Origin: Planctomycetaceae bacterium
GTDB lineage: Bacteria; Planctomycetota; Planctomycetia; Planctomycetales; Planctomycetaceae
Length of the DNA stretch: 64,000 nucleotides
NCBI GenBank assembly: GCA_020850695.1
Contig: JADZEF010000021.1
Span: 1 to 64,000 of the forward strand
Reading direction: 5' to 3'
Position 1 is the first letter of the stretch, and every line of letters begins with the position of its first letter. A model generated the notes under the pieces. It did not search any database, was not told the origin of the DNA, and was given only the letters and a program-made list of their open reading frames with translations. Position numbers and translations under genes: made by a program. This document shows, piece after piece, positions 1-64,000 of the stretch.

Positions 1-611
1 AGGTCATGGATGTGGACGACGTGCCCCTGGTACTCCTTCAGCATCTCGAAGCTGTGCTTGACTGAGCCGTCCATCACCTCGCCGGGGTTGGAATTCCAGC
101 ACGTCCGCACCGACGGATGATGGGCGATCTCCATGATCTGCCGCATCACGTCCGGCTCCTGCGTTCCGGGACCATGCACCTCGACGCGGATCTCGATCCC
201 ATGATCGGACGCCATCTCCCCGCACTGCCGCAGCGCCATGCCGATCCGGGCGATGGTCCGCTCGCGGTCCTCGGTCTTCACAAGGGCGTTCGGACGCACC
301 TTGACGCCCGAGGCCCCGACGTCGTGGGCCAGCTGGATGAAGTCGCGAGTCAGGTCGATGTTCTTCTTGAGGACCGCCGGGTCGGGGCTGTGATATTCGC
401 AGACCGACCCGAGTCCGACGCACTCGACCTTTGAATCAGCGAACCGCTTCTTCACTTCGGCCCGCTGCTCAGCGTTCAGCGACGGTTCGACGCCGTGCTT
501 GTGCGTGGTCCGGAGCTCGACCCCCTCGAATCCCGTCGTCTCGAGATTCTTGATGAGCGTCGGAAGATCCCACTCGGCGCCCCACATGTACGACACAATG
601 CCCAGCTTCAT
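1..611 (-). CDS. Sugar phosphate isomerase/epimerase-like TIM-barrel protein (3' end beyond window)
   Basis: The frame from the ATG at 611 stays open to the window edge (about 203 codons), so the C-terminus is missing. It begins MKLGIVSYMWGAEW and continues with an LxxTGFEGVELR segment, the usual start of xylose-isomerase-like TIM barrels. Later segments include GASGVKVRP, HGIEIRVEVHGPG and CWNSNPG, which fit the barrel strands and metal/substrate-facing loops (Glu in IRVEVHG, Asn/Asp in CWNSNPGEVMDG). It ends at VVHIHDL, another typical strand. The family isomerises or epimerises sugars and polyols; the substrate cannot be told. The nearby mirrored-arm repeat at 672-790 lies just upstream of its start. 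Confidence 0.85.
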   Translation of the reverse strand, partial: MKLGIVSYMWGAEWDLPTLIKNLETTGFEGVELRTTHKHGVEPSLNAEQRAEVKKRFADSKVECVGLGSVCEYHSPDPAVLKKNIDLTRDFIQLAHDVGASGVKVRPNALVKTEDRERTIARIGMALRQCGEMASDHGIEIRVEVHGPGTQEPDVMRQIMEIAHHPSVRTCWNSNPGEVMDGSVKHSFEMLKEYQGHVVHIHD

Positions 612-671
612 TCCAGCCTCCGCGAGTCGAGCGAGTAACGGCTTGGGTCGAACTCGCGGGATTGTATCGGG

Positions 672-790
672 GGACAGTGGGTAGTGGGTAGTTGGCAGTG
701 GGTAGCCAGAGCAGCAAGACAAAAGTCACAAGTTCCCGTTCCTCGATGGCTTCATTCTGGCTGCCCACTACCAACTGCCCACTATCCACT
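672..790. repeat. Mirrored-arm stutter element 1
   Basis: The left arm (from about 675) reads AGTGGGTAGTGGGTAGTT and continues with GGCAGTGGGTAGCCAGA. The reverse complement of the right arm (about 755-790) reads AGTGGATAGTGGGCAGTT then GGTAGTGGGCAGCCAGA. About 31 of 35 positions match and all four differences are transitions. Each arm is itself a run of GTGGGTA-like sub-repeats. The element sits between the divergent TIM-barrel and NfeD genes. Confidence 0.85.
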
Positions 791-916
791 TCTGCCAGAA
801 TTTGACGCCCGTTTCCGGCCCCCCCTATAATCAGGCGTGTGACGCGCCGCGTTCGCGTGCGACGCCTGGCTCGGATTGTTCCATCGCCCCTCGTTCCGTT
901 CCGGGGAAACACGCGT

Positions 917-3229
917 ATGAATCGGTGGCTGCCACAGGGACGGACTTTGGTCTGGGTGTCGACGGCATTGCTCGTCGGAATGATTGCCCACTCGTCGTCC
1001 CTCCCACAGACCGCGCTCGCCGACGACCCGGCCCCTGCCCCCAAAGCCGATGCACCGCAGGCGGCCGCTGACGAAAAGCCCGACGATGGACGTCCCCCGG
1101 CGCGGTTCCTGACGGTCTCGGGGACGATCGACGAGCGCATGGACAGCCGCATCCAGAATCTGGCGATTGAGCTTCAGAACCAGGCGACGCAGCGCGATCG
1201 GGACGCGTTCCTCGTGCTCGAAATCACCCGCGGATCGAGCAAGTTCGGGCTGGTGATGGAGGCGGCGAAGTTCCTGACATCCGCGCGGCTCAATCGCGTC
1301 AAGACGATCGCCTGGGTTCCCGAGCGGCTCGACGGCTACAACGCGATTCTCGCCCTCGCCTGCAAAGAGATCGTGATGCACCCGGACGCCGAACTCGGCG
1401 ACATCGGCCGCGGCGAGATTATGGAAAAGGACGAGCAGCAGAGCGTGCTGGCGCTGGTCGAAAAACGACACAACCCAAGGCTCTCCCCGGCTGTCGTGCA
1501 GTCGATGATGGACCCGCAGCGCGTGCTGCTGAAGGTTTCGGTCGTCCAGGGGGATGTCGCGGAGACGCGGGTCGTCACCCGCGACGAGCTCGATCGTCTC
1601 CGCGAAAACAAGATCGTCATCCGGGACGTCCAGACGATCAAGGAAGCGGGCGACAAGGGAATCTTCACGGGGACGAAGGCCCGCGACTTCGACTTCCTTG
1701 TGTCGCGTCTGGCCGAGGGGCGGGTCGAAGTGGCCGACGCCTACAAGATCCCCAATGAGGCGCTCCGCGAAACGCCGTGGGAAGGGGAAGCGCCGAAGGT
1801 GCGGCTGATCAAGATCGATGACGTCATCGAACCGGTCCTGGAGACGTTCATCGAGCGGCAGATCGCCCGTTCGCTCGATGAAGGAGTCAACCTCATCATT
1901 TTCGAGGTCAACTCGTACGGCGGGCGGCTCGATTCGGCCCACAACCTCGCCAATGCCATTGCCGACCTCGAGCGTCGCAAGGTCCGCACCGTCGCCTGGG
2001 TGCCTGATAAAGCCATTAGTGCGGCGGCGTTGATTTCGCTCGCCTGCGATGAGGTCTATCTGACGCCGCAAGGATTGATCGGCGACATCATCCCGATCAT
2101 GCAGATCGGCCCCGGGCAGCAGTTCGAGCGGGCTCCGGAAAAGGCCCTGAGCATCGTCACCGGGATGCTGCAGGAAATCGCGCAGAGGAAGAATCGTCCC
2201 CCCGCACTGGCGATGGCGATGGCCGACAAGGACCTGAAGGTCTACACGGCCACGAACGCCCAGACCGGCAAGACGACCTATATGACGGAAACCGAAATTC
2301 ATGCGGCGGGGGGGGATTGGAAGCAGGGGCCAATGCTGCCAGAGACGGGGCGCGGTGCGGCCCTCACGATTGGCGGGGCGCGGGCCCATGAACTGCAGCT
2401 CGCCTCGCGACCAGTGCAGGATCTCGAAGAGCTGAAGAAGCGGTTGGGGATTCCGGCCGGTCAGAATGTGCCCGTTGCGGCCCGCACCTGGCTCGACGAC
2501 ACCGTCTTCATGCTGAATACCGATGCGGCGATGTTCCTGTTGCTGGTGATCGGCATCGTCTGCCTTTATATGGAGCTCCACCTGATGACGGGGCTCCTTG
2601 GCATCGTGGCGGCGGTGTGCTTCTCGATGTTCTTCTGGAGTCGCTTCCTGGGTGGGACCGCGGGCTGGCTGGAGGTGATGCTGTTCCTGCTGGGGGTGGC
2701 CTGCATCGCGATGGAAGTCTTCATCATGCCGGGCTTCGGGGTGTTCGGAGTCTCTGGCGGTCTGCTGCTGTTTGCCTCGCTCGTCATGGCGAGCCAGACG
2801 TTCGGCAATCTCGAGCCGGGGGCCGACGTGCGGTCGCTGTCGCATACCGTCGGCACGTTGACAGGGGCGGTTGTATCGGTCGTCGTGATAGCCGCTATCG
2901 CGGGGCGATATCTGCCGAGCATTCCGTTCCTCAAGAACATGATTCTGACGCCTCCGGGCTTCGAAGAGGCGGAAGGCCTGCCGCGGCTCGATCCGCGGGT
3001 CGCCGGCGGAAAGGCTGCGGCGGCAACGGCCTCGCTGGGGACTCGGGCGGCGCTGCTGGGTGAACGCGGCACGACGACGTCCATGTTGCGGCCGGCGGGG
3101 AAGGCGCGGATCGGAGACGCGTACGTCGACGTGGTGAGCGACGGGGCCTTCATCGACCGCGATGTCGAGATCGAGGTGGTGCAGGTGGAAGGGAACCGGA
3201 TCGTCGTGCGGGCCGCGACGCGGGCGTGA
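917..3229 (+). CDS. NfeD-type membrane serine protease with two ClpP-like domains
   Basis: The 770-residue product starts at the ATG giving MNRWLPQGRTLVWVSTALL, a clear signal peptide; an in-frame ATG at 839 is less likely. A first ClpP/SppA-like domain (about residues 60-160) lacks the expected serine: the helix reads LDGYNAILALACKEIV. A second copy (about 290-385) has ISAAALISLACDEVYL with Ser368 in the catalytic position. Four or so membrane segments follow (about 535-670), then a C-terminal NfeD beta-barrel (GKARIGDAYVDVVSDG, about 710-770). Known relatives cleave membrane proteins and work with stomatins, and no stomatin gene is nearby. It converges on the WD40 gene with a 15-bp gap. Confidence 0.92.
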   Translation: MNRWLPQGRTLVWVSTALLVGMIAHSSSLPQTALADDPAPAPKADAPQAAADEKPDDGRPPARFLTVSGTIDERMDSRIQNLAIELQNQATQRDRDAFLVLEITRGSSKFGLVMEAAKFLTSARLNRVKTIAWVPERLDGYNAILALACKEIVMHPDAELGDIGRGEIMEKDEQQSVLALVEKRHNPRLSPAVVQSMMDPQRVLLKVSVVQGDVAETRVVTRDELDRLRENKIVIRDVQTIKEAGDKGIFTGTKARDFDFLVSRLAEGRVEVADAYKIPNEALRETPWEGEAPKVRLIKIDDVIEPVLETFIERQIARSLDEGVNLIIFEVNSYGGRLDSAHNLANAIADLERRKVRTVAWVPDKAISAAALISLACDEVYLTPQGLIGDIIPIMQIGPGQQFERAPEKALSIVTGMLQEIAQRKNRPPALAMAMADKDLKVYTATNAQTGKTTYMTETEIHAAGGDWKQGPMLPETGRGAALTIGGARAHELQLASRPVQDLEELKKRLGIPAGQNVPVAARTWLDDTVFMLNTDAAMFLLLVIGIVCLYMELHLMTGLLGIVAAVCFSMFFWSRFLGGTAGWLEVMLFLLGVACIAMEVFIMPGFGVFGVSGGLLLFASLVMASQTFGNLEPGADVRSLSHTVGTLTGAVVSVVVIAAIAGRYLPSIPFLKNMILTPPGFEEAEGLPRLDPRVAGGKAAAATASLGTRAALLGERGTTTSMLRPAGKARIGDAYVDVVSDGAFIDRDVEIEVVQVEGNRIVVRAATRA

Positions 3230-3244
3230 CGCGCGGAGTCAGAC

Positions 3245-4513
3245 TCAGCGGAACGCTTCGTCGCTCCACACGAAGACGCGGCCGTCGTTGGTGGGGGTCG
3301 CGATCCGCTTGCGGGCGGCGTCGATGACCAGGCCCGTGAGCGGGACCTTCGCATCGATGGTCCGCACGGGATCGGTCGCATCGCGAGACCAGAAGCGGAG
3401 CCGTCCGTCCCACCCTGCCGTCACGAAGCCGTCTCGCATGAGGGCGATGCCGCTCACGCCGTCCGGCTGTGTCCAGCTCTTCGCGGGCTTGCGGCTGGAT
3501 CCTTCGAAGAGCGCGATCCGCCCGTTCCAGTCGCCGCACGCGAACGTTCCGTCGTCGGCGAACGAGAGCGCTCCGATCTCGGCCGACATGGCGTAGGCTT
3601 CTCCCTGGCCGTCGCCCGAATCGGGACTCCGCCACACCACCTGGCCATCCGCCCCACCCGTTACAAGAACCTTGCCGTCGGGAGAGAACGCCATCACACC
3701 GAGGCTCTCGTGCTTCGTCTCCTTGCGGACGGGCTTGGCCTTACTGAAGAAGAAGAGTTCGCCAGTGGATGTTCCCAGGACGAGGCCGGGCTGACCCGGC
3801 CGGAGGCCGATGCTGGTGAGAGCCCCCGGAAAGCGGCTTTGCTTCTGCGGTTTGCCGGCTCCGCCCGAGAACACCTTCGGCCAGCCGAACAACTGCGACT
3901 TCGCGGTCCCCGCATAGACAAAGCCGTCGCGGCTCACGGCCATCGACGTGATCGGGTCTTCGCCTCGATCTTCCAGGCTGACGGATGCCCCCGTATCGAG
4001 GTCCCAGGTCATCACGCGACCCGAGACACAACCGAGCGCCAGGTGCTTGCCGTCGTGCGAGAAAGCGGCGACCGTCACGGCCTCGCCGGGAACGGCGACG
4101 ACCGACTCCGCTTCGCGCGGGACCGGAGCCGAGCGGGGCCAGAACCACACCGCGACAATCAACAGGATGACCGCGGAGGCGGCGCCCATCGTTTTAAGCG
4201 TGATACGGTCGAGAATGCGGGCGATGATCCGCCGCCAGGTGCGGGGACCGGGGACAGGTTCCGCCGTGGTTGCCGCGTTCGCCGCGTCGGCAGGTGCGGT
4301 TGCGGGGAGATCCGGGGAAGATTTCTTCCGCGGAGTCGGGCCGGGATTTTCGATGGCGCGACCACAATTCCGGCAGCGCTTCGCTCCGGGCCGCAATTCC
4401 GCTCCGCAGTCCTGGCAGAGGTTGAGGGAAGGTGCGTCTGGCATGGGTCGGTGTTCGGCGAGCGCCGCAGCCGCCTCCATGACGGCCCGCGAACTGTTGT
4501 TGTAGCGGAACAT
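3245..4513 (-). CDS. Zinc-ribbon / transmembrane / WD40-repeat protein
   Basis: A zinc-ribbon (CQDCGAELRPGAKRCRNCG, about residues 33-51) is followed by a low-complexity Pro/Ala linker. One membrane helix comes next (about 108-127, ASAVILLIVAVWFW), then a run of WD40 blades to the C-terminus, for example AFSHDGKHLALGCVSGRVMTWDLDTG-type and FSPDGKVLVTGGADG repeats. The likely topology is a cytoplasmic zinc ribbon with a propeller outside the inner membrane, probably a scaffold. An alternative start is the ATG at 4444 (MPDAPSLNLC), directly before the zinc ribbon. Neither start has a convincing ribosome site. The gene is divergent from the M50/HlyD gene, so the two may share a promoter region. 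Confidence 0.85.
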   Translation of the reverse strand: MFRYNNSSRAVMEAAAALAEHRPMPDAPSLNLCQDCGAELRPGAKRCRNCGRAIENPGPTPRKKSSPDLPATAPADAANAATTAEPVPGPRTWRRIIARILDRITLKTMGAASAVILLIVAVWFWPRSAPVPREAESVVAVPGEAVTVAAFSHDGKHLALGCVSGRVMTWDLDTGASVSLEDRGEDPITSMAVSRDGFVYAGTAKSQLFGWPKVFSGGAGKPQKQSRFPGALTSIGLRPGQPGLVLGTSTGELFFFSKAKPVRKETKHESLGVMAFSPDGKVLVTGGADGQVVWRSPDSGDGQGEAYAMSAEIGALSFADDGTFACGDWNGRIALFEGSSRKPAKSWTQPDGVSGIALMRDGFVTAGWDGRLRFWSRDATDPVRTIDAKVPLTGLVIDAARKRIATPTNDGRVFVWSDEAFR

Positions 4514-4692
4514 CCGTCGGAGGGGCAGAGCGATTGGATTCTCTTTCGCAGGCCCGGTCGGACGAATGCCGGGAAGCTCCGGGTGCGATTCGATTACAAT
4601 CCCGGGGACGCCAGCGTTCGATTCGTGCGGATCGGACGCGGATTTCAGATGGTCGAAACCGCGACACCCGATTCCTTCCGTTCGAGTTTTCC

Positions 4693-6912
4693 GTGCCCGC
4701 CGTCGCCGATCAACGCACTTCGACGCAGCGTCCCGTGCCGCTGGTGGCGCGGGATGATTTGCGCGTTGTGCGGATGCGCGATCGCGGCGCGGGGTCGTGG
4801 GTGGTCAAGGATCCGATTGCGCTGAAGTATCACCGGCTGCAGCCCGAGCAGCACCGCGTGCTGGCACTCCTGGATGGGAAGCGGAGCCTTGATGATATTC
4901 GGCAGGTGCTGACGGTTGAGTTTCCCACGGTGACGATCGATGCGGGGGAAGTGCAGCGGCTGATTGTCGAGCTTCACACGCGGGGGTTGTTGACCAGCTT
5001 GCGGCCGGGGCGCGGGCTGCCGTTGCTCGAAGCGGAGCGGAAGGAGCGGCGGAAGCGGCTGTGGAGCGCGCTGACGAACTTTCTTTACTTGCGGCTGCCG
5101 GGATTCGATCCGACGCCGGTGTTGCGGTGGATGCTGCCTCTGCTGGGTTGGATGTTCGCTCCGTGGGCGGTGGCGCTGGCGGGCGGGTTCGTGGTGTGGT
5201 CGCTGCTGCTGGTGCTGGTCGAGTGGGGGGAATTCTCGCGGCGTTTGCCCGAGTTCCAGCAGTTTTTCGGCTGGCCCAATCTCGTCTGGCTGTGGCTGAT
5301 GATCGGCGTCACCAAGCTGGTTCACGAGTTCGGCCATGCATTGTGTTGTCGGCGGCTGGGGGCGGAGTGTCACGAGATCGGCGTAATGCTGCTGCTGTTT
5401 TCGCCAACGATGTACACCGACGCGACCGACTCGTGGATGCTGCGGAGCAAGTGGAAACGGATTGCGGTGGCTTCGGCAGGGATGTACTTCGAATCGATCC
5501 TCGCCGCGGCGGCCGTGCTGGTGTGGTGGAACACGGGGCGCGGTCTGATCAATGCGCTGGCGCTCAACGTGGTGGCGGTGTCATCCGTGACGACAGTGGT
5601 GTTCAATGCCAACCCGCTCATGCGGTATGACGGGTATTACATCCTGAGCGACTGGCTTGAGATCCCCAACATGCGGCAGCGGTCGGACCGTGTGCTGCAC
5701 GACACCTTTGCGCGCACCTGTCTCGGGCTCGACCCGCCTCCCGATCCCTTCCTGCCGGAAGATCGCCGCCGCTGGTTGTTCGTGTATGGCGTGGCGGCGG
5801 GCGTCTACCGGCTGATGGTTCTGTTCGGCGTCACGCTCTTCCTGTACGGTGTGCTGAAGCCGTGGGGCCTGGAGACTCTGGCCGTGGTGATGACGGCCGT
5901 GACGATCGGCGGGATGCTGTTCCGCGGCGGGCGGCAGCTGGTGACGATGATTCGAGGAGCGGGGCCGGGCGAAGTGAATCCGACACGCGTCTCACTCACG
6001 ATTGCCGGTGTATTCGGCCTCCTCATGGCGGCCCTCGTGGTGCCGTTGCCGCTGCACGTCGAATCGACGTTCCAGGTCCAGCCGCACGACCAGCGCGACG
6101 TGTATGTCATCACGCCCGGCGAACTGGTGGAGATTGCCGTGCAACCGGGCGATCGCGTGAAGGCGGGCGATGTGCTGGTGCGGTTGTCGAATCCCGAGAA
6201 GGACGACGCGCGGCGGAAGCTCGATGTCCGCAAGCGAATGGACGAGATGAATGTTGAAGTGGCTTACGCCCTCGACGACGACAACCGCGAAACGGTGGTC
6301 CGCGAGAAGTTGGCGGGGACGATTGAAGAGCTGAAGGACTACGAGCGGCAGCTCGATGTGCTGGTGTTGCGGGCCCCGTGCGATGGGGTCGTCGTGGCGG
6401 CCCCGCCGAAGCCCGAGCCGCGGCTGGACCACGAGGCGACGGCGCTCAACGCGTGGCATGGCACGCCGCTCGATCGCCACAACCTCGGCTGCTGGCTCGA
6501 CCGGCAGACGCACGTGGTGAGCATCGCACCGGACCATCGCGTCGATGCGATCCTGTATGTCGATCAGGCCGACCGGAGCGACGTGCGAGCGAAGCAATCG
6601 GTTGAGCTGAAGTTCGACCATCTTCCCGAAGCGACGTTCGTTGGAGAGGTCAACGACATCGCGCTGCGGGAGCGGTCGTCGGCCCCGGCCGAGCTTTCGC
6701 AGAAGCAGGGGGGCGACCTGACGACCGTCACCGACCGGCGCGGCCGCGAGCAGCTGACGAGCGTTGCCTATCAGGTGACGGTGGTGCTGGAGGATGAAGC
6801 GGGACTGCTGCAGCCGGGGATGAAAGGCAAGGCGCGGTTCGCGGTCGCGCGGCGGTCGGCGTTCGACTGGCTGTGGCGGAAGGTGCGGCAGACGATTCAC
6901 TTCCGGCTGTGA
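4693..6912 (+). CDS. M50-family membrane zinc metalloprotease fused to an HlyD-like adaptor domain
   Basis: The product is about 739 residues if the GTG at 4693 is the start; no ATG in frame fits well, since the next (4774) removes the conserved RDDLRVV block. A winged-helix-like PqqD-type N-terminal region (WVVKDPIALKYHRL...LLDGKRSLDDI) precedes a multi-pass membrane core with the metalloprotease motif HEFGH (His211, Glu212, His215). The third ligand region is NPLMRYDGYY (Asp313). A periplasmic HlyD/biotinyl-lipoyl-like domain (from about residue 455: VYVITPGELVEIAVQPGDRV) completes it. Families of this type are site-2-protease relatives linked to secretion or peptide export. The partner transporter is not in the window. 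Confidence 0.9.
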   Translation: MPAVADQRTSTQRPVPLVARDDLRVVRMRDRGAGSWVVKDPIALKYHRLQPEQHRVLALLDGKRSLDDIRQVLTVEFPTVTIDAGEVQRLIVELHTRGLLTSLRPGRGLPLLEAERKERRKRLWSALTNFLYLRLPGFDPTPVLRWMLPLLGWMFAPWAVALAGGFVVWSLLLVLVEWGEFSRRLPEFQQFFGWPNLVWLWLMIGVTKLVHEFGHALCCRRLGAECHEIGVMLLLFSPTMYTDATDSWMLRSKWKRIAVASAGMYFESILAAAAVLVWWNTGRGLINALALNVVAVSSVTTVVFNANPLMRYDGYYILSDWLEIPNMRQRSDRVLHDTFARTCLGLDPPPDPFLPEDRRRWLFVYGVAAGVYRLMVLFGVTLFLYGVLKPWGLETLAVVMTAVTIGGMLFRGGRQLVTMIRGAGPGEVNPTRVSLTIAGVFGLLMAALVVPLPLHVESTFQVQPHDQRDVYVITPGELVEIAVQPGDRVKAGDVLVRLSNPEKDDARRKLDVRKRMDEMNVEVAYALDDDNRETVVREKLAGTIEELKDYERQLDVLVLRAPCDGVVVAAPPKPEPRLDHEATALNAWHGTPLDRHNLGCWLDRQTHVVSIAPDHRVDAILYVDQADRSDVRAKQSVELKFDHLPEATFVGEVNDIALRERSSAPAELSQKQGGDLTTVTDRRGREQLTSVAYQVTVVLEDEAGLLQPGMKGKARFAVARRSAFDWLWRKVRQTIHFRL

Positions 6913-6926
6913 CGAAAGCCAAAGCC

Positions 6927-7099
6927 GAAAGACACTTCAACGCAAAGACGCGAAGTTCGCAAAGTGACGCAAAGGAAGAAGATCGCAGCTATTGGAACAA
7001 CGCCCCAAGTTTTCAACGCGTCTTCACGCGCCTGTCTGTTTCCTTTTTGAGTTGCCGTTCTTTGTGCTCCTGGCGGCTTTGCGTTGAAGTGCTTTCTCT
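6927..7099. repeat. Mirrored-arm stutter element 2
   Basis: The left arm begins GAAAGACACTTCAACGCAAA and continues with CGCGAAG and CGCAAAG sub-repeats. The reverse complement of the right arm begins GAAAGCACTTCAACGCAAAG. The element fills the gap between the converging ends of the M50/HlyD gene and the Trx/PDZ gene, so it may also act as a two-way terminator. Confidence 0.8.
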
Positions 7100-7102
7100 C
7101 CG

Positions 7103-8416
7103 CTATGGAACCGTCGTTTCGTCGGTGTGCCAATTGGGGAACTTGCCCTTCAATGGGACTTCGACGCCATCGCGCAGGACGGTCATGCGGACCTCGTCTC
7201 CCGGTGAATAGACGCGCAAGAGATCGGACAGGAGCTGCTCGATGGTCCGATTGTCGGATCGTCCCGCCGCTGCCGTGATCACGTCTCCCTTCTTCAGGCC
7301 GAGATTCCCCGCGAGGCCGGCGTCTTTCGCTGAGACGACGCGAATCGCCATTTGATCCTCGGCGAGTTTCAACTCGGCTCGCTGCGACTTTGACAGGGCA
7401 TAGCCACGGAACTCGAATTCGAGCGGGACGCTCCGCATCGATTTTCGCCAGCCGATCTCGGTCGGACGCCAATCCCCTTCAGGCCGCAGCTCAAGACGCA
7501 GGGTCGGACGGCGGTCGACTTCGTCGGTTCCGGTGCGTTCCGGTTTCGATGCGTTCACTCCTCGTCGAACCTGAAGAACCATGGGCTCGGTGTCGGACGC
7601 TCGGTGCAGAACCCAGCGGATGTCGTACTCGGACCGCACCGGGACGTCGTTCCATCGGGCCAGCACATCCCCCGCTTTGAGTCCCGCCTTCTGCGCCGGC
7701 GAATCGGGTCTCACCTTCAACACCTTCGTGCCGTGGTTCAGGTCGAGTTCGACGCCCATGTTTTCGGGGACCGGCCAGCCGAAGAGCTTGCGGCGGTCGA
7801 AGACGCCGTCGTGCGCCCACTGCAGCAGTTGATACTCCTTCACCTGATGACAGTGGACACATCCCTGATGATTCTGCTTGAGCAGGGGAATGTCCTCGGG
7901 GGTCGATTTCGCCTTCGGAATGGGTTGCAGCAGATCCACGGTTTCCGTCGGACGGGCCTTGCGCTCGGCGTGGGCCGCCAGGACGAGGCGCATGGTACGA
8001 AGCAGGGCGTCCTTGCTCAGGCGGCGCTCGGGCTCGCCGTCGTCGCGGCCGCCGTAACGGCTGTAGACGTTCAGTTTTTCATCGAGGAAGAAGCTGTTCC
8101 AGGTGACGTCGTAGTCGAACTCGAAGCGGTTGAGAGCGACTCCGTTCATGGACGTAATGCGAACGCACACGAACTCCTCGCGGAGCCGCTTGATGTCGAC
8201 ATCCTGATGAGCAACCTGCCCATCCCAGTGGAAGCACTCGGGTCAACGCTCGCAGCGGAAGACGACGAAGATCGGCTTGCCGGTCTTCGTGGCGACCTCC
8301 GCGGCGCGGTTGAGATTGCTATGCCAACCAGCCGTCTGCCCGAGGGCCGGCAGAGGGAGGACAACGGCTGCAGCGAGGGCGAGTGACGCGATGGCCGGGC
8401 AGATGCGAAGGGACAT
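7103..8416 (-). CDS. Secreted thioredoxin / CxxCH / PDZ protein, predicted selenoprotein (UGA = Sec58)
   Basis: From the ATG at 8416 the frame encodes a signal peptide (MSLRICPAIASLALAAAVV...LGQ) and a thioredoxin-like start (TGKPIFVVFRCER). It then meets TGA at 8245-8243 and continues in the same frame to 7103, 437 residues in all. The TGA falls where a Cys-x-x-Cys active site is expected, giving Cys55-Glu-Arg-Sec58. After the thioredoxin part comes GCVHCH (CxxCH, about residues 186-190), which could bind a c-type haem, then two PDZ domains (about 220-285 and 350-415, with LKAGDVL and LKKGDVI). I recall a planctomycete family named Trx7/PDZ domain-containing (seleno)protein. A plain ORF caller would start at GTG 8170 and lose the signal peptide and active site. 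The alternative, a nonsense mutation, is less likely because coding character is intact on both sides. Confidence 0.85.
8209..8239 (-). promoter_or_regulatory. Candidate bacterial SECIS hairpin after the UGA codon
   Basis: Folding the mRNA by hand just after the UGA gives an imperfect stem. GAGUGC and CCA pair with UGG and GUUGCUC, with bulges, and close a six-base loop CUGGGA. The loop guanines lie about 17-19 bases past the UGA, close to where the apical guanines sit in the E. coli fdhF element. The stem contains wobble pairs, so the fold needs a computed check. Confidence 0.45.
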
Positions 8417-8853
8417 GACGGTTCCTGGAGGGAGTCACGGCGGCCAATGAGCGACATCGACCGCCATATTCAGTCTAGTGGAGGATGAGCGGCGGCGCGA
8501 AGAAAGCGGCGGCGGTCGGAGCAAGTTCATCGGCCGGAGTCCGCACTTGAGAGCGCATTACCGACGGATCTTCCGCTTGGATCGGCTTGTGCCCCGTTGG
8601 GGAACCTGAAAACCTTCCAGCCATTCCCAGCGTGCGCTCACTCCGTTTGCGACGCTGGGCAATCAGATAGAACGCCTTGGGCGTACCAAGCGTTCGCGTC
8701 CCCCCCTCGCGTCTCAACGCAGAAGCTGGGCAATTCCTGCAACCAGAACTTACTACGCCCTCCCCGCAGCGGCGTCGAACCGAGGGAGCCATTTCCCGCC
8801 CGCGATACCGCCTTGAGGTGGCAGGCAGGGGTCTGCACGACCTGGCGACGAGA
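8417..8853. other. Intergenic region with one copy of a ~90-bp dispersed repeat
   Basis: No convincing gene is present between the Trx/PDZ start and the histidine-kinase stop. The stretch holds the repeat copy at about 8670-8760 described separately; nothing else stands out. Confidence 0.6.
8670..8760. repeat. Dispersed ~90-bp repeat, copy 1
   Basis: The most conserved part, 8726-8760, begins CTGGGCAATTCCTGCAAC and ends AACTTACTACGCCC. It matches 14815-14849 at about 33 of 35 positions. Similarity continues leftwards through GTCTCAA and GGCGTAC to about 8670, with scattered differences. No open reading frame is shared convincingly. Confidence 0.7.
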
Positions 8854-10782
8854 CTATAGCCGCGACGTTTCTCGTCGGAGCGGCGTTGCGGCATCCGCAG
8901 GAGACTTCGCCCCGATCGAATCGAGCAAGTCGCGGAGCACGTCGAAGGGCACCGGTTTCGCAAAGTGATGATCGAATCCCGCTTCCCGCGACAACCGGCG
9001 ATCATCCTCTTTGTCCCAGCCCGTCAGGGCGATCAACACAAGATCGCGGTTGCGTGCGTTTGCGCGGAATCGCCGGGCGACTTCGAGGCCGCTCATTCCG
9101 GGCATGCCCAGGTCGAGCACGACGGCGTGGGGGTCGAACTCCTCTGCCGCGGCCAGCGCGGACGGACCGTCGAAAACGCTGCGGCACTCAAATCCGCCTC
9201 GGCTGAGCATGATCGTCAGCGTGCGCGCGGCGTCGCAATTGTCGTCGACAACCAGCACGCGTCGAGTCGCCGGCGTTCCATTCTGCGTTGAGTGGTCTGG
9301 CCGGGGTTCGATTCCGCCCGGGACGTGACCGGCGAGCACCGCGAGCCTCACGATGAATTCGGCGCCGCGGCCGGGGCCGTCGCTGCGGGCTTCGACGGTT
9401 CCGCCATGCATCTCGACCAGTGTGCGAACGATGTTCAATCCGAGCCCGAGCCCGCCGCGAGACCGGAAGTGCGGGTCTTCGACCTGTGCGAAGATGTCGA
9501 AAATGTGAGGCAGGGACTCGGCTGGAATTCCGGCGCCTGTATCCCGGACGCTCAATGCCACCTGCCGTCCGTCGCAGGTCGCGGACAACCGGATCTCGCC
9601 TCCCGGATCGGTGAATTTCGCGGCGTTGCTCAGCAGGTTCATCAGCACCTGGACGAGGCGTGCCGCATCCGCCTCAAGCCAGACGTCCTCGTCAGGAATG
9701 CTGATGAGAAGTTGATGCTGGAATTCGTCGATCTGGGGTCGACAGGTCGCAATGGCATCCCGGACGACATCAGCCAGCAGGACGGGAGCGGGACGCAGCT
9801 TCACCTTGCCGGTGTTGATCCGGCTCACGTCGAGCAGATCGTCGACCATCCGCACCATGTGCTCGAGCTGGCGCTGCATGATTTCGAGAATGTCGTCATC
9901 GGACGGGTCGGCCCGCGTCATTCGCAGGAGGTCGAGGCCGCTCCGCAGCGGAGCCAGAGGGTTCCGCAACTCATGAGCCAGTGTCGCGACGAACAAGTCC
10001 TTGCGGCGGTCGGAAGCCCGGATCGCGGCCTCGGCCTGGCGGAGCTCGGTGACGTCGTTGTGGACCTCGGCCACTCCTTCAAGCGTGTCATCTTCTCCCC
10101 GATACAGAATGCAATGGATGGCGACGTTGAGCGGGCGACCGTCCTTCCGCAGCTGCTTCACCTCTCCTCGCCATTGCCGAGTGCGCAGGAGTTCCGCGCG
10201 AATGGCCTCGATCGGTGCGGGAAACTCGGTGCGCAGCAGTTCGTGGATGACGCGTCCCGCGGCCTCGTCGTTGCTCCAGCCGTAGAGCTGTTGCGCGCCT
10301 TCGGTCCAGGTGGTGATCCGCCCCTCGACGTCGCAGAACACGATTCGCGCCGCGCTCAGCGCGTGCGCCTGCTCGCGCATGCGGGCATCGTGCGCCCGCG
10401 TGGCGGCGCGGAGCCGTCTGCGATACTGGCCGGCAAGTCCCATCGCCCCTGTCAGCATCGACAGGCCGAAGAACGTCATCAGTTCCTTGGCCGAGGGAAT
10501 CGCCGGCGGCAGCGGGGCATCGAACCGAAAATGTGAAGCGAACCAGACGGTGAGCGGCATGAGCAGGGCCGGGCCCACGCCGCTGAACCAGCAGCACACG
10601 ACCACGCTCGACAGCGCCAGCACCCCCCCGACGGGGCCATCGAGCGGCGTGTAGGGGATAATGGCGAACAGCGCCGCCACGAACCCGAGCGAAAGAACGT
10701 ACCGTACGATGGTCGCGCGGAGGGGCGTGGCCGTCGCCTGCCGGCCGATCCAGGTTCCAACTCGGGCCGCGGAAAGTTTCAT
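8854..10782 (-). CDS. Hybrid sensor histidine kinase (membrane, PAS, HisKA, HATPase, receiver)
   Basis: The 642-residue product has N-terminal membrane helices of the KdpD/DUF4118 type (about residues 22-115). A PAS domain follows (about 140-245), then HisKA with the phospho-accepting His270 in ATLAHELRNPLAPLR. The ATPase domain has NLLSNAAKF, RDTGAGIP and GGLGLGLNIV (about 370-480). The C-terminal receiver has VLVVDDN and Asp557 in VVLDLGMPGMSG, with the conserved lysine in HHFAKPV. It should autophosphorylate and pass phosphate to its own receiver. No separate response regulator or output gene lies next to it, so the signal and target are unknown. Confidence 0.95.
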   Translation of the reverse strand: MKLSAARVGTWIGRQATATPLRATIVRYVLSLGFVAALFAIIPYTPLDGPVGGVLALSSVVVCCWFSGVGPALLMPLTVWFASHFRFDAPLPPAIPSAKELMTFFGLSMLTGAMGLAGQYRRRLRAATRAHDARMREQAHALSAARIVFCDVEGRITTWTEGAQQLYGWSNDEAAGRVIHELLRTEFPAPIEAIRAELLRTRQWRGEVKQLRKDGRPLNVAIHCILYRGEDDTLEGVAEVHNDVTELRQAEAAIRASDRRKDLFVATLAHELRNPLAPLRSGLDLLRMTRADPSDDDILEIMQRQLEHMVRMVDDLLDVSRINTGKVKLRPAPVLLADVVRDAIATCRPQIDEFQHQLLISIPDEDVWLEADAARLVQVLMNLLSNAAKFTDPGGEIRLSATCDGRQVALSVRDTGAGIPAESLPHIFDIFAQVEDPHFRSRGGLGLGLNIVRTLVEMHGGTVEARSDGPGRGAEFIVRLAVLAGHVPGGIEPRPDHSTQNGTPATRRVLVVDDNCDAARTLTIMLSRGGFECRSVFDGPSALAAAEEFDPHAVVLDLGMPGMSGLEVARRFRANARNRDLVLIALTGWDKEDDRRLSREAGFDHHFAKPVPFDVLRDLLDSIGAKSPADAATPLRRETSRL

Positions 10783-10809
10783 GGGTGATGACGCTGCGCC
10801 CTGTGCGGC

Positions 10810-11793
10810 TCAGAACTCTCCCACGGGGTATCCGTCGTTTCGCGAGAACAGCCGCTGATAGATGCGGTAGTCGGCGCCGCCGTTCGCCCGGTCGAAAGGA
10901 TCGTTCATGGTCGCCGCCGTCCATTGCCGGGCAGAATGATCGATGTGTTCGCTCACGAACCGCACGCTGCCGTCGCACATTCCAAAGTGCGCTCCCCCTT
11001 CGTGCAGGCTGCTGAAGCCCTCCCGTTTCTCGTCGGTCGTGCCGGAGGGGCCCGGATTGAGTCCGCGGTTTCCGTTACGTGCCAGCTTGAGAGTGCAGCA
11101 GGCCGCCCGCGGAAGTTGAAAGTGGCCATACAGCGTCGGATCCCAATGGAAATCGTAATGGATCACTTCGCCGACGAGAAACGTATTCGAGGTCCCATCG
11201 GTGATGTCCCGCAGGCGGCGGGCGGAGTCGCGGCCGAGAATGCCATTGGTCAGCATCTCGTTCATCGCAGTGGCCGGGGCCTCAAAACTATTGCCGAACG
11301 AGCCCCCGTTTCCGCAGTAGTTGGACGTGGCGAATCGCTCGGGAAGGAAGGTGTTCACCGTCGGCGGCAGAAGCGACTTGCGGGTGGCGTCGGACGGGCA
11401 CTGAAAGAGCGCGATGGGCGTCGCGAGCAGATGCGCATGATGCGGGTTGCGCATGGCCAGCGAGAAATTGAAGCCGTTGAACAGCGGCGCCTGGTCGACG
11501 TAGGGGAGCAGCGACGCGGTCCATCCCCAGCCGTCGGAGAGATGCGCCGAGGCCGTGCAGGGGGTGCCGGGGAGGCAGTAATACTGACCGGAGGGAAAAA
11601 TGCCGGAGTTATCGTGGTAGTTGTGCAGGGCCAGCGCGATCTGCTTGATGTTGCTCTTGCACTGCGTGCGCCGAGCGGCCTCGCGGGCCTGTTGCACGGC
11701 GGGGAGCAACAACGCGACAAGTATCGCGATGATGCTGACGACGACGAGCAACTCGATGAGCGAGAAGCCGCACCGAAAAGTCGAGTGCCGCAT
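10810..11793 (-). CDS. DUF1559 protein with pilin-type N-terminal methylation motif
   Basis: The start at 11793 gives MRHSTFRCGFSLIELLVVV, a short leader before a type-IV-pilin-like cleavage site and hydrophobic helix. The helix is followed by the planctomycete hallmark [17 protein letters not shown]. The C-terminus carries the family's H-x-G-G...F-x-D-G-S-V motif (HEGGAHFGMCDGSVRF). DUF1559 proteins are exported pseudopilin-like proteins found in many copies in planctomycetes; their function is not settled. The frame extends upstream to 11835, but the added residues are not family-like. Confidence 0.92.
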   Translation of the reverse strand: MRHSTFRCGFSLIELLVVVSIIAILVALLLPAVQQAREAARRTQCKSNIKQIALALHNYHDNSGIFPSGQYYCLPGTPCTASAHLSDGWGWTASLLPYVDQAPLFNGFNFSLAMRNPHHAHLLATPIALFQCPSDATRKSLLPPTVNTFLPERFATSNYCGNGGSFGNSFEAPATAMNEMLTNGILGRDSARRLRDITDGTSNTFLVGEVIHYDFHWDPTLYGHFQLPRAACCTLKLARNGNRGLNPGPSGTTDEKREGFSSLHEGGAHFGMCDGSVRFVSEHIDHSARQWTAATMNDPFDRANGGADYRIYQRLFSRNDGYPVGEF

Positions 11794-12148
11794 GATGTCT
11801 CCGGCCCAGCTCCCGCGGAATGCATGCACCTCCAACGCATTGAATGAGGTCAGTTTAGTGGATGCCGGAAGAGCGACAACCGCAGTGGGGTCGGGAGATT
11901 TCTGGCGACAGTATCAGGGTGCGGACTAACTCTTCAGAAGCCACGAAACGCTAAGTGGCTGGGCGACGGTTTCTCCCCGCGTCAAACCGTATGGCGCCGG
12001 CTTGCGACTCGCCCGAGGCCATAGTCACCTTCCCGCAGACAGTCGATCGGACTCCGGGCACGGCCGGTCTGTCGAGATTCCCGGTCCGCCGGAGAGCCAC
12101 CCTCACGGCACAGCTCCGGCAAGTCGGCGCGCAGCTCCCATGGGCGCT

Positions 12149-12619
12149 TCAATCGCGGAAATCGATGTCGACGGTGTTGAGACCCGGCTTCAGAGTGATT
12201 GTCTTTCCGCTGGTCGCGGGGTTCTGGAACTTCGTGGGAACATCGAACTTCTCGCGGACGGGAGCCGGAGTCCCCGGCTTCCGCTGCTCGGGAATGGGGG
12301 GGCTGACATAGACGCTGTAATCCCCCGTCTCCAGTGAGTCGGAGATGGTGAACTTGCCGTCCTGAATGACTCCGAGCGCCCCGACCCCTTGCTTCGACAG
12401 GACGTTCAGGTTGCCGCTCGAAATCAGGGTGCCGGCGTGCGAGACCGTCCCGGACAGAGTCCCCGACGGTTTCTTTGTTTCTCCGCAACCGGCAGCCAGC
12501 AGAGCCAGAACCAGCGCAGCGGTCAGTGGCCGCCAGCAAAGGAAGTGACCGCCAGGAGTCGCCGCAGGGGCGGATGGTCCGGGAGGACGCGACAACTGAG
12601 GAGCCGCCTCACGGAACAT
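12149..12619 (-). CDS. Small lipoprotein, carboxypeptidase-regulatory-like fold
   Basis: The ATG at 12619 overlaps the end of the upstream DUF1559 gene by 11 bp, which suggests translational coupling. The N-terminus has a hydrophobic stretch ending [10 protein letters not shown], a lipobox with the modified cysteine. The mature part ([22 protein letters not shown]...[21 protein letters not shown]) reads as a single transthyretin/carboxypeptidase-regulatory-like beta domain. Such lipoproteins commonly follow DUF1559 genes in planctomycetes, suggesting the pair works together at the cell envelope. The start is chosen by coupling; the frame extends to 12736 but only inside the neighbour. Confidence 0.82.
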
Positions 12620-13592
12620 CGGACACCACCTGACCGTCGTTGCGGACGCAGATCTTCTGGAACGTCTGGAAGTTGATGTTGTCGCTAATGAAATGGACCG
12701 AGCCATCGGTGTAGAGGGCCGTGATGCCGCCGACATGCTCCGAATTCAGAATCGAGTTCCCCATGTAGGTCGCATTCGCCCCCGCCGGAGCCGACTTTGA
12801 GTTGTTTGCATAGGCCACGCACGTCAGCCCCATGCCCCACAGGTCGGGGGTGTTTGAACTGGTCATCTCTTCGACCTTGTAGGTGGAAGTGACGCCGCCC
12901 CACGGCGTGTAATAACCGTTCCGCAGATCCTGCGTTCCCACGCGGCCCGACTGCTCGCCGACGATCATCGTATTCGATGTCCCGTCCGAGCACTCCGCAA
13001 TACGCGTGGTCCGGTTCGCGACCAGCAGTCCGGTTCCCGACCACCATCCGCCGTAGTTCGACGGGAAGGTTGCTCCCGTCGCCCCATTCGGATCGGGGTA
13101 GGCGCCCATGATTCCCTGGTAGGACGAAACCTGGTGGTTGTAGTTGGTCCACCACGTCACCCAGGCGTCCGGCTGGGTGTCCTGCGCGGTCGCCGACGCG
13201 CACCGGAAGACCGGCAGCACGAGATTCCGCAATTCCACCGGGTTGTAAACGTCGTTCACGTTCAGCTTGTTGTAGACCGTAGCCTGATCCAGATACGGAA
13301 AGAGTTCCACCTTCCAGTTCGCATAGGACACCGAGTTGCCGCGCTGCCCCATGGGGAAGGTCTTGTAGGTGCTCTCGAAGTTATGGAGCGCCAGGCCGAT
13401 CTGCTTCATGCTGTTGCGGCACTGCGTCCGACGAGCGGCCTCCCGCGCCTGCTGAACGGCCGGCAGGAGCAGCGCGATCAGGATCGCAATGATGGCGATC
13501 ACGACAAGCAGTTCGATCAGCGTGAAAGCCATCCGCCGCCGTTGTCTGAAGGACCCTCGTGCCGGCCGAGACTGAAACGGGCACTTGTTCAC
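12609..13592 (-). CDS. DUF1559 protein with pilin-type N-terminal methylation motif
   Basis: The start is set at the GTG at 13592 because GGGGA lies four bases upstream; the ATG at 13532 ([17 protein letters not shown]) is the alternative and has only a weak site. The pilin-like helix is followed by [17 protein letters not shown]. The C-terminus has the family motif [20 protein letters not shown]. It belongs to the same family as the 10810-11793 gene and is translationally coupled to the lipoprotein downstream. Export by a type II or type IV pilus-like machine is inferred from the family. Confidence 0.92.
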
Positions 13593-13994
13593 ATGTTCCC
13601 CAAAGAATGAGATAAGACACTGGGATAAATACTGATCATCACTCTTACACAAACTGTTCGCCGATCAAGAGAGATCGGGCGAAGTCCGCAAAGAATGCGC
13701 GCAAAACCTCGCGCCGAAGTACGTTTCGGACCCCATGGCTGGTCGAGTAACGCCCGCCGTTACCGGTTAGACCAAACAACGTGCCCCGACAATCGACACC
13801 GCCGCGCTGTCAGGGCGCATGCGGGTCCTGTCCACTCCCGCGTCGTCGTCGTCGCGCAATCCCCAGGCCCGTGGTGCGGCAAGTTCAGTATTGCCACGAA
13901 GGTCTACGTCGACCGCATTTTCCCGAATGCCCAGCGTTCGACGATCAAAGACTCTCACCAAGGGACAAAAAGGGGCCACCGGACGAAACGGGAG
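13593..13994. other. Intergenic region, nothing recognised
   Basis: This stretch lies upstream of the DUF1559-lipoprotein pair and downstream of the CxxCH protein gene. It should hold the promoter of the pair, but I see no clear -35/-10, repeat or hairpin. The long plus-strand frame here has no coding character. Confidence 0.5.
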
Positions 13995-14603
13995 TCAGGG
14001 GGACGGGCTGGTCGACTCCTCTCGCACGGGAATGCTGATGACCAGCCCCGCATATCGTGGCGTGGTCGGGGGTGGGCCGAAGGTCGTCGCCGCATGGCAG
14101 CTGATGCAGCTTCCCCCCAATACAATCGACCCCGCCCTGCGGTACGATCCGTTGTCAACCCGGTCGAACGAATCCTTGCCGGCCGAGATCGCCCGGGATG
14201 CCAGCCGTTCGAACTCGTCCTGCGGCTCATTGTCGAGGCTCATCGCCTTCGTGTTCGCCGAGATCCACCGCACATCGATGTGCGATTCACGTCCCAGGTC
14301 GGAGAAGATCTCCTGCATCGCCCGGGCGGGGACGGGGTTCCGCTCCTTCTCGCGGTGAAAGTAGTTGCGGTGCAGGGCGTGGAGCGTCGACTCGAAAATG
14401 GCATGCAACTGGGCCGCCTTGTCGCGAGCCGCCTCGAGCGTGACCCGGTCCTTCGAATCGGCCGGGACATTGGCGTCCGCTCTCTTGCGGGGTCGCGGCT
14501 TTTTCTCCCCCGCGGGTGGCTGGGCCTGCGACACATAGGAACCCAGGACGACAGCGCCGACCAACGGGGCAATGACGGTAACAAGCAGGAAACGCCGCAT
14601 CAT
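13995..14603 (-). CDS. Exported DUF3365-like protein with a single CxxCH haem motif
   Basis: The start is the first of two adjacent ATG codons (14603 and 14600), with GGAG just upstream. MMRRFLLVTVIAPLVGAVVLGSYVSQAQ is a signal peptide or anchor. The C-terminal part has the segment FDRVDNGSYRRAGSIVLGGSCISCH, a CxxCH covalent-haem motif in the setting typical of DUF3365/Tll0287-type domains. Members are monohaem periplasmic proteins, sometimes redox or gas sensors. No oxidase or kinase adjoins it. The frame extends upstream to 14720, but that part looks non-coding. Confidence 0.75.
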   Translation of the reverse strand: MMRRFLLVTVIAPLVGAVVLGSYVSQAQPPAGEKKPRPRKRADANVPADSKDRVTLEAARDKAAQLHAIFESTLHALHRNYFHREKERNPVPARAMQEIFSDLGRESHIDVRWISANTKAMSLDNEPQDEFERLASRAISAGKDSFDRVDNGSYRRAGSIVLGGSCISCHAATTFGPPPTTPRYAGLVISIPVREESTSPSP

Positions 14604-14759
14604 CGGCTCCAGAAGGAAGTCGCCACAATCACAGGTCATTCGAGCGTAGGGATCCAGACGAGCCGGAGCAACCCGATGGCTCCGGTCACGCGCAACGGGC
14701 GTAGGAGCGGATTTCTGCATTGCCTGTCGTGGTGGACTTGTGAGACGCGGCGAGCATCA

Positions 14760-14849
14760 CTACGCCTTCGGCGTACAGAGCACTTGTGTTCCCCGTCGTG
14801 TCTCAAAGCTGAAACTGGGCAATTCCTGCAACTAAAACTTACTACGCCC
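14760..14849. repeat. Dispersed ~90-bp repeat, copy 2
   Basis: This copy pairs with the one near 8670-8760. The core 14815-14849 begins CTGGGCAATTCCTGCAAC and ends AACTTACTACGCCC. To its left both copies carry GCCTT-x-GGCGTAC and GTCTCAA. It sits just upstream of the CxxCH protein gene. Confidence 0.7.
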
Positions 14850-15349
14850 CGCTCAACAGAGAGCGGCGCCCCCGCTCCGTATGCGGCCTCGGATCTCGTG
14901 AAACAGGGAGAATTCCGGTAGGAGGGTCTTTCCCAGGGGCATCCGGAGTGGCACAATGCAGATGTCAGTGGAACTGTGGCGTTGATGCGGCGATTGTCGC
15001 ATGACGATCGCCGATGTTCTTCGCCGGACGCCTTGCCAGGGCGGACCGCGTGATACCCACCGTGCAAGCGGCGCCGGCTTGTTCTGACGGTGACCCTGAC
15101 CCGGCTACCCGCCGGGCCGAAAGGCCGTCAACCGGCTTTCGATGCTCTCGGGTCTGGAAAGCCAGGCCCCCGGTCGTCCGATGTGCGCCCCCACTACGGC
15201 TGCCAGTGTGTTGTGCGGCTCCGTTGCGCGATGCCTGGCCGCGGCGTGCGTGGTTCTCCTCCGACCGCGAAATGGGCAAGCGACGTGTCGTCGTAGCGGC
15301 TGTTGGTGCGCTTGCGAACGAGCGTGGGCAAGGTCATCGCACCACTCTG

Positions 15350-15445
15350 CGTGAATTCACGCCAGGGGACTGGCGTGCCACTCTGTGGCTTCCCGCCGGG
15401 CCTGGGGCGCCACAGTGTGGCACGCGACTCCGTCGCGTGAATCGA
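15350..15445. repeat. Mirrored-arm element 3 (CACGCGA-type arms)
   Basis: The left arm, 15356-15381, reads TTCACGCCAGGGGACTGGCG then TGCCAC. The right arm, 15416-15441, reads TGTGGCACGCGACTCCGTCG then CGTGAA, close to the reverse complement of the left. Each arm is itself a small palindrome. Related arms occur at 22845-22998. Confidence 0.75.
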
Positions 15446-15648
15446 TGCGATCGGGTTCACCAACGCCGGTCATCGCGCCGCCATTCCGAAATGTCTTTCC
15501 GTGTCCGGCCCGGAGCCGTGCGCTGCGGCCCCGAGCCGGCGTTGTCGAGTTTCACCTTCGGCCCGTGTCCTGTGGAGCGACGGCCGCCTGCGGGCGCCGT
15601 CATGGGACGCGGTCCGGCGGGCCTTCTGTGACCAGGAGTCGATGATCG

Positions 15649-17610
15649 ATGTCCACCGCGGAACTACTCAGCACTGAGGTCTCCGTCGACGCACACGCCA
15701 ACGACAAGCCGGTGGAGACGGTCGACACCGTCGTCATCCGCTTCTGTGGCGACAGCGGCGACGGCATGCAGCTCGCCGGAACGCAGTTCACCAACGTCTC
15801 GGCCATCTTCGGGAACGATGTGAGCACGCTGCCGGACTTTCCCGCCGAGATCCGGGCGCCGGCCGGCTCGCCGTTCGGCGTGAGCGGCTTCCAGGTCAGC
15901 TTCTCCGATCACGATATCTTCACGCCGGGCGACGTCGTCGACACGCTGGTCGCCATGAACCCCGCGGCCCTTAAGACTAACCTGGGCGACCTCAAGCGGG
16001 GCGGCACGCTGATCGTCAACTCCGATGCGTTCGACAAGAGCAACCTGTCGAAGGCCGGCTTCGCGACGAACCCGCTCGAGGACGAGAACTATCTCAAGGG
16101 GTATCACGTCCACAAGGTGCCGATGACGCGGCTCAACCGCGATGCGGTGGAAGGGCTCGGGCTGTCGCAGCGCGAGGCCGATCGCTGCCGCAACTTCTTC
16201 GCCCTCGGCCTCGTCTTCTGGCTCTACGAGCGGGATGCCACGCCGACGATCGACTGGCTCAAGTCGAAGTTCGCCAAGAGCCCGACCATCGCCGAGGCGA
16301 ACATCCGCGCGATCAAGGGGGGCCAGAATTACGGCCACTCGACCGAAGCCTTCACGGTCCATTACCGCGTCGCCCCGGCCAAGCTGCCGCCGGGCGAATA
16401 CCGGAAGATCACCGGCAACGAAGCGGTCGCCCTCGGTCTGGCGACGGTCGCGAAGCTCGCGGGAAAGACGCTCCTTTATTCCGGCTACCCCATTACGCCG
16501 GCGAGCGACATCCTGCACGAGCTGTCGAATCTCAAGCACTTCGGCGTGCGGACGTTCCAGGCGGAAGATGAAATCGCCGCCATGGCCGCCACGTGCGGCG
16601 CAGCGTTCGCTGGAGAGCTCGCCGTCACCGCCAGCTCGGGCCCCGGCATCTGCCTCAAAGGCGAGGCGATGGGCCTGGGCATGATCACCGAGCTGCCGAT
16701 GGTCATCATCGACGTCCAGCGCGGCGGCCCCAGCACCGGCCTGCCGACGAAGACCGAGCAGTCCGACCTGCTGCTGGCGATGTTCGGACGCAACGGCGAA
16801 TCGCCGCTGCCGATCGTCGCGGCCGCCACGCCGGGCGACTGCTTCACCATGATTCAGGAGGCCTTCCGGATCGCGGTCGAATTTATGGTCCCCGTCATCT
16901 TCCTCTCGGACGGCTATATCGCGAACGGGGCCGAACCATGGCGGATTCCGAAGCTCTCCGAACTGAAGCCGATCAACGTCCAGCATTGTGATAAACCGAA
17001 CGGTCCGGAGGGGGAGTATCTGCCTTACCTGCGGAACGAACGTCTGGCGCGGCCCTGGGCCGTCCCCGGAACACCAGGTCTCGAGCACCGCATCGGCGGG
17101 CTTGAAAAGTCGGACATCACCGGCCACGTCGATTACGCCCCCCCCAACCACGAGCACATGACGTTCACGCGGGCGCGGAAAGTGGCGGGAATCGCCGATT
17201 TCATCCCCCCGCAGGAAGTCGAAGGCCCCGAAACGGGAGACCTGCTCGTCATCAGTTGGGGAGGGACTTACGGGACGGTCCGGACCGCTGTCCGCGAGAT
17301 GGGGACCAAAGGGCACGCCGTGGCTCATTGCCACTTGCGGTACATGAATCCCTTCCCGCGAAACCTGGGTGAGATTCTCAAGCGCTACAAGAAGGTCCTG
17401 GTGCCGGAGCTCAACAGGGGCCAGCTGCGGATGCTGATCCGGTCGCAGTTCCTCGTCGACGCGATCGGCTTCAACAAGATCAAGGGAAAGCCGTTCCTCG
17501 TCAGCGAACTGACCGACCGCATCGCCCGCGTCCTCTCAGGCGAAATCACGTCGGCCACCGAGCCCGCCTACACCCGCGCGACCTACACCCACGCCAAGGG
17601 GGAAGGCTGA
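15649..17610 (+). CDS. korA: 2-oxoacid:ferredoxin oxidoreductase, fused gamma-alpha subunit
   Basis: The 653-residue length and order are those of KorA-type fusions. A gamma domain (about residues 24-210, starting [20 protein letters not shown]) precedes the alpha pyrimidine-binding domain (from about 235, [18 protein letters not shown], with [16 protein letters not shown]). With the beta subunit it oxidatively decarboxylates a 2-oxoacid, probably 2-oxoglutarate, to the CoA thioester, reducing ferredoxin and using thiamine diphosphate. AGGAG lies ten bases before the ATG. The partner beta gene follows 327 bp downstream, an unusually long gap that contains a repeat element. Substrate assignment is by family resemblance only. 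Confidence 0.93.
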
Positions 17611-17619
17611 ACCATAGCA

Positions 17620-17838
17620 GAAGGCATTTTTTCACCACGGAGTCACGGAGACACGGAGAGAAGCAAGAGACCCTGAGGGGCCGAACTCTCGTCACCTGAC
17701 CCGGACTCAATCGCGTGGATTTGGGGAACAAGCAGACGTCACATCCCGCGAGTGAATGGGTCAGACGAGATCGAAGCCAGAAATGCGATTCTTTGCCTTT
17801 CTCAGTGACTCCGTGTCTCCGTGGTGAAACTTGCCTTG
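17620..17838. repeat. Mirrored-arm stutter element 4, between korA and korB
   Basis: The left arm starts AAGGCATTTTTTCACCACGG and continues with AGTCACGGAGACACGGAG. The reverse complement of the right arm starts AAGGCAAGTTTCACCACGG and continues with AGACACGGAGTCACTGAG. The CACGGAGA units appear in swapped order, as though shuffled or slipped. It occupies most of the korA-korB gap. Confidence 0.85.
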
Positions 17839-17937
17839 CCTTATGAATATGCCTCAACCGCGTCGCGATTGCCGACGGGACTCGGAAACCCTCGAACTCT
17901 CCTCGACTCAACGTCGAATCACTCAGGAATCCCTGCC

Positions 17938-18957
17938 ATGACTGTCGACCTGCCCGTCCTCACTCCCAAAGACTTCGCCAGCGACCAGGAGATTCGGTGG
18001 TGCCCGCGGTGCGGGGATTACTCGATCCTGGCCCAGATGAAGAAGGTTCTGCCGACGCTCGGCATTCCGCGCGAAAAGTTCATGTTCGTCTCGGGGATCG
18101 GCTGCTCCAGCCGCTTCCCGTATTACATGAGCACCTATGGCTTCCACAGCATCCACGGCCGCGCCCCGGCCGTCGCGACGGGAATCAAGCTGACGCGGCC
18201 CGACATGCAGGTGTGGGTCATCACGGGCGACGGCGACTCGCTGTCGATCGGCGGCAACCACCTCATGCACGCGATCCGCCGCAATCTCGACATCAAGATC
18301 GTGCTGTTCAACAACCAGATCTACGGACTGACCAAGGGGCAGTACTCACCGACGAGCCCCCTCGGCGCCCGCACCAAGAGCACGCCGTACGGCTCGGTCG
18401 ACAATCCGCTCACCCCGGTGTGCGTGGCGATCGGCTCCGAAGCGACGTTCGTCGCCCGCTCGGTCGACGTCGACATCAACCACCTCACGATGGTCCTCGA
18501 ACGCGCCGCCCGCCATAAGGGGACCGCCTTCGTCGAGGTCTACCAGGATTGCAACGTCTTCAACAACGGCGCGTTCGCGTACGTCTCGAAGAAGGACACC
18601 AAGGACGAAAGCGCCATCTACCTCGAGCACGGCAAGCCGCTGATCTTCGGCAAGAACCGCGACAAGGGGATCCGCGTCAACGAAGGAAACCGTCCCGAGA
18701 TCGTCCCGCTCGGCGGCGACATCAAGGAAGACGATCTCCTGTTCCACGACGAGCGGGCGACCGAGCCGAGCCTCGCGTTCCTGCTGGCCCGGATGCGTCA
18801 CCCCGAGTTCCCCGAGCCGATGGGAGTCTTCCGCGCCGTCGACCGCCCGACGTATGATGAAGCGGTCAATCGCCAGATGCTCGATCAGTTGGAAACGAAA
18901 GGCCCCGGCGACCTCGACAAGCTGTTCCACGCCGGAGACACATGGACGGTGACCTAA
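17938..18957 (+). CDS. korB: 2-oxoacid:ferredoxin oxidoreductase, beta subunit
   Basis: The 339-residue product carries thiamine-diphosphate signatures: CPRCGDYSILAQMKKVL, SGIGCSSRFPYYM and the GDGDSLSIGGNH block that binds the cofactor's metal and diphosphate. FVEVYQDCNVFN follows, as is usual in KorB. It pairs with korA to form the catalytic enzyme. The ATG at 17938 begins MTVDLPVLTPKDF; the upstream in-frame extension to 17821 is derived from the repeat element and is rejected. Ferredoxin was not found nearby. Confidence 0.94.
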   Translation: MTVDLPVLTPKDFASDQEIRWCPRCGDYSILAQMKKVLPTLGIPREKFMFVSGIGCSSRFPYYMSTYGFHSIHGRAPAVATGIKLTRPDMQVWVITGDGDSLSIGGNHLMHAIRRNLDIKIVLFNNQIYGLTKGQYSPTSPLGARTKSTPYGSVDNPLTPVCVAIGSEATFVARSVDVDINHLTMVLERAARHKGTAFVEVYQDCNVFNNGAFAYVSKKDTKDESAIYLEHGKPLIFGKNRDKGIRVNEGNRPEIVPLGGDIKEDDLLFHDERATEPSLAFLLARMRHPEFPEPMGVFRAVDRPTYDEAVNRQMLDQLETKGPGDLDKLFHAGDTWTVT

Positions 18958-18988
18958 TGGTCGTCTTTGCTCCGCGATAGAACGCGCA

Positions 18989-19022
18989 GCACCCCGGCTG
19001 CGGCCTTGAGCAGCCGGGGTGC
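18989..19022. terminator. Perfect 12-bp hairpin, repeat copy 1 (likely korB terminator)
   Basis: GCACCCCGGCTG pairs perfectly with CAGCCGGGGTGC across a ten-base loop, 32 bp past the korB stop. There is no T-run, so if it terminates it is not a classical intrinsic terminator. An almost identical hairpin lies at 56348-56381. Confidence 0.6.
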
Positions 19023-19174
19023 CGAAGCAAGCGACGCCCGGAATCTCCAAGCATCAAGTTCCCCTCCTTCATTTTCCGCTCGCTGATTGATTCGGCACCC
19101 AGGGTGCCCAAAGCTGCACACTGGGTGCTGTCCGCGCGCGATCGCACGAGCGCGCCTCACAACAAACCCGCACG

Positions 19175-19594
19175 ATGAACGTCCTGATCGTCGGACAACT
19201 CGACCGGAAAGAATTCCTTCCGCTTCCCGAGCGAATCACCGCACTGGCGAGCGAGCCGGTCGAGATCCGCACCGGAAACGACTTCGTCCTGCTGCACGGC
19301 GGCGGATGGAACCCCGACGTCATCGTCGTCGCGTTGAGCCATCCGGACGAGCACTCGGAAGACCACGCCATCGCCGCCCTCGCGGCAGCCCCTCTCGCCC
19401 GCTGGATCGTCCTGCTCGGGGAATGGTGCGCCTCGGCCCTGCGGACCGGCCTTCCCTGGCCGCACCCCCTGTGCGTATTCGAGGACGAATTCGACCGGCG
19501 GTTCGAGACCGAGCGAGAAGTGCTGCGCGGCCGCCACGATCCCCTGCCGTGGACCGCGTCCCGCGAAGAAACAGTCGCCTTTGACCTCGGCTGA
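19175..19594 (+). CDS. Small protein of unknown function, receiver-like start
   Basis: The 139-residue product starts MNVLIVGQLDRKEFLPLPER and contains WNPDVIVVALSHPDEHSED and ARWIVLLGEWCASALR. The pattern of alternating hydrophobic strands (NVLIV, DVIVVAL, WIVLLG) resembles a response-regulator-like Rossmann fold, but the acidic pocket and phosphorylated aspartate are not evident. It is not recognised by name. It converges on the membrane-protein gene at 19596 with only a few bases between. Confidence 0.65.
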   Translation: MNVLIVGQLDRKEFLPLPERITALASEPVEIRTGNDFVLLHGGGWNPDVIVVALSHPDEHSEDHAIAALAAAPLARWIVLLGEWCASALRTGLPWPHPLCVFEDEFDRRFETEREVLRGRHDPLPWTASREETVAFDLG

Positions 19595-19595
19595 G

Positions 19596-20132
19596 TCACC
19601 GTTCTTTCTGAACGGGAACAGCACTCTCCGCGGGAGAGGGTTCATGAAGCTCTCGATCGCGGAGCCCGTGGCCCCCTTCCGTCTGAGCCCAGATCGCCAC
19701 TCCCGTCATCGCCACTCCGACAATCGCGAAGCACCACCAGTATCGTGCGCAGCGACTCATGGCCCACCGCACGCGCCGGGCAACAGCCAGTCCGGCCAGC
19801 AGCCCATACGAGACAGACAGCAGGCTGACTTCCGCGAACGTCATTTCGGCCAGGAACCCTCGCTCCCAGGCGATTGATGCCATCGGCTTCGTCACCCAGA
19901 TGGTGGGAAGAAACAAGGCCTTCTCCAGGAACGACAGGAGCTGCAGAAGACCCGAACGGTGGCGATAGATCCTGGCGACGTCGGAACCGTTCACGGCCAG
20001 GAGCCAATAGAGCAGGAAATACATTGCGATCGCCACGATCACGCCGACGACAATCGGTCCCGGACGTATGCCGGAAGATTCTTTCGTGGCGACGTCCTCC
20101 GGGACTTCTGCTTCCGACTTGATTGGGTCCAT
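19596..20132 (-). CDS. Small multi-pass membrane protein, unknown function
   Basis: The 178-residue product from the ATG at 20132 (MDPIKSEAEVPEDV) has GAAGGA upstream; the frame extends to 20276 without coding character. An acidic N-terminus is followed by hydrophobic segments IVVGVIVAIAMYFLLYWLL, FLPTIWVTKPMA (weaker), VSLLSVSYGLLAGLAV and WWCFAIVGVAMTGVAIW. Three or four membrane passes are likely. No family recognised. Confidence 0.65.
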   Translation of the reverse strand: MDPIKSEAEVPEDVATKESSGIRPGPIVVGVIVAIAMYFLLYWLLAVNGSDVARIYRHRSGLLQLLSFLEKALFLPTIWVTKPMASIAWERGFLAEMTFAEVSLLSVSYGLLAGLAVARRVRWAMSRCARYWWCFAIVGVAMTGVAIWAQTEGGHGLRDRELHEPSPAESAVPVQKER

Positions 20133-20354
20133 ATCGAAGATTTCCTTCGGAGAGGTCGGGACGCGCCGGTTCACAGGCCGTTCCCCTTCGCTACCACTGA
20201 GGAGCACAACGTAACGCGACTCCCGACCAACTGCACCATTCCTTTCCATCGACGGCATTCCCGCCGGATGTCGCACTCTACGAACGGAAGTTCTCCCCCG
20301 GTACAGTGGGGCGACGTTCGTCCGTGAATATCACGCAACCTCTGGAGTGACCTC

Positions 20355-21404
20355 ATGCGAATTGCGTTGTTCCTCGGCGCCGCACTCTGTGCCGCACCGG
20401 CCCTCGCCGATCTCCCCGCCCCTTCCGGCGACACCATCGTCGACCCGAAGGCGAAGCTCGAGAAGCTCTTCACCCGCACCGCGAAGATCTCCGGCGGCCT
20501 GACCGAAGGCCCCGCCGTCGGGCCGGACGGCTGCATCTACTTCTCCGACATCCCCATGGGCAAAGACGCGGGGATGATCCTGAAGTTCGATCCGAAGACG
20601 AAAGAGACGACCGTCTTCACCGACGACAGCTTCAAGTCGAACGGACTCATCTTCGATCACGACGGCCATCTGCTGGCGTGCGAAGGAGCCGACTACGGCA
20701 ACCGCGCCATCGGCCGCTGGAACGTCAAGACGAAGGCTCACACGATCGTCGCCGACAAGTACAAGGGGAAAAAGTTCAACGCCCCGAACGACATCGCCCT
20801 CGACAGCAAGGGGCGGATCTACTTCAGCGATCCGAAGTACGTCGGCCCAGAGCCCCGCGAGCAGGAGTACCGCTCGGTCTATCGCGTCGACAAGGACGGA
20901 ACAGTCGTGGAAGTGACGCACGACGTCGCGAAGCCCAACGGCATCGAGTTGAGCCCCGATGAAAAGACCCTCTACGTCGCCGACCACGACAACGGAACCG
21001 ACCGCATCGATCCCACCGCCCCCGCCCCGAAAAAGGGCCCGATGAAGATCTACGCCTTCCCGCTCGGGGCCGACGGGCTCGTCAGCGGTCCGAAGAAGGA
21101 AATCTACGACTATGGCGATCAGGCCGGCTGCGACGGCATGACGGTCGACACCGCCGGAAATATCTACCTTACCAGTCGCGGCGAGAAGCGCCCCGGCGTC
21201 ATCGTGATCACGCCGGCCGGCAAAGAGCTGGCCTTTATCCCGACGGGTGCGCCCGATCAGAAGGGGAACGTCGTCGGCCTGCCCAGCAACGTCGAGTTCG
21301 GGCTCGGCGACGAAGCGAACGTCCTCTACATCACCGTCGACCTCAGCCTGTACCGCATCCCGCTGAAGACGAAGGGCTACCACGTGCAGTACAAGGGGAA
21401 GTAG
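20355..21404 (+). CDS. Secreted SMP-30/gluconolactonase-like protein
   Basis: The 349-residue product starts with a signal peptide (MRIALFLGAALCAAPALA). The body shows the six-bladed propeller pattern of SMP-30/gluconolactonase: TEGPAVGPDGCIYFSDIP near the N-terminus, FNAPNDIALDSKGRIYFSDP in the middle, and GCDGMTVDTAGNIYLTS later. The Glu of TEGPAV, the Asn/Asp of APNDIA and the Asp of CDGM are the expected metal ligands. It likely hydrolyses a sugar lactone in the periplasm. Confidence 0.92.
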   Translation: MRIALFLGAALCAAPALADLPAPSGDTIVDPKAKLEKLFTRTAKISGGLTEGPAVGPDGCIYFSDIPMGKDAGMILKFDPKTKETTVFTDDSFKSNGLIFDHDGHLLACEGADYGNRAIGRWNVKTKAHTIVADKYKGKKFNAPNDIALDSKGRIYFSDPKYVGPEPREQEYRSVYRVDKDGTVVEVTHDVAKPNGIELSPDEKTLYVADHDNGTDRIDPTAPAPKKGPMKIYAFPLGADGLVSGPKKEIYDYGDQAGCDGMTVDTAGNIYLTSRGEKRPGVIVITPAGKELAFIPTGAPDQKGNVVGLPSNVEFGLGDEANVLYITVDLSLYRIPLKTKGYHVQYKGK

Positions 21405-21666
21405 TCAGGAGGCAGCAGTCAGGAGACAGGAGTAGAGACCTGTAGATCACCGAGAAGCCGCGCCGCGTGGTCCCACGCTTGCGGGTTCGCAAGGTCTTCT
21501 CTACCGGCTTCTCTCTCCGCACAATCCGCACCTCTGATGCAACGCTCGGCCGGTGGTCGCCCGTGTGGGTCGGCCGCCGGCCTTTTTCGTTCAGCGTGCT
21601 CGCTCCACGGTCGATCCTCAATTAGGCGGGAGGTCATTTGCTCGAATCCTTCCCAAGGAGTGTGCC

Positions 21667-21951
21667 ATGCGTCCCTATCGCCCCGACGACGACATGGAAG
21701 TCCTCGATGCCGCGGAGATTGATGCGGCCCTGGAAGCGGCCCTGTCCACCCCCCTCGACGCCCTGCTGACCAACGAGGAGTTTACGGAGAAGCTCGAAAC
21801 TTCGGACACGAACGATCTGACGGCAGAGGAACTCGACCACATCCGGATCGTCGCGGAGAAAGATCAGGCTTCGCTCGACAATGCAGACGCAGACGATCTC
21901 GAGGCCTTGATCCTCGAGTTCGAACGCCGGAAGTACCCGAAGGCTGCCTGA
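21667..21951 (+). CDS. Small acidic protein, unknown function
   Basis: The 94-residue product begins MRPYRPDDDMEVLDAAEI, with AAGGAG seven bases or so upstream deciding the start over an in-frame GTG at 21553. It is very acidic and helical in look (LTAEELDHIRIVAEKDQASL, DADDLEALILEFERRKYP). No cysteines, membrane segments or known motifs are visible. It is followed closely by the convergent ABC ATPase gene. Not recognised. Confidence 0.65.
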   Translation: MRPYRPDDDMEVLDAAEIDAALEAALSTPLDALLTNEEFTEKLETSDTNDLTAEELDHIRIVAEKDQASLDNADADDLEALILEFERRKYPKAA

Positions 21952-21955
21952 TCTA

Positions 21956-22774
21956 TTAGGTCTCGCCGCCGAGCTTCATCTTGTGGCCCACCTGCGCGAG
22001 CAGCGCCAGCTGCCCGCCGTAGGTGGCCCGCAGGTTGTCCGGCGTGAAGACGTCGCTCGTCGGCCCCGCCGCGACCAGCCGCATGTTGAGCAGCAGCACG
22101 TGGTCGAAATACTCGGGCACCGTCTGCAGATCGTGGTGGACCACAAGCGCCGTCTTGCCGGACTTCCGCAGGTCCCACAGCACGCTGACAATCGCCCGTT
22201 CGGTCGAGGCGTCGACTCCCGCAAACGGCTCATCCATCAGATACAGGTCGGCATCCTGGGCCAGGGCCCGCGCCAGAAAGACGCGCTGCTGCTGCCCTCC
22301 CGAAAGCTGGCTGATCTGCCGCTGCGCGTAGTCGGCCATGCCGACGCGCTCGAGCGCTTCGAGCGCCTTCACCTTCCACTTTTTCGTGACAGGCAGAAAC
22401 CAGCCGATGCGGCGGTAGAGACCCATCGCGACCACCTGCAGGGCGCTGACGGGAAAGTCCCAGTCGACGCTGCTCCGCTGCGGGACATACGCCACCCGCT
22501 CGCGGACTTTGCGGTACGGCTGCCCGAAGAAGTGAACCTGCCCGGACGCCCGCGGGACCAGTTCGAGCACGGCCTTGATCAGCGTGCTCTTCCCCGCCCC
22601 GTTCGGGCCGACGACCGCCACCAGCTTCCCGAACGGAGCGTCGTAATCGACGTCCCAGAGGACCGGGCGACGATGGTAGGCGACCGTCATGTCGTGAATC
22701 GACAGCGGCGCCTGGGGATGCTCCGCGCCGGTGGCGACCGGTTGCGGTGCAGGAGGAACGGGAGGTGAAGGCAT
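21956..22774 (-). CDS. Metal ABC transporter ATP-binding protein (zinc/manganese type)
   Basis: The 272-residue ATPase has Walker [10 protein letters not shown], the Q-loop region [15 protein letters not shown] characteristic of the zinc/manganese/iron chelate class, signature [15 protein letters not shown], Walker [13 protein letters not shown] and the switch His in [10 protein letters not shown]. It would energise import of a divalent metal with a separate permease and binding protein, neither of which is in the window. The start at 22774 ([11 protein letters not shown]) is chosen because the upstream frame runs into a repeat element. Confidence 0.9.
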
Positions 22775-22841
22775 GAACGACCGGGTTCCGAATGATTTCA
22801 TCGCGTGGTGCGACCATAACGTCGTCCCGCGATCCGCGACC

Positions 22842-23000
22842 CATTGTGGCACGCGAGTCCCTCGCGTGAAACCGCACGGTGGTCTTGAAAAGCCTGCGAA
22901 GCGACCCGGCTTCATGTTCCGAACTCATGCGAACCGGTGAGAATTGGACGACAATTCGAACGGCTCGACCGTTTCACGCGAGAGACTCGCGTGCCACATT
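22842..23000. repeat. Mirrored-arm element 5 (CACGCGAG-type arms)
   Basis: The left arm (22845-22874) reads TGTGGCACGCGAGTCCCTCG then CGTGAAACCG. The right arm (22969-22998) reads CCGTTTCACGCGAGAGACTC then GCGTGCCACA, its near reverse complement. The element lies between the ABC ATPase start and the FGGY kinase end. Its right arm abuts the kinase stop codon (22999-23001). Confidence 0.8.
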
Positions 23001-24423
23001 ACCGCAGCCGAATCATGCGGCCGGCGGTCATCAGGTCAGGCCAGAAGCCCACCTCAGTCCCCGCAAGAAGCGCCGTCCCGACGGCCGCTTCCTCTTCATG
23101 CTCCGACAGGACGACCGGAAGTCGAAACGTGTCCGAGAGCACACGAACCAGCAGCGGATTCTTCCGCAGCCCGTTCCCCGACCCGATGATCCGCGCCATC
23201 GACGCCGGCCGCGCATCCCCCGCATGGTCGGCGAACCACTTCATTCCCCCCGCAATCCCCTGCAGCACCGCCCGTGCGACGTTGCCCGGAGTGAAATTCT
23301 CGTTCGTCACACCGCGAAAGCTTCCGCGAAGAGTCGGCTGCCGGCGCGTCCCCCGGAAGACCGGTTCACACGTCAGCCCGTCGCAATCGTCGGGTGCCGC
23401 CCCCGCGAGCCGATTGAGAGTCTCATAGACGTCATCACCGGATGCGTCGTGACCGAAAGCCGCAAGCCACGACTGCACGGCACGGCGAACCCACGCATAG
23501 GCATCGCCGCCGGCGAGCCCCGCCCCGACAAGCATGAAGCGATCCTGCGGGAGCGGGCGGGTATCCATTCCATCGACGCGGCGAAACGCCGGGATTGACC
23601 AGTTGATCTGCCCGCCCGTTCCGACGTTGATCTGGAAGGCGGCTTCACCCGCGGGAACGCTTCCCAGCACCGCCGCCTGGTTGTCGCCGATCGCGTTGGC
23701 AACCGGCAGTCCCGCAGGGAGGCCCGTCTCGGCGGCAACTTCCGGCGAGACCACGCCAATCGGCGACCCGCTGCGGCGCACCTCAGGGAACCAGTCCCGA
23801 TTCAATCGCGTCGCCCCAAGTATCGACGAACTCCATTCGTCGGCCGCCAGATCGTAGACCCCGGTCGATGCCGCGTTCGTGCGGTCGATCACCGGATCGA
23901 CATCGGCCAGTTCCGCCGCGATCCAGTCGGCAATGAGCGTCGCGCGGTGCGTGCCGCCGGGAATGGCTCCCATCGACTGCAACGCGAACAGCGTGACCGC
24001 CAGATATCCCGGCGACGGAGTGCAGCCCGTCCGGGCGACATCCGAAGGGACGCACCGCGCCCGGAACTCCTCGAGGATCGATCGCGAAGGATCCCCCGGA
24101 AACGGCTCGGTCGCGCGGCGATCCTGCCAGGTGATGAGCGGCGTCAGCGGACGCCGCTGTCGATCGACCAGCAGCCCTCCGTGCATCTGCCCCGTGATCC
24201 CCAGGCACATCGGATTGCCGGGGGCGGCTGCCGCCAGTTCCCTGAGAATCCCGAAAGCCGCGGACCTCAAGACAGCAGGATCCTGCTCGGCGCGGCCGGC
24301 GGCCAAACCAGTACGATGGGCAGGATTCGGACGGTTCAACCGCGCCACAACCCGCCCATCGCGCGAGACCGCCACGGCCGAAATGGAAGTCGTTCCGAGA
24401 TCGAGAGCGAGCGCGAGCGACAT
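22999..24423 (-). CDS. FGGY-family carbohydrate kinase, sedoheptulokinase-like
   Basis: The 474-residue product starts MSLALALDLGTTSISAVAV, the phosphate-1 loop of the ribonuclease-H-like kinase fold. It continues with GITGQMHGGLLVD, LITWQDRR and, in the C-terminal lobe, INVGTGGQINW and IGSGNGLRKNPLL. The MHG and WQDRR segments fit sugar kinases of the xylulokinase/sedoheptulokinase branch; the exact sugar is not certain. The start at 24423 is preferred over the longer frame because it begins directly at the family's first strand. Confidence 0.88.
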   Translation of the reverse strand: MSLALALDLGTTSISAVAVSRDGRVVARLNRPNPAHRTGLAAGRAEQDPAVLRSAAFGILRELAAAAPGNPMCLGITGQMHGGLLVDRQRRPLTPLITWQDRRATEPFPGDPSRSILEEFRARCVPSDVARTGCTPSPGYLAVTLFALQSMGAIPGGTHRATLIADWIAAELADVDPVIDRTNAASTGVYDLAADEWSSSILGATRLNRDWFPEVRRSGSPIGVVSPEVAAETGLPAGLPVANAIGDNQAAVLGSVPAGEAAFQINVGTGGQINWSIPAFRRVDGMDTRPLPQDRFMLVGAGLAGGDAYAWVRRAVQSWLAAFGHDASGDDVYETLNRLAGAAPDDCDGLTCEPVFRGTRRQPTLRGSFRGVTNENFTPGNVARAVLQGIAGGMKWFADHAGDARPASMARIIGSGNGLRKNPLLVRVLSDTFRLPVVLSEHEEEAAVGTALLAGTEVGFWPDLMTAGRMIRLR

Positions 24424-24466
24424 AGTGATCGAAGGGAGAACGCAGCGAATCGGGGCCGACTTCGCG

Positions 24467-26854
24467 CTATTCTGCCACAAGTTCGACAGGCGTCTCCACC
24501 GTCACGGGAAAGCCGCGCTCGTCCTGGATCACCGCTCGCAACATGAGCGGCGCATTGAACGGACCCAGATCCTTGTCAGCGAACCGAAGCGTGACCGAAC
24601 CCGACTTCGCATCGGCCGCAATCGTCTGCGGTCCGGTCGTCAGTCCCTGCATGTGTTCAGGAACGATGAGCGCCACTGTCACCGGTCCGGAGAGTCCGAC
24701 GCCGCGATTGATGTCGACCGGAACCTTCATCTCGGCCCCGGGCTGCACCCGCAACGACTTCATCATCGTCGAAACGCTGAGCCGTGCCGGATCGACCAGC
24801 GTGATGATCTGGTCGTTCTGCTGCTCCGAGGTGTAGCTCACCTTGTGCTTCGATCCGTCCGCGTCGGTCACCATGCCGACCGCCATCAGGCACGACCGGC
24901 TGGTGCGGCCGATCTCCATAAAGGCCGGCATCGAAACCGCATACTCGAACTCATTGGCCTCGGGCGGAACCGTGACGACCGGGCCGCTCACACCTTGCAG
25001 GTGGCGGTTCTGTCGATCGGCCAGGCTGACTTCAATCGGACCGTCGAAGCCATTGCGCTGAAGCGGATAGCGGCGGGTGTAGACGCTGCCGCGCGGGAAG
25101 AACTTGGTCTCAAAGATCCCGGCGAACTTGAACGGCGTCGGCATTCCGACCGCCAGGAACATCTGCTCGGACGGGAGAATGCCCGGCGTCCAGTTGACGT
25201 TCTGAGGATTCGGATTCAGCCCGGGCAGGATCTGAGCCGTTCGAACCAACTCCTTGTCAGCCAGCTTCGCCTTGCCGCGAATCGTCACCGCGACCGTCTG
25301 GATCTTCGTCCGGTCTTCCGGCTTCAGCGTGACCTGCGCCGTCGGCTGCCCCTTGCCGATCTTGTTGTTCGTCACGACGACCCCCTCGGGAAGGCCCACG
25401 AACTCCAGTTCGATCTCTTCGGCGAAACCGCCGACCCGCTCGACGTTGACTTTAAGATTGGCCTGCTTGCCGCGTTCGATCGTCAGCGTGTCATTCGGGA
25501 CCGAGAGACGGAAGTCGGGTTGCGGGGCGAGAGCCATCCGCAGTCGATAGGCGAACTGCGGCCCGCCCCGCGACGTGAGGCGATCTTCGACCTTCAGCGT
25601 GAACTCGCCGTCCGCCGGGGCCGTCCAGAGAATCCGAGAGTCGGTCTGCACCCCGGCAAAATCATCGTTGCTCGTCACGGGCTTGCCGGTCGAATCGAGC
25701 AGCGTGAGCACCGAGTCGAGCGGCGAGCCGAGACGGGCCGCCCGCAGGTCGAACTCGTAAGCGGTCCCCTTCGTCGCGTTGAACGTCCAGAGATCCGTCT
25801 CGCCTGGCTGAAGGATGCGGCCGTTCGCCACGCATGGAACGGCAGCGCGATTCGAACCGGAAGCCGCCGCAGGCTCGAGGATCTCCGGCAGAATATCCAC
25901 ATCGAGCGCGACGGGATTCGACCGGGCGGCCCCGAACGGAATCGTCGTTTCGAGAACCTTCGCGGCGGTTTCCGCAGGAAGCGCCAGCGTCACCACAGCG
26001 GTTCGCTCGCGTATGTCGCCAAGGTTTGCCCCCTGCGTCTCCAAAGCGAGGTTCGTGCCGGCCTGTCCTCCGAGCGGATAAACTGCATCGATCCACGGAC
26101 GGTTCGTCAGCGTGAGGCGATAGACGTAGTGCTGAAGGCCGCCAAACTTCTCGTCGTAGATGTGGACGGCGTAGGTTCCATCGGTGCGCGCAGTGAAATG
26201 AATGAGCGAGTCGGCATTGAGGACATCGCTCGACTCGGCCAGGATGCGATTCCCCGCATCGCGGATCTCCAGCCGCGGGTCAAGTCCCGAGCCGATCCGG
26301 GCGGCGTTGACCTCGCAGGTGACCGTTTCGCCCGCCTTGGCGGCGAACGTCCAGATGTCGACGTCTTCGCGCGGGAAGATGCGTCCGTTGATCGTCAGCG
26401 GGAGCGTCACCGCGGTCGGGATCGGCTTCCCGTCGATCTCCTTTTCGACAATCTCCGGAAGGTCGCCGACGACGAACGCCATCCCGGGGGTCACCCCCTG
26501 CGAGGTCGTGACGCGCCAGGTGCGGGGACCATTCGCCGCATCGGCCGCGATGACCACCTGGCCGGCGTAGTCCTTCGGGTAATCCTCTTTGGCCTGCGAT
26601 GCGGGCTGCGGGATGACGGGGCCTTCGAACCACAGCGTCTTTGTGCGTTCGATGCGATCGACGGCCTGCACACCCGGGCCGTCCATGCGGAAGGGGCAGC
26701 CTTCATGCAGGTAGTGCCCGCCCACGCGGAAAGGAACCGTCGTGCCGCGCTGACCGCCGGCCGGGAAGATGTAAGAGACCGACGGGGTATCAGCGCGGAG
26801 TGTGCTGACACTGAGCAACAATGTCAGGATCGAAAGGCTGAAGGTCAGTCGCAT
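24467..26854 (-). CDS. Large secreted protein with pre-peptidase C-terminal (PPC)-type domains
   Basis: The product is about 795 residues with a signal peptide (MRLTFSLSILTLLLSVSTLRA); a start six codons upstream (26872) is equally possible. After an IPT-like opening (SYIFPAGGQRGTTVPFRVGG) come repeated beta domains resembling PPC modules. Examples are DIWTFAAKAGETVTCEVNA with LDPRLEIRDAGN, and DLWTFNATKGTAYEFDLRA with LDSVLTLLDSTG. The C-terminal third is of unclear beta-sandwich type. Such proteins accompany DUF1501/PSD1 gene pairs in planctomycetes and are probably extracellular or periplasmic. Confidence 0.85.
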   Translation of the reverse strand: MRLTFSLSILTLLLSVSTLRADTPSVSYIFPAGGQRGTTVPFRVGGHYLHEGCPFRMDGPGVQAVDRIERTKTLWFEGPVIPQPASQAKEDYPKDYAGQVVIAADAANGPRTWRVTTSQGVTPGMAFVVGDLPEIVEKEIDGKPIPTAVTLPLTINGRIFPREDVDIWTFAAKAGETVTCEVNAARIGSGLDPRLEIRDAGNRILAESSDVLNADSLIHFTARTDGTYAVHIYDEKFGGLQHYVYRLTLTNRPWIDAVYPLGGQAGTNLALETQGANLGDIRERTAVVTLALPAETAAKVLETTIPFGAARSNPVALDVDILPEILEPAAASGSNRAAVPCVANGRILQPGETDLWTFNATKGTAYEFDLRAARLGSPLDSVLTLLDSTGKPVTSNDDFAGVQTDSRILWTAPADGEFTLKVEDRLTSRGGPQFAYRLRMALAPQPDFRLSVPNDTLTIERGKQANLKVNVERVGGFAEEIELEFVGLPEGVVVTNNKIGKGQPTAQVTLKPEDRTKIQTVAVTIRGKAKLADKELVRTAQILPGLNPNPQNVNWTPGILPSEQMFLAVGMPTPFKFAGIFETKFFPRGSVYTRRYPLQRNGFDGPIEVSLADRQNRHLQGVSGPVVTVPPEANEFEYAVSMPAFMEIGRTSRSCLMAVGMVTDADGSKHKVSYTSEQQNDQIITLVDPARLSVSTMMKSLRVQPGAEMKVPVDINRGVGLSGPVTVALIVPEHMQGLTTGPQTIAADAKSGSVTLRFADKDLGPFNAPLMLRAVIQDERGFPVTVETPVELVAE

Positions 26855-26945
26855 AGGACAGTCGCAATTCATGGGAGACGGGGCAGTCCGTGACCCGAAA
26901 TAGATACAAGCTGGATGGTCAGTACGGGATGCCTTCGACGGCAGA

Positions 26946-27281
26946 TCATGCGGAATCCCGAACAAACTGACCGCCAAGGAGTCTGGCAAGTTCCTCTGCG
27001 ATTCTCGTGACGACCTCAGCCGATCCTTCGTGCGATTGAACGATGAGGAGTTCCGAACCATCCGTCGCCAGAGAGATGGAACCAATTTCTGTGCCGCCAG
27101 AATGAACGATGGCCGTCGATGCCGGCGCTTTGAGTTCGCAAGCCTCGCGCGTGAATGGGTTGATCCCTTTGCGCGGCGGAACGTGCTTCAGTAGAGCATG
27201 TTCGTCGATCAGCGCCAGCCACTTCGCCACATCAATGCCGACCGAGTCGAACAGGCCCTTGATCTGACCGAGAGCCACCAT
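26946..27281 (-). CDS. Small protein of unknown function
   Basis: The 111-residue product from the ATG at 27281 (MVALGQIKGLFDSVGIDVAK) lies between the PPC and DUF1501 genes on the same strand, 67 bp after the latter. Segments such as KGINPFTREACELKAP and AEVVTRIAEELARLLGG suggest a compact alpha/beta protein, but no family is recognised. The frame continues upstream to 27599 inside the DUF1501 gene and is not coding there. It may be an insertion into a DUF1501-PPC pair. Confidence 0.6.
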   Translation of the reverse strand: MVALGQIKGLFDSVGIDVAKWLALIDEHALLKHVPPRKGINPFTREACELKAPASTAIVHSGGTEIGSISLATDGSELLIVQSHEGSAEVVTRIAEELARLLGGQFVRDSA

Positions 27282-27348
27282 GACTAAATGCCAAGTGGGA
27301 GAAGTTGACTCGAGTTGACGTCGGATTGCAGACGTTCTGCGGGAGCGC

Positions 27349-28689
27349 TCAAAGAACGCCCTGAATGACCTTGCCGTGGTTCGAAATCGGCACGGGGCGG
27401 CCTTCCGGAGTGTAGAACTCGTGGGCGGGATCAATTCCGAGGCAATGGAACATCGTCGCGGCGAGATCCTCAGGACCGACGGGGTCGGTCGCGGGGCGTT
27501 CCCCTTTGTCGTTCGACGCCCCGACGACGCGACCGCCAACCACTCCGCCCCCCGCCAGCAGGATCGTGTTGAGCGGTCCCCAGTGATCGCGCCCCGCATC
27601 CTTGTTGACGCGCGGCGTGCGGCCGAACTCGCCGAAGACGGCGACCAACGTGCGGCCCAGCAACCCGCGATCGGTCAGGTCGCGCAGGCAGGCCGTCAGG
27701 CCTGAGTCGAGGTGTGGAAGAAGATCCTTCTTCAGCACGCTGAAGTTGTCGTAGTGAGTGTCCCAGTTGGTGTGGTCGATCGTCACGCACCGCACGCCCG
27801 CCTCAACAAGGCGGCGGGCCATCAGCAGGGACTGGCCGAGCGAGTGCCGGCCGTACTCGTTGCGGAGTCCTTCCGACTCCTGCGAGATATCGAAGGCGGC
27901 TCGCGTCTCCTTCGACGTCATCAGGTCGAAAGCCTTCGTCTGGAAGGTGCTCAGAGCCTTCGCGTGACGGTTGGCCTGAATCTCCGTCCCTTTGCGGAAG
28001 CGGTCGACCTGGGCCATCAACCCCTTGCGGTCGCCGAGCCGGTTCGGATCGATTTCCAGAGGGGGCGTCAGGTCGGGGACGGTGAAGTCGGGAGCGTTCG
28101 GATCGGCTTCCACGACGAACGGAGCACACGATGACCCGAGATACGCCGGACCGCTCGAGGCATGCGCCTTCGGCACGCAGACGTAGGCGGGAACCGACCC
28201 GCGCGGACCGAGCTTCCTGGCAATGACCGAGCCGTAGGCCGGCCGGGTGTTGTTCGGTTTGAGGTTGGGGTTGAACAGCGGGCCGGGATGGTAGCCGGTC
28301 AGCATGTAGTGGTCGGCCGGGCCGTGCCCCGAGTCATGATGCGTGAAGTTGCGGATCAGGGAGAACTTGTCGGCGACCGTCGCGATCCGGGGGAGATGCT
28401 CGCAGACGTCCATCCCGGGGACGTTTGTATGGATCGGGTTGAATTCTCCGCGGAACTCCGGCGGCGCGTCCGGCTTCAGATCCAGCGTGTCGATCGTGCT
28501 GAGCCCTCCCTTAAGAAAGAGGACAATCAGCGAGATGTCGTCCTTCTTCGCCGAGGCGGTCGACTCGGCGGACGCCTGGCGTGCAAAGAAGTCGGACAGT
28601 CCGAACGGAGCGCCCAGGACGCCGGCAACACCGACTTTCAGCAGGTCGCGGCGAGCGACACCATCGCACGAGCGGAGCGGGGCAGACAT
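27349..28689 (-). CDS. DUF1501 protein, Tat-exported sulfatase-like fold
   Basis: The 446-residue product begins MSAPLRSCDGVARRDLLKVG, with a twin-arginine-like signal. It shows DUF1501 blocks: LFLKGGLSTIDTLDLKPD near the N-terminus, FTHHDSGHGPADHYMLTGY, TIDHTNWDTHYDN and FGEFGRTPRVN...GRDHWGP towards the C-terminus. The family resembles alkaline phosphatase/sulfatase proteins and is greatly expanded in planctomycetes; enzyme activity is unproven. The usual DUF1549/DUF1553 partner is absent here. Confidence 0.93.
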   Translation of the reverse strand: MSAPLRSCDGVARRDLLKVGVAGVLGAPFGLSDFFARQASAESTASAKKDDISLIVLFLKGGLSTIDTLDLKPDAPPEFRGEFNPIHTNVPGMDVCEHLPRIATVADKFSLIRNFTHHDSGHGPADHYMLTGYHPGPLFNPNLKPNNTRPAYGSVIARKLGPRGSVPAYVCVPKAHASSGPAYLGSSCAPFVVEADPNAPDFTVPDLTPPLEIDPNRLGDRKGLMAQVDRFRKGTEIQANRHAKALSTFQTKAFDLMTSKETRAAFDISQESEGLRNEYGRHSLGQSLLMARRLVEAGVRCVTIDHTNWDTHYDNFSVLKKDLLPHLDSGLTACLRDLTDRGLLGRTLVAVFGEFGRTPRVNKDAGRDHWGPLNTILLAGGGVVGGRVVGASNDKGERPATDPVGPEDLAATMFHCLGIDPAHEFYTPEGRPVPISNHGKVIQGVL

Positions 28690-29275
28690 GGTTCTCTCCA
28701 AGCGAGCCGATCGACGCATCAACACTTATTGTGGCAAAGTTCTTTCTTCTGTCCATCCTGACGGAAGAGTCGAACAATTTTTTTGTTCACGTCAGGGTTT
28801 ACGGGACAGCGCCGATTCGATTCTCCCTTCCAGTTGTTGGTCCCCGCCCTGACGTTACGGATTGAGGATGGTACGGAACGTGCGTTCTGTTCATCTCTTG
28901 GTCGCTGCTCCCATCTCTTCACAAGCCATGTTGCCGAAAACCCCCGGCAGCGTTGCCGCGCGTTGCCTCCCCGCCACATCCCCGCTCACGCGCCAAGGCC
29001 GATGATTCGCTTCAAGTCGAATTGTGAATGGCGCTTCGCGCCCGCGCTTCGGAATGTTGACGGCGACGGCACTGATTTTGTTCTTCGGTCCGCGGGGCGC
29101 TGCGAACGTCGTGGGATTGCTGCGCCCCTCATGTGCAACGTCGGACCAGAACGACAGGGTCGCGCCCGGATTCCAGGCATTCCCAGAGCCTGGCTTCTCC
29201 CGCCCCGCCGTGGTCGATCGGACGTCTGCAACCGCACCGCATTCCAGCCGCCGCAACGTCTCCCCTGGCAGCGAA
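28690..29275. other. Intergenic region between divergent DUF1501 and sigma-54 activator genes
   Basis: No gene is supported. A nine-base inverted pair (ACGTCAGGG near 28788 and CCCTGACGT near 28846) spans about 50 bp and could be an operator or a fortuitous match. Promoters for both flanking genes must lie here. Confidence 0.45.
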
Positions 29276-30709
<1,434 letters not shown>

Positions 30710-31103
30710 CGGCGACGACGTTCGAAGATTAACGCAAAGGCGCGAAGAGCGCTAAGACTTCGCCAGAAGAAAAGGGAGGAATCGCCGTCCGCTGTGGCGG
30801 TTGATCTCTTCCGAATGCAGATCGAATGCCCTGAAGCACGATCGGGAAGAGAGTTGAATGAGGAACCCAGGAAGGCAGGAAAAAGATATCGACTCGAAAG
30901 CCTGTGAATTGGGGCGTATCGAAAGTTCTGCTTCTTCCCGCATGTTCCCTGCCTTTTTCCTGATTTCCTGCGTTCCTTATTCACACCCCTTCTGACTGCC
31001 GATTTTATCGACCCGATTTCGTGGACCCGATTCCAGAATGCAGAGTTCTGCTTCTTGGCGTGTCTTCCTTGGCGTCCTTCGCGGCTTTGCGTCAGAGGCT
31101 TTC
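30710..31103. other. Intergenic region filled by nested mirrored-arm elements
   Basis: This gap between the converging sigma-54 activator and pseudouridine synthase genes contains no gene. Nearly all of it is accounted for by an outer element and an inner one, listed separately. Confidence 0.7.
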
Positions 31104-31112
31104 TCACCCCTC
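30721..31112. repeat. Mirrored-arm stutter element 6 (outer)
   Basis: The left arm reads TTAACGCAAAGGCGCGAAGA. The reverse complement of the right arm reads GAAAGCCTCTGACGCAAAGC then CGCGAAGGACGCC. Both belong to the CGCAAAG-type arms also seen at 6927-7099. A different element lies inside it. The right arm covers the last few codons of the convergent pseudouridine synthase gene. Confidence 0.7.
30856..30982. repeat. Mirrored-arm stutter element 7 (inner, nested in element 6)
   Basis: The left arm reads GAATGAGGAACCCAGGAAGG then CAGGAAAAAG. The reverse complement of the right arm reads GAATAAGGAACGCAGGAAAT then CAGGAAAAAG. About 26 of 30 positions match. The sub-repeat is CAGGAA, unlike the outer arms. 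Confidence 0.75.
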
Positions 31113-32129
31113 AGACTTCTTCGACTCCCGCCGCAACCGCTTCAGAAAGTCCGAAAGGTCCCGCGGAAGCGCCGCCTGGAACGACAGCGGTTTGTTCGTC
31201 ACCGGATGCCGGAACGACAAGCCCCCGGCATGCAGCGCCAGCCGAGGAGCCCCGCTGCGGTCCGGCGCCGGCTTCACTCCCATCGGTCCGCGGTAATCGC
31301 GATCCCCGCACAGCGGATGTCCGCTCTCCGCAAGGTGAATGCGGATCTGGTGCGTGCGTCCCGTCTCCAGCCGGCATTCCACGACCGTCCAGTCCTGAAC
31401 CCGCTCGACCGGCTTGATGTGCGTGACGGCCCGCTTGCCGACCGTTTCGTCGGTGACGCTGCCGCGCCGTCCGTCACCCCGATCGTCCGCGAGGAATGAC
31501 TCGATCGTCTGCTGCGTCACGTCTCCCGCGACGATCGCCGTGTAGATCCGCTCGTAGGCATGGTCGCGGAACATCTGGGTTAACGCCTCTTCCGCGGGAA
31601 TCGACCGCGCGAAGACCATCAGCCCGCTGGTGTCGCGATCGAGCCGGTGCACCGGACGGATGATCGGTTTCTGCGCGGCGCGTCGTTCCGCCGCCGGCCG
31701 GGGACGGCCGTGCGGGGCAGGCTTGTTCGATTTCGGCGGACCCGAGGCCGCCAGCTTGCGGGCAATGACAGTCGGCAGCAGATCAAGCAACGTCGGCAGG
31801 CGATCGCGGCGCCCGCTCGCCGAGACTTCATTGCCGTACCGCATCGTCGTCATGCCGGCCGGCTTCTCGACCACGGCCAGATGGTCGTCGAGGTATCGCA
31901 CCACGATGTCGGCGATCGTCGGCGGCGCCGATTGCGGGTAGTCGAGGACCTTCACGACGTCCCCCTCCCGCAACTCGCAGCTGCCATCGGTGCAGATGTT
32001 GCCGTTCAGCATGACCCGCCGCGACCGCACGAGCGAAGCCGTCGGTCCTTCTCCCTTCATCCAGGCGCGGAGCCCGGCATCGAGACTGCGGCCGCCGAAT
32101 TCTTCTCGAACGTGAATGGTGCGGGACAT
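31104..32129 (-). CDS. RluA/RluD-family pseudouridine synthase
   Basis: The 341-residue product has an S4-like N-terminal RNA-binding segment (LDAGLRAWM...SRRVMLNGNICTDG) and the catalytic motif HRLDRDTSGLMVFAR, whose aspartate performs the isomerisation. Further family blocks are RIYTAIVAGDV, RLETGRTHQIRIHLAESGHPLCGD and LALHAGGLSFRHP. It converts specific uridines in rRNA or tRNA to pseudouridine. A basic insert (about residues 130-150, KSNKPAPHGRPRPAAERR) precedes the catalytic motif and is longer than usual. Confidence 0.92.
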   Translation of the reverse strand: MSRTIHVREEFGGRSLDAGLRAWMKGEGPTASLVRSRRVMLNGNICTDGSCELREGDVVKVLDYPQSAPPTIADIVVRYLDDHLAVVEKPAGMTTMRYGNEVSASGRRDRLPTLLDLLPTVIARKLAASGPPKSNKPAPHGRPRPAAERRAAQKPIIRPVHRLDRDTSGLMVFARSIPAEEALTQMFRDHAYERIYTAIVAGDVTQQTIESFLADDRGDGRRGSVTDETVGKRAVTHIKPVERVQDWTVVECRLETGRTHQIRIHLAESGHPLCGDRDYRGPMGVKPAPDRSGAPRLALHAGGLSFRHPVTNKPLSFQAALPRDLSDFLKRLRRESKKSEG

Positions 32130-32681
32130 CAGCGGCGGGAGACGATCGGTGGAAGGAGCGGTACGGAGGGCGGTGCGACGCCGTCGAGAGTCGGACTGCG
32201 GATTCTAGCATGAGGCGGGACGTCGACGGAGTGTGCGACCGTTTGTGTCTCAATGGATGCGTTCCCTCTCTCGGTGAAGGAATTCTTGCTCGATGGGCAG
32301 TTCGAAAGACGAAAGACAGTGACTCACCACGGAGACACGGAGTCACGGAGAAGAGCAGAAGCCGTGGTGAGGGCTGGACCCGAGTCTGCGCGTACTCTGT
32401 GATCGCCAGAAGACTCTTCCGACCGGTCCGATGCCAGATTCTCCCCTTGCCTTTCTCCGTGTCTCCGTGTCTCCGTGGTGCAATAAATGCCTTTCGAACG
32501 TGCAACGACGCGATGCGGTCGGGATTCGCCGGAGGGAGCCAACTCCCGCACGCCGCGCGGACGTGGTATCCTCTCGACAGCGAAGACGTCGTGGCCGGTG
32601 GGGCGGGGGCGTCGTGCGAGGGGAGCGTTCGACCTCGAATACCTCGTTCGGTTCGACCACCTGAAGCCCAGAGACGTCGAT
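32130..32681. other. Intergenic region with a mirrored-arm element
   Basis: This region lies between the divergent pseudouridine synthase and STAS genes. It contains the element at 32321-32497. The rest, from 32498 on, should include the STAS promoter; an open frame there lacks coding character. Confidence 0.55.
32321..32497. repeat. Mirrored-arm stutter element 8 (CACGGAGA arms)
   Basis: The left arm reads CACCACGGAGACACGGAGTC then ACGGAGAAGAGC. The reverse complement of the right arm reads GAAAGGCATTTATTGCACCA then CGGAGACACGGAGACACGGAG. The arm sequence is the same type as at 17620-17838 and 46123-46304. Confidence 0.85.
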
Positions 32682-33047
32682 ATGCCCGTGCTCGGACGCG
32701 TGTTCCAGGTCGAAAACGCGGACAAGACGATGATCGTCCTCCCGCTCGGCCCGGCCATGAACTACCTCTACAAGGACGTTCACACCGAATCGAACGGCAT
32801 CCTCGAAGAGTTCATGCAGAAGAAGTACGTCAACGTCCTCATCGACCTGAGCAAGGTCGACTACATCGATTCGATCATCATCGGAGCCATCATCCGGGTC
32901 CTTCAGAAAGCCAAGGCGGCCGGTGGGCACGCGATCTTCTGCCATGCGACGGAGAACATGCAGGAGATCCTCGAGTCGATCAAGATCGGCAAGCTCTGGC
33001 CGCTCTATGCGACGCGCGAGGAAGCGCTGGCGGCGCTGCAGGGATGA
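32682..33047 (+). CDS. STAS-domain anti-sigma-factor antagonist
   Basis: The 121-residue product starts MPVLGRVFQVENADKTMIVL at 32682 and is a single STAS domain. The conserved block KYVNVLIDLSKVDYIDSIIIGAIIRVLQKA matches the region that usually ends D-S-(S/T)-G. Here the phosphorylated serine is followed by isoleucines (IDSIIIGA), an uncommon form. LHS segments NILEEF and ATENMQEILESIK complete the domain. It probably binds an anti-sigma factor or regulator in a partner-switching system; no kinase or phosphatase partner adjoins it. Confidence 0.85.
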   Translation: MPVLGRVFQVENADKTMIVLPLGPAMNYLYKDVHTESNGILEEFMQKKYVNVLIDLSKVDYIDSIIIGAIIRVLQKAKAAGGHAIFCHATENMQEILESIKIGKLWPLYATREEALAALQG

Positions 33048-33208
33048 AAGCCGTGCGAACCCGCAAGCGATCATGGCAGGTCGCTCGATTCGACGCGACT
33101 TGTGAGGCCGCAGGGCGAGCCATCCACTCCAGGTAACATCGTTCATTTTTTCGACGGCTCAGTACAGTTCACCTCTCTTTATTCATTCGAAACCAGGCTG
33201 AGGATTCC

Positions 33209-34597
33209 GTGCGGATTGCTTACTTTGATTGCTCCACCGGCATCGCCGGAGACATGACCCTCGCGGCTCTGATCGATGCGGGGGTCGATGCCGACGCGGT
33301 GAAGGCGGGGATCGCCTCGCTCAAGCTGCCGGGCGTCGAGCTTGTGACGAAGAACGTGATGCGCGGCGGCTTCCGCGCCACGCACGTCCAGGTGAAGCAC
33401 CCCGAGCAGCACGCCCACCGCCACCTCTCCGACATCCGCAAGCTGATTGAAGAGGCCGAAGGTCTCACCGACATTCAGCGCGACATCGCGGTGCGGATCT
33501 TCGAATCGATCGGCCAGGCCGAGGCCAAGGTGCACGGGACGACTATCGAGAAGATCCACTTCCACGAAGTGGGAGCGATCGACTCGATCGTCGACATCGT
33601 GGGAGCAGCCATTGCCCTCGACCTGATCGACGTCGACCGGCTCGTCTGCAGCCCGATCCCGACGGGACGCGGCCAAGTGAAGATCGACCACGGCGTCTGC
33701 TCGATTCCGACCCCCGCCACCGCCGAGTTGCTCAAGGGAATTCCGCTCGTCGACCTGCCGGTCGATGCCGAGCTGACGACGCCGACCGGGGCCGCCATCA
33801 TCTCGACGCTGTGCGAGGAGTTCGGCAGCCTGCCGACGATGCGGATCGACCGCATCGGGTACGGTGCCGGCACGCGCGAACTCTCCGGCCGGGCGAACAT
33901 TCTGCGGGTGCTGGTGGGCGAGACGGTCGAAGATGAAGAATCGGAAGTCGTCGTGCTGCTGGAGTCGAACCTCGACGACGTCTCGCCGGAAGTGATCGGC
34001 TACACGAAACGTGCGCTTCTCAAGGCGGGTGCCCTCGATGTCTGGTCGACGCCGATCCAGATGAAAAAGGATCGCCCGGGCGTCATCCTGAGCGTGCTGT
34101 GCGAGCCGGCCCACGTTCGCAAGCTCGAAGCCATCGTCTTCCAGGAAACCGAGACCTTCGGCGTCCGCCGGTCGCGCATCGAACGCAGCGTCCGCAATCG
34201 CCGCGAATACACGGTTCAGACCGGCTACGGCCTCGTGAAGGGGAAGCTCGGCTGGCGCGCCGGCGAGGCGGCGGTCTTCACTCCCGAGTACGAAGACTGC
34301 GCCAAGCTGGCCACCCAGCACAAGGTCCCGCTCCGAGACGTCTACCGCGCGGCCGAGGCGAGCTTCGCCTTCTCGGTCGATGAAGACGACGAGCATGACC
34401 ACGATTGCGGGCACGATCACGACTGCGAACACGACCACGACGTCGACATGGAAGACGACGTCCACACCCACGATCACGCGCACGACCATTCCCACGATCA
34501 TGGCCACAGCCATGACCACTCTCACGACCACAGCCACGATCATTCGCATGACCATGGGCACGATCACGATCATGCGGATGACGACGACGAGGAATGA
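33209..34597 (+). CDS. larC: LarC, nickel insertion protein for the lactate-racemase nickel-pincer cofactor
   Basis: The 462-residue product starts at a GTG (MRIAYFDCSTGIAGDMTLAAL). It has the LarC blocks HRHLSDIRKLI, FHEVGAIDSIVDIVGAAIALD, LEANLDD-like ESNLDDVSPEVIGY and TFGVRRSRIER. LarC inserts nickel into pyridinium-3,5-bisthiocarboxylate mononucleotide using CTP. The last ~70 residues are almost only His and Asp with some Glu/Ala, an extreme metal-binding tail. Unlike the Lactobacillus protein it is one uninterrupted frame. No larA, larB or larE lies in the window. panC follows closely and may be co-transcribed. Confidence 0.93.
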   Translation: MRIAYFDCSTGIAGDMTLAALIDAGVDADAVKAGIASLKLPGVELVTKNVMRGGFRATHVQVKHPEQHAHRHLSDIRKLIEEAEGLTDIQRDIAVRIFESIGQAEAKVHGTTIEKIHFHEVGAIDSIVDIVGAAIALDLIDVDRLVCSPIPTGRGQVKIDHGVCSIPTPATAELLKGIPLVDLPVDAELTTPTGAAIISTLCEEFGSLPTMRIDRIGYGAGTRELSGRANILRVLVGETVEDEESEVVVLLESNLDDVSPEVIGYTKRALLKAGALDVWSTPIQMKKDRPGVILSVLCEPAHVRKLEAIVFQETETFGVRRSRIERSVRNRREYTVQTGYGLVKGKLGWRAGEAAVFTPEYEDCAKLATQHKVPLRDVYRAAEASFAFSVDEDDEHDHDCGHDHDCEHDHDVDMEDDVHTHDHAHDHSHDHGHSHDHSHDHSHDHSHDHGHDHDHADDDDEE

Positions 34598-34669
34598 TGC
34601 CGTGGAACGACACATCCCGGCCCGCATTGCGAACTGACCTCCTGCACTCGATTCGACGTCCCGCACTCC

Positions 34670-35518
34670 ATGCTCGCCACGCCGTCTCTCACTGAACTCC
34701 GTCAGCACGTCGCACAGGCCCGGGCCAAGGGTCTCAAAGTCGGACTCGTCCCGACGATGGGTGCCCTGCACGCCGGTCACCGCAGCCTCGTCGAAACGTG
34801 CCGCAGCGAATGCGGCTTCGTCGTCGCGACGATCTTCGTCAATCCGACGCAATTCGGACCCAACGAAGACTTCACGCGCTACCCCCGCACGCTCGAAGCC
34901 GACCTCGAAATGTGCCGTGCGGCAGGGGCCGACCTGGTCTTCCATCCCGAGACCGCGTCGGTCTATCCCGAAGGCTTCAGCACCTACGTCGATGTCGAGG
35001 GGATCACCGCACGCCTCGAAGGGGAAAGCCGGCCCGGCCACTTCCGTGGCGTGGCCACCGTCGTGTTGAAACTGTTCAACATGGCGCAGGCCGACGTTGC
35101 CTACTTCGGCCAGAAGGACTACCAGCAGCAGCTTCTGATCCGCACCATGTGCCGCGACCTCGACGTCCCCATCGAGATCCGCACCTGCCCCACCATCCGC
35201 GAACCGGATGGCCTGGCGCTCAGCAGCCGCAACCGCTACCTCAGCCCCGCCGAGCGCGCGAAGGCGCTCAGCCTTTCGAAAGCGCTGCGGATGGCCGAGC
35301 GGTTGCTGCAGGCCGGCGAGAAGAACGTCTCGGCGGTGCGGGCCGCGATGATGGCCGTCCTCGAAGAACCGACCGGGGTCCGCGTGGACTATGCGTCCGT
35401 CTCCGATCCGCACACACTGGCGGAACTGACCACGCCACAACCCGAGATGGTGGCCCTGGTCGCAGCCCGCGTCGGGACGACGCGACTCATTGACAACCTG
35501 TGGATCTCGATTCCGTAG
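34670..35518 (+). CDS. panC: Pantothenate synthetase
   Basis: The 282-residue product has the expected length and motifs: VPTMGALHAGHRSLV with the HxGH nucleotide-binding signature, FVNPTQFGPNEDFTRYPR, YFGQKDYQQQLLI and LALSSRNRYL (the KMSKS-like loop). It ligates pantoate and beta-alanine with ATP to make pantothenate for coenzyme A. It follows larC by about 70 bp on the same strand. Other pantothenate genes are not adjacent. Confidence 0.96.
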   Translation: MLATPSLTELRQHVAQARAKGLKVGLVPTMGALHAGHRSLVETCRSECGFVVATIFVNPTQFGPNEDFTRYPRTLEADLEMCRAAGADLVFHPETASVYPEGFSTYVDVEGITARLEGESRPGHFRGVATVVLKLFNMAQADVAYFGQKDYQQQLLIRTMCRDLDVPIEIRTCPTIREPDGLALSSRNRYLSPAERAKALSLSKALRMAERLLQAGEKNVSAVRAAMMAVLEEPTGVRVDYASVSDPHTLAELTTPQPEMVALVAARVGTTRLIDNLWISIP

Positions 35519-35549
35519 ATCGTGCTATTCTCGTGACTTCCGGTCGGCC

Positions 35550-35664
35550 AGCGGGGCCACGGAAACGACGAATGGGGCAGAGCGGCACGGAACGGATGCG
35601 ATCCTGGGCGGTGAAATCTCTCCCTTCCGTATGCTCCGTCCCATCCGTCGTTTCCGTGGCCCCT
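35550..35664. repeat. Mirrored-arm stutter element 9 (GCCACGGAAACGACG arms)
   Basis: The left arm begins GGGGCCACGGAAACGACGAA then TGGGGCAGAGC. The reverse complement of the right arm begins GGGGCCACGGAAACGACGGA then TGGGACGGAGC. The first 18 bases are identical and the next differences are transitions. It lies between panC and the Nif3-like gene. Confidence 0.85.
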
Positions 35665-35743
35665 GAGCGCGACGATCGAACAACCCCGCAAGCTCCAACC
35701 TGACAGCGATCAGGGCACTGCACCTCGTGACTGACAACCTGCA

Positions 35744-36562
35744 ATGACCTCCATTGATGACATCGCCACATTTCTCGATTCGTTCGCTCCCCGTTCGCTG
35801 GCCGACGATTGGGACAACGTCGGACTGCTGGTCGGCGATCGACAGTCTCCCGCACATCGCCTGATGACGTGCCTGACGCTGACGCCCGACGTGGCGGCTG
35901 AAGCCATCGAAGAAAAGTGCGACCTGGTCATCACGCACCATCCGGTGCTGTTCAGGGCCGTGAAGCGATTGACGACCGATAGCGTCGAAGGGACGACGCT
36001 GCTCAACCTCATTCGCAGCGGGATCTCGGTCTACTCGCCCCACACGGGCTATGACAGTGCGGCCGGCGGCATCAACCGTCAGCTGGCCGAGCGGCTTGAG
36101 CTCACCGACATCCGCCCGCTGCGTCCGGCTGTTGGCGGGATGCAGGCGGGGACAGTGGAGATCGACAACGCCGCGGGCGGAGGTCGCTATGGCGCGCTTC
36201 CCGCACCGATGTCGCTCGCTGCATTCCTGGACCATGTCCGCCAGAAGCTGGGGGTGGCTCCCCTGCCTTACGTCGGCGATCTGGATATGAAGCTGTCGCA
36301 GGTTGCGGTGGCGTGCGGATCGGCGGCGGAGTTTCTGAGCGATGCGGTGCGTCACGATTGCCAGGTGTTGCTGACCGGCGAGGCCCGCTTTCACGCGTGC
36401 CTCGAAGCCCGCTCGGAAGGGATCGCACTCGTGCTGCCGGGACATTACGCCACGGAGCGTCCCGCGCTGGAACATCTCGCGACGGTGCTGGGGGCGCAGT
36501 TCTCCGAAGCCGCGGTCTGGGCGAGCCGCCGCGAATGCGATCCTGTTCAATGGATCGAGTGA
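35744..36562 (+). CDS. Nif3-like dinuclear metal-centre protein
   Basis: The 272-residue product carries the Nif3/YbgI signatures: WDNVGLLVGD near the N-terminus, CDLVITHHPVLFRAVKRLTTD with metal-binding histidines, VYSPHTGYDSAAGGINRQLAE and, near the C-terminus, LLTGEARFHACLEA and LPGHYATERPALEHL. The family forms hexamers with a dinuclear metal site, often annotated as a GTP cyclohydrolase I relative, with function still unclear. It follows the repeat element after panC and converges on the sigma-factor gene. Confidence 0.93.
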   Translation: MTSIDDIATFLDSFAPRSLADDWDNVGLLVGDRQSPAHRLMTCLTLTPDVAAEAIEEKCDLVITHHPVLFRAVKRLTTDSVEGTTLLNLIRSGISVYSPHTGYDSAAGGINRQLAERLELTDIRPLRPAVGGMQAGTVEIDNAAGGGRYGALPAPMSLAAFLDHVRQKLGVAPLPYVGDLDMKLSQVAVACGSAAEFLSDAVRHDCQVLLTGEARFHACLEARSEGIALVLPGHYATERPALEHLATVLGAQFSEAAVWASRRECDPVQWIE

Positions 36563-36571
36563 AGCATTCGC

Positions 36572-37147
36572 TCAGGAAACGGGATGCCGCGTGCGCATCT
36601 TTTCGCGGGCGCGGGAGAGCATTGAGCCGACGGTGTTCTCGGCCACGCCCAGCGCCGCACTGATCTCGCGGTAAGACTTCCCTTCGATGTGGAACATCTT
36701 GACCGCTTCGGCGTCGACGGCGGGAAGCTCTTCGAGCATCCTCTGAACTTCTTCCTGGCTCTCGACGCGCGGGCCGTCGTGCGAGACGTGCGCGCTCTCG
36801 AGCGCCGTCTGGCTGGCGGCGACGTGTCCAAGCGCTTCCGCCATCCGGCGCTTCGACATTTCGCGGACGACGACGCGCCGGGCCACGACCGCCAGGTAGG
36901 TCGCAAGCGAACTCTTGCCGCGGAAGTGACGCAGCACCGCGAAGTTGTTCGCCAGGAGCGTCAGGAAAATCTCGGCTGACAGGTCGTCGACATCTTCCGA
37001 CGTCGTCTTCACACTCCGTGCGTGAGCCGTGTGCTGAATGACGTGCACGAACAGCCCGAGAAACCGGTCAACAAACTCCTTCCAGGCGCCGGGTTCCTCT
37101 GCCAGGCAGCGTTTCAGCAGCTGGCGATCAATCTCGGTGAGAGCCAC
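36572..37147 (-). CDS. ECF-like RNA polymerase sigma factor
   Basis: The 191-residue product has region 2 (DVDDLSAEIFLTLLANNFAVLRHFRGKSSLATYLAVVARRVVVREM) and region 4 (EELPAVDAEAVKMFHIEGKSYREISAALGVAENTVGSMLSRAREKM). The acidic linker between them is typical. The start is placed at GTG 37147 (VALTEIDRQLLKR), with GGGAG about ten bases upstream; the longer upstream frame is repeat-derived. Region 4's KSYREISAALGVAENTVGS gives the -35-binding helix-turn-helix. No anti-sigma factor is adjacent. Confidence 0.9.
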   Translation of the reverse strand: MALTEIDRQLLKRCLAEEPGAWKEFVDRFLGLFVHVIQHTAHARSVKTTSEDVDDLSAEIFLTLLANNFAVLRHFRGKSSLATYLAVVARRVVVREMSKRRMAEALGHVAASQTALESAHVSHDGPRVESQEEVQRMLEELPAVDAEAVKMFHIEGKSYREISAALGVAENTVGSMLSRAREKMRTRHPVS

Positions 37148-37456
37148 TGGACGGGTACTCCCGACGCTCGGACAAGAACGTTCAATTAAACCGTCGCACC
37201 CTGCAACTGTAGCCGTGCTTCTGAGACCTGACAAGATGCCACTTTGCGGGGTTCTGCCTGAAAAGGGTGTTAACGCAAACCGGCAAAGTGTGCGAAGAAA
37301 CGCAATGAGGGGACCGCAAACCACAGGAAATCCGAGGCTGCGGGAGGGAAATGACCAGATTCGGCGCCTGCCTTTGCGCTGGAGCGCCCACCCATTGTTA
37401 ATTGTGTGCTTCGACGTCGCGTTTGCCCGCCTGATTGTCGGCGAATCGGAGAGGCA

Positions 37457-37605
37457 GAAAGGCATTTCCCGCGAATGGCGCGAATCAGCGCGAATGAAGA
37501 CGAAATACAATCCAACCGAAACCAATCCACGTGATCCATTCCCGGCTCTGAATTCTTTCTGGCTTTCATTCGCATCTGTTCGCGCCATTCGCGGGCAACT
37601 CTTTC
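37457..37605. repeat. Mirrored-arm stutter element 10 (GCGAATG arms)
   Basis: The left arm reads GAAAGGCATTTCCCGCGAAT then GGCGCGAATCAGCGCGAATGA. The reverse complement of the right arm reads GAAAGAGTTGCCCGCGAATG then GCGCGAACAGATGCGAATGA. The left arm carries the shared boundary motif GAAAGGCATTT. Confidence 0.82.
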
Positions 37606-37679
37606 CTCCTCCCGAACGCGCGCGGCGGCTTGCGACCAATCCTCAAAGGCTCAAGCTACGGAAGAAGCGTTAAAAGAAG

Positions 37680-37705
37680 AAGGCGGCCGATTGCTCGACC
37701 GCCTT
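37680..37705 (-). terminator. Hairpin followed by a pyrimidine/T-rich tract on the minus strand
   Basis: AAGGCGG pairs with CCGCCTT over a 12-base loop. Read on the minus strand it is followed by CTTCTTTT. It could end a minus-strand transcript from the lysine-rich gene. Confidence 0.45.
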
Positions 37706-37845
37706 CCATGATTTCAGTGAGACCGGATGACGTGAGTCGAGGTCCGGTCCCGGCGGGAGCGACACGAGCGATGTGCGACCATCGTGTTGTGTCGAATCTC
37801 CTCAGGCTGGTTGAGCGTTGCGAATCGCTTCGCCCCAAGAACATC

Positions 37846-37865
37846 GGCCCGCCCGAAAGCGGGCC
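37846..37865 (-). terminator. Seven-base-pair GC hairpin after the lysine-rich gene
   Basis: GGCCCGC pairs with GCGGGCC across CCGAAA. It lies 53-72 bases beyond the stop of the minus-strand histone-like gene. Without a strong T-run on that side it is only a plausible terminator. Confidence 0.45.
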
Positions 37866-37917
37866 TCTTGAATCTTGTTCTCAACCCGCCAGATGCGCGT
37901 CGAAGAATGGACTCGAA

Positions 37918-38046
37918 TCAGCTCGCCGGGCTGGCGGTCTTCTTCGCGGCCGTCTTCTTCTTCGGCGCCTTCTTCGCGGCCTTCTTCGACGCCTTCTTGG
38001 TCGCCGCCTTCTTGGCCGCCTTCTTCGCTGCTTTCTTCTTAGCCAC
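37918..38046 (-). CDS. Small lysine/alanine-rich histone-H1-like protein
   Basis: The 42-residue product is almost all Lys and Ala in KKAAKKAA-type repeats, ending TAAKKTASPAS. It would bind DNA or RNA by charge alone, like bacterial histone-H1-like tails; it is too short for an H1 globular domain. The start is GTG 38046 because AGGAGG (38054-38059) is seven bases upstream. The in-frame ATG at 38052 is one base from that site and unlikely. The gene is easily missed by length cut-offs. Confidence 0.78.
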   Translation of the reverse strand: MAKKKAAKKAAKKAATKKASKKAAKKAPKKKTAAKKTASPAS

Positions 38047-38142
38047 CGTCATACCTCCTGAAAGGACGCAACGGGTGACCGCTTTGCCGCTGGCTTACCG
38101 GGCTTGATCGGCAATGCTGGTCACGCACACCCAACACATCCC

Positions 38143-38162
38143 GCCTGGCAACCGTGCCAGGC
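38143..38162 (-). promoter_or_regulatory. Hairpin in the long leader of the lysine-rich gene
   Basis: GCCTGGCA pairs with TGCCAGGC around the four-base loop ACCG, an eight-base perfect stem. It lies about 100 bases upstream of the gene's start in the presumed leader. Confidence 0.4.
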
Positions 38163-38294
38163 AGTGGTCTGCCGGAAGCTTTGAGTTCTCATTTTCACCG
38201 CGTGCTGACCACCACGATTGGTCTTCGTTGATGGCCTGCACGCTTTGAAGATTCGTACTCTTGACTTCCAAGCCTGACCTTCAATTCGTGATCA

Positions 38295-38322
38295 TCCTAC
38301 GTTTTTCATTTTTTCTTGCAAC
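38295..38322 (-). promoter_or_regulatory. Candidate sigma-70-type promoter for the lysine-rich gene
   Basis: Read on the minus strand, TTGCAA is followed after 16 bases by TAGGAT, each matching four of six consensus bases. It would give a leader of about 240 bases. The A-rich spacer is unlike the surrounding GC-rich DNA. Confidence 0.35.
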
Positions 38323-39568
38323 CCTTTTGTCAGCGTTTCAGCCTGCTTTTACAGGGATTTTCAAGCTCTCGCGCGTCATGCTTCAACACCATCGCGCAGC
38401 GCGCGCGACGTGAACTCGATGACGTCCATCCCTCGTGAGCACACACGCGCGAGCGCGCGACGCGCTCCGACGGCCTGTCGCACGATGCTCAGAAAACGCT
38501 GGAAAACAAGGCGTTTTCTCGCATCGCGGCCTCCGCATCAAATGACAGGCGAGTCTCGCGCACCGCACGATCTCGCGCGATCGGCGTATGCCGGACGTCG
38601 CTCCGCGCGTCATCAGAGGAACACGATTCGCGTTTCGCGCGATCGATGCGCGGAAGAATTTTTCGCCACGAGAAATCGATTCATCGATCGGCATCATTCT
38701 CGTCATAATCGATCACGACACGTCGTCGCTCGCGCACAGAACGCGCTGCGTGCGGCGCGACACATGTGCCTCTCATGCGCTGTGAGGGGCGTTGAAGCGT
38801 CGCCTCGCTCACCGATCGCCATGCGGAGCGTTCTGCTCGCGGCCGTTATCAGAGACGCTGTTCGCATCGTCGTGCTGCAATCGCCTTGTCACGCGCTTCC
38901 CGACGCGTCATGCACCGCAACGAAATATCGATTCGTCTGCACGAAGTTCGGGCAGCGAATCGTCTCGAACTCCGATCCCCCGTTCGCAAAAAGCGATGAC
39001 TTGCATTGGTCCGACCGGCGGAAACGGAAGGGACACACTTTCCGCCGGGCTTCGCCAAGGTGCGGCACGCGGTCATTGAGGACTTAACTCGCCGTGCGAG
39101 GACAGCCTGGACGCGAGCACTCACCTGCCGCGCGGCGCCGCGTGTCGCGGCAAAGTGCTTCATTTCGCCGCAATGCGGACTGCAGTTCGGGCGTGAGTGC
39201 CACTTTCTTCGTCACTCATTCTCCCCGCCGCGACGTTCTCATCCGGCAGGGCCTCCGCACTTCACGAAGATCGGTCAGTCATGCAATTCCGAAAGAATCA
39301 CACGACGGAGTCCCGGAGCCGGCCAGAGAGGGGATGAGAGCTGCGGGGGTGAGATCCGAAGTGAGACCTTGTCCTGACCACCACAGTTCGACTGGACTCG
39401 CCTTGCGGGACTCGCTGTCGCGAAGGGGCCGTTCCGCCTTCCCCCCTGACGTCGTGTCTCGGAGGCGCAGGAATGGGTTGAGAACGAACAGGTCCCGAAG
39501 GACGTGCCCGGGCGAACGAACACCGTGGCGCGAGGCCGTGAGAACTGCCTCATGACGCACGGACTCGA

Positions 39569-41038
39569 TCAAGCGGCCTTGCGCTTCTCGGGAATGGCGA
39601 TGCCCGGCATCTCGCGGAGGTCCATCATCGAGTGGATGTTGCCATGCACGGGGACCGCCTGGAACCGGCCGTCCTGCGGGACGATGTGCATCGGCACCGG
39701 CGTCGTCGGGCCGAGCATCGTGGCGATCATCTTCGCATGGACGGTCGAGTTGGCCACCGCCGTCATGCGGTACCGCTTCAGCATCATCGGCAGCGCGGTC
39801 TGGAGAATCATCCACGCCATTCCGGCGCCCAGGCACATCCGCGGGCCGTTGCCGAACGGAAGGTAGCCGTACGGCGTCGGCTTCGTGGTCAGCCAGCGAT
39901 CGGGCAGGAAGGCTTCCGGATCGGGATAGAGATCGGGAAGGTGGTGCGTCATGAACTGGCTGAAGACGACGGGCGTTCCGACGTTGAGCTGGAAGGGGCC
40001 CAGCTCGGTCGGCTCGACAGTGGTGCGGTGCAGGTAGCACGACGCCGGCATCAGCCGCATGCTTTCGCGAATGATCCGCTCCGTGAAGGGCATCCGCGCG
40101 AAATCGTCGAGGGCCGTGGCGTCGCCGGACATTTCTGCGCGGGCTTCTTCCACCGCGCGCCGCATGACCGACGGGTGCTGGGCCAGCAGGAACAGCGTCC
40201 AGGTGAAGGTGTGGGCCGTTGTGAGGTGGGCGGCTCCGAACATCAGCGCGACGTGCCCGATCAGTTCGTCCTCGGTGATCGCGCCCTGCTGCTCGTGCGC
40301 CTGGATGAGGAGGGAAAGGACGTCCTTGCCTTCGTGGGCGTGCGGACGGCGGGCGTCGATGAGCCGGCGGACGTCGACTTCAAGCTGCTCGGCGTGAGCG
40401 AGAAGCTCGTCGTACTTCCGGGTGAGATTGAGATCGGGGACGAAGGCGGCGATTCCCACGTCGTTATTCATTCCGACCCATTTGTCGATCTGCTCGCCGA
40501 CGTGCCAGGCCATTTCGCGGTCGTCGACGCCGAAGATCAGCGCGCACGTCAGCCGCAGCATGAAATGGGTCATTTCGGCGTTGATGTCGACGGTGAGACC
40601 GCGCGGGCCGGCGGCCCGGGTCTTCCAGCTTTCCAGGATGTCGGTCGTCTGCTGCTGGATCACTTCGTGATAGACGGGGAGCGTCGACTTCTGGAACGGC
40701 TGCATCACCATCCGGCGGTGCTGCTTGTGCTCTTCCCCGTTCATCGTCAGCAGTCCCGAGGAGAGACGCCGGTGGGACGAGCGTCGCGGGCCGCGGATGG
40801 CGAAGAACCGCGAGTGGAAGACCTTGTTGTCGCAGAGGACCCGCTGGTTGTAGTCGGGATGGAAGACGAAAAGGACGCGCTGCCCCTGGTCTTCGAGTGC
40901 CGCGATCGAGCCGTGCTCGTCCTTCAGGCGGCGCATGCAGCCGAGCGGGTCGTCGGGAAACTGAGTGAGCGGCCCATACGTCACCGGAAGCCGGCCATCG
41001 ATGCGGTGCGTGGCCGACTCGTGAAGATTGATCGCCAT
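39569..41038 (-). CDS. Cytochrome P450
   Basis: The 489-residue product has the P450 landmarks: the I-helix AHLTTAHTFTWTLF region, the K-helix pair Glu-x-x-Arg in IIRESMRLMPAS, and the haem-binding loop LPFGNGPRMCLGAGMAW with its axial cysteine. It is a soluble monooxygenase needing an external electron donor; none is near. The start at 41038 (MAINLHESATHRIDGRLP) is preferred; the GTG frame upstream to 41110 runs into a repeat element. Substrate unknown. Confidence 0.93.
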   Translation of the reverse strand: MAINLHESATHRIDGRLPVTYGPLTQFPDDPLGCMRRLKDEHGSIAALEDQGQRVLFVFHPDYNQRVLCDNKVFHSRFFAIRGPRRSSHRRLSSGLLTMNGEEHKQHRRMVMQPFQKSTLPVYHEVIQQQTTDILESWKTRAAGPRGLTVDINAEMTHFMLRLTCALIFGVDDREMAWHVGEQIDKWVGMNNDVGIAAFVPDLNLTRKYDELLAHAEQLEVDVRRLIDARRPHAHEGKDVLSLLIQAHEQQGAITEDELIGHVALMFGAAHLTTAHTFTWTLFLLAQHPSVMRRAVEEARAEMSGDATALDDFARMPFTERIIRESMRLMPASCYLHRTTVEPTELGPFQLNVGTPVVFSQFMTHHLPDLYPDPEAFLPDRWLTTKPTPYGYLPFGNGPRMCLGAGMAWMILQTALPMMLKRYRMTAVANSTVHAKMIATMLGPTTPVPMHIVPQDGRFQAVPVHGNIHSMMDLREMPGIAIPEKRKAA

Positions 41039-41062
41039 AGCCGAGCGTCCCTGCTCGTGGAA

Positions 41063-41171
41063 GAGAGGGGCAAAGGGAATGAGGGGCAAAGGGACACAGG
41101 GGGAACACACGAGGCAGCACTCGGCTGCATTTCCCCTTTGTCCCTCGGCCCCCCGGTCCCTCTGCCCCTGG
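41063..41171. repeat. Mirrored-arm stutter element 11 (GGGGCAAAGGG arms)
   Basis: The left arm reads AGGGGCAAAGGGAATGAGGG then GCAAAGGGACACAGGGGGAA. The reverse complement of the right arm reads AGGGGCAGAGGGACCGGGGG then GCCGAGGGACAAAGGGGAA. The arms sit between the P450 and DUF1573 genes. Confidence 0.8.
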
Positions 41172-41185
41172 AATATCGCCCCGAC

Positions 41186-42208
41186 TCAGTTCTGAATCGT
41201 CCCGTAGGCCTTGAACGTCACCGGCTGCGGGCGCCCGGCGATGGTCAGCGTGAAGACTTCGCTGATGGCGCCGCCTTTGGCAGGGGCTGTGACCGTCAGC
41301 GGAACGACGTGCACCTGCTTCTCGCCTTGCGGGAGGCGGACCTTGAAGTCGTTTCCGCCGTTGTCGCATTCCAGCTTGTCGATCGCGAAAGGCTTCTTGC
41401 CTTTCACGACGATGTTGAACGATTTGGTCTGGCCCGGGGCCAACGCGCCGAGGGCGTAGACATCGGGAGTGACCGTGATGTCGGCCTCGATGCGGGCTTC
41501 GACGAGGACGGGGATCGGCTGGGCGTTGGCGTCATCCGTCGTCAACAGGATCTGGCTGCGGAACTGGCCGGCCGGAGCGCCGGGCTTCAGAGCGACTTCG
41601 AGGTCGTAAGCGACGCTGCCGCCGTTGCGGACGGGCTGGCCGAGATTGACCGTGATGTCGTTCGAAGTCGAGCGGGCGGCGGTGATCGTCCAGTCAGGGC
41701 GGCCGGCGTATTTGATGGACGCCTTCCGGGTGGCGCTGCCGCCGACTTCGACCGAGCCGAAGTTGATGCTGCCCGGCTCAATGACGATGTCGGTCCGGAT
41801 GTAGGCCGAGACCGGGAAGGTGATCACGGCCGCCGTCGGCTGATCGAAGGTGATCGAAACCTTGGCTTCCTTCTTCCGCTGATGTTTCACCGTATCGAGA
41901 GTGAGCTGAAGGACCCCCTCCTCGCCCGGCTTGAACAGGTCGTTGGACGACGGGTTCGAGAGGTTCAGGATTTTCGGCGTGGTGCACCCGCACGACGATC
42001 CGACGGTTGCCACGTGCACCGGTTGCTGGTGGATGTTCTTGAACCGCACGCGGGCGACCACATCGGCCCCGCGGGCGACATCGCCGAAGTCGTGGCGATG
42101 TGCTTCGAACATCTGGTCGGCCCAGCTCTGCTGAGCTTGGGCGGCGCTGACCGGAATCACGACAAGTGTCAGAGCACAAAGAATGCTTCGCAGGATAGCA
42201 ACGGGCAT
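41186..42208 (-). CDS. Exported DUF1573 protein
   Basis: The 340-residue product starts MPVAILRSILCALTLVVIPVSAAQA, a signal peptide. The DUF1573 domain follows at once: HDFGDVARGADVVARVRFKN and GSSCGCTTPKI. Further Ig-like/MSP-like beta domains follow (FGSVEVGGSATRKASI, LGALAPGQTKSFNIVV). DUF1573 proteins are periplasmic or surface proteins of unknown role, common in planctomycetes and Bacteroidetes. The start at 42208 is preferred over the longer frame to 42262. Confidence 0.9.
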   Translation of the reverse strand: MPVAILRSILCALTLVVIPVSAAQAQQSWADQMFEAHRHDFGDVARGADVVARVRFKNIHQQPVHVATVGSSCGCTTPKILNLSNPSSNDLFKPGEEGVLQLTLDTVKHQRKKEAKVSITFDQPTAAVITFPVSAYIRTDIVIEPGSINFGSVEVGGSATRKASIKYAGRPDWTITAARSTSNDITVNLGQPVRNGGSVAYDLEVALKPGAPAGQFRSQILLTTDDANAQPIPVLVEARIEADITVTPDVYALGALAPGQTKSFNIVVKGKKPFAIDKLECDNGGNDFKVRLPQGEKQVHVVPLTVTAPAKGGAISEVFTLTIAGRPQPVTFKAYGTIQN

Positions 42209-42849
42209 CTTTTCTCTCGCTGAGGTCTTTTGGCCGCGGCGGGCGCTCGGTTGAAGACGCACGGATTGGCAGGTGCGGCAAGGCAGGCGACGTTTCCGTC
42301 GGACCCTCAGAATCTGGGCGTGACGCCCCGGACGGTCGGCAGCATAGGTGATCGTCTTCCGTTCGCGCGGAACTTAGTTCGACCCCCCGGAAATGTCAAT
42401 CTCCCTTCCCGGACAATCAACGCGAGCGATCTCTCCTACCCACTTTACGCGGTCGATGCCTGGAATTCGACAGGCGAACCGGTTCGACCACGCGTTCCGT
42501 TCCGGGAATTAATCTCAAGCGAGGCGACCGTGGCAAGCCGGAAAAGCCGATCGGCTCGTCGCAAGGCGGACCTTGACCGGACAATCGTCGCCATTGCTTC
42601 AGACGATTTTCCAGGAACCATCCGGCGTGTGGCCCCATTCGGTAGGGTTGTTTCACGCCGCACGGTTTCCCTTTCCGCAAGGAATTCCAGGAAAGGACTT
42701 TCAACAAAATACGGAAAGTTTGCCGAGTTCCGTCCCCTCGCCCGAGCGCACCGTGAGCTACGTTTCTCCCAACATCACTGTTCAGCCACTCCCCTAGGGA
42801 AAGTGGCTGATCCGGGCATTCCGCCGGCTTTGACAGGGGGACTCGCACC
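42209..42849. other. Intergenic region between divergent DUF1573 and GGDEF genes
   Basis: Apart from a strong hairpin at 42783-42809 directly upstream of the cyclase gene I see nothing definite; no frame here has coding character. Confidence 0.5.
42783..42809 (+). promoter_or_regulatory. Strong hairpin 40 bp upstream of the diguanylate cyclase gene
   Basis: CAGCCACT pairs with AGTGGCTG, and inside it CCCTAGGG is itself a palindrome. It lies just ahead of the ribosome site GGGGGA and the GTG start at 42850. It could be an operator or an RNA leader element. Confidence 0.45.
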
Positions 42850-44571
42850 GTGCCGTTTGAAATCCTGGCGACGCTCGGAAGCTCTGTTCAACGCGCGATC
42901 TCCGGAGGATCCGTGCTGGCGCTGGCCACGATCTGCCTGCTGCAATACCTGTCGCACCTGAGGCGGATCAGCCAGGCCCGGCGTGAAAACTCCCGGCTGC
43001 AGGACGAGCTGGAAGGGCTCGAGACCGAGCTGACCGACGTTCAGAAAGACCGGACGCTCGCCCAGCTCGAAAACAATATCCTTCGTGAATTTGTCGCCCA
43101 GACCGAAGTCGACAAGTCGCTGGAACTGATCCTGCGACGCTACGTTTTGAATCCCCGGGAAGGGTTTGCGGCGTTCCTTCAATGCGAAGGGGACTCGTGC
43201 CGCATCACGCGGTCGCGAGGTCTTTCCGACGAGTCGCTCGCCACCATGAGGGTCGAGCGGGCGTTGTGGCCCCGATTGAACCGCGAGCGGTCGATCGTTC
43301 TGAAAGACGACGCACTCCGCGAGAGCGGCCTGCTGGAGCTCTCGGCGGAGGACCGGCGCAAGGCCCGTGTCGTCTATGTCGTGGCCGTCGGCGAGGGGGC
43401 GGAACACTTTGGCGCCTTCGCGACAACCTCGCTCTACCCGGTCGGCGCGTCGGCCGAGCAGCAACTGGAGCTGGCCCGCCGGCTGATGGCCAGCGTGGCA
43501 GCCAACCTGAAACGCAGCCGAGCCCTGACTCAACAGGAGATCCGGCTGCGCTCGACGCACGAGATGCTCGAGCTGCGGCGAATCACCGACCAGCCGAGCG
43601 ACGCGCCCCTGAATCTCCTTGCCGAGTTCGTCGACGCGCTTCGGGTGAAAGTCCACGCCGATCGGGGGGCGCTCTATCTCAACTCGGACGAAGACCAGAA
43701 CCAGTCGATGGCACGGTGCGGGCGCGAGTTGCCTCCCCACCTGCTCGGCCGATGGCATCAGCATGAAGACATCCTGTGCGACCAGGCGCGGCACCAGACA
43801 GGATTGATCACGCTGGGATCGGCGGGACTGGCGCTCGTCGGCGTCGAAACGTTGATCGGACAGGCACTCGTCCTGCCCCTCGTGAATGCCCGCGGGCGGT
43901 TTGGCGTCGTCTGCCTCTCGCGGCAGTCGCGCGAGCCCTTCACCGCCGAGCAGATCGAACTGACCGAGTGGGCGGGGCAACACCTGGCCGAAACGATCGT
44001 CCGCGTGCTGGCCCAGGCGGCGGTGGCCCGCCAGGCGCGGTGCGATGGACTGACCGAGCTGGCCAACCGTCGCACGTTCGATCTTCAGATCGAGCATGAA
44101 GTCGAAGTCGCCCGCACCGGCGACACCGACTGCTCGTTGCTCCTCGTCGATATCGATCACTTCAAGACCGTGAACGACACCTTCGGCCATCTGGCGGGGG
44201 ATGAAGTGCTCCGCCAGGTGTCCCGCGTGCTCCGCGAGCAGACGCTGCGGATGCGATCGGGCGATCGCGCCTTGATTGCCCGCTACGGCGGCGAGGAGTT
44301 GGCGGTACTGCTTCCCGGCATTGCGACAACCGGCGCCCTGCGAATCGGCGAGGGGATCCGCACGGCGATCGAGCAGACGACGATCGAGTTCGGCGAGCAC
44401 ATCATCGCGGTCACCGCCAGCGTCGGCGTCTCGACCTTCCCGCGGCATGGCGGGACGGTGCAGGAACTGATTGCGGCGGCCGATGCCGCGCTGTACCGAG
44501 CCAAGTCGGAAGGCCGCAACAGCGTCGTGTCGGCGACAATGCGCGAGCCGGCTCTGACCGGTTCGCGTTGA
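42850..44571 (+). CDS. Membrane-anchored GAF-GGDEF diguanylate cyclase
   Basis: The 573-residue product starts at GTG 42850 with an N-terminal hydrophobic anchor (about residues 19-35) and a coiled coil (about 40-85). One or two GAF-like regions follow (about 90-220 and 235-385). The GGDEF domain (about 395-560) has the active-site form RYGGEELAVLLPG, plus VDIDHFKTVNDTFGHLAGDEVL. It should make cyclic-di-GMP from two GTP in response to a signal bound by GAF. The RxxD product-inhibition site is not obvious before GGEEL. Confidence 0.93.
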   Translation: MPFEILATLGSSVQRAISGGSVLALATICLLQYLSHLRRISQARRENSRLQDELEGLETELTDVQKDRTLAQLENNILREFVAQTEVDKSLELILRRYVLNPREGFAAFLQCEGDSCRITRSRGLSDESLATMRVERALWPRLNRERSIVLKDDALRESGLLELSAEDRRKARVVYVVAVGEGAEHFGAFATTSLYPVGASAEQQLELARRLMASVAANLKRSRALTQQEIRLRSTHEMLELRRITDQPSDAPLNLLAEFVDALRVKVHADRGALYLNSDEDQNQSMARCGRELPPHLLGRWHQHEDILCDQARHQTGLITLGSAGLALVGVETLIGQALVLPLVNARGRFGVVCLSRQSREPFTAEQIELTEWAGQHLAETIVRVLAQAAVARQARCDGLTELANRRTFDLQIEHEVEVARTGDTDCSLLLVDIDHFKTVNDTFGHLAGDEVLRQVSRVLREQTLRMRSGDRALIARYGGEELAVLLPGIATTGALRIGEGIRTAIEQTTIEFGEHIIAVTASVGVSTFPRHGGTVQELIAAADAALYRAKSEGRNSVVSATMREPALTGSR

Positions 44572-44598
44572 GCGGCGTCGTGTGGGAGTCCATCAACA

Positions 44599-45879
44599 TC
44601 AGCGCGAATACCACGCGACAAGCCGTCCGATCTCATTCGTCGCAGCCAGCTGTCGGACACGGCGGCGGGCGGTCGACTGGCCCAGAGCCGGGTCGTACCC
44701 GTGATGGTGATCGGCGATCGCCAGTGCCCGCTCGATGTCCTCGAGGATGAGCTGCTTCCGGTCCGCGCCGACGGCCAGCCACCGCGCCAGCCACAGGACG
44801 GCCGGCACAACTAATGCCAGGGCGAAGAATCCTTCGACCACCGGGATGTCGTAATAGCCCCTCCCGCAGAAGTGCATCCCGTGGATCTTGACCTCGAGGT
44901 AGCGGGTGAAGAGCTCGTCCGCCCCGGCGGGCAGTCCGCCGAAGCTGGCCTCGATCGCCTCGAACGGCACTTCGCGAAATGCCGCCTGGAGCGGGGGAAT
45001 CATTCCCTGACCGCGGGCGAACCGCGTGGCGGCCCGCAATAGCTTCCAGCGGTAGGACCAGCGGCGCTCGAGTTCGAGTGCCGTATCACGCCGGGCGTAC
45101 TGGGCGACGAGCAGCCGGAACTGCATGCGGGCGATGCTCGTCGGCAGCGGGGTGTCGCCGACGGTCGGGACGTCGGTGTAACTCGCCTCGCGGATCAGAT
45201 CGATCAGTTCGTCGATCCGTTCGCCGCGGATCTTCGAGAAGGTCGCCTTGCCGAGGAACTCCATCCAGTAGAGCGTCCGCAGCAACCGCGCGATGACCGA
45301 CCCTTCATCCTGGATGAGCGAGTCCTCGATTGCGCCGACGATGCGGAGCGTGTCGCTCCAGTCGAGTCGCTCGGCGGCGTGGATAGGCGGAGGCGGAAGC
45401 TTCGTCACGTCCTCGGGGACGACCAGTCGTGCGGTCGCCTTGACGTCCTCTTTCTGCTGCGAGATCGGCTTGCCCTTGTTGCCGACGACGGAGGGGCAGC
45501 TGAACCGCAGGCTGACCGTGACTTCCTGCCCCGCCGGATGAAACGCATACGGATAGATGCGGCACGCCAGGGGCTTGGCTGCTTCGCCGAACTTCGCATG
45601 GATGCGGCACAGCCCGCGTTCGTCCAGGAAGACGCACCCTCCATCCGGCTGATGGCCGAGACGGTACTGCTTGTTCCACGGAGCCCCCGCATGCCACACG
45701 AAGATCGGCCGGTCGGCCGGAATGCCGTCGGCGGGAGTCCAACCCTGCGACTCAATCCGCCGCTTCTCTTCGTCGGTCACTTCAATGAGATGTTGGCGAC
45801 AGCATCCCCCGCAATTGTGGCAGCTCCAGTTCTGGATGGTGGGTAATTCGAGGCGATAGCCGGACATATTTTCGAGCAA
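44599..45879 (-). CDS. YkgJ-type cysteine-cluster protein
   Basis: The 426-residue product has an N-terminal cysteine cluster: WSCHNCGGCCRQHLIEVTDEE, CVFLDERGLCRIHAKFG and CRIYPYAF, matching the YkgJ/UPF0153 zinc-or-iron-cluster domain. A long helical C-terminal region of unknown function follows, with a possible hydrophobic segment VVEGFFALALVVPAVLWLA. The start may be the internal ATG at 45867. Members are thought to bind metal; substrate unknown. Confidence 0.82.
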   Translation of the reverse strand: MLENMSGYRLELPTIQNWSCHNCGGCCRQHLIEVTDEEKRRIESQGWTPADGIPADRPIFVWHAGAPWNKQYRLGHQPDGGCVFLDERGLCRIHAKFGEAAKPLACRIYPYAFHPAGQEVTVSLRFSCPSVVGNKGKPISQQKEDVKATARLVVPEDVTKLPPPPIHAAERLDWSDTLRIVGAIEDSLIQDEGSVIARLLRTLYWMEFLGKATFSKIRGERIDELIDLIREASYTDVPTVGDTPLPTSIARMQFRLLVAQYARRDTALELERRWSYRWKLLRAATRFARGQGMIPPLQAAFREVPFEAIEASFGGLPAGADELFTRYLEVKIHGMHFCGRGYYDIPVVEGFFALALVVPAVLWLARWLAVGADRKQLILEDIERALAIADHHHGYDPALGQSTARRRVRQLAATNEIGRLVAWYSR

Positions 45880-46122
45880 CGGCCAGAGCCGCGAGAAGGC
45901 GAGAGGAATGAGAGCACGTTCCCGTCAGGAACGGACGGGCAGCCGACGCGTCAACTCGGAAGAGAGAGCGTCGCGCGGCTGCGCGAGGAGCGAATGGCTA
46001 CTCTTCCATCATAGGGGTTGGCAGGGCGGAGGCGAATGAACCCAACCTGCGATGATCGAGGGATGCGACATCATGGAACTGGTCGTGCTCCGTCTGATGA
46101 CGAATCCCGGCTCTTGGTTATT

Positions 46123-46304
46123 GAAAGCAATTCTGCACCACGGAGACACGGAGTCATGGAGAAAGGCAGGAAGGATCTTCCAAGACCCCACGAATTCCGC
46201 CGAGCCATGCAACTCATTCCGTCAAACGTCACCCAAGTGACTCCGATCACTCTGTCCTGCGGCCTTTCTCCGTGTCTCCGTGTCTCCGTGTCTCCGTGTC
46301 TGTT
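46123..46304. repeat. Mirrored-arm stutter element 12 (CACGGAGA arms)
   Basis: The left arm reads GAAAGCAATTCTGCACCACG then GAGACACGGAGTCATGGAG. The reverse complement of the right arm is four CACGGAGA units in a row, ending GAGAAAGGCCGCAGG. The right arm has more units than the left, as if expanded. Confidence 0.85.
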
Positions 46305-46580
46305 CCGAAAATAGGCGTCACGCCCCCAAGCCATGCACAGGTGATGCCATTTTCATCATTGAGAGTGCGGCGAAGGCCTCATTCTCGACTCCGTGGTGAA
46401 TACTGCTCTGGATTGCATGATCGGTCGATCGCAGTGAGGAACTGGCGCGCCTTGAGAATGGACGTCTTCTTCCGTCTCAGTACGAATCCATCGCGCCAGC
46501 ATGTACTTTCGGTGAATCCCGTGGGACCTGTGATCCAGAGGCAGCCGGAGATCGTTCATCGCGATGACTCGGGACGAGAA

Positions 46581-46660
46581 GGATGAGTCGTTGCTCATGG
46601 GTCAATGGTCAGTTGCCATTGAGAAATGACCCACGACCAACGATCAATGACAATTCTCGA
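46581..46660. repeat. Short mirrored element, GTCAATGG-type
   Basis: TGGGTCA and AATGG pair with CCATT and TGACCCA around a loop. The right half, AGAAATGACCC then ACGACCAACGATCAATGACA, is shared with 48471-48530. Confidence 0.6.
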
Positions 46661-46826
46661 CTTCAGAGCCCCGAACCGTGTTACGCCGCAGGCATAACGT
46701 CTGCTTCCACCGCAACTCCCGCTGGCGTCCCTCCGGGGGACGCGTTACATTTCGCTCGTCTTCGGGACTCACGGGCTAGAGACGTTCCTGGCCCACCAAC
46801 TGCCGTTTCGCTACTGGACTTCCGCC

Positions 46827-47543
46827 ATGTCGGTTCCGGCTCCCTCGGTCACCGCTTCCAAGTCCGAAGCCAATCAGCCGAGTCAGATCTACCTCGTCTC
46901 GTATCCGAAGATCATTTTCCTGTACCCGACGTTTGTGGCCGCCATCATCGCCGGCATCACAATGCTGTTCAACGTCGGCGAAGCGACCTCGCACCTCGTG
47001 TCGCTCGTCTTCCTGGCAATCTTCGCCACGAACCTCGCGGTGATGGCGTTCGACTTCCCGCGGACCACGTCGCTGACCCTCTTCTTCTTTCTCGTAGCGG
47101 TCGGCATCGGCCTCTGGTCGCTCTTCAAATTCAACCCGAATCTGCTCCCCGCCGTCACGAATGTCATTCAGAGGCTGAACCCCGAGGCCAACGCGACCTT
47201 CTACTTCACCTTGGTGACGGCGTTCTCCTTAATCTATATCGCCATCATGGTGACGCGGCAGTTCGACTACTGGGAGGTCCGCCCGAACGAACTGCTGCAC
47301 CATCATGGCTTCATGAGCGACCTCAAGCGGTACTCGGCTCCGAACCTGCGGATCGAGAAGGAGATCACCGACGTCTTCGAGTTCATGCTGCTGGGGGCCG
47401 GCCGGTTGATTCTGCATCCCAGTTCGGAGCCGCGGGCGATCGTGCTGGAGAACGTCATCAACATCGACCGGAAGGAAATGGCGATCACCAAGATGCTGGG
47501 CGCGCTCCAGGTGCGGGTCGCCCCGCCGAACGAAGAAGCGTGA
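46827..47543 (+). CDS. Membrane protein with C-terminal soluble domain, unknown function
   Basis: The 238-residue product begins MSVPAPSVTASKSEANQPSQ. It has four hydrophobic segments (IIFLYPTFVAAIIAGITMLF, HLVSLVFLAIFATNLAVMAF, SLTLFFFLVAVGIGLWSLF, FTLVTAFSLIYIAIMV), so about four passes. A cytoplasmic beta-rich tail follows (FDYWEVRPNELLHHHGFMSDL...RLILHPSSEPRAIVLENV), which resembles a pleckstrin-like or bPH-type domain by pattern only. No family recognised with certainty. The sirtuin gene follows on the same strand after about 60 bp. Confidence 0.75.
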   Translation: MSVPAPSVTASKSEANQPSQIYLVSYPKIIFLYPTFVAAIIAGITMLFNVGEATSHLVSLVFLAIFATNLAVMAFDFPRTTSLTLFFFLVAVGIGLWSLFKFNPNLLPAVTNVIQRLNPEANATFYFTLVTAFSLIYIAIMVTRQFDYWEVRPNELLHHHGFMSDLKRYSAPNLRIEKEITDVFEFMLLGAGRLILHPSSEPRAIVLENVINIDRKEMAITKMLGALQVRVAPPNEEA

Positions 47544-47601
47544 GCCGCGCCGGCATCCCGGCTCGCTTGCCCATGACCGTTGAGATAAGAGCGAGCCGAC
47601 G

Positions 47602-48426
47602 ATGAGCCCACCGGACGAAGCGTTGCATGACGCCGCAGAGACCATCCGCACCGCGGACGCCCTGCTGATCGGGGCGGGGGCCGGGATGGGGGTCGACTCC
47701 GGCCTCCCCGATTTCCGCGGCGATGCGGGTTTCTGGAAAGCTTACCCGCCCTTCCGCGGCAAGCAGTTCCACAAGATCTCCACCCCGCACTGGTTCGAAA
47801 CCGACCCGCCGATGGCGTGGGGTTTCTTCGGCCACCGCCTGAACCTTTATCGCAACGCCGCCCCGCACGCGGGCTACGCCATCCTCCGCCGCTGGATGGA
47901 AACCCGCCCGCAGCCGGGGTTCGTCTTCACCAGCAACGTCGACGGACATTTCGAACGAGCCGGCTTCGCCCCCGAACGGATCGTCGAGTGCCACGGCTCG
48001 ATCCACCACCTGCAATGCACGCAGCCCTGCCGCGGCGAGATCTGGCCGACAGGCAACGTCAACATCGATGTCGACCCGGAGACGATCCGCGCCCGCTCGG
48101 AACTGCCGCGTTGCCCGCACTGCTCCGCGTTGGCGCGTCCCAACATTCTCATGTTCAACGACTGGGGCTGGCGTTCGACACGCTCGCAGGAGCAGTTCGA
48201 CCGCTACCTCCTCTGGGCCGAGCGGATGGACGGGCAAAACGTCGTGGCGATCGAACTGGGCGCCGGCCTCGCGATTCCCACCGTCCGCATCGAATGCGAA
48301 GGGCGCGGCACGCGGTTGATTCGCATCAACCCGCGCGAGGCCGAGACCCATCCGCCCGGCATCTCGCTCCCGCTGGGAGCACTCGAAGCGCTTCAACGAA
48401 TCGACGCTCTGCTCGCCGCGTCGTGA
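47602..48426 (+). CDS. Sirtuin-family NAD-dependent protein deacylase (SIR2-like)
   Basis: The 274-residue product has the Rossmann signature LLIGAGAGMGVDSGLPDFRG, the catalytic region FVFTSNVDGHFERAGF and VECHGSIHHLQC with the general-base histidine. Zinc-binding cysteines are at HHLQC, CRGEI and CPHCS. NVDGHFERAG replaces the more common NIDxLHxxAG, so it belongs to a divergent branch. It would remove acyl groups from lysine using NAD. It follows the membrane-protein gene on the same strand. Confidence 0.88.
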   Translation: MSPPDEALHDAAETIRTADALLIGAGAGMGVDSGLPDFRGDAGFWKAYPPFRGKQFHKISTPHWFETDPPMAWGFFGHRLNLYRNAAPHAGYAILRRWMETRPQPGFVFTSNVDGHFERAGFAPERIVECHGSIHHLQCTQPCRGEIWPTGNVNIDVDPETIRARSELPRCPHCSALARPNILMFNDWGWRSTRSQEQFDRYLLWAERMDGQNVVAIELGAGLAIPTVRIECEGRGTRLIRINPREAETHPPGISLPLGALEALQRIDALLAAS

Positions 48427-48470
48427 CGGCGGGCCACGGGAACGAGACGCTGCAGACTTTCGGCCTTGGC

Positions 48471-48530
48471 TCGTTGATCAATGATCATTTTAGAAATGAC
48501 CGCTGACCAACGGCCAATGACAACTCTCCG
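48471..48530. repeat. Short mirrored element, GTCAATGG-type, second copy
   Basis: The right half (AGAAATGACCG then CTGACCAACGGCCAATGACA) matches the copy at 46581-46660. The left half, CGTTGATCAATGATCATTT, is its approximate inverse. It lies between the converging sirtuin and DUF1552 genes. Confidence 0.6.
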
Positions 48531-48563
48531 GTTCGGGCTGCTCACGCGTGAAACCGCCCGCGC

Positions 48564-49901
48564 TCAGCCATTCAGCCCCGGCAGCGCGCCGGTGCTGTCG
48601 CCGAGAAATGGAATCCGCACGTCCATCCGCTCGAGCATCGAGAGCCACAGGTTGTTGAGCGGCGTCTCCTTGGCATAGCGGATGTGCCGCCCGGTCTGGA
48701 TCGTGCCGCCTCCCTTGCCGGCGACGAGAATCGGCAGATCGTCGTGGTTGTGGGCGTTGCCGTCCGAGTTGCCGCTGCCGTAGGCGATCATGCAGTTGTC
48801 GAGCAGCGAGCCGTCCCCTTCCTTGAGGGTTTTCAACTTCGTCAGCAGATAAGCCAGCTGAGTCACGTGGAAGCGGTTGATGTCGCGGATTTTTTCTTTC
48901 TTTTTCGGGTCGTTCCCGTGGTGAGAAAGATCGTGATGCCCTTCCGACACGTTGATGAACGGATAGGGCTTGTTGCTCCCTTCGTTGGCCAGCACGAAGG
49001 TGCAGATGCGGGTGACGTCCGCCTGGAAGGCCAGCACCATCAGGTCGCTCATCATGCGGATGTGCTCTTCGTACGTCGCCGGAATGCCTTGCGGGGCGGC
49101 GTAGTCGGGAGTTTTCACTGGCGGCAGCTTGTCGGCCCGCTCTATGCGGGTCTCGATGTCGCGGACCGACGTGAAGTACTCGTCGAGCTTCCGCTGGTCG
49201 TTGGCGCTGATCTTCCCCTTGAGGTCGGCCGCGTCCTCGCGCACGAAATCGAGCACGCTCTTACGAAGCGAGTCGCGGCGCTTCCGCTCCGCGTCGCCGC
49301 CGCTGCCGAAGAGCCGCTCGAACACCAGCTTCGGATTCACTTCCTTCGGCAGAGGCTGCGTGGCCGACTTCCAGACCATCGTCGACGAGTACACGCACGA
49401 GTAGCCCGAGTCGCAGGTGCCCGCCATCGAGCCCGCTTCGGTCCCGATCTCGAGCGATGAGAGCCGCGTCCGGTCGCCGATCCGCGAGGCCGCCAGCTGG
49501 TCAACCGACACGCCGCTGCGGATATCGGTGCCGTCGGTCTTGCGAGCCTGCACGCCAGTGAGAAATGCCGAGAGCGCCCGGGCATGGTCGCCGCCGCCAT
49601 CGCCGTTGGCGCGTGCCTTGTCCGCCGTGAGGCCGGTCAGGATGTTGAGGTCATCGCGAACCGGCGCGAGGGGCTCGAGAATGTGCGGGAGCGTGAAGCT
49701 GGTCCCCTCTTCCTTCGGCGTCCAGTCGGCCATGTTCTTGCCGTTGGGGACGTAGAGGAAGGCCATGCGGGTGGGGGCCGCGGCGGCCGCCTTGTCATCC
49801 GCCGCCCACGACCGGACCGGCCCCATCGACTCCAGCCAGGGGAGAGCGACAGCGGCGCCAAGACCTTTGAGGACGCGACGGCGAGACAACGGGAACGACA
49901 T
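48564..49901 (-). CDS. DUF1552 protein, Tat-exported
   Basis: The 445-residue product has a twin-arginine signal (MSFPLSRRRVLKGLGAAVALP) and the DUF1552 blocks FLYVPNGKNMADWTPKEEG, GGDHARALSAFLTG, SLEIGTEAGSMAGTCDSGYSC, INVSEGHHDLSHHG and MIAYGSGNSDGNAHNHDDLP. The family is related to DUF1501 and usually lies beside a DUF1587/DUF1592/DUF1588 cytochrome-like partner, which is absent here. Function is unknown; export is inferred from the signal. Confidence 0.93.
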   Translation of the reverse strand: MSFPLSRRRVLKGLGAAVALPWLESMGPVRSWAADDKAAAAAPTRMAFLYVPNGKNMADWTPKEEGTSFTLPHILEPLAPVRDDLNILTGLTADKARANGDGGGDHARALSAFLTGVQARKTDGTDIRSGVSVDQLAASRIGDRTRLSSLEIGTEAGSMAGTCDSGYSCVYSSTMVWKSATQPLPKEVNPKLVFERLFGSGGDAERKRRDSLRKSVLDFVREDAADLKGKISANDQRKLDEYFTSVRDIETRIERADKLPPVKTPDYAAPQGIPATYEEHIRMMSDLMVLAFQADVTRICTFVLANEGSNKPYPFINVSEGHHDLSHHGNDPKKKEKIRDINRFHVTQLAYLLTKLKTLKEGDGSLLDNCMIAYGSGNSDGNAHNHDDLPILVAGKGGGTIQTGRHIRYAKETPLNNLWLSMLERMDVRIPFLGDSTGALPGLNG

Positions 49902-50327
49902 GGGGCGATTTCCGTGGGGTCTGTCGGGGCGGGTGTCGGCGGCGTGACCGGCTAAGGAACCGGCAGGCGAGGCAGCGGGAGCGCAGGGGCCGCTCCTTTT
50001 TGATCAATTTCGGCCGATCCGTCAATCATCCCTTGATCCGGGGTGTCTGTTCAAGAGCGCAATCCGCGCGTTCCGGCCGATTCGCGCGGTTGGGGAAGGA
50101 TTATCACGTGAATTGACTTGGACCGGGCGACGCCCACGATCAACGTGTCGCGATGCGGCTTGCTCGCCCGACGGTCCTGCCGTCTTCGGGCCGCTGACCG
50201 CCGGACTGCTCTCGAACACTCTCCGCCGCGCGTCCCCGCGGCGCGGAGGCCTCCGCCGGGGCGAATCGGCACACGGTTCAAACCTGGGCTGTTCCGCAGT
50301 CCCAGTGGGCTCCGATGTCGCGGCGAT
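49902..50327. other. Intergenic region, terminator-like hairpin only
   Basis: No gene is supported upstream of DUF1552. A hairpin at 49978-50001 is the only feature noticed. Confidence 0.5.
49978..50001 (+). terminator. Hairpin with T-run on the plus strand
   Basis: GGAGCG pairs with CGCTCC over CAGGGGC and is followed by TTTTT. No plus-strand gene ends nearby, so it may end an antisense transcript across the DUF1552 start or be incidental. Confidence 0.35.
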
Positions 50328-50816
50328 CTATTTCGACGTGGCCGCGTCGCGCGTGATGGTTCCAGCAATTGTCCCGCCGTGTTCGCGGTTGGCGGTCTCC
50401 CACCAGCGTCCGGCGTAGACGTCGTCATGGAACATGATTCGGGCGGACCAATTGGCCGCGCCCGGCCCGGCCCGGACATTGTCGAGGATCAGGACGGCGG
50501 TGTCGCCCGCAAATTTGACGGACGCCGCGATGGGAAACTCGACCTGCCGGCCCTGCACGTTGAAGACTGAGACGATCGACCATTTTCCGTCGGCGGTCTT
50601 TTCGGCGCGGGCGATGCGGTAGCTGTCGTCTCCCTTCTCGCGGCCGAGTTTTCCGCCCTGCACGGGAGCCCATGTCCCCTTGAGCGTGGCGTTCTTGAGC
50701 ATGGCGATGAACCTGGCTTCCACGCCAGCGTCTCCCTGAGCGTGGAGGCCTTCGGAGTGGACGAAGAACCCGAGGACGAAGGCAAGGCTGCCGTACAGAG
50801 TCGCGAAATTCTTCAT
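50328..50816 (-). CDS. Small secreted protein, unknown function
   Basis: The 162-residue product has a signal peptide (MKNFATLYGSLAFVLGFFVHSEGLHA). The body is beta-rich, with LKGTWAPVQGGKLGREKGDDSY, WSIVSVFNVQGRQVEFPI and GRWWETANREHGGTIAGTI, recalling a lipocalin-like shape. Similar proteins are common among planctomycete hypotheticals. No family recognised. Confidence 0.72.
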   Translation of the reverse strand: MKNFATLYGSLAFVLGFFVHSEGLHAQGDAGVEARFIAMLKNATLKGTWAPVQGGKLGREKGDDSYRIARAEKTADGKWSIVSVFNVQGRQVEFPIAASVKFAGDTAVLILDNVRAGPGAANWSARIMFHDDVYAGRWWETANREHGGTIAGTITRDAATSK

Positions 50817-51146
50817 CGCAGTGCTTTCATCGAAGTGGAAACGGCGAGCGGAAGGGCCAAGTCATCCTAGCTCGCCGGAGCCGTGGATTCAGCGCCGGGA
50901 GCTGCCTTGAGGACGATGAGGCTCGGCGAGGCAAGCAACTCCATCCGAAGAGATCGTCGTTCGTCGCATCGGCGCCAGGAAAGGGCCAGGAGAGATTGCG
51001 CGGCGGCCGCTCGCTCGCCGCTGGCCCGTTTGCTACGCTCGGTCGTCGGCTCAGAATCACTCCTCACGGGAGCGGGCCGGGTGGCTCGCGCCGTCTTCGG
51101 CGAAATCGTCCTCCTTTTCCCCCGCCCATTCTGCTTCAGACCGCCG
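50817..51146. other. Intergenic region between divergent genes, nothing recognised
   Basis: This covers the 5' side of the secreted-protein gene and of the methylase gene. The methylase frame runs upstream to 50883, but that extension lacks protein character. No repeat or hairpin was seen. Confidence 0.45.
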
Positions 51147-52409
51147 ATGCCGAGCCGACGACCTCACGAACGCCCCAGAAACCGCCGTGCACTGACAAAT
51201 GTCGGCGGTCCGCCGCTGTTGTCGGGCGATCCGGACGCGGCACGACATCTGGCGCGGGCTCTCGAAGTGCCGACGGCCATCGAGGGGGAGAACGAGACCC
51301 AGCCGCACGTGCATGGCTTTCACAGCTATCCGGCAAGGCTCCATCCGCTGACGGCCGCCCGCCTCGTCGAATCGTTCTCGAAGAGAGGCGCGACGGTCCT
51401 CGACCCCTTCTGCGGGAGCGGCACCGTACTGGTGGAAGCCCGCCTCGCGGGACGCGCAGCGATCGGCGTCGATGCCAACCCGCTCGCCGTGCGCCTGGCC
51501 GGCCTCAAAGTCTGCAGCACGACCGAGGGAGAACGCGCCCGGCTCGTCGAAGCCGCCCGCGAGGTGGCGGGGATCGCCGATGCCCGCCGCAAGGTAAAGG
51601 CCGGCGCCAGCCGTCGTTTCGGCCATGAGGATGTCGCGCTGTTCGAGCCGCACGTCCTGTTGGAACTCGACGGACTGCGCACAGCCTTGGATAAGCTGGC
51701 TGGTCCGCAGGCCTCGGCCCTCCGCGCTGACCTTGAGCTGGTCCTCTCGGCGATCCTGACGAAGCTCAGCCGCCGGACCTCCGACACGTCGGAACACGCG
51801 GTCCGCCGCCAGATCGCTCCCGGCTATCCCGCACGCCTCTTCGTCCGCAAGGCCGAGGAACTCGCCCGGCGACTTGCGGAAATCGCCCCTGCGATGGCGT
51901 CTTCTCCTGCCGCACGAGTCCTCGAAGGGGATGCGCGGGTGCTCGAAGGAGTCGCGTCCGCATCCGTGGATCTCGTCGTCACTTCTCCACCGTACCCGGG
52001 CGTGTACGACTATCTGGCGCATCACGACGCGCGGCTGCGATGGCTGCGTCTGCGAACCAGCACGTTCGAGCAGTCCGAGATCGGAGCCCGTCGACATCTC
52101 GAACCGCTCGGCCCGGAGGGAGGCCGGGATCGCTGGCGTCGAGAGATTGCGGCGGTGCTGCGCTCGCTGTCTCGCGTGCTCAGGCCGCGGGGATCGGCCG
52201 TCCTGGTCATCGCCGACAGCGTCGTCGCGGGCGTCGCCGTCTACGCGCTGGACCTGCTCCGCGACGTCGCTCCCGAGTTCAAACTGACGGTGCGTGCGGC
52301 GGCATCGCAACTGCGCCCCCACTTCCACGGTCCGACCGCCCGCGCCTTCGAGCGCCGACCGCGACACGAGCATGCCGTCCTGATCGGCCCACGGTTTCCC
52401 GATCGCTGA
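51147..52409 (+). CDS. DNA-methylase-like SAM-dependent methyltransferase
   Basis: The 420-residue product starts MPSRRPHERPRNRRALTNVG. It has HGFHSYPARLHPLTAARLVE, then the SAM-binding motif LDPFCGSGTVLVEARLAGR with GVDANPLAVRLA, and later the catalytic TSPPYPGVYDYLAHHDAR. The order (SAM motif before SPPY) fits amino-methyltransferases acting on bases; DNA or structured RNA are both possible. C-terminal PRHEHAVLIG closes the fold. No restriction enzyme gene is adjacent in the usual sense. The next genes, in the opposite orientation, are two DUF4058 proteins. Confidence 0.85.
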   Translation: MPSRRPHERPRNRRALTNVGGPPLLSGDPDAARHLARALEVPTAIEGENETQPHVHGFHSYPARLHPLTAARLVESFSKRGATVLDPFCGSGTVLVEARLAGRAAIGVDANPLAVRLAGLKVCSTTEGERARLVEAAREVAGIADARRKVKAGASRRFGHEDVALFEPHVLLELDGLRTALDKLAGPQASALRADLELVLSAILTKLSRRTSDTSEHAVRRQIAPGYPARLFVRKAEELARRLAEIAPAMASSPAARVLEGDARVLEGVASASVDLVVTSPPYPGVYDYLAHHDARLRWLRLRTSTFEQSEIGARRHLEPLGPEGGRDRWRREIAAVLRSLSRVLRPRGSAVLVIADSVVAGVAVYALDLLRDVAPEFKLTVRAAASQLRPHFHGPTARAFERRPRHEHAVLIGPRFPDR

Positions 52410-52481
52410 GTGATCTTCGTCCGTTGTCGCGATTGGAATCGGCGCCAGAACCGCAATGACCACGTCGGGCCACCGAAAAGC

Positions 52482-53288
52482 CTATCGGCTGCCCGCCGAC
52501 CGAAGCAGTTCGCCCACCCATGCGGCGTCGGCCTCGGGCAACGGAGGAGTCAGCTCGGTCGCGTAGTCGATGTCGTCGAAGCCGCCGTTGCGGTAGCACT
52601 GATCGACGAGCGGCTGAAGCGACAGCCCGATGTCGGCGTCGGTCTGCCGAAGCGGGATGCCGATCGTCGGCAACGGCTCGCGGAGCGAAAGCGGATAGAC
52701 CTCGTACCGCAACGGCTTCCCCGCACGCCGCACCCAGGCTTGATACGTCTGTCGCAGATCGTGAGGCGCCCAGAAGGGGAGAAAGTCGTCAAAGCGGTTT
52801 TCGGCGCGAGTCAGGTCGATCTCGACGTAGTTGACTCCGCCGGCGAAGCACTCGTTTCGCTTCCTCAGGTATTGCTCGCGTCCTTCGCCGGCCCGCTTGT
52901 TCGACGGGCTGACGAACTCGATCACCGTGACGACCCGCCCCCCGGATTCCCGGTCGATGATGGTGACGATCCCCTCATGAATCGGTTCAGAACGGCATTC
53001 GAGGATGACCGGCTCGGCGATTCCTGTGGCGACCGCAACCCCTCCCTCCCCTTCGGATTCAAAAGTTCGTCCTGTCCCGGCTGAGCGCTGGATGATGCGG
53101 ACGTCGCGGCCGATGTTCCGCCCCGTCTCTTCTTCCGGCTCGACATAGACCCGCTCTTCCATGCGGGCCCTCAAAGCGTTTGGAAGACGGGGCTGCAGCT
53201 GATCCACACAATAGGTAATCAACGCATGATGGACATGGAGCCAATGCCGCTCCAGGTGGGGGTCCATGCCGGGGAACGGGCTTCTCAT
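52482..53288 (-). CDS. DUF4058 protein, copy 1
   Basis: The 268-residue product starts MRSPFPGMDPHLERHWLHVH, the family hallmark. Central blocks VTVIEFVSPSNKRAGEGREQ and NECFAGGVNYVEIDLTRAE are preceded by GRDVRIIQ. The spacing of the Asp, Glu and Lys in these blocks is reminiscent of the PD-(D/E)xK nuclease core seen in Uma2 proteins; this is my inference. Its C-terminus (LPEADAAWVGELLRSAG) matches copy 2. Copy 2 lies directly upstream on the same strand. Confidence 0.92.
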   Translation of the reverse strand: MRSPFPGMDPHLERHWLHVHHALITYCVDQLQPRLPNALRARMEERVYVEPEEETGRNIGRDVRIIQRSAGTGRTFESEGEGGVAVATGIAEPVILECRSEPIHEGIVTIIDRESGGRVVTVIEFVSPSNKRAGEGREQYLRKRNECFAGGVNYVEIDLTRAENRFDDFLPFWAPHDLRQTYQAWVRRAGKPLRYEVYPLSLREPLPTIGIPLRQTDADIGLSLQPLVDQCYRNGGFDDIDYATELTPPLPEADAAWVGELLRSAGSR

Positions 53289-53307
53289 CTTGTCCTGTCC
53301 AATGGCA

Positions 53308-54111
53308 TCACCGCAGCCCCTTTTCTCGCAGCAGTGCGTCGACCCAGGCCGCTTCCGCCTCGCTGAACGGCACCTCGGGCTCGCGACGATAGTCGATCCG
53401 CGCGTAACGGCCGCGATCGTAGCACTGGTCGATCAACGGCTGGAGGTCGAGCGACACATCCTGGTCGGCCTCACGCAGCGGAATGCGCACCGCAGGCAGA
53501 CGCGACGCCAGCGGGATCGGATAGAACTCGCATTGCATGGCGTGTTTCGCCCGCTTGACGCAGACCGCGTAAGGGGTGCGTGCGCGCGGGGGGATCCTTG
53601 TCAGTTGGGAATAGAGGTTGTAGTCGCCTTCCCGGATGAGGTCGATCTCGACGACATTGACGTTTCCGGCGATATAGGCGGCGCGCTTCGCGCGATACTG
53701 CTGGCGATTCTCGAGTCCGATCTTATTCGTCGGGCTGAGAAGTTCGATGGCCGTGACAAGCTGGTTCCCGGACGACGCATCCCGCACCTCCAGGTGGCGA
53801 GGGGTTTCCGCATCGCTCTGAAGGATCAGAAGCGGCTCCGTCGTCGGAGCCGCCAGCGTTTGCGGCATGGTCAGCGTTGCGGTGGCCGTGGCACTGGTGT
53901 CGAAACGGGGGTCTTCTTGCACATAGACGTCCGGCCGCACAGTCTTCCGGTCGTCTCCCGACTCGATGACGACTTCTTCCTCGACCTGTGCATAGAGGTC
54001 GCCGGGCAGCTGGTCCTGAATCTGATCCCGTATGTAGACCATCAACGTGGCATGAACATCACGCCAATAGCCTTCGAGGTAGGGGTCCATGCCGGGGAAC
54101 GGGCTTCGCAT
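53308..54111 (-). CDS. DUF4058 protein, copy 2
   Basis: The 267-residue product starts MRSPFPGMDPYLEGYWRDVH and has VTAIELLSPTNKIGLENRQQ and YIAGNVNVVEIDLIREG, with RPDVYVQ before them. It is clearly a tandem paralogue of copy 1, separated by 19 bp, and probably shares a transcript. The Asp-Glu-Lys pattern is kept in both copies, suggesting both remain functional. Role unknown. Confidence 0.92.
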   Translation of the reverse strand: MRSPFPGMDPYLEGYWRDVHATLMVYIRDQIQDQLPGDLYAQVEEEVVIESGDDRKTVRPDVYVQEDPRFDTSATATATLTMPQTLAAPTTEPLLILQSDAETPRHLEVRDASSGNQLVTAIELLSPTNKIGLENRQQYRAKRAAYIAGNVNVVEIDLIREGDYNLYSQLTRIPPRARTPYAVCVKRAKHAMQCEFYPIPLASRLPAVRIPLREADQDVSLDLQPLIDQCYDRGRYARIDYRREPEVPFSEAEAAWVDALLREKGLR

Positions 54112-54209
54112 CGATCACACTCCGGAACCTCCGGGCCCGCGCAAGCCGCTGCCTCCACCCCATTGTAGCATCTTTCCGACGTTGCGGTGCCCGCCTTCCA
54201 ACCTCACGC

Positions 54210-55106
54210 TCACACGTATTCCGGCAGGGCCGCCTTCCAGTTTTCGTAGATCATCCGGTCGATCGCTTCCTTGGGGAACTTCGGGAACTTCGTCCCTTCG
54301 ACGATGTCGTTCACCTTGTAGAGCCCTGCAATCACTTGCTCGGCCGTCGCGCTGGGGAAGTCCGAGCCGAAGATCAGCTTGTGCTCGACGCCGTATTCGA
54401 GCGCCGTGACGAACGCCTGCCAGTGACGCCAGGGCCGATAGTGCAGGGCCGAGACGTTCGAGTACAGGTTCGGGTGCTTGCGAATCAGCACGATCGTCTC
54501 GGTCTCCCACGGGTGCCCCATGTGCGAGATGATCATCCGCAGGTTGGGGCACGCCACCGCAATGTCTTCCAGCGCGATCGGGTTCGACCACTTCAGCGGT
54601 CCCGGCCGCACGAAGCTCGTTCCCTGGTGAATGTTGATCGGGATGCCGAGCTTCTCCGCCTTGCGGAACAGCGGCAGGTGCTTCGGGTCCTGCGGGTCCC
54701 AGTTCTGATAGATCGGCGAGACCTTCAGCCCCTTCATGCCGAGGTTTTTGACGTAGTGCTCAAGCTGGTCGATGCACTCGGGATCGTTGGGGTCGACTGA
54801 GCACCATGGGATGTATTTCGGCCCGTTGTCCTTGCAGAACTTCGCGATCAGCTCCTGGTCGCCGTTGATGCCGGTGAACGGTGCCTTGATGGCGAACACG
54901 ATCACCTTGTCGGCCCCTTCGGTCGCCTTGAGCAGTTGCTCGGGCTTCGAGTCGAAGGCGTTCGCCGTCTGCGTGGCCGACCCGGCGAAGTAGACATCCT
55001 TCGTCATCCGCATCTTGGCCTTCTTCGCCGCCCATGCGAACTCGACGAACTCGTCCGAGTAATGGTCGGGATACCACATCAGGTTGGTGTGCGTGTCGAA
55101 GAGCAT
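54210..55106 (-). CDS. Amidohydrolase-family (amidohydrolase 2-type) TIM-barrel protein
   Basis: The 298-residue product starts MLFDTHTNLMWYPD, where the usual metal motif HxH reads HxN (His6, Asn8). Later ligand regions are MKGLKVSP, INIHQGTSF, MIISHMGHPW and FGSDFPSATAEQVI. The family catalyses hydrolysis or decarboxylation with a mononuclear metal. The change of the second His is unusual but the rest of the site is intact. A tandem G-rich repeat lies immediately upstream of the start. Confidence 0.88.
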   Translation of the reverse strand: MLFDTHTNLMWYPDHYSDEFVEFAWAAKKAKMRMTKDVYFAGSATQTANAFDSKPEQLLKATEGADKVIVFAIKAPFTGINGDQELIAKFCKDNGPKYIPWCSVDPNDPECIDQLEHYVKNLGMKGLKVSPIYQNWDPQDPKHLPLFRKAEKLGIPINIHQGTSFVRPGPLKWSNPIALEDIAVACPNLRMIISHMGHPWETETIVLIRKHPNLYSNVSALHYRPWRHWQAFVTALEYGVEHKLIFGSDFPSATAEQVIAGLYKVNDIVEGTKFPKFPKEAIDRMIYENWKAALPEYV

Positions 55107-55113
55107 GGTACGG

Positions 55114-55162
55114 AGGATGGGGAGATTGAGGGATGGGGAGATTGAGGGATGGGGCGATGGGG
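55114..55162. repeat. Direct G-rich tandem repeat, 16-bp unit
   Basis: The unit GATGGGGAGATTGAGG is repeated about two and a half times, then decays into GATGGGGCGATGGGG. It lies directly upstream of the amidohydrolase start. It has the same stuttering character as the mirrored-arm elements but lacks a visible second arm. Confidence 0.75.
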
Positions 55163-55226
55163 GGACAAAGAGGCGAGCAAGTGTATCGACTCAGGTCGCC
55201 GAGGGAGTCGTTATGAATCGTCGCTT

Positions 55227-56249
55227 CTACTTCCTGCTCGACCGCACGAAGAAGACTCCGGGGCCGCCGGGCTGCTTCGCGTTGAGATCGTAGAACAGAG
55301 TTCCCAGAGTCTGCCGGTCGACAGCGACGGTGCGCGGCCAGCCGCGTCCATCGATTCGACGTCTCGGGTTATACACGGTGATCGAGTTTCTGTAGTCCCA
55401 CGTCACGCCGTCGTCGTGTGATTCGGTGAGGTCGTACGCCCACTCGCCATCCTGGCCGACGCCATACACGATCGACGTCAGAATCACCGTCCCGTCGTCG
55501 AGCGCCGTCAGGTCGTAGCCGGCCACGCCGAACGTCGGCAGCGCATGGAGCGGGGTCCAAGTCTTTCCTTCATCGGTCGAACGCAGCCCGCGGACGACGT
55601 CCAGGGGAATCACCGCTCCCTCGCGGGTCGAGTTGACCACCGGGGCCCCGCTGATCAGCGTTCCCCTCTTCGTCCGCACGATCGGCACCATGCCGTGGTT
55701 GCGTCCATCGCCGAACGGCGTGACCTCGCTCGTCTCGGCGTTGAACGTGACGGTCCGGTCATAGAGCGGCAGCACCCACCGCGTCGGGCTCAACTCAAGA
55801 ACTGAATGACGCAGGCAGCTGTAGTTCGTGATCCCCTCCAGCGGAACCCCACCCACCTTCCCCCACGTTCGGCCGTGATCCTTGCTGACGGTGAATTGCG
55901 GCTGCCGCCATAACCGCTCGCCGTCCTTGTGGTAGCACGACCAGTGCAGCACGATCGAGCCGTCCGACAGCGTCGTCAGCGACCCCGGATAGATTGAGCA
56001 GTCGGTGATCCCCGGCACCGCCGAAGAGGCGCTCCACGACTTCCCCCCGTCGGTCGAACGGCTGAGGAGCAGTTCCTTCCCGCCGCCCCCTTCCTTGTTG
56101 TAGACCGCCAGCAGGTCACCGTTCGCCGCCCGGCACAGCGCCGGATGAACGTGCCCGCCGATCACGTCCGCCACGCGCACCGGCGGCTCGGGCGTGCCTC
56201 CCGCCGCTATGGCAGTGACGATTCCAAAGCAGAGCGTCATGGACGACAT
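55227..56249 (-). CDS. Sialidase-like BNR-repeat protein, exported
   Basis: The product is about 340 residues (start MSSMTLCFGIVTAIAAGG, a signal peptide). It has at least four Asp-box-like repeats: SRSTDGGKSW, SKDHGRTW, STDEGKTW and SHDDGVTW. An early GGHVHPALCRAANGDLLAVY and a C-terminal TLGTLFYDL fit exo-alpha-sialidase propellers. The sugar released, if any, is unknown; planctomycete members of this family are often of uncertain specificity. Confidence 0.85.
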   Translation of the reverse strand: MSSMTLCFGIVTAIAAGGTPEPPVRVADVIGGHVHPALCRAANGDLLAVYNKEGGGGKELLLSRSTDGGKSWSASSAVPGITDCSIYPGSLTTLSDGSIVLHWSCYHKDGERLWRQPQFTVSKDHGRTWGKVGGVPLEGITNYSCLRHSVLELSPTRWVLPLYDRTVTFNAETSEVTPFGDGRNHGMVPIVRTKRGTLISGAPVVNSTREGAVIPLDVVRGLRSTDEGKTWTPLHALPTFGVAGYDLTALDDGTVILTSIVYGVGQDGEWAYDLTESHDDGVTWDYRNSITVYNPRRRIDGRGWPRTVAVDRQTLGTLFYDLNAKQPGGPGVFFVRSSRK

Positions 56250-56347
56250 GGACGGTCTCCCCGATCGAACCAGCGACAAGAGCGTGCTTCAGTGCGGTCC
56301 TATCGTGCCAGAAAGCAGGTCACGATAGCCAGCGAGCGGAACGCCTC

Positions 56348-56381
56348 GCACCCCGGCTGCGGCTCTGAGCAGCCGGGGTGC
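56348..56381. repeat. Perfect 12-bp hairpin, repeat copy 2
   Basis: GCACCCCGGCTG pairs with CAGCCGGGGTGC around CGGCTCTGAG. The copy at 18989-19022 has the same stems and a loop differing at two positions. The flanks also match for a few bases. Confidence 0.7.
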
Positions 56382-56428
56382 CGGATCAAGCGGTATGCCG
56401 CAACGGACACCGTCTGAATCCGATGTGG

Positions 56429-56827
56429 TCACCGCGTCCAGTCGTCGTCTTCATCAGGCTGGAATTCGTCAGGATGTTGAATGGCTCCCAACTCCAGCTC
56501 GGTCGAACGCGCCGTCTCAATTTCGATCTCTCGATAGTGCTGAATCAGGTTCCTCAGGGCTGGCAGGCTCACCGGTTCCTCTTTATCACCCTGTCCTTCC
56601 GAAACGACAAACGGCAGAGTTCCTGCTTCAATTTCATCCGTCAGTTGCTTCAACAGGTGACGATCGTCCTGCCAACTATTCTCGAAGGCATCAATTTCTA
56701 CGAGAGGTCTTCCGTCTGCCACGCGCTGTCGAATCTCGGCAATCGAATACGGAGTCAGTTTTCGCAAGCGGGAAATGAGATCCGTCGTCAGGGAACCCGC
56801 GGCGACCCGAAATCGAAGCGTGGACAT
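56429..56827 (-). CDS. Small acidic protein, unknown function
   Basis: The 132-residue product starts MSTLRFRVAAGSLTTDLISR. A first part (TTDLISRLRKLTPYSIAEIRQRVADGRPLVEID) has the look of a ribosomal L7/L12 C-terminal-like fold, but this is by pattern only. The C-terminus is acidic (HPDEFQPDEDDDWTR). It lies upstream of, and divergent to, the glucuronate-isomerase-like gene. No family recognised. Confidence 0.7.
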   Translation of the reverse strand: MSTLRFRVAAGSLTTDLISRLRKLTPYSIAEIRQRVADGRPLVEIDAFENSWQDDRHLLKQLTDEIEAGTLPFVVSEGQGDKEEPVSLPALRNLIQHYREIEIETARSTELELGAIQHPDEFQPDEDDDWTR

Positions 56828-56952
56828 TTCGTATTCCCCGAGACTCCCCTCGCAGGAGCGTTGCGTTGGCCGCCCACGCCGCTCTAATCTGCGTCGACCT
56901 GATGAGTCTACAATCGAATGGCCGGACGCGCCCTCAAGCCCGGAGTTTCTTC

Positions 56953-58233
<1,281 letters not shown>

Positions 58234-58279
58234 GGGTCGCCTTTCGCGGATCGATAAATGGCACTCGCTGCGCCTCGCT

Positions 58280-59347
58280 TCAGGCATCCCACCGCGAAGG
58301 GGACTCGACAACCTCGCGCAACGTCCGCTCCAGAACCGGAGCCCAGCGATCGACGGAATACTCGGCCTCGACCCATCGCCGCGCCGCCGCTCCCATGCGC
58401 TCGCGCAATGCCTGGTCGTCGATCAGCGTCGCCAGTGCGTCGCGCCATTCCTCGACAGTCCTCGCCAGAAGCCCCGTTTCACCAGGCCGGACGATCTCGC
58501 AATTCGCCCCCACCGGCGAAGCGATCGACGGAATGCCGGCCGCCATGTATTGCAGCAGTTTCGCCCCGCACTTGTAGCGCGCCCACTCGTCGTCGTGGAG
58601 CGGCATCAGGCCGACATCGAACGACTGCACCAACTCGACCTCACGCGCTGCCGACCAGCGTTCAAATCGCACCGGCAACCCGCCGAAGGCCCCGCCCGAC
58701 GGCGGCCGCTCGGCCACGAGGTGAAATTCGATCGCGTGCCGGTCGATCAGCGGCCGCAGCGCCGGCAGGATCGGTTCGAGGTACTGAGAATTGTACGCCG
58801 TGCCAATCCATCCCACCCGCAACGGCTTCCGCGTGTCGGCGTCCCCTTCACATGGTGAACGGCGCACAGGACTGTAAGCCGCCGTATCCACAACCGTGGG
58901 CACGATGCTCACCGCCTCGTTTCGCGGCAGGACGACCTCGCGAAGCGCGACGTTCCCCACAACGACATGATCGGCCAGCCCCACCAGCCGTTCGAACTTG
59001 CCGGGATTCAGCAGAAAAATGGCATCATCGACATCGAGCACCATCCGCCGAGACACCCGGCGAAACAATCGCTCGAGCCCCGTGAACCCGCTGCTGAGGA
59101 TCTCACGCTCCACGAACGTGACGTCGTGCCTGTCGATCGCTTCCTGCAGCGCCTCGAACGTCCGGTGAACGACGCGGAGCGGCTCGCTGAGTCGATTCCC
59201 GAGAAATCGCAGCCCACGATACTTCTCCGGCCAGCTCGGTCGAACCGTGCAGACGTGCCCCTGCGATTCCAGGTAAGGAACATACTGCAGCACGCGGAAC
59301 CGGCTGGCGGGCACCTCGCGCCCCGACGTCAGAAACAGGATCCGCAA
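58280..59347 (-). CDS. GT4-type glycosyltransferase (GT-B fold)
   Basis: The 355-residue product begins MRILFLTSGREVPASRFRVLQYVPYLESQG, the usual first strand and helix. The C-terminal domain has LRVGWIGTAYNSQYLEPIL, FDVGLMPLHDDEWARYKCGAKLLQYMAAGIPSIAS and GLLARTVEEW. It should transfer a sugar from a nucleotide donor. The EX7E-like region (DDEWARYKCGAKLLQYMA) is the donor-binding site. No polysaccharide cluster surrounds it. Confidence 0.9.
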   Translation of the reverse strand: MRILFLTSGREVPASRFRVLQYVPYLESQGHVCTVRPSWPEKYRGLRFLGNRLSEPLRVVHRTFEALQEAIDRHDVTFVEREILSSGFTGLERLFRRVSRRMVLDVDDAIFLLNPGKFERLVGLADHVVVGNVALREVVLPRNEAVSIVPTVVDTAAYSPVRRSPCEGDADTRKPLRVGWIGTAYNSQYLEPILPALRPLIDRHAIEFHLVAERPPSGGAFGGLPVRFERWSAAREVELVQSFDVGLMPLHDDEWARYKCGAKLLQYMAAGIPSIASPVGANCEIVRPGETGLLARTVEEWRDALATLIDDQALRERMGAAARRWVEAEYSVDRWAPVLERTLREVVESPSRWDA

Positions 59348-59482
59348 AGGTGCTCCTCAGTGTCGCTCGACATTCCATGTCGTGACTCGGCGTGGAACGG
59401 TTCGAGAAATCTTCTCGAAGCCCGACGGACGATCGCGAACTGTTGCGACGAAGAGGAACATTGCGCCGATCGACGCGTCAAA

Positions 59483-60184
59483 CTACGTCGCGGCCAGCTT
59501 CTTCACAAACTCCGCATGGTCATCCGATTTCATTCCGTCCTGAAGAACCGCAAGCACCTTCGCATAGTCATTCGAAAGAAAGGCTTCCGGGTCCAGCCAC
59601 AGTCCGGGGAACACCCGGGACTTCAGCAGTCCGCCGGCGTCCGGACTCATCTCGACGAAGACACCGTTCTCGCGGATGAACCACACCACGCGCCGCTGCC
59701 GCGCGACGATCACAAGATACTCCGTCACGCCGTACCGTTCGTAGTCGCGTTTCTTCGAGTGGAGATCGTAGGAAGCCGTGCTGGAAGCTACCTCGGCGAC
59801 CAACTCGGGCGACCCAATGAGATAGTCGTCCTCGCGAATGCGTGTCTGCCCGTTGGCGATGACAAGCACTCCGTCCGGCTGCACCTCGCTGTCGCCCCCG
59901 AGAACCGTTGTGAGGTTCGGCATAAACTCCGTGCCTGGCGTCTGCCCACGATACACCCCTAGCCATGTGCACAACAGGCCGTCGGGTAAGCCGTGACGAG
60001 TCTTGGCTGGCGAAGGCACCTGGACAACTCCACCGATGAGTTCCGCGCGAAAGCCGGGGGGCATTTGTTCGTAGCGATCGTGGAATGCCCGCTGATCGAG
60101 ATGATCCCCCGCTTCCAACTCGGGAATCGTCGGGGCCGATGGAATTTTGATAGAGCTGTTGAGAACGGTCATAGGGAGTCTCAT
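59483..60184 (-). CDS. Uma2-family endonuclease-like protein
   Basis: The 233-residue product carries the Uma2 pattern: RAELIGGVVQVPSP, then VQPDGVLVI with the Asp, SPELVAEVASSTASYDLHSKKRDYERYGVTEYLVI with Glu and Lys, matching the PD-(D/E)xK core. The start at 60184 may instead be the ATG at 60172. Uma2 proteins occur in many copies in planctomycetes and cyanobacteria; their biological targets are unknown. Confidence 0.92.
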   Translation of the reverse strand: MRLPMTVLNSSIKIPSAPTIPELEAGDHLDQRAFHDRYEQMPPGFRAELIGGVVQVPSPAKTRHGLPDGLLCTWLGVYRGQTPGTEFMPNLTTVLGGDSEVQPDGVLVIANGQTRIREDDYLIGSPELVAEVASSTASYDLHSKKRDYERYGVTEYLVIVARQRRVVWFIRENGVFVEMSPDAGGLLKSRVFPGLWLDPEAFLSNDYAKVLAVLQDGMKSDDHAEFVKKLAAT

Positions 60185-60291
60185 CGACGACCAACATCGA
60201 AGCGTGGATCGGTGAATGGAGTTCGTGCATCCCCTCCGTCCATTCTATCATCGAGGGGAAACTCAGCGGACATCTCTTCTTGACGAGCGCT

Positions 60292-61764
60292 CTACGCGAT
60301 CACCTCGCGGATTGGCTCGACCTCCTCCACCCCCACCAGCTTCTGATCCAGCCCGCTGTAGAAGTAACTCAGGCGGTTCGGATCGAGCCCGAGCTGATGC
60401 AGAACCGTCGCGTGCAGCCGCTTCACATGGAACGGCTTCTCGACGGCGTTCGCACCGAACTCGTCCGTCGCGCCGACGCTGACGCCCCCCTTGATGCCGC
60501 CACCCGCCATCCACATCGTGAAGCCATACGAGTTGTGGTCGCGGCCCGTCCCCTGGGCGTACTCGGCGATCGGCTGACGGCCGAACTCACCTCCCCAGAT
60601 GATGAGCGTCGAATCGAACAGTCCGCGCGCCTTCAGATCGCGAATCAACCCCGCAATCGGCAGGTCCGTGTTCCCCGCATGGTAGCTGTGATTCTTCACC
60701 AGGTCGCCGTGAGCGTCCCAGTTGGCGTCGTTGTGGTTGCCGCCGGAGTAAATCTGGACGAAGCGGACGCCGCGCTCGACCATCCGGCGGGCGAGCAGAC
60801 ACTTACGCCCGAAGTCCTGCGTGCGCGGGTTGTCGAGTCCATACAGCTTCTGCGTCGCCTCGGTCTCCTGCGTCAGGTCGCCCGCTTCGGGTGCGCTCTG
60901 CTGCATCTTGTAGGCCAATTCGTAGCTGGCGATGCGGGCCGCGAGGTCGGTGTTGTCCGGCCTCGCCGCCAGGTGCCGCGCGTTTTCTTCGCCCAGGGCA
61001 TCGAGCAACTGACGCTGCAACTCGGGCGTCATTCCTTCCGGCGGCGTGAGGTCGAGAATCGGCGTCCCCTTCGTCCGCACGACGGTCGCCTGATACGTCG
61101 CCGGCATGAAGCCGCTCGTCCAGTTCTTCGGACCGCTGATCGGCCCACCGGTCGGATCGAGCATCACCACGAACCCGGGCAGGTTCTCGTTCTCCGACCC
61201 GAGACCATAGTTCACCCACGACCCCATGCAGGGGAACCCGCTCAGGATCCGGCCCGAGTTCATCATCAGCATCGCCGACCCGTGAATCGGCGACTCGGCC
61301 GTCATCGAATGCAGGAACGCGATGTCGTCCGCACACCCGCCCACGTTCGGAAAGAGATCGCTGATCCACTTCCCGCACTGGCCGTACTGTTTGAACGCCC
61401 ACTTCGGCCCGATGACTCGTCCTTCGTTTCGATGCCCCCCGCGGCCGAACACCTTCACCGGGACGGTCTTCCCGTCGAGCGGATACATCTCGGGCTTGTA
61501 GTCGAACGTATCGACCTGGCTCGGCCCGCCGTACATGAAGAGGAAGATGACGTTCTTCGCCTTCCCTTCGAAGTGCGGCTGCTTCGGGGCGAGCGGGTTC
61601 TTGTAGGGAGCGGCCCCCGCAGCCGTCGCGTGCTTCGTGAAAAAACCGTCGCGAGAGAGGAGATCGTTCAGCGCGAGCCCGGTAAAGCCTGCGCCGGCTT
61701 CCCACAGAAATTCGCGCCGCGTGCGGCCGCAGAAGGTCGAACCGGGCGAAGCTGGCGACGTCAT
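60292..61764 (-). CDS. DUF1501 protein, second copy
   Basis: The 490-residue product starts MTSPASPGSTFCGRTRREFLWEAG, with a twin-arginine-like signal. It carries FLFMYGGPSQVDTFDYKPEM, FLHSMTAESPIHGSAMLMMNSG, VQIYSGGNHNDANWDAHGDL and IIWGGEFGRQPIAEYAQGTGRDHN. It is longer than the 27349-28689 copy and of a different subgroup. The usual PSD1-type partner is missing here too. The start at 61764 is preferred; the frame runs to 61821 but the added part is poor. Confidence 0.93.
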   Translation of the reverse strand: MTSPASPGSTFCGRTRREFLWEAGAGFTGLALNDLLSRDGFFTKHATAAGAAPYKNPLAPKQPHFEGKAKNVIFLFMYGGPSQVDTFDYKPEMYPLDGKTVPVKVFGRGGHRNEGRVIGPKWAFKQYGQCGKWISDLFPNVGGCADDIAFLHSMTAESPIHGSAMLMMNSGRILSGFPCMGSWVNYGLGSENENLPGFVVMLDPTGGPISGPKNWTSGFMPATYQATVVRTKGTPILDLTPPEGMTPELQRQLLDALGEENARHLAARPDNTDLAARIASYELAYKMQQSAPEAGDLTQETEATQKLYGLDNPRTQDFGRKCLLARRMVERGVRFVQIYSGGNHNDANWDAHGDLVKNHSYHAGNTDLPIAGLIRDLKARGLFDSTLIIWGGEFGRQPIAEYAQGTGRDHNSYGFTMWMAGGGIKGGVSVGATDEFGANAVEKPFHVKRLHATVLHQLGLDPNRLSYFYSGLDQKLVGVEEVEPIREVIA

Positions 61765-62234
61765 GATCCACTCCCCAAAGCAACGAACCGCGACCGGACG
61801 GCCGGAACTCGACCGCTCCACATCGCCTCATTCATTCTCGCAAAGCCGGACGCGGTCTGAAAAGCCCGGCGTCCGGTGTTCATGGCTTGGACGCGACGTC
61901 TATGTTTCCGAGCAGACACGGAGAAAACAAAGGCATTTTAACAGGAGCAAGCAGAGGGAGCAGAGGAAATGCAGGTGTCGAATGGCGCTGATGATGCATG
62001 TCACAACATGCTGATCTTCGCCTCTCCTGGCCTTCTCTCTGCTTCCTCTGCTTGCTCCTGTTAAAAAATGCCTTTCGCGATTCTGCCTTGGTCTTCTCGA
62101 CTCCGTCGATTGAAGGATGCGCCCTGACCCGAACCAGCACCCATCCGGCAAGTGACTTTCCCCCATCGCGGTATGCTACACTTCACACAATTCCCAAATC
62201 CCAATCACGCCCCTCGCAAGCCGCTCTCTTCCCG
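61765..62234. other. Intergenic region with a mirrored-arm element
   Basis: This region lies between the divergent DUF1501 and GTPase genes. It is dominated by the element at 61928-62075; the remainder shows no gene. Confidence 0.6.
61928..62075. repeat. Mirrored-arm stutter element 13 (CAGGAGCAAGCAGAGG arms)
   Basis: The left arm reads AAAGGCATTTTAACAGGAGC then AAGCAGAGGGAGCAGAGG. The reverse complement of the right arm reads GAAAGGCATTTTTTAACAGG then AGCAAGCAGAGGAAGCAGAG. Both arms start with the shared AAAGGCATTTT motif, making this the clearest copy for defining the boundaries. Confidence 0.87.
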
Positions 62235-64000
62235 ATGTCGATCTCCTTTCGCCAGTTCGGCGACACCATCTGTCAGCTGGCGAACGCCCTGGAGCGACTC
62301 GAGAGCCAGTCGACGATGCTGCAGATCGCCCCCCTCGCGGGCCGCGAGTGGTTCGAACTGCTGCGGCAGAAGCTCGTCCCGCAGCTCAAGGACGACGCCT
62401 TCCTCGTCGTGGCCGTCGTCGGTGGAACCAACATCGGCAAAAGCGTCGTTTTCAACCACCTCGCCGGCTGTCGGGCCAGCGCCACCAGCCCTCTCGCGTC
62501 GGGAACCAAGCACCCCGTCTGCCTCGTCCCCACCGGATTCACCGAGCGGCACGACCTCCCTTCGATCTTCTCCGGCTTCGATCTCCGCCCGTGGAGCGAA
62601 GCCTCGCAGGCCCTCGAAGACCACGCCGAGCATCTCCTTTTCTGGCGCGACAGCCCCGGCACCCCGCACAACCTCCTCGTCCTCGACACCCCCGATATCG
62701 ACAGCGACGCCCCCGTCAACTGGCAGCGGGCCGACCACGTCCGCCGCTCGGCCGACATCCTCATCGCGATCCTCACGCAGCAGAAGTACAACGACGCCGC
62801 AGTGAAGCAGTTCTTCCGCCGTGCGGCGCAGGAAGACAAGGCGGTCGTCATCGTCTTCAACCAGTGCCTGCTTCCCGACGATGAGGCCTACTGGCCGCTG
62901 TGGCTCGGCACCTTCTGCCGCGAGACCGGCATCGTCCCCGAGATCGTCTACGTCACCCCCAACGACCGCCGCGCCGCCGAAGAAAACCGCCTCCCGTTCT
63001 ACGAGCGACGCTGGCCCCCCGAAGGCGAAGCCGCTCAAAAAACCGGCGGAGGTCATGCCGAGGCCCGCACCCCGGCCGAAGGCTCGTCCGTCCGCAGCCC
63101 CGCCGAAGACCTCTCGCGGTTCCGCTTCGCCGAAGTCAAACTCCGCACGCTCCGCGGCTCGCTCCAGCATCTCTCCAGCACCGACCTGGGTGCCCCCGCC
63201 TACCTCCGCGAAGTCCAGGCCCGCAGCGCCGAGTTCCGCACCGTCGCCGAACGCCTCTCGTCCGAAAGCGTGATCCGTGTCTCCGACTGGCCCGTCCTTC
63301 CCTCATCACTCTTCGTCGACCAGCTGCGCGAGTGGTGGGCCCAGCACCAGTCCGATTTCGCCCGCAAGGTGACCGGCGTCTATTCGACCGTCACCAAGGG
63401 GATCGTCTGGCCCTTCAAGAAGGCCCGCGATTACCTCCAGGGGGAACCCGTCCCGCCGATCGACCAGTACCGCGACCGCGAATGGTCGGCCATGCTGAGT
63501 GCGGTGCAGCAGGTCTTCGAAAAGCTCGAATTCATGAGTGAGTCGGGGAACGAACTTCTGCGTCCCCACTTCACCCGCCTGCTCGCCGGAGCCCCACGCC
63601 AGGCACTCATCGACCGCCTCAAGACAGCCCACGCGAGCGTCGATTTTGCAGCCGAAGTCCGCTCGGTCGTCGACATCGAGATGGAACGTTTCCGCACCGA
63701 AGCCCCGGACAAGTTCCGCCTGCTCCGGAACTTCAAGGACCTCACCGCCTACGCCCGTCCTGTCACCAGCCTCGTCCTCTTCTCGATCGGCTTCGGCCCC
63801 GCGGGGGAAGCAGTCGCCCCGGTGATGGCCCATGCAGTCACCACGATGATGGGGCACGTCGCGTTCGACATCGCCGGCGGCACCGCCGTTGCGGCCGCAG
63901 GGGAAGTGGGAGTTGACGCGGCCGGCCGGGGTGTCGGTTTCGTGCAGGCGAAGATGCAACGCCTCGAAGCGGGCTTCACGCAGCGCCGCCTCACCTGGAT
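62235..64000 (+). CDS. Dynamin/Era-like membrane-associated GTPase, C-terminus beyond window
   Basis: At least 588 residues from the ATG at 62235 (MSISFRQFGDTICQLANALE). The P-loop reads VVGGTNIGKSVVFNHLAG, the switch/G3 motif LDTPDIDSDAP and a weak G4 NQCLLPD in place of NKxD. Long helical regions follow, with possible membrane-associated stretches near the end (PVTSLVLFSIGFGPAGEAVAPVMAHAV). Such GTPases are thought to act at membranes; the role here is unknown. Because shorter alternative frames overlap it, the gene is easy to miss. Confidence 0.85.
   Translation, partial: MSISFRQFGDTICQLANALERLESQSTMLQIAPLAGREWFELLRQKLVPQLKDDAFLVVAVVGGTNIGKSVVFNHLAGCRASATSPLASGTKHPVCLVPTGFTERHDLPSIFSGFDLRPWSEASQALEDHAEHLLFWRDSPGTPHNLLVLDTPDIDSDAPVNWQRADHVRRSADILIAILTQQKYNDAAVKQFFRRAAQEDKAVVIVFNQCLLPDDEAYWPLWLGTFCRETGIVPEIVYVTPNDRRAAEENRLPFYERRWPPEGEAAQKTGGGHAEARTPAEGSSVRSPAEDLSRFRFAEVKLRTLRGSLQHLSSTDLGAPAYLREVQARSAEFRTVAERLSSESVIRVSDWPVLPSSLFVDQLREWWAQHQSDFARKVTGVYSTVTKGIVWPFKKARDYLQGEPVPPIDQYRDREWSAMLSAVQQVFEKLEFMSESGNELLRPHFTRLLAGAPRQALIDRLKTAHASVDFAAEVRSVVDIEMERFRTEAPDKFRLLRNFKDLTAYARPVTSLVLFSIGFGPAGEAVAPVMAHAVTTMMGHVAFDIAGGTAVAAAGEVGVDAAGRGVGFVQAKMQRLEAGFTQRRLTW

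Follow-up and report, generated by a model that had tools for sequence, protein, structure and literature searches.

An exported thioredoxin/PDZ protein of a Planctomycetaceae bacterium with a predicted active-site selenocysteine

The locus and its interrupted reading frame

We analysed a 64 kb stretch of DNA from a Planctomycetaceae bacterium, referred to as the window, whose minus strand carries a frame of 438 codons running from an ATG at 8416 to a TAA at 7103. The sole interruption of this frame is a TGA codon at 8245..8243 (TCA on the plus strand at 8243-8245), which falls on residue 58. When the TGA is translated as U, the only change made, the product reads MSLRICPAIASLALAAAVVLPLPALGQ...FVVFRCERUPECFHWDGQV..., and 379 sense codons follow the UGA, close to the 380 or so stop-free codons that had been given in an earlier note on this DNA. 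The features of the locus are as follows.

7103..8416, minus strand: complete gene for a predicted exported Trx7/CxxCH/PDZ selenoprotein of 437 residues with Sec58 and a TAA stop (translation and profile match)
just 5' of ATG 8416, minus strand: Shine-Dalgarno-like AGGA (sequence)
8339..8416, minus strand: signal peptide over residues 1-26, MSLRICPAIASLALAAAVVLPLPALG (visual inspection)
8111..8326, minus strand: Thioredoxin_7 domain, residues 31-102 (Pfam, family profile, fold search)
8252..8254, minus strand: Cys55 codon, extra Cys 5' of the standard CxxC, Sec in 46/135 homologues (alignment)
8243..8245, minus strand: UGA codon, predicted Sec58, most likely the attacking residue at the N-terminal end of the thioredoxin CxxC (translation, alignments)
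8234..8236, minus strand: Cys61 codon, most likely the second (resolving) active-site Cys, Cys in 126/135 homologues (alignment)
8206..8224, minus strand: putative SECIS hairpin GATGGGCA-GGT-TGCTCATC, 8 bp, apical GG 27-28 nt past the UGA (comparative folding)
7847..7861, minus strand: C186-V-H-C189-H190, CxxCH located between the thioredoxin and PDZ parts, a motif for binding c-type heme (135/135 homologues)
7556..7759, minus strand: first PDZ domain, residues 220-287 (Pfam)
7142..7399, minus strand: second, more divergent PDZ-like domain, residues about 340-425, bounds approximate (Pfam, model, fold search)

The confidence of the structure model is low over residues 1-26, as signal peptides normally give, and the signal peptide together with the Thioredoxin_7 match bears out the description, in the earlier note, of an export signal and the start of a thioredoxin fold ahead of the TGA. 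The table-11 ORF calling gave a single gene call here, a truncated GTG ORF of 355 aa at 8170..7103, so that the ordinary annotation loses the signal peptide and the active site just as had been anticipated. A six-frame scan of the 64 kb for in-frame TGAs both preceded and followed by coding-like codon composition returned one site, UGA 58. The gene lies between an M50 peptidase/HlyD-type membrane protein (4534-6912, plus strand) and a PAS hybrid histidine kinase with a receiver domain (8854-10782, minus strand).

Family membership and comparison with known proteins

The translated protein scores 374 bits with the NCBIfam model NF041199, 'Trx7/PDZ domain-containing (seleno)protein', whose curated equivalog cut-off is 300, and the match covers residues 30-423, corresponding to positions 2-387 of the 390 in the profile. 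The planctomycete Trx/PDZ (seleno)protein family mentioned in the earlier note is a real one. In the Pfam search, Thioredoxin_7 (PF13899) is followed by a PDZ_2/PDZ_6 match. A profile search detected no trypsin-like protease domain with a catalytic Ser, and the HtrA models matched the PDZ part only, far below their cut-off. Two further members are encoded in the same genome (G000): the paralogue C237 (L009) has a CxxCxxC motif and scores 405 bits, and the divergent C233 (L011) scores 206 bits, below the cut-off, and has the motif C-x-x-S-x-x-F, in which the second and third motif Cys residues are lost, with CxxCH kept.

The family is already catalogued, and the window gene is an additional member of it. 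In PMC13188914, NF041199 is listed as a high-confidence prediction with a CxxU motif and one Sec, with citation of the GOS survey (PMC2398784; Zhang and Gladyshev 2008), which by this citation is the literature origin of the family and whose matching entry is a 'putative secreted serine protease MucD'. PMC9312934 lists the family as 'PDZ domain-containing protein, CxxU', and PMC9402790 notes a MucD-PDZ domain fusion.

The window protein resembles NF041199 as listed in its full-length match, its domain order and the presence of Sec in the same motif. However, the listed motif is CxxU with one Sec, while the full motif found here is [C/U]xx[U/C]xxC, with two Sec codons in roughly half of the UGA members; neither the model name nor the review table mentions the invariant CxxCH. 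The GOS 'MucD' selenoprotein has the CxxU motif and a predicted SECIS in common with the family, but it comprised two Sec sequences at that time, the protease domain is absent here, and the likeness to DegP/MucD is confined to the PDZ part. The nearest solved structures, both by profile and by fold, are AGR2, AGR3 and TXNDC12 (ERp18), although these are eukaryotic ER proteins without Sec, PDZ or CxxCH. When we looked for a conserved gene neighbourhood, an MMPL-family transporter gene was found upstream in six relatives and was absent beside the window gene. In these six loci (L061, L062, L109, L110, L112 and L117) the transporter lies directly 5' of the selenoprotein gene and is about 840-910 aa long, except in L061, where it is cut by the contig end at 567 aa.

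Conservation of the UGA codon and the redox motif

The homologue set consisted of 135 distinct family members from Planctomycetota. An alignment at residue 58, which the earlier note had proposed as a check for Sec or Cys, gave UGA in 94 members, Cys in 40 and Ser in one, and never Trp. Residue 55 is Cys in 89 members and UGA in 46, and residue 61 is Cys in 126 and replaced in 9, so that the motif takes the form CUC (as in the window), UUC or CCC. In a family tree built without the motif columns, the label of residue 58 switches four times and that of residue 55 about 20 times.

These data bear on two readings of the TGA other than selenocysteine. If it were a genuine stop, the functional product would start at GTG 8170 and be truncated, lacking both the signal and the active site. 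The mechanical 355-aa ORF agrees with this, but half of the thioredoxin domain would be missing from such a product, together with the signal peptide, though the family match begins at residue 30, and W31, P48 and R54, all 5' of the UGA, are 99-100% conserved among the 135 homologues; we therefore regard a genuine stop as very improbable. Alternatively, the TGA could be a nonsense mutation, the gene could be a pseudogene, or a Cys codon could have been misread in sequencing, since TGA is one base away from both TGC and TGT and the draft assembly consists of 440 contigs. Against this stand the 94 of 135 homologues that share the UGA at this position and the frame that stays open for 379 codons, as well as the hairpin and selA distributions described below.

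A conserved hairpin downstream of the UGA

The UGA members, including the window's, contain a hairpin with a GGU loop about 18-37 nt 3' of the UGA, which is the form of a bacterial SECIS. Its core, GCAGGU, resembles the SECIS loop of E. coli fdhF. Among the UGA members, 81.9% of the hairpin cells are paired and seven of the eight pairs are changed on both sides, and the covariation is 0.298 compared with 0.146±0.011 in shuffled alignments (0/500 shuffles). When the hairpin register was slid along the alignment, the covariation was far lower at every offset. In the same columns of the 40 Cys homologues, 23.8% of the cells are paired, which is shuffle-like, and no covariation was detected. Under the loop, the Sec forms commonly encode the peptide DGQV and the Cys forms have mostly replaced it, as would be expected if the RNA structure constrains the peptide. 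A hairpin conserved only where the UGA is also speaks against a mutation or a sequencing error.

The support for this SECIS is comparative, and the stability of the window's hairpin alone is ordinary for its composition (z -0.25). RNAalifold recovered only the inner three pairs from the whole UGA alignment, probably because there are two hairpin classes one base apart in register, and the paired cells were counted against named structures instead. A search of the region against Rfam gave chance matches only.

Selenocysteine machinery and its co-occurrence with the UGA

A search for selA, selB, selD and tRNA-Sec, also suggested in the earlier note, found all four in the genome. The tRNA-Sec (anticodon UCA, 73 bits) adjoins selB, and selA (506 bits) and selD (383 bits) are each located on other contigs. 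The contamination of the bin is 4.92%. We considered a contaminant origin of selA, selB, selD and the paralogue loci and rejected it, as their GC and tetranucleotide make-up fits that of the window; contamination is not a likely source of the Sec machinery.

In the window's taxonomic family, selA is present in 26 of 61 genomes. All 14 genomes with a UGA copy have selA, and none of the 35 selA-negative genomes has a UGA copy (Fisher P = 4e-7, uncorrected for relatedness). In the phylum sample, selA was found in 70 of the 76 UGA-copy genomes (P = 2e-10, likewise uncorrected for relatedness); the other six are all fragmented drafts, five of them with selB, and in total 75 of the 76 have selA or selB. 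The window's clade of 14 members (SH-aLRT 100) contains a natural control: its single Cys member (L116) comes from a genome without selA (G414), and its hairpin stem is partly broken. The Sec trait is patchy within the window's family, and Sec and Cys paralogues occur side by side in selA-positive genomes.

That the UGA copies follow selA is a further point against a mutation or a sequencing error, a reading which the comparative sequence data already refute and to which we give next to no weight. A genome-wide reassignment of UGA, for example to Trp, or readthrough without selenium is equally hard to credit: assigning a residue to UGA does open the frame, and nothing further in its favour was found, but the window scan returned a single such UGA, the homologues have Cys and never Trp at the site, and the genome has the complete Sec machinery. 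Based on these comparative observations, we consider it nearly certain that selenocysteine is inserted at UGA 58 of this exported, thioredoxin-like redox protein.

Position of the selenocysteine in the active site

In other UxxC thioredoxins, Sec takes the place of the attacking Cys. From the alignments and the structure models, the active site of the window protein is most likely Sec58-x-x-Cys61, with Sec58 in place of the first, attacking Cys. First, the alignment of U58-P-E-C61 to CPYC of S. aureus DsbA is gap-free. Second, the family profile aligns residue 58 with the Cys of AGR2 CPHS (E 1e-5). Third, in the structure model of the truncated protein the active-site helix starts at residue 59, right past residue 58, and a fold search with this model gave AGR2, AGR3, TXNDC12 and DsbD-gamma as neighbours. 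In the full-length model, whose fold-search matches are dominated by PDZ domains, the helix starts at residue 62, so that the models leave the precise geometry of residues 55-61 uncertain.

The earlier note had described a Cys-x-x-Sec at the CxxC site, with Sec replacing the second Cys. The spacing C55-U58 does exist, but the standard pair in the DsbA and AGR2 alignments is Sec58-x-x-Cys61, and by the same alignments, as well as by the truncated model, Sec58 falls on the N-terminal position of CxxC; the extra upstream Cys55 had been taken for the first active-site Cys. Likewise, the published label CxxU describes the C55-U58 spacing and not the CxxC pair. A register in which Sec58 is the second active-site Cys and Cys61 is accessory would agree with the CxxU of the review tables, with the presence of Cys or Sec at residue 55 in 135/135 members while residue 61 is replaced in 9, and with the helix start in the full-length model. 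Weighed against the two alignments and the truncated model, it appears unlikely, and it concerns the register only, leaving the selenocysteine unaffected.

The invariant CxxCH motif

The CxxCH motif is present in 135/135 members, including the paralogue without the redox motif, C233, which suggests that its function may be separate from that of the redox motif. In an exported protein, CxxCH is the signature of c-type heme, and cytochrome c assembly proteins are encoded in the genome. In Pfam, no cytochrome c family matched above its cut-off; a sub-threshold NrfB-like match (E 0.0023, 18.8 against 27 bits) was obtained in one of the 18 members searched. We also considered a C-x-H-C-H metal site in place of heme, and the replacement of H188 by Arg in three members is mildly against it. 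On the sequence evidence, we lean slightly towards a covalently bound heme c in electron exchange with the active site. The proteins MamE and MamP also combine PDZ with CxxCH magnetochrome (heme) motifs in one polypeptide. Their similarity to the window protein runs through the PDZ part only, and they differ from it in having no thioredoxin domain, another domain order and no Sec.

Members with two selenocysteine codons

In 46 of the 135 members (for example L059, L130, L132, L134, L137 and L142), two UGA codons lie six bases apart (UxxUxxC). These UUC members have an extra hairpin directly 3' of the second UGA, with its loop about 17 nt past the first UGA. The covariation of its core is 0.259 compared with 0.144±0.024 in shuffles (0/60), in a test that was not blind because the structure was first noticed in the same sequences. 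The corresponding values were 0.130 against 0.151 in shuffles for the single-Sec members and 0.036 against 0.048 for the Cys members. The simplest reading is that the double-Sec members possibly have one SECIS for each UGA. In the openly available passages of the literature we found no published description of the CxxCH or of the double-Sec forms of this family; the second Sec, the second hairpin and the strictly conserved CxxCH are features beyond the existing family catalogue.

Proposed function and implications

We propose that the SelA/SelB/SelD/tRNA-Sec system decodes UGA 58 under the direction of a SECIS inside the coding sequence, 18-37 nt downstream, and that the product would be an exported (periplasmic or paryphoplasmic) thiol/selenol oxidoreductase. 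As in DegP-type proteins, its two PDZ domains would probably bind the C-termini of client proteins and so hold them. Sec58 would attack oxidised thiols of these exported clients, and Cys61, and also Cys55, would resolve the resulting selenylsulfide, with Cys55 probably serving as a third, backup or relay residue. Such an enzyme would likely serve to repair or reduce thiols that have become oxidised in exported proteins, and the heme c, if bound, would pass electrons to or from the active site. We are less confident of the client and heme steps than of the selenocysteine reading. The wider proposal, in which an exported selenothioredoxin with its own covalent heme c and PDZ client-holding domains forms a direct selenol/heme relay, and in which a double-Sec branch uses two adjacent SECIS hairpins, one per UGA, with the two UGAs six bases apart, is tentative, and we give it rather less than an even chance.

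Correct reading of the UGA matters for the annotation of planctomycete genomes, as the table-11 call loses the signal peptide and the active site. For work on how selenocysteine evolves, the family offers a useful test set: the state of residue 58, Sec or Cys, follows the presence of the machinery and seldom changes on the tree, residue 55 toggles between the two, and the patchy Sec trait in the window's family makes it a good system to study Sec loss. If the CxxCH binds heme, selenol chemistry and heme electron transfer would be joined in one protein.
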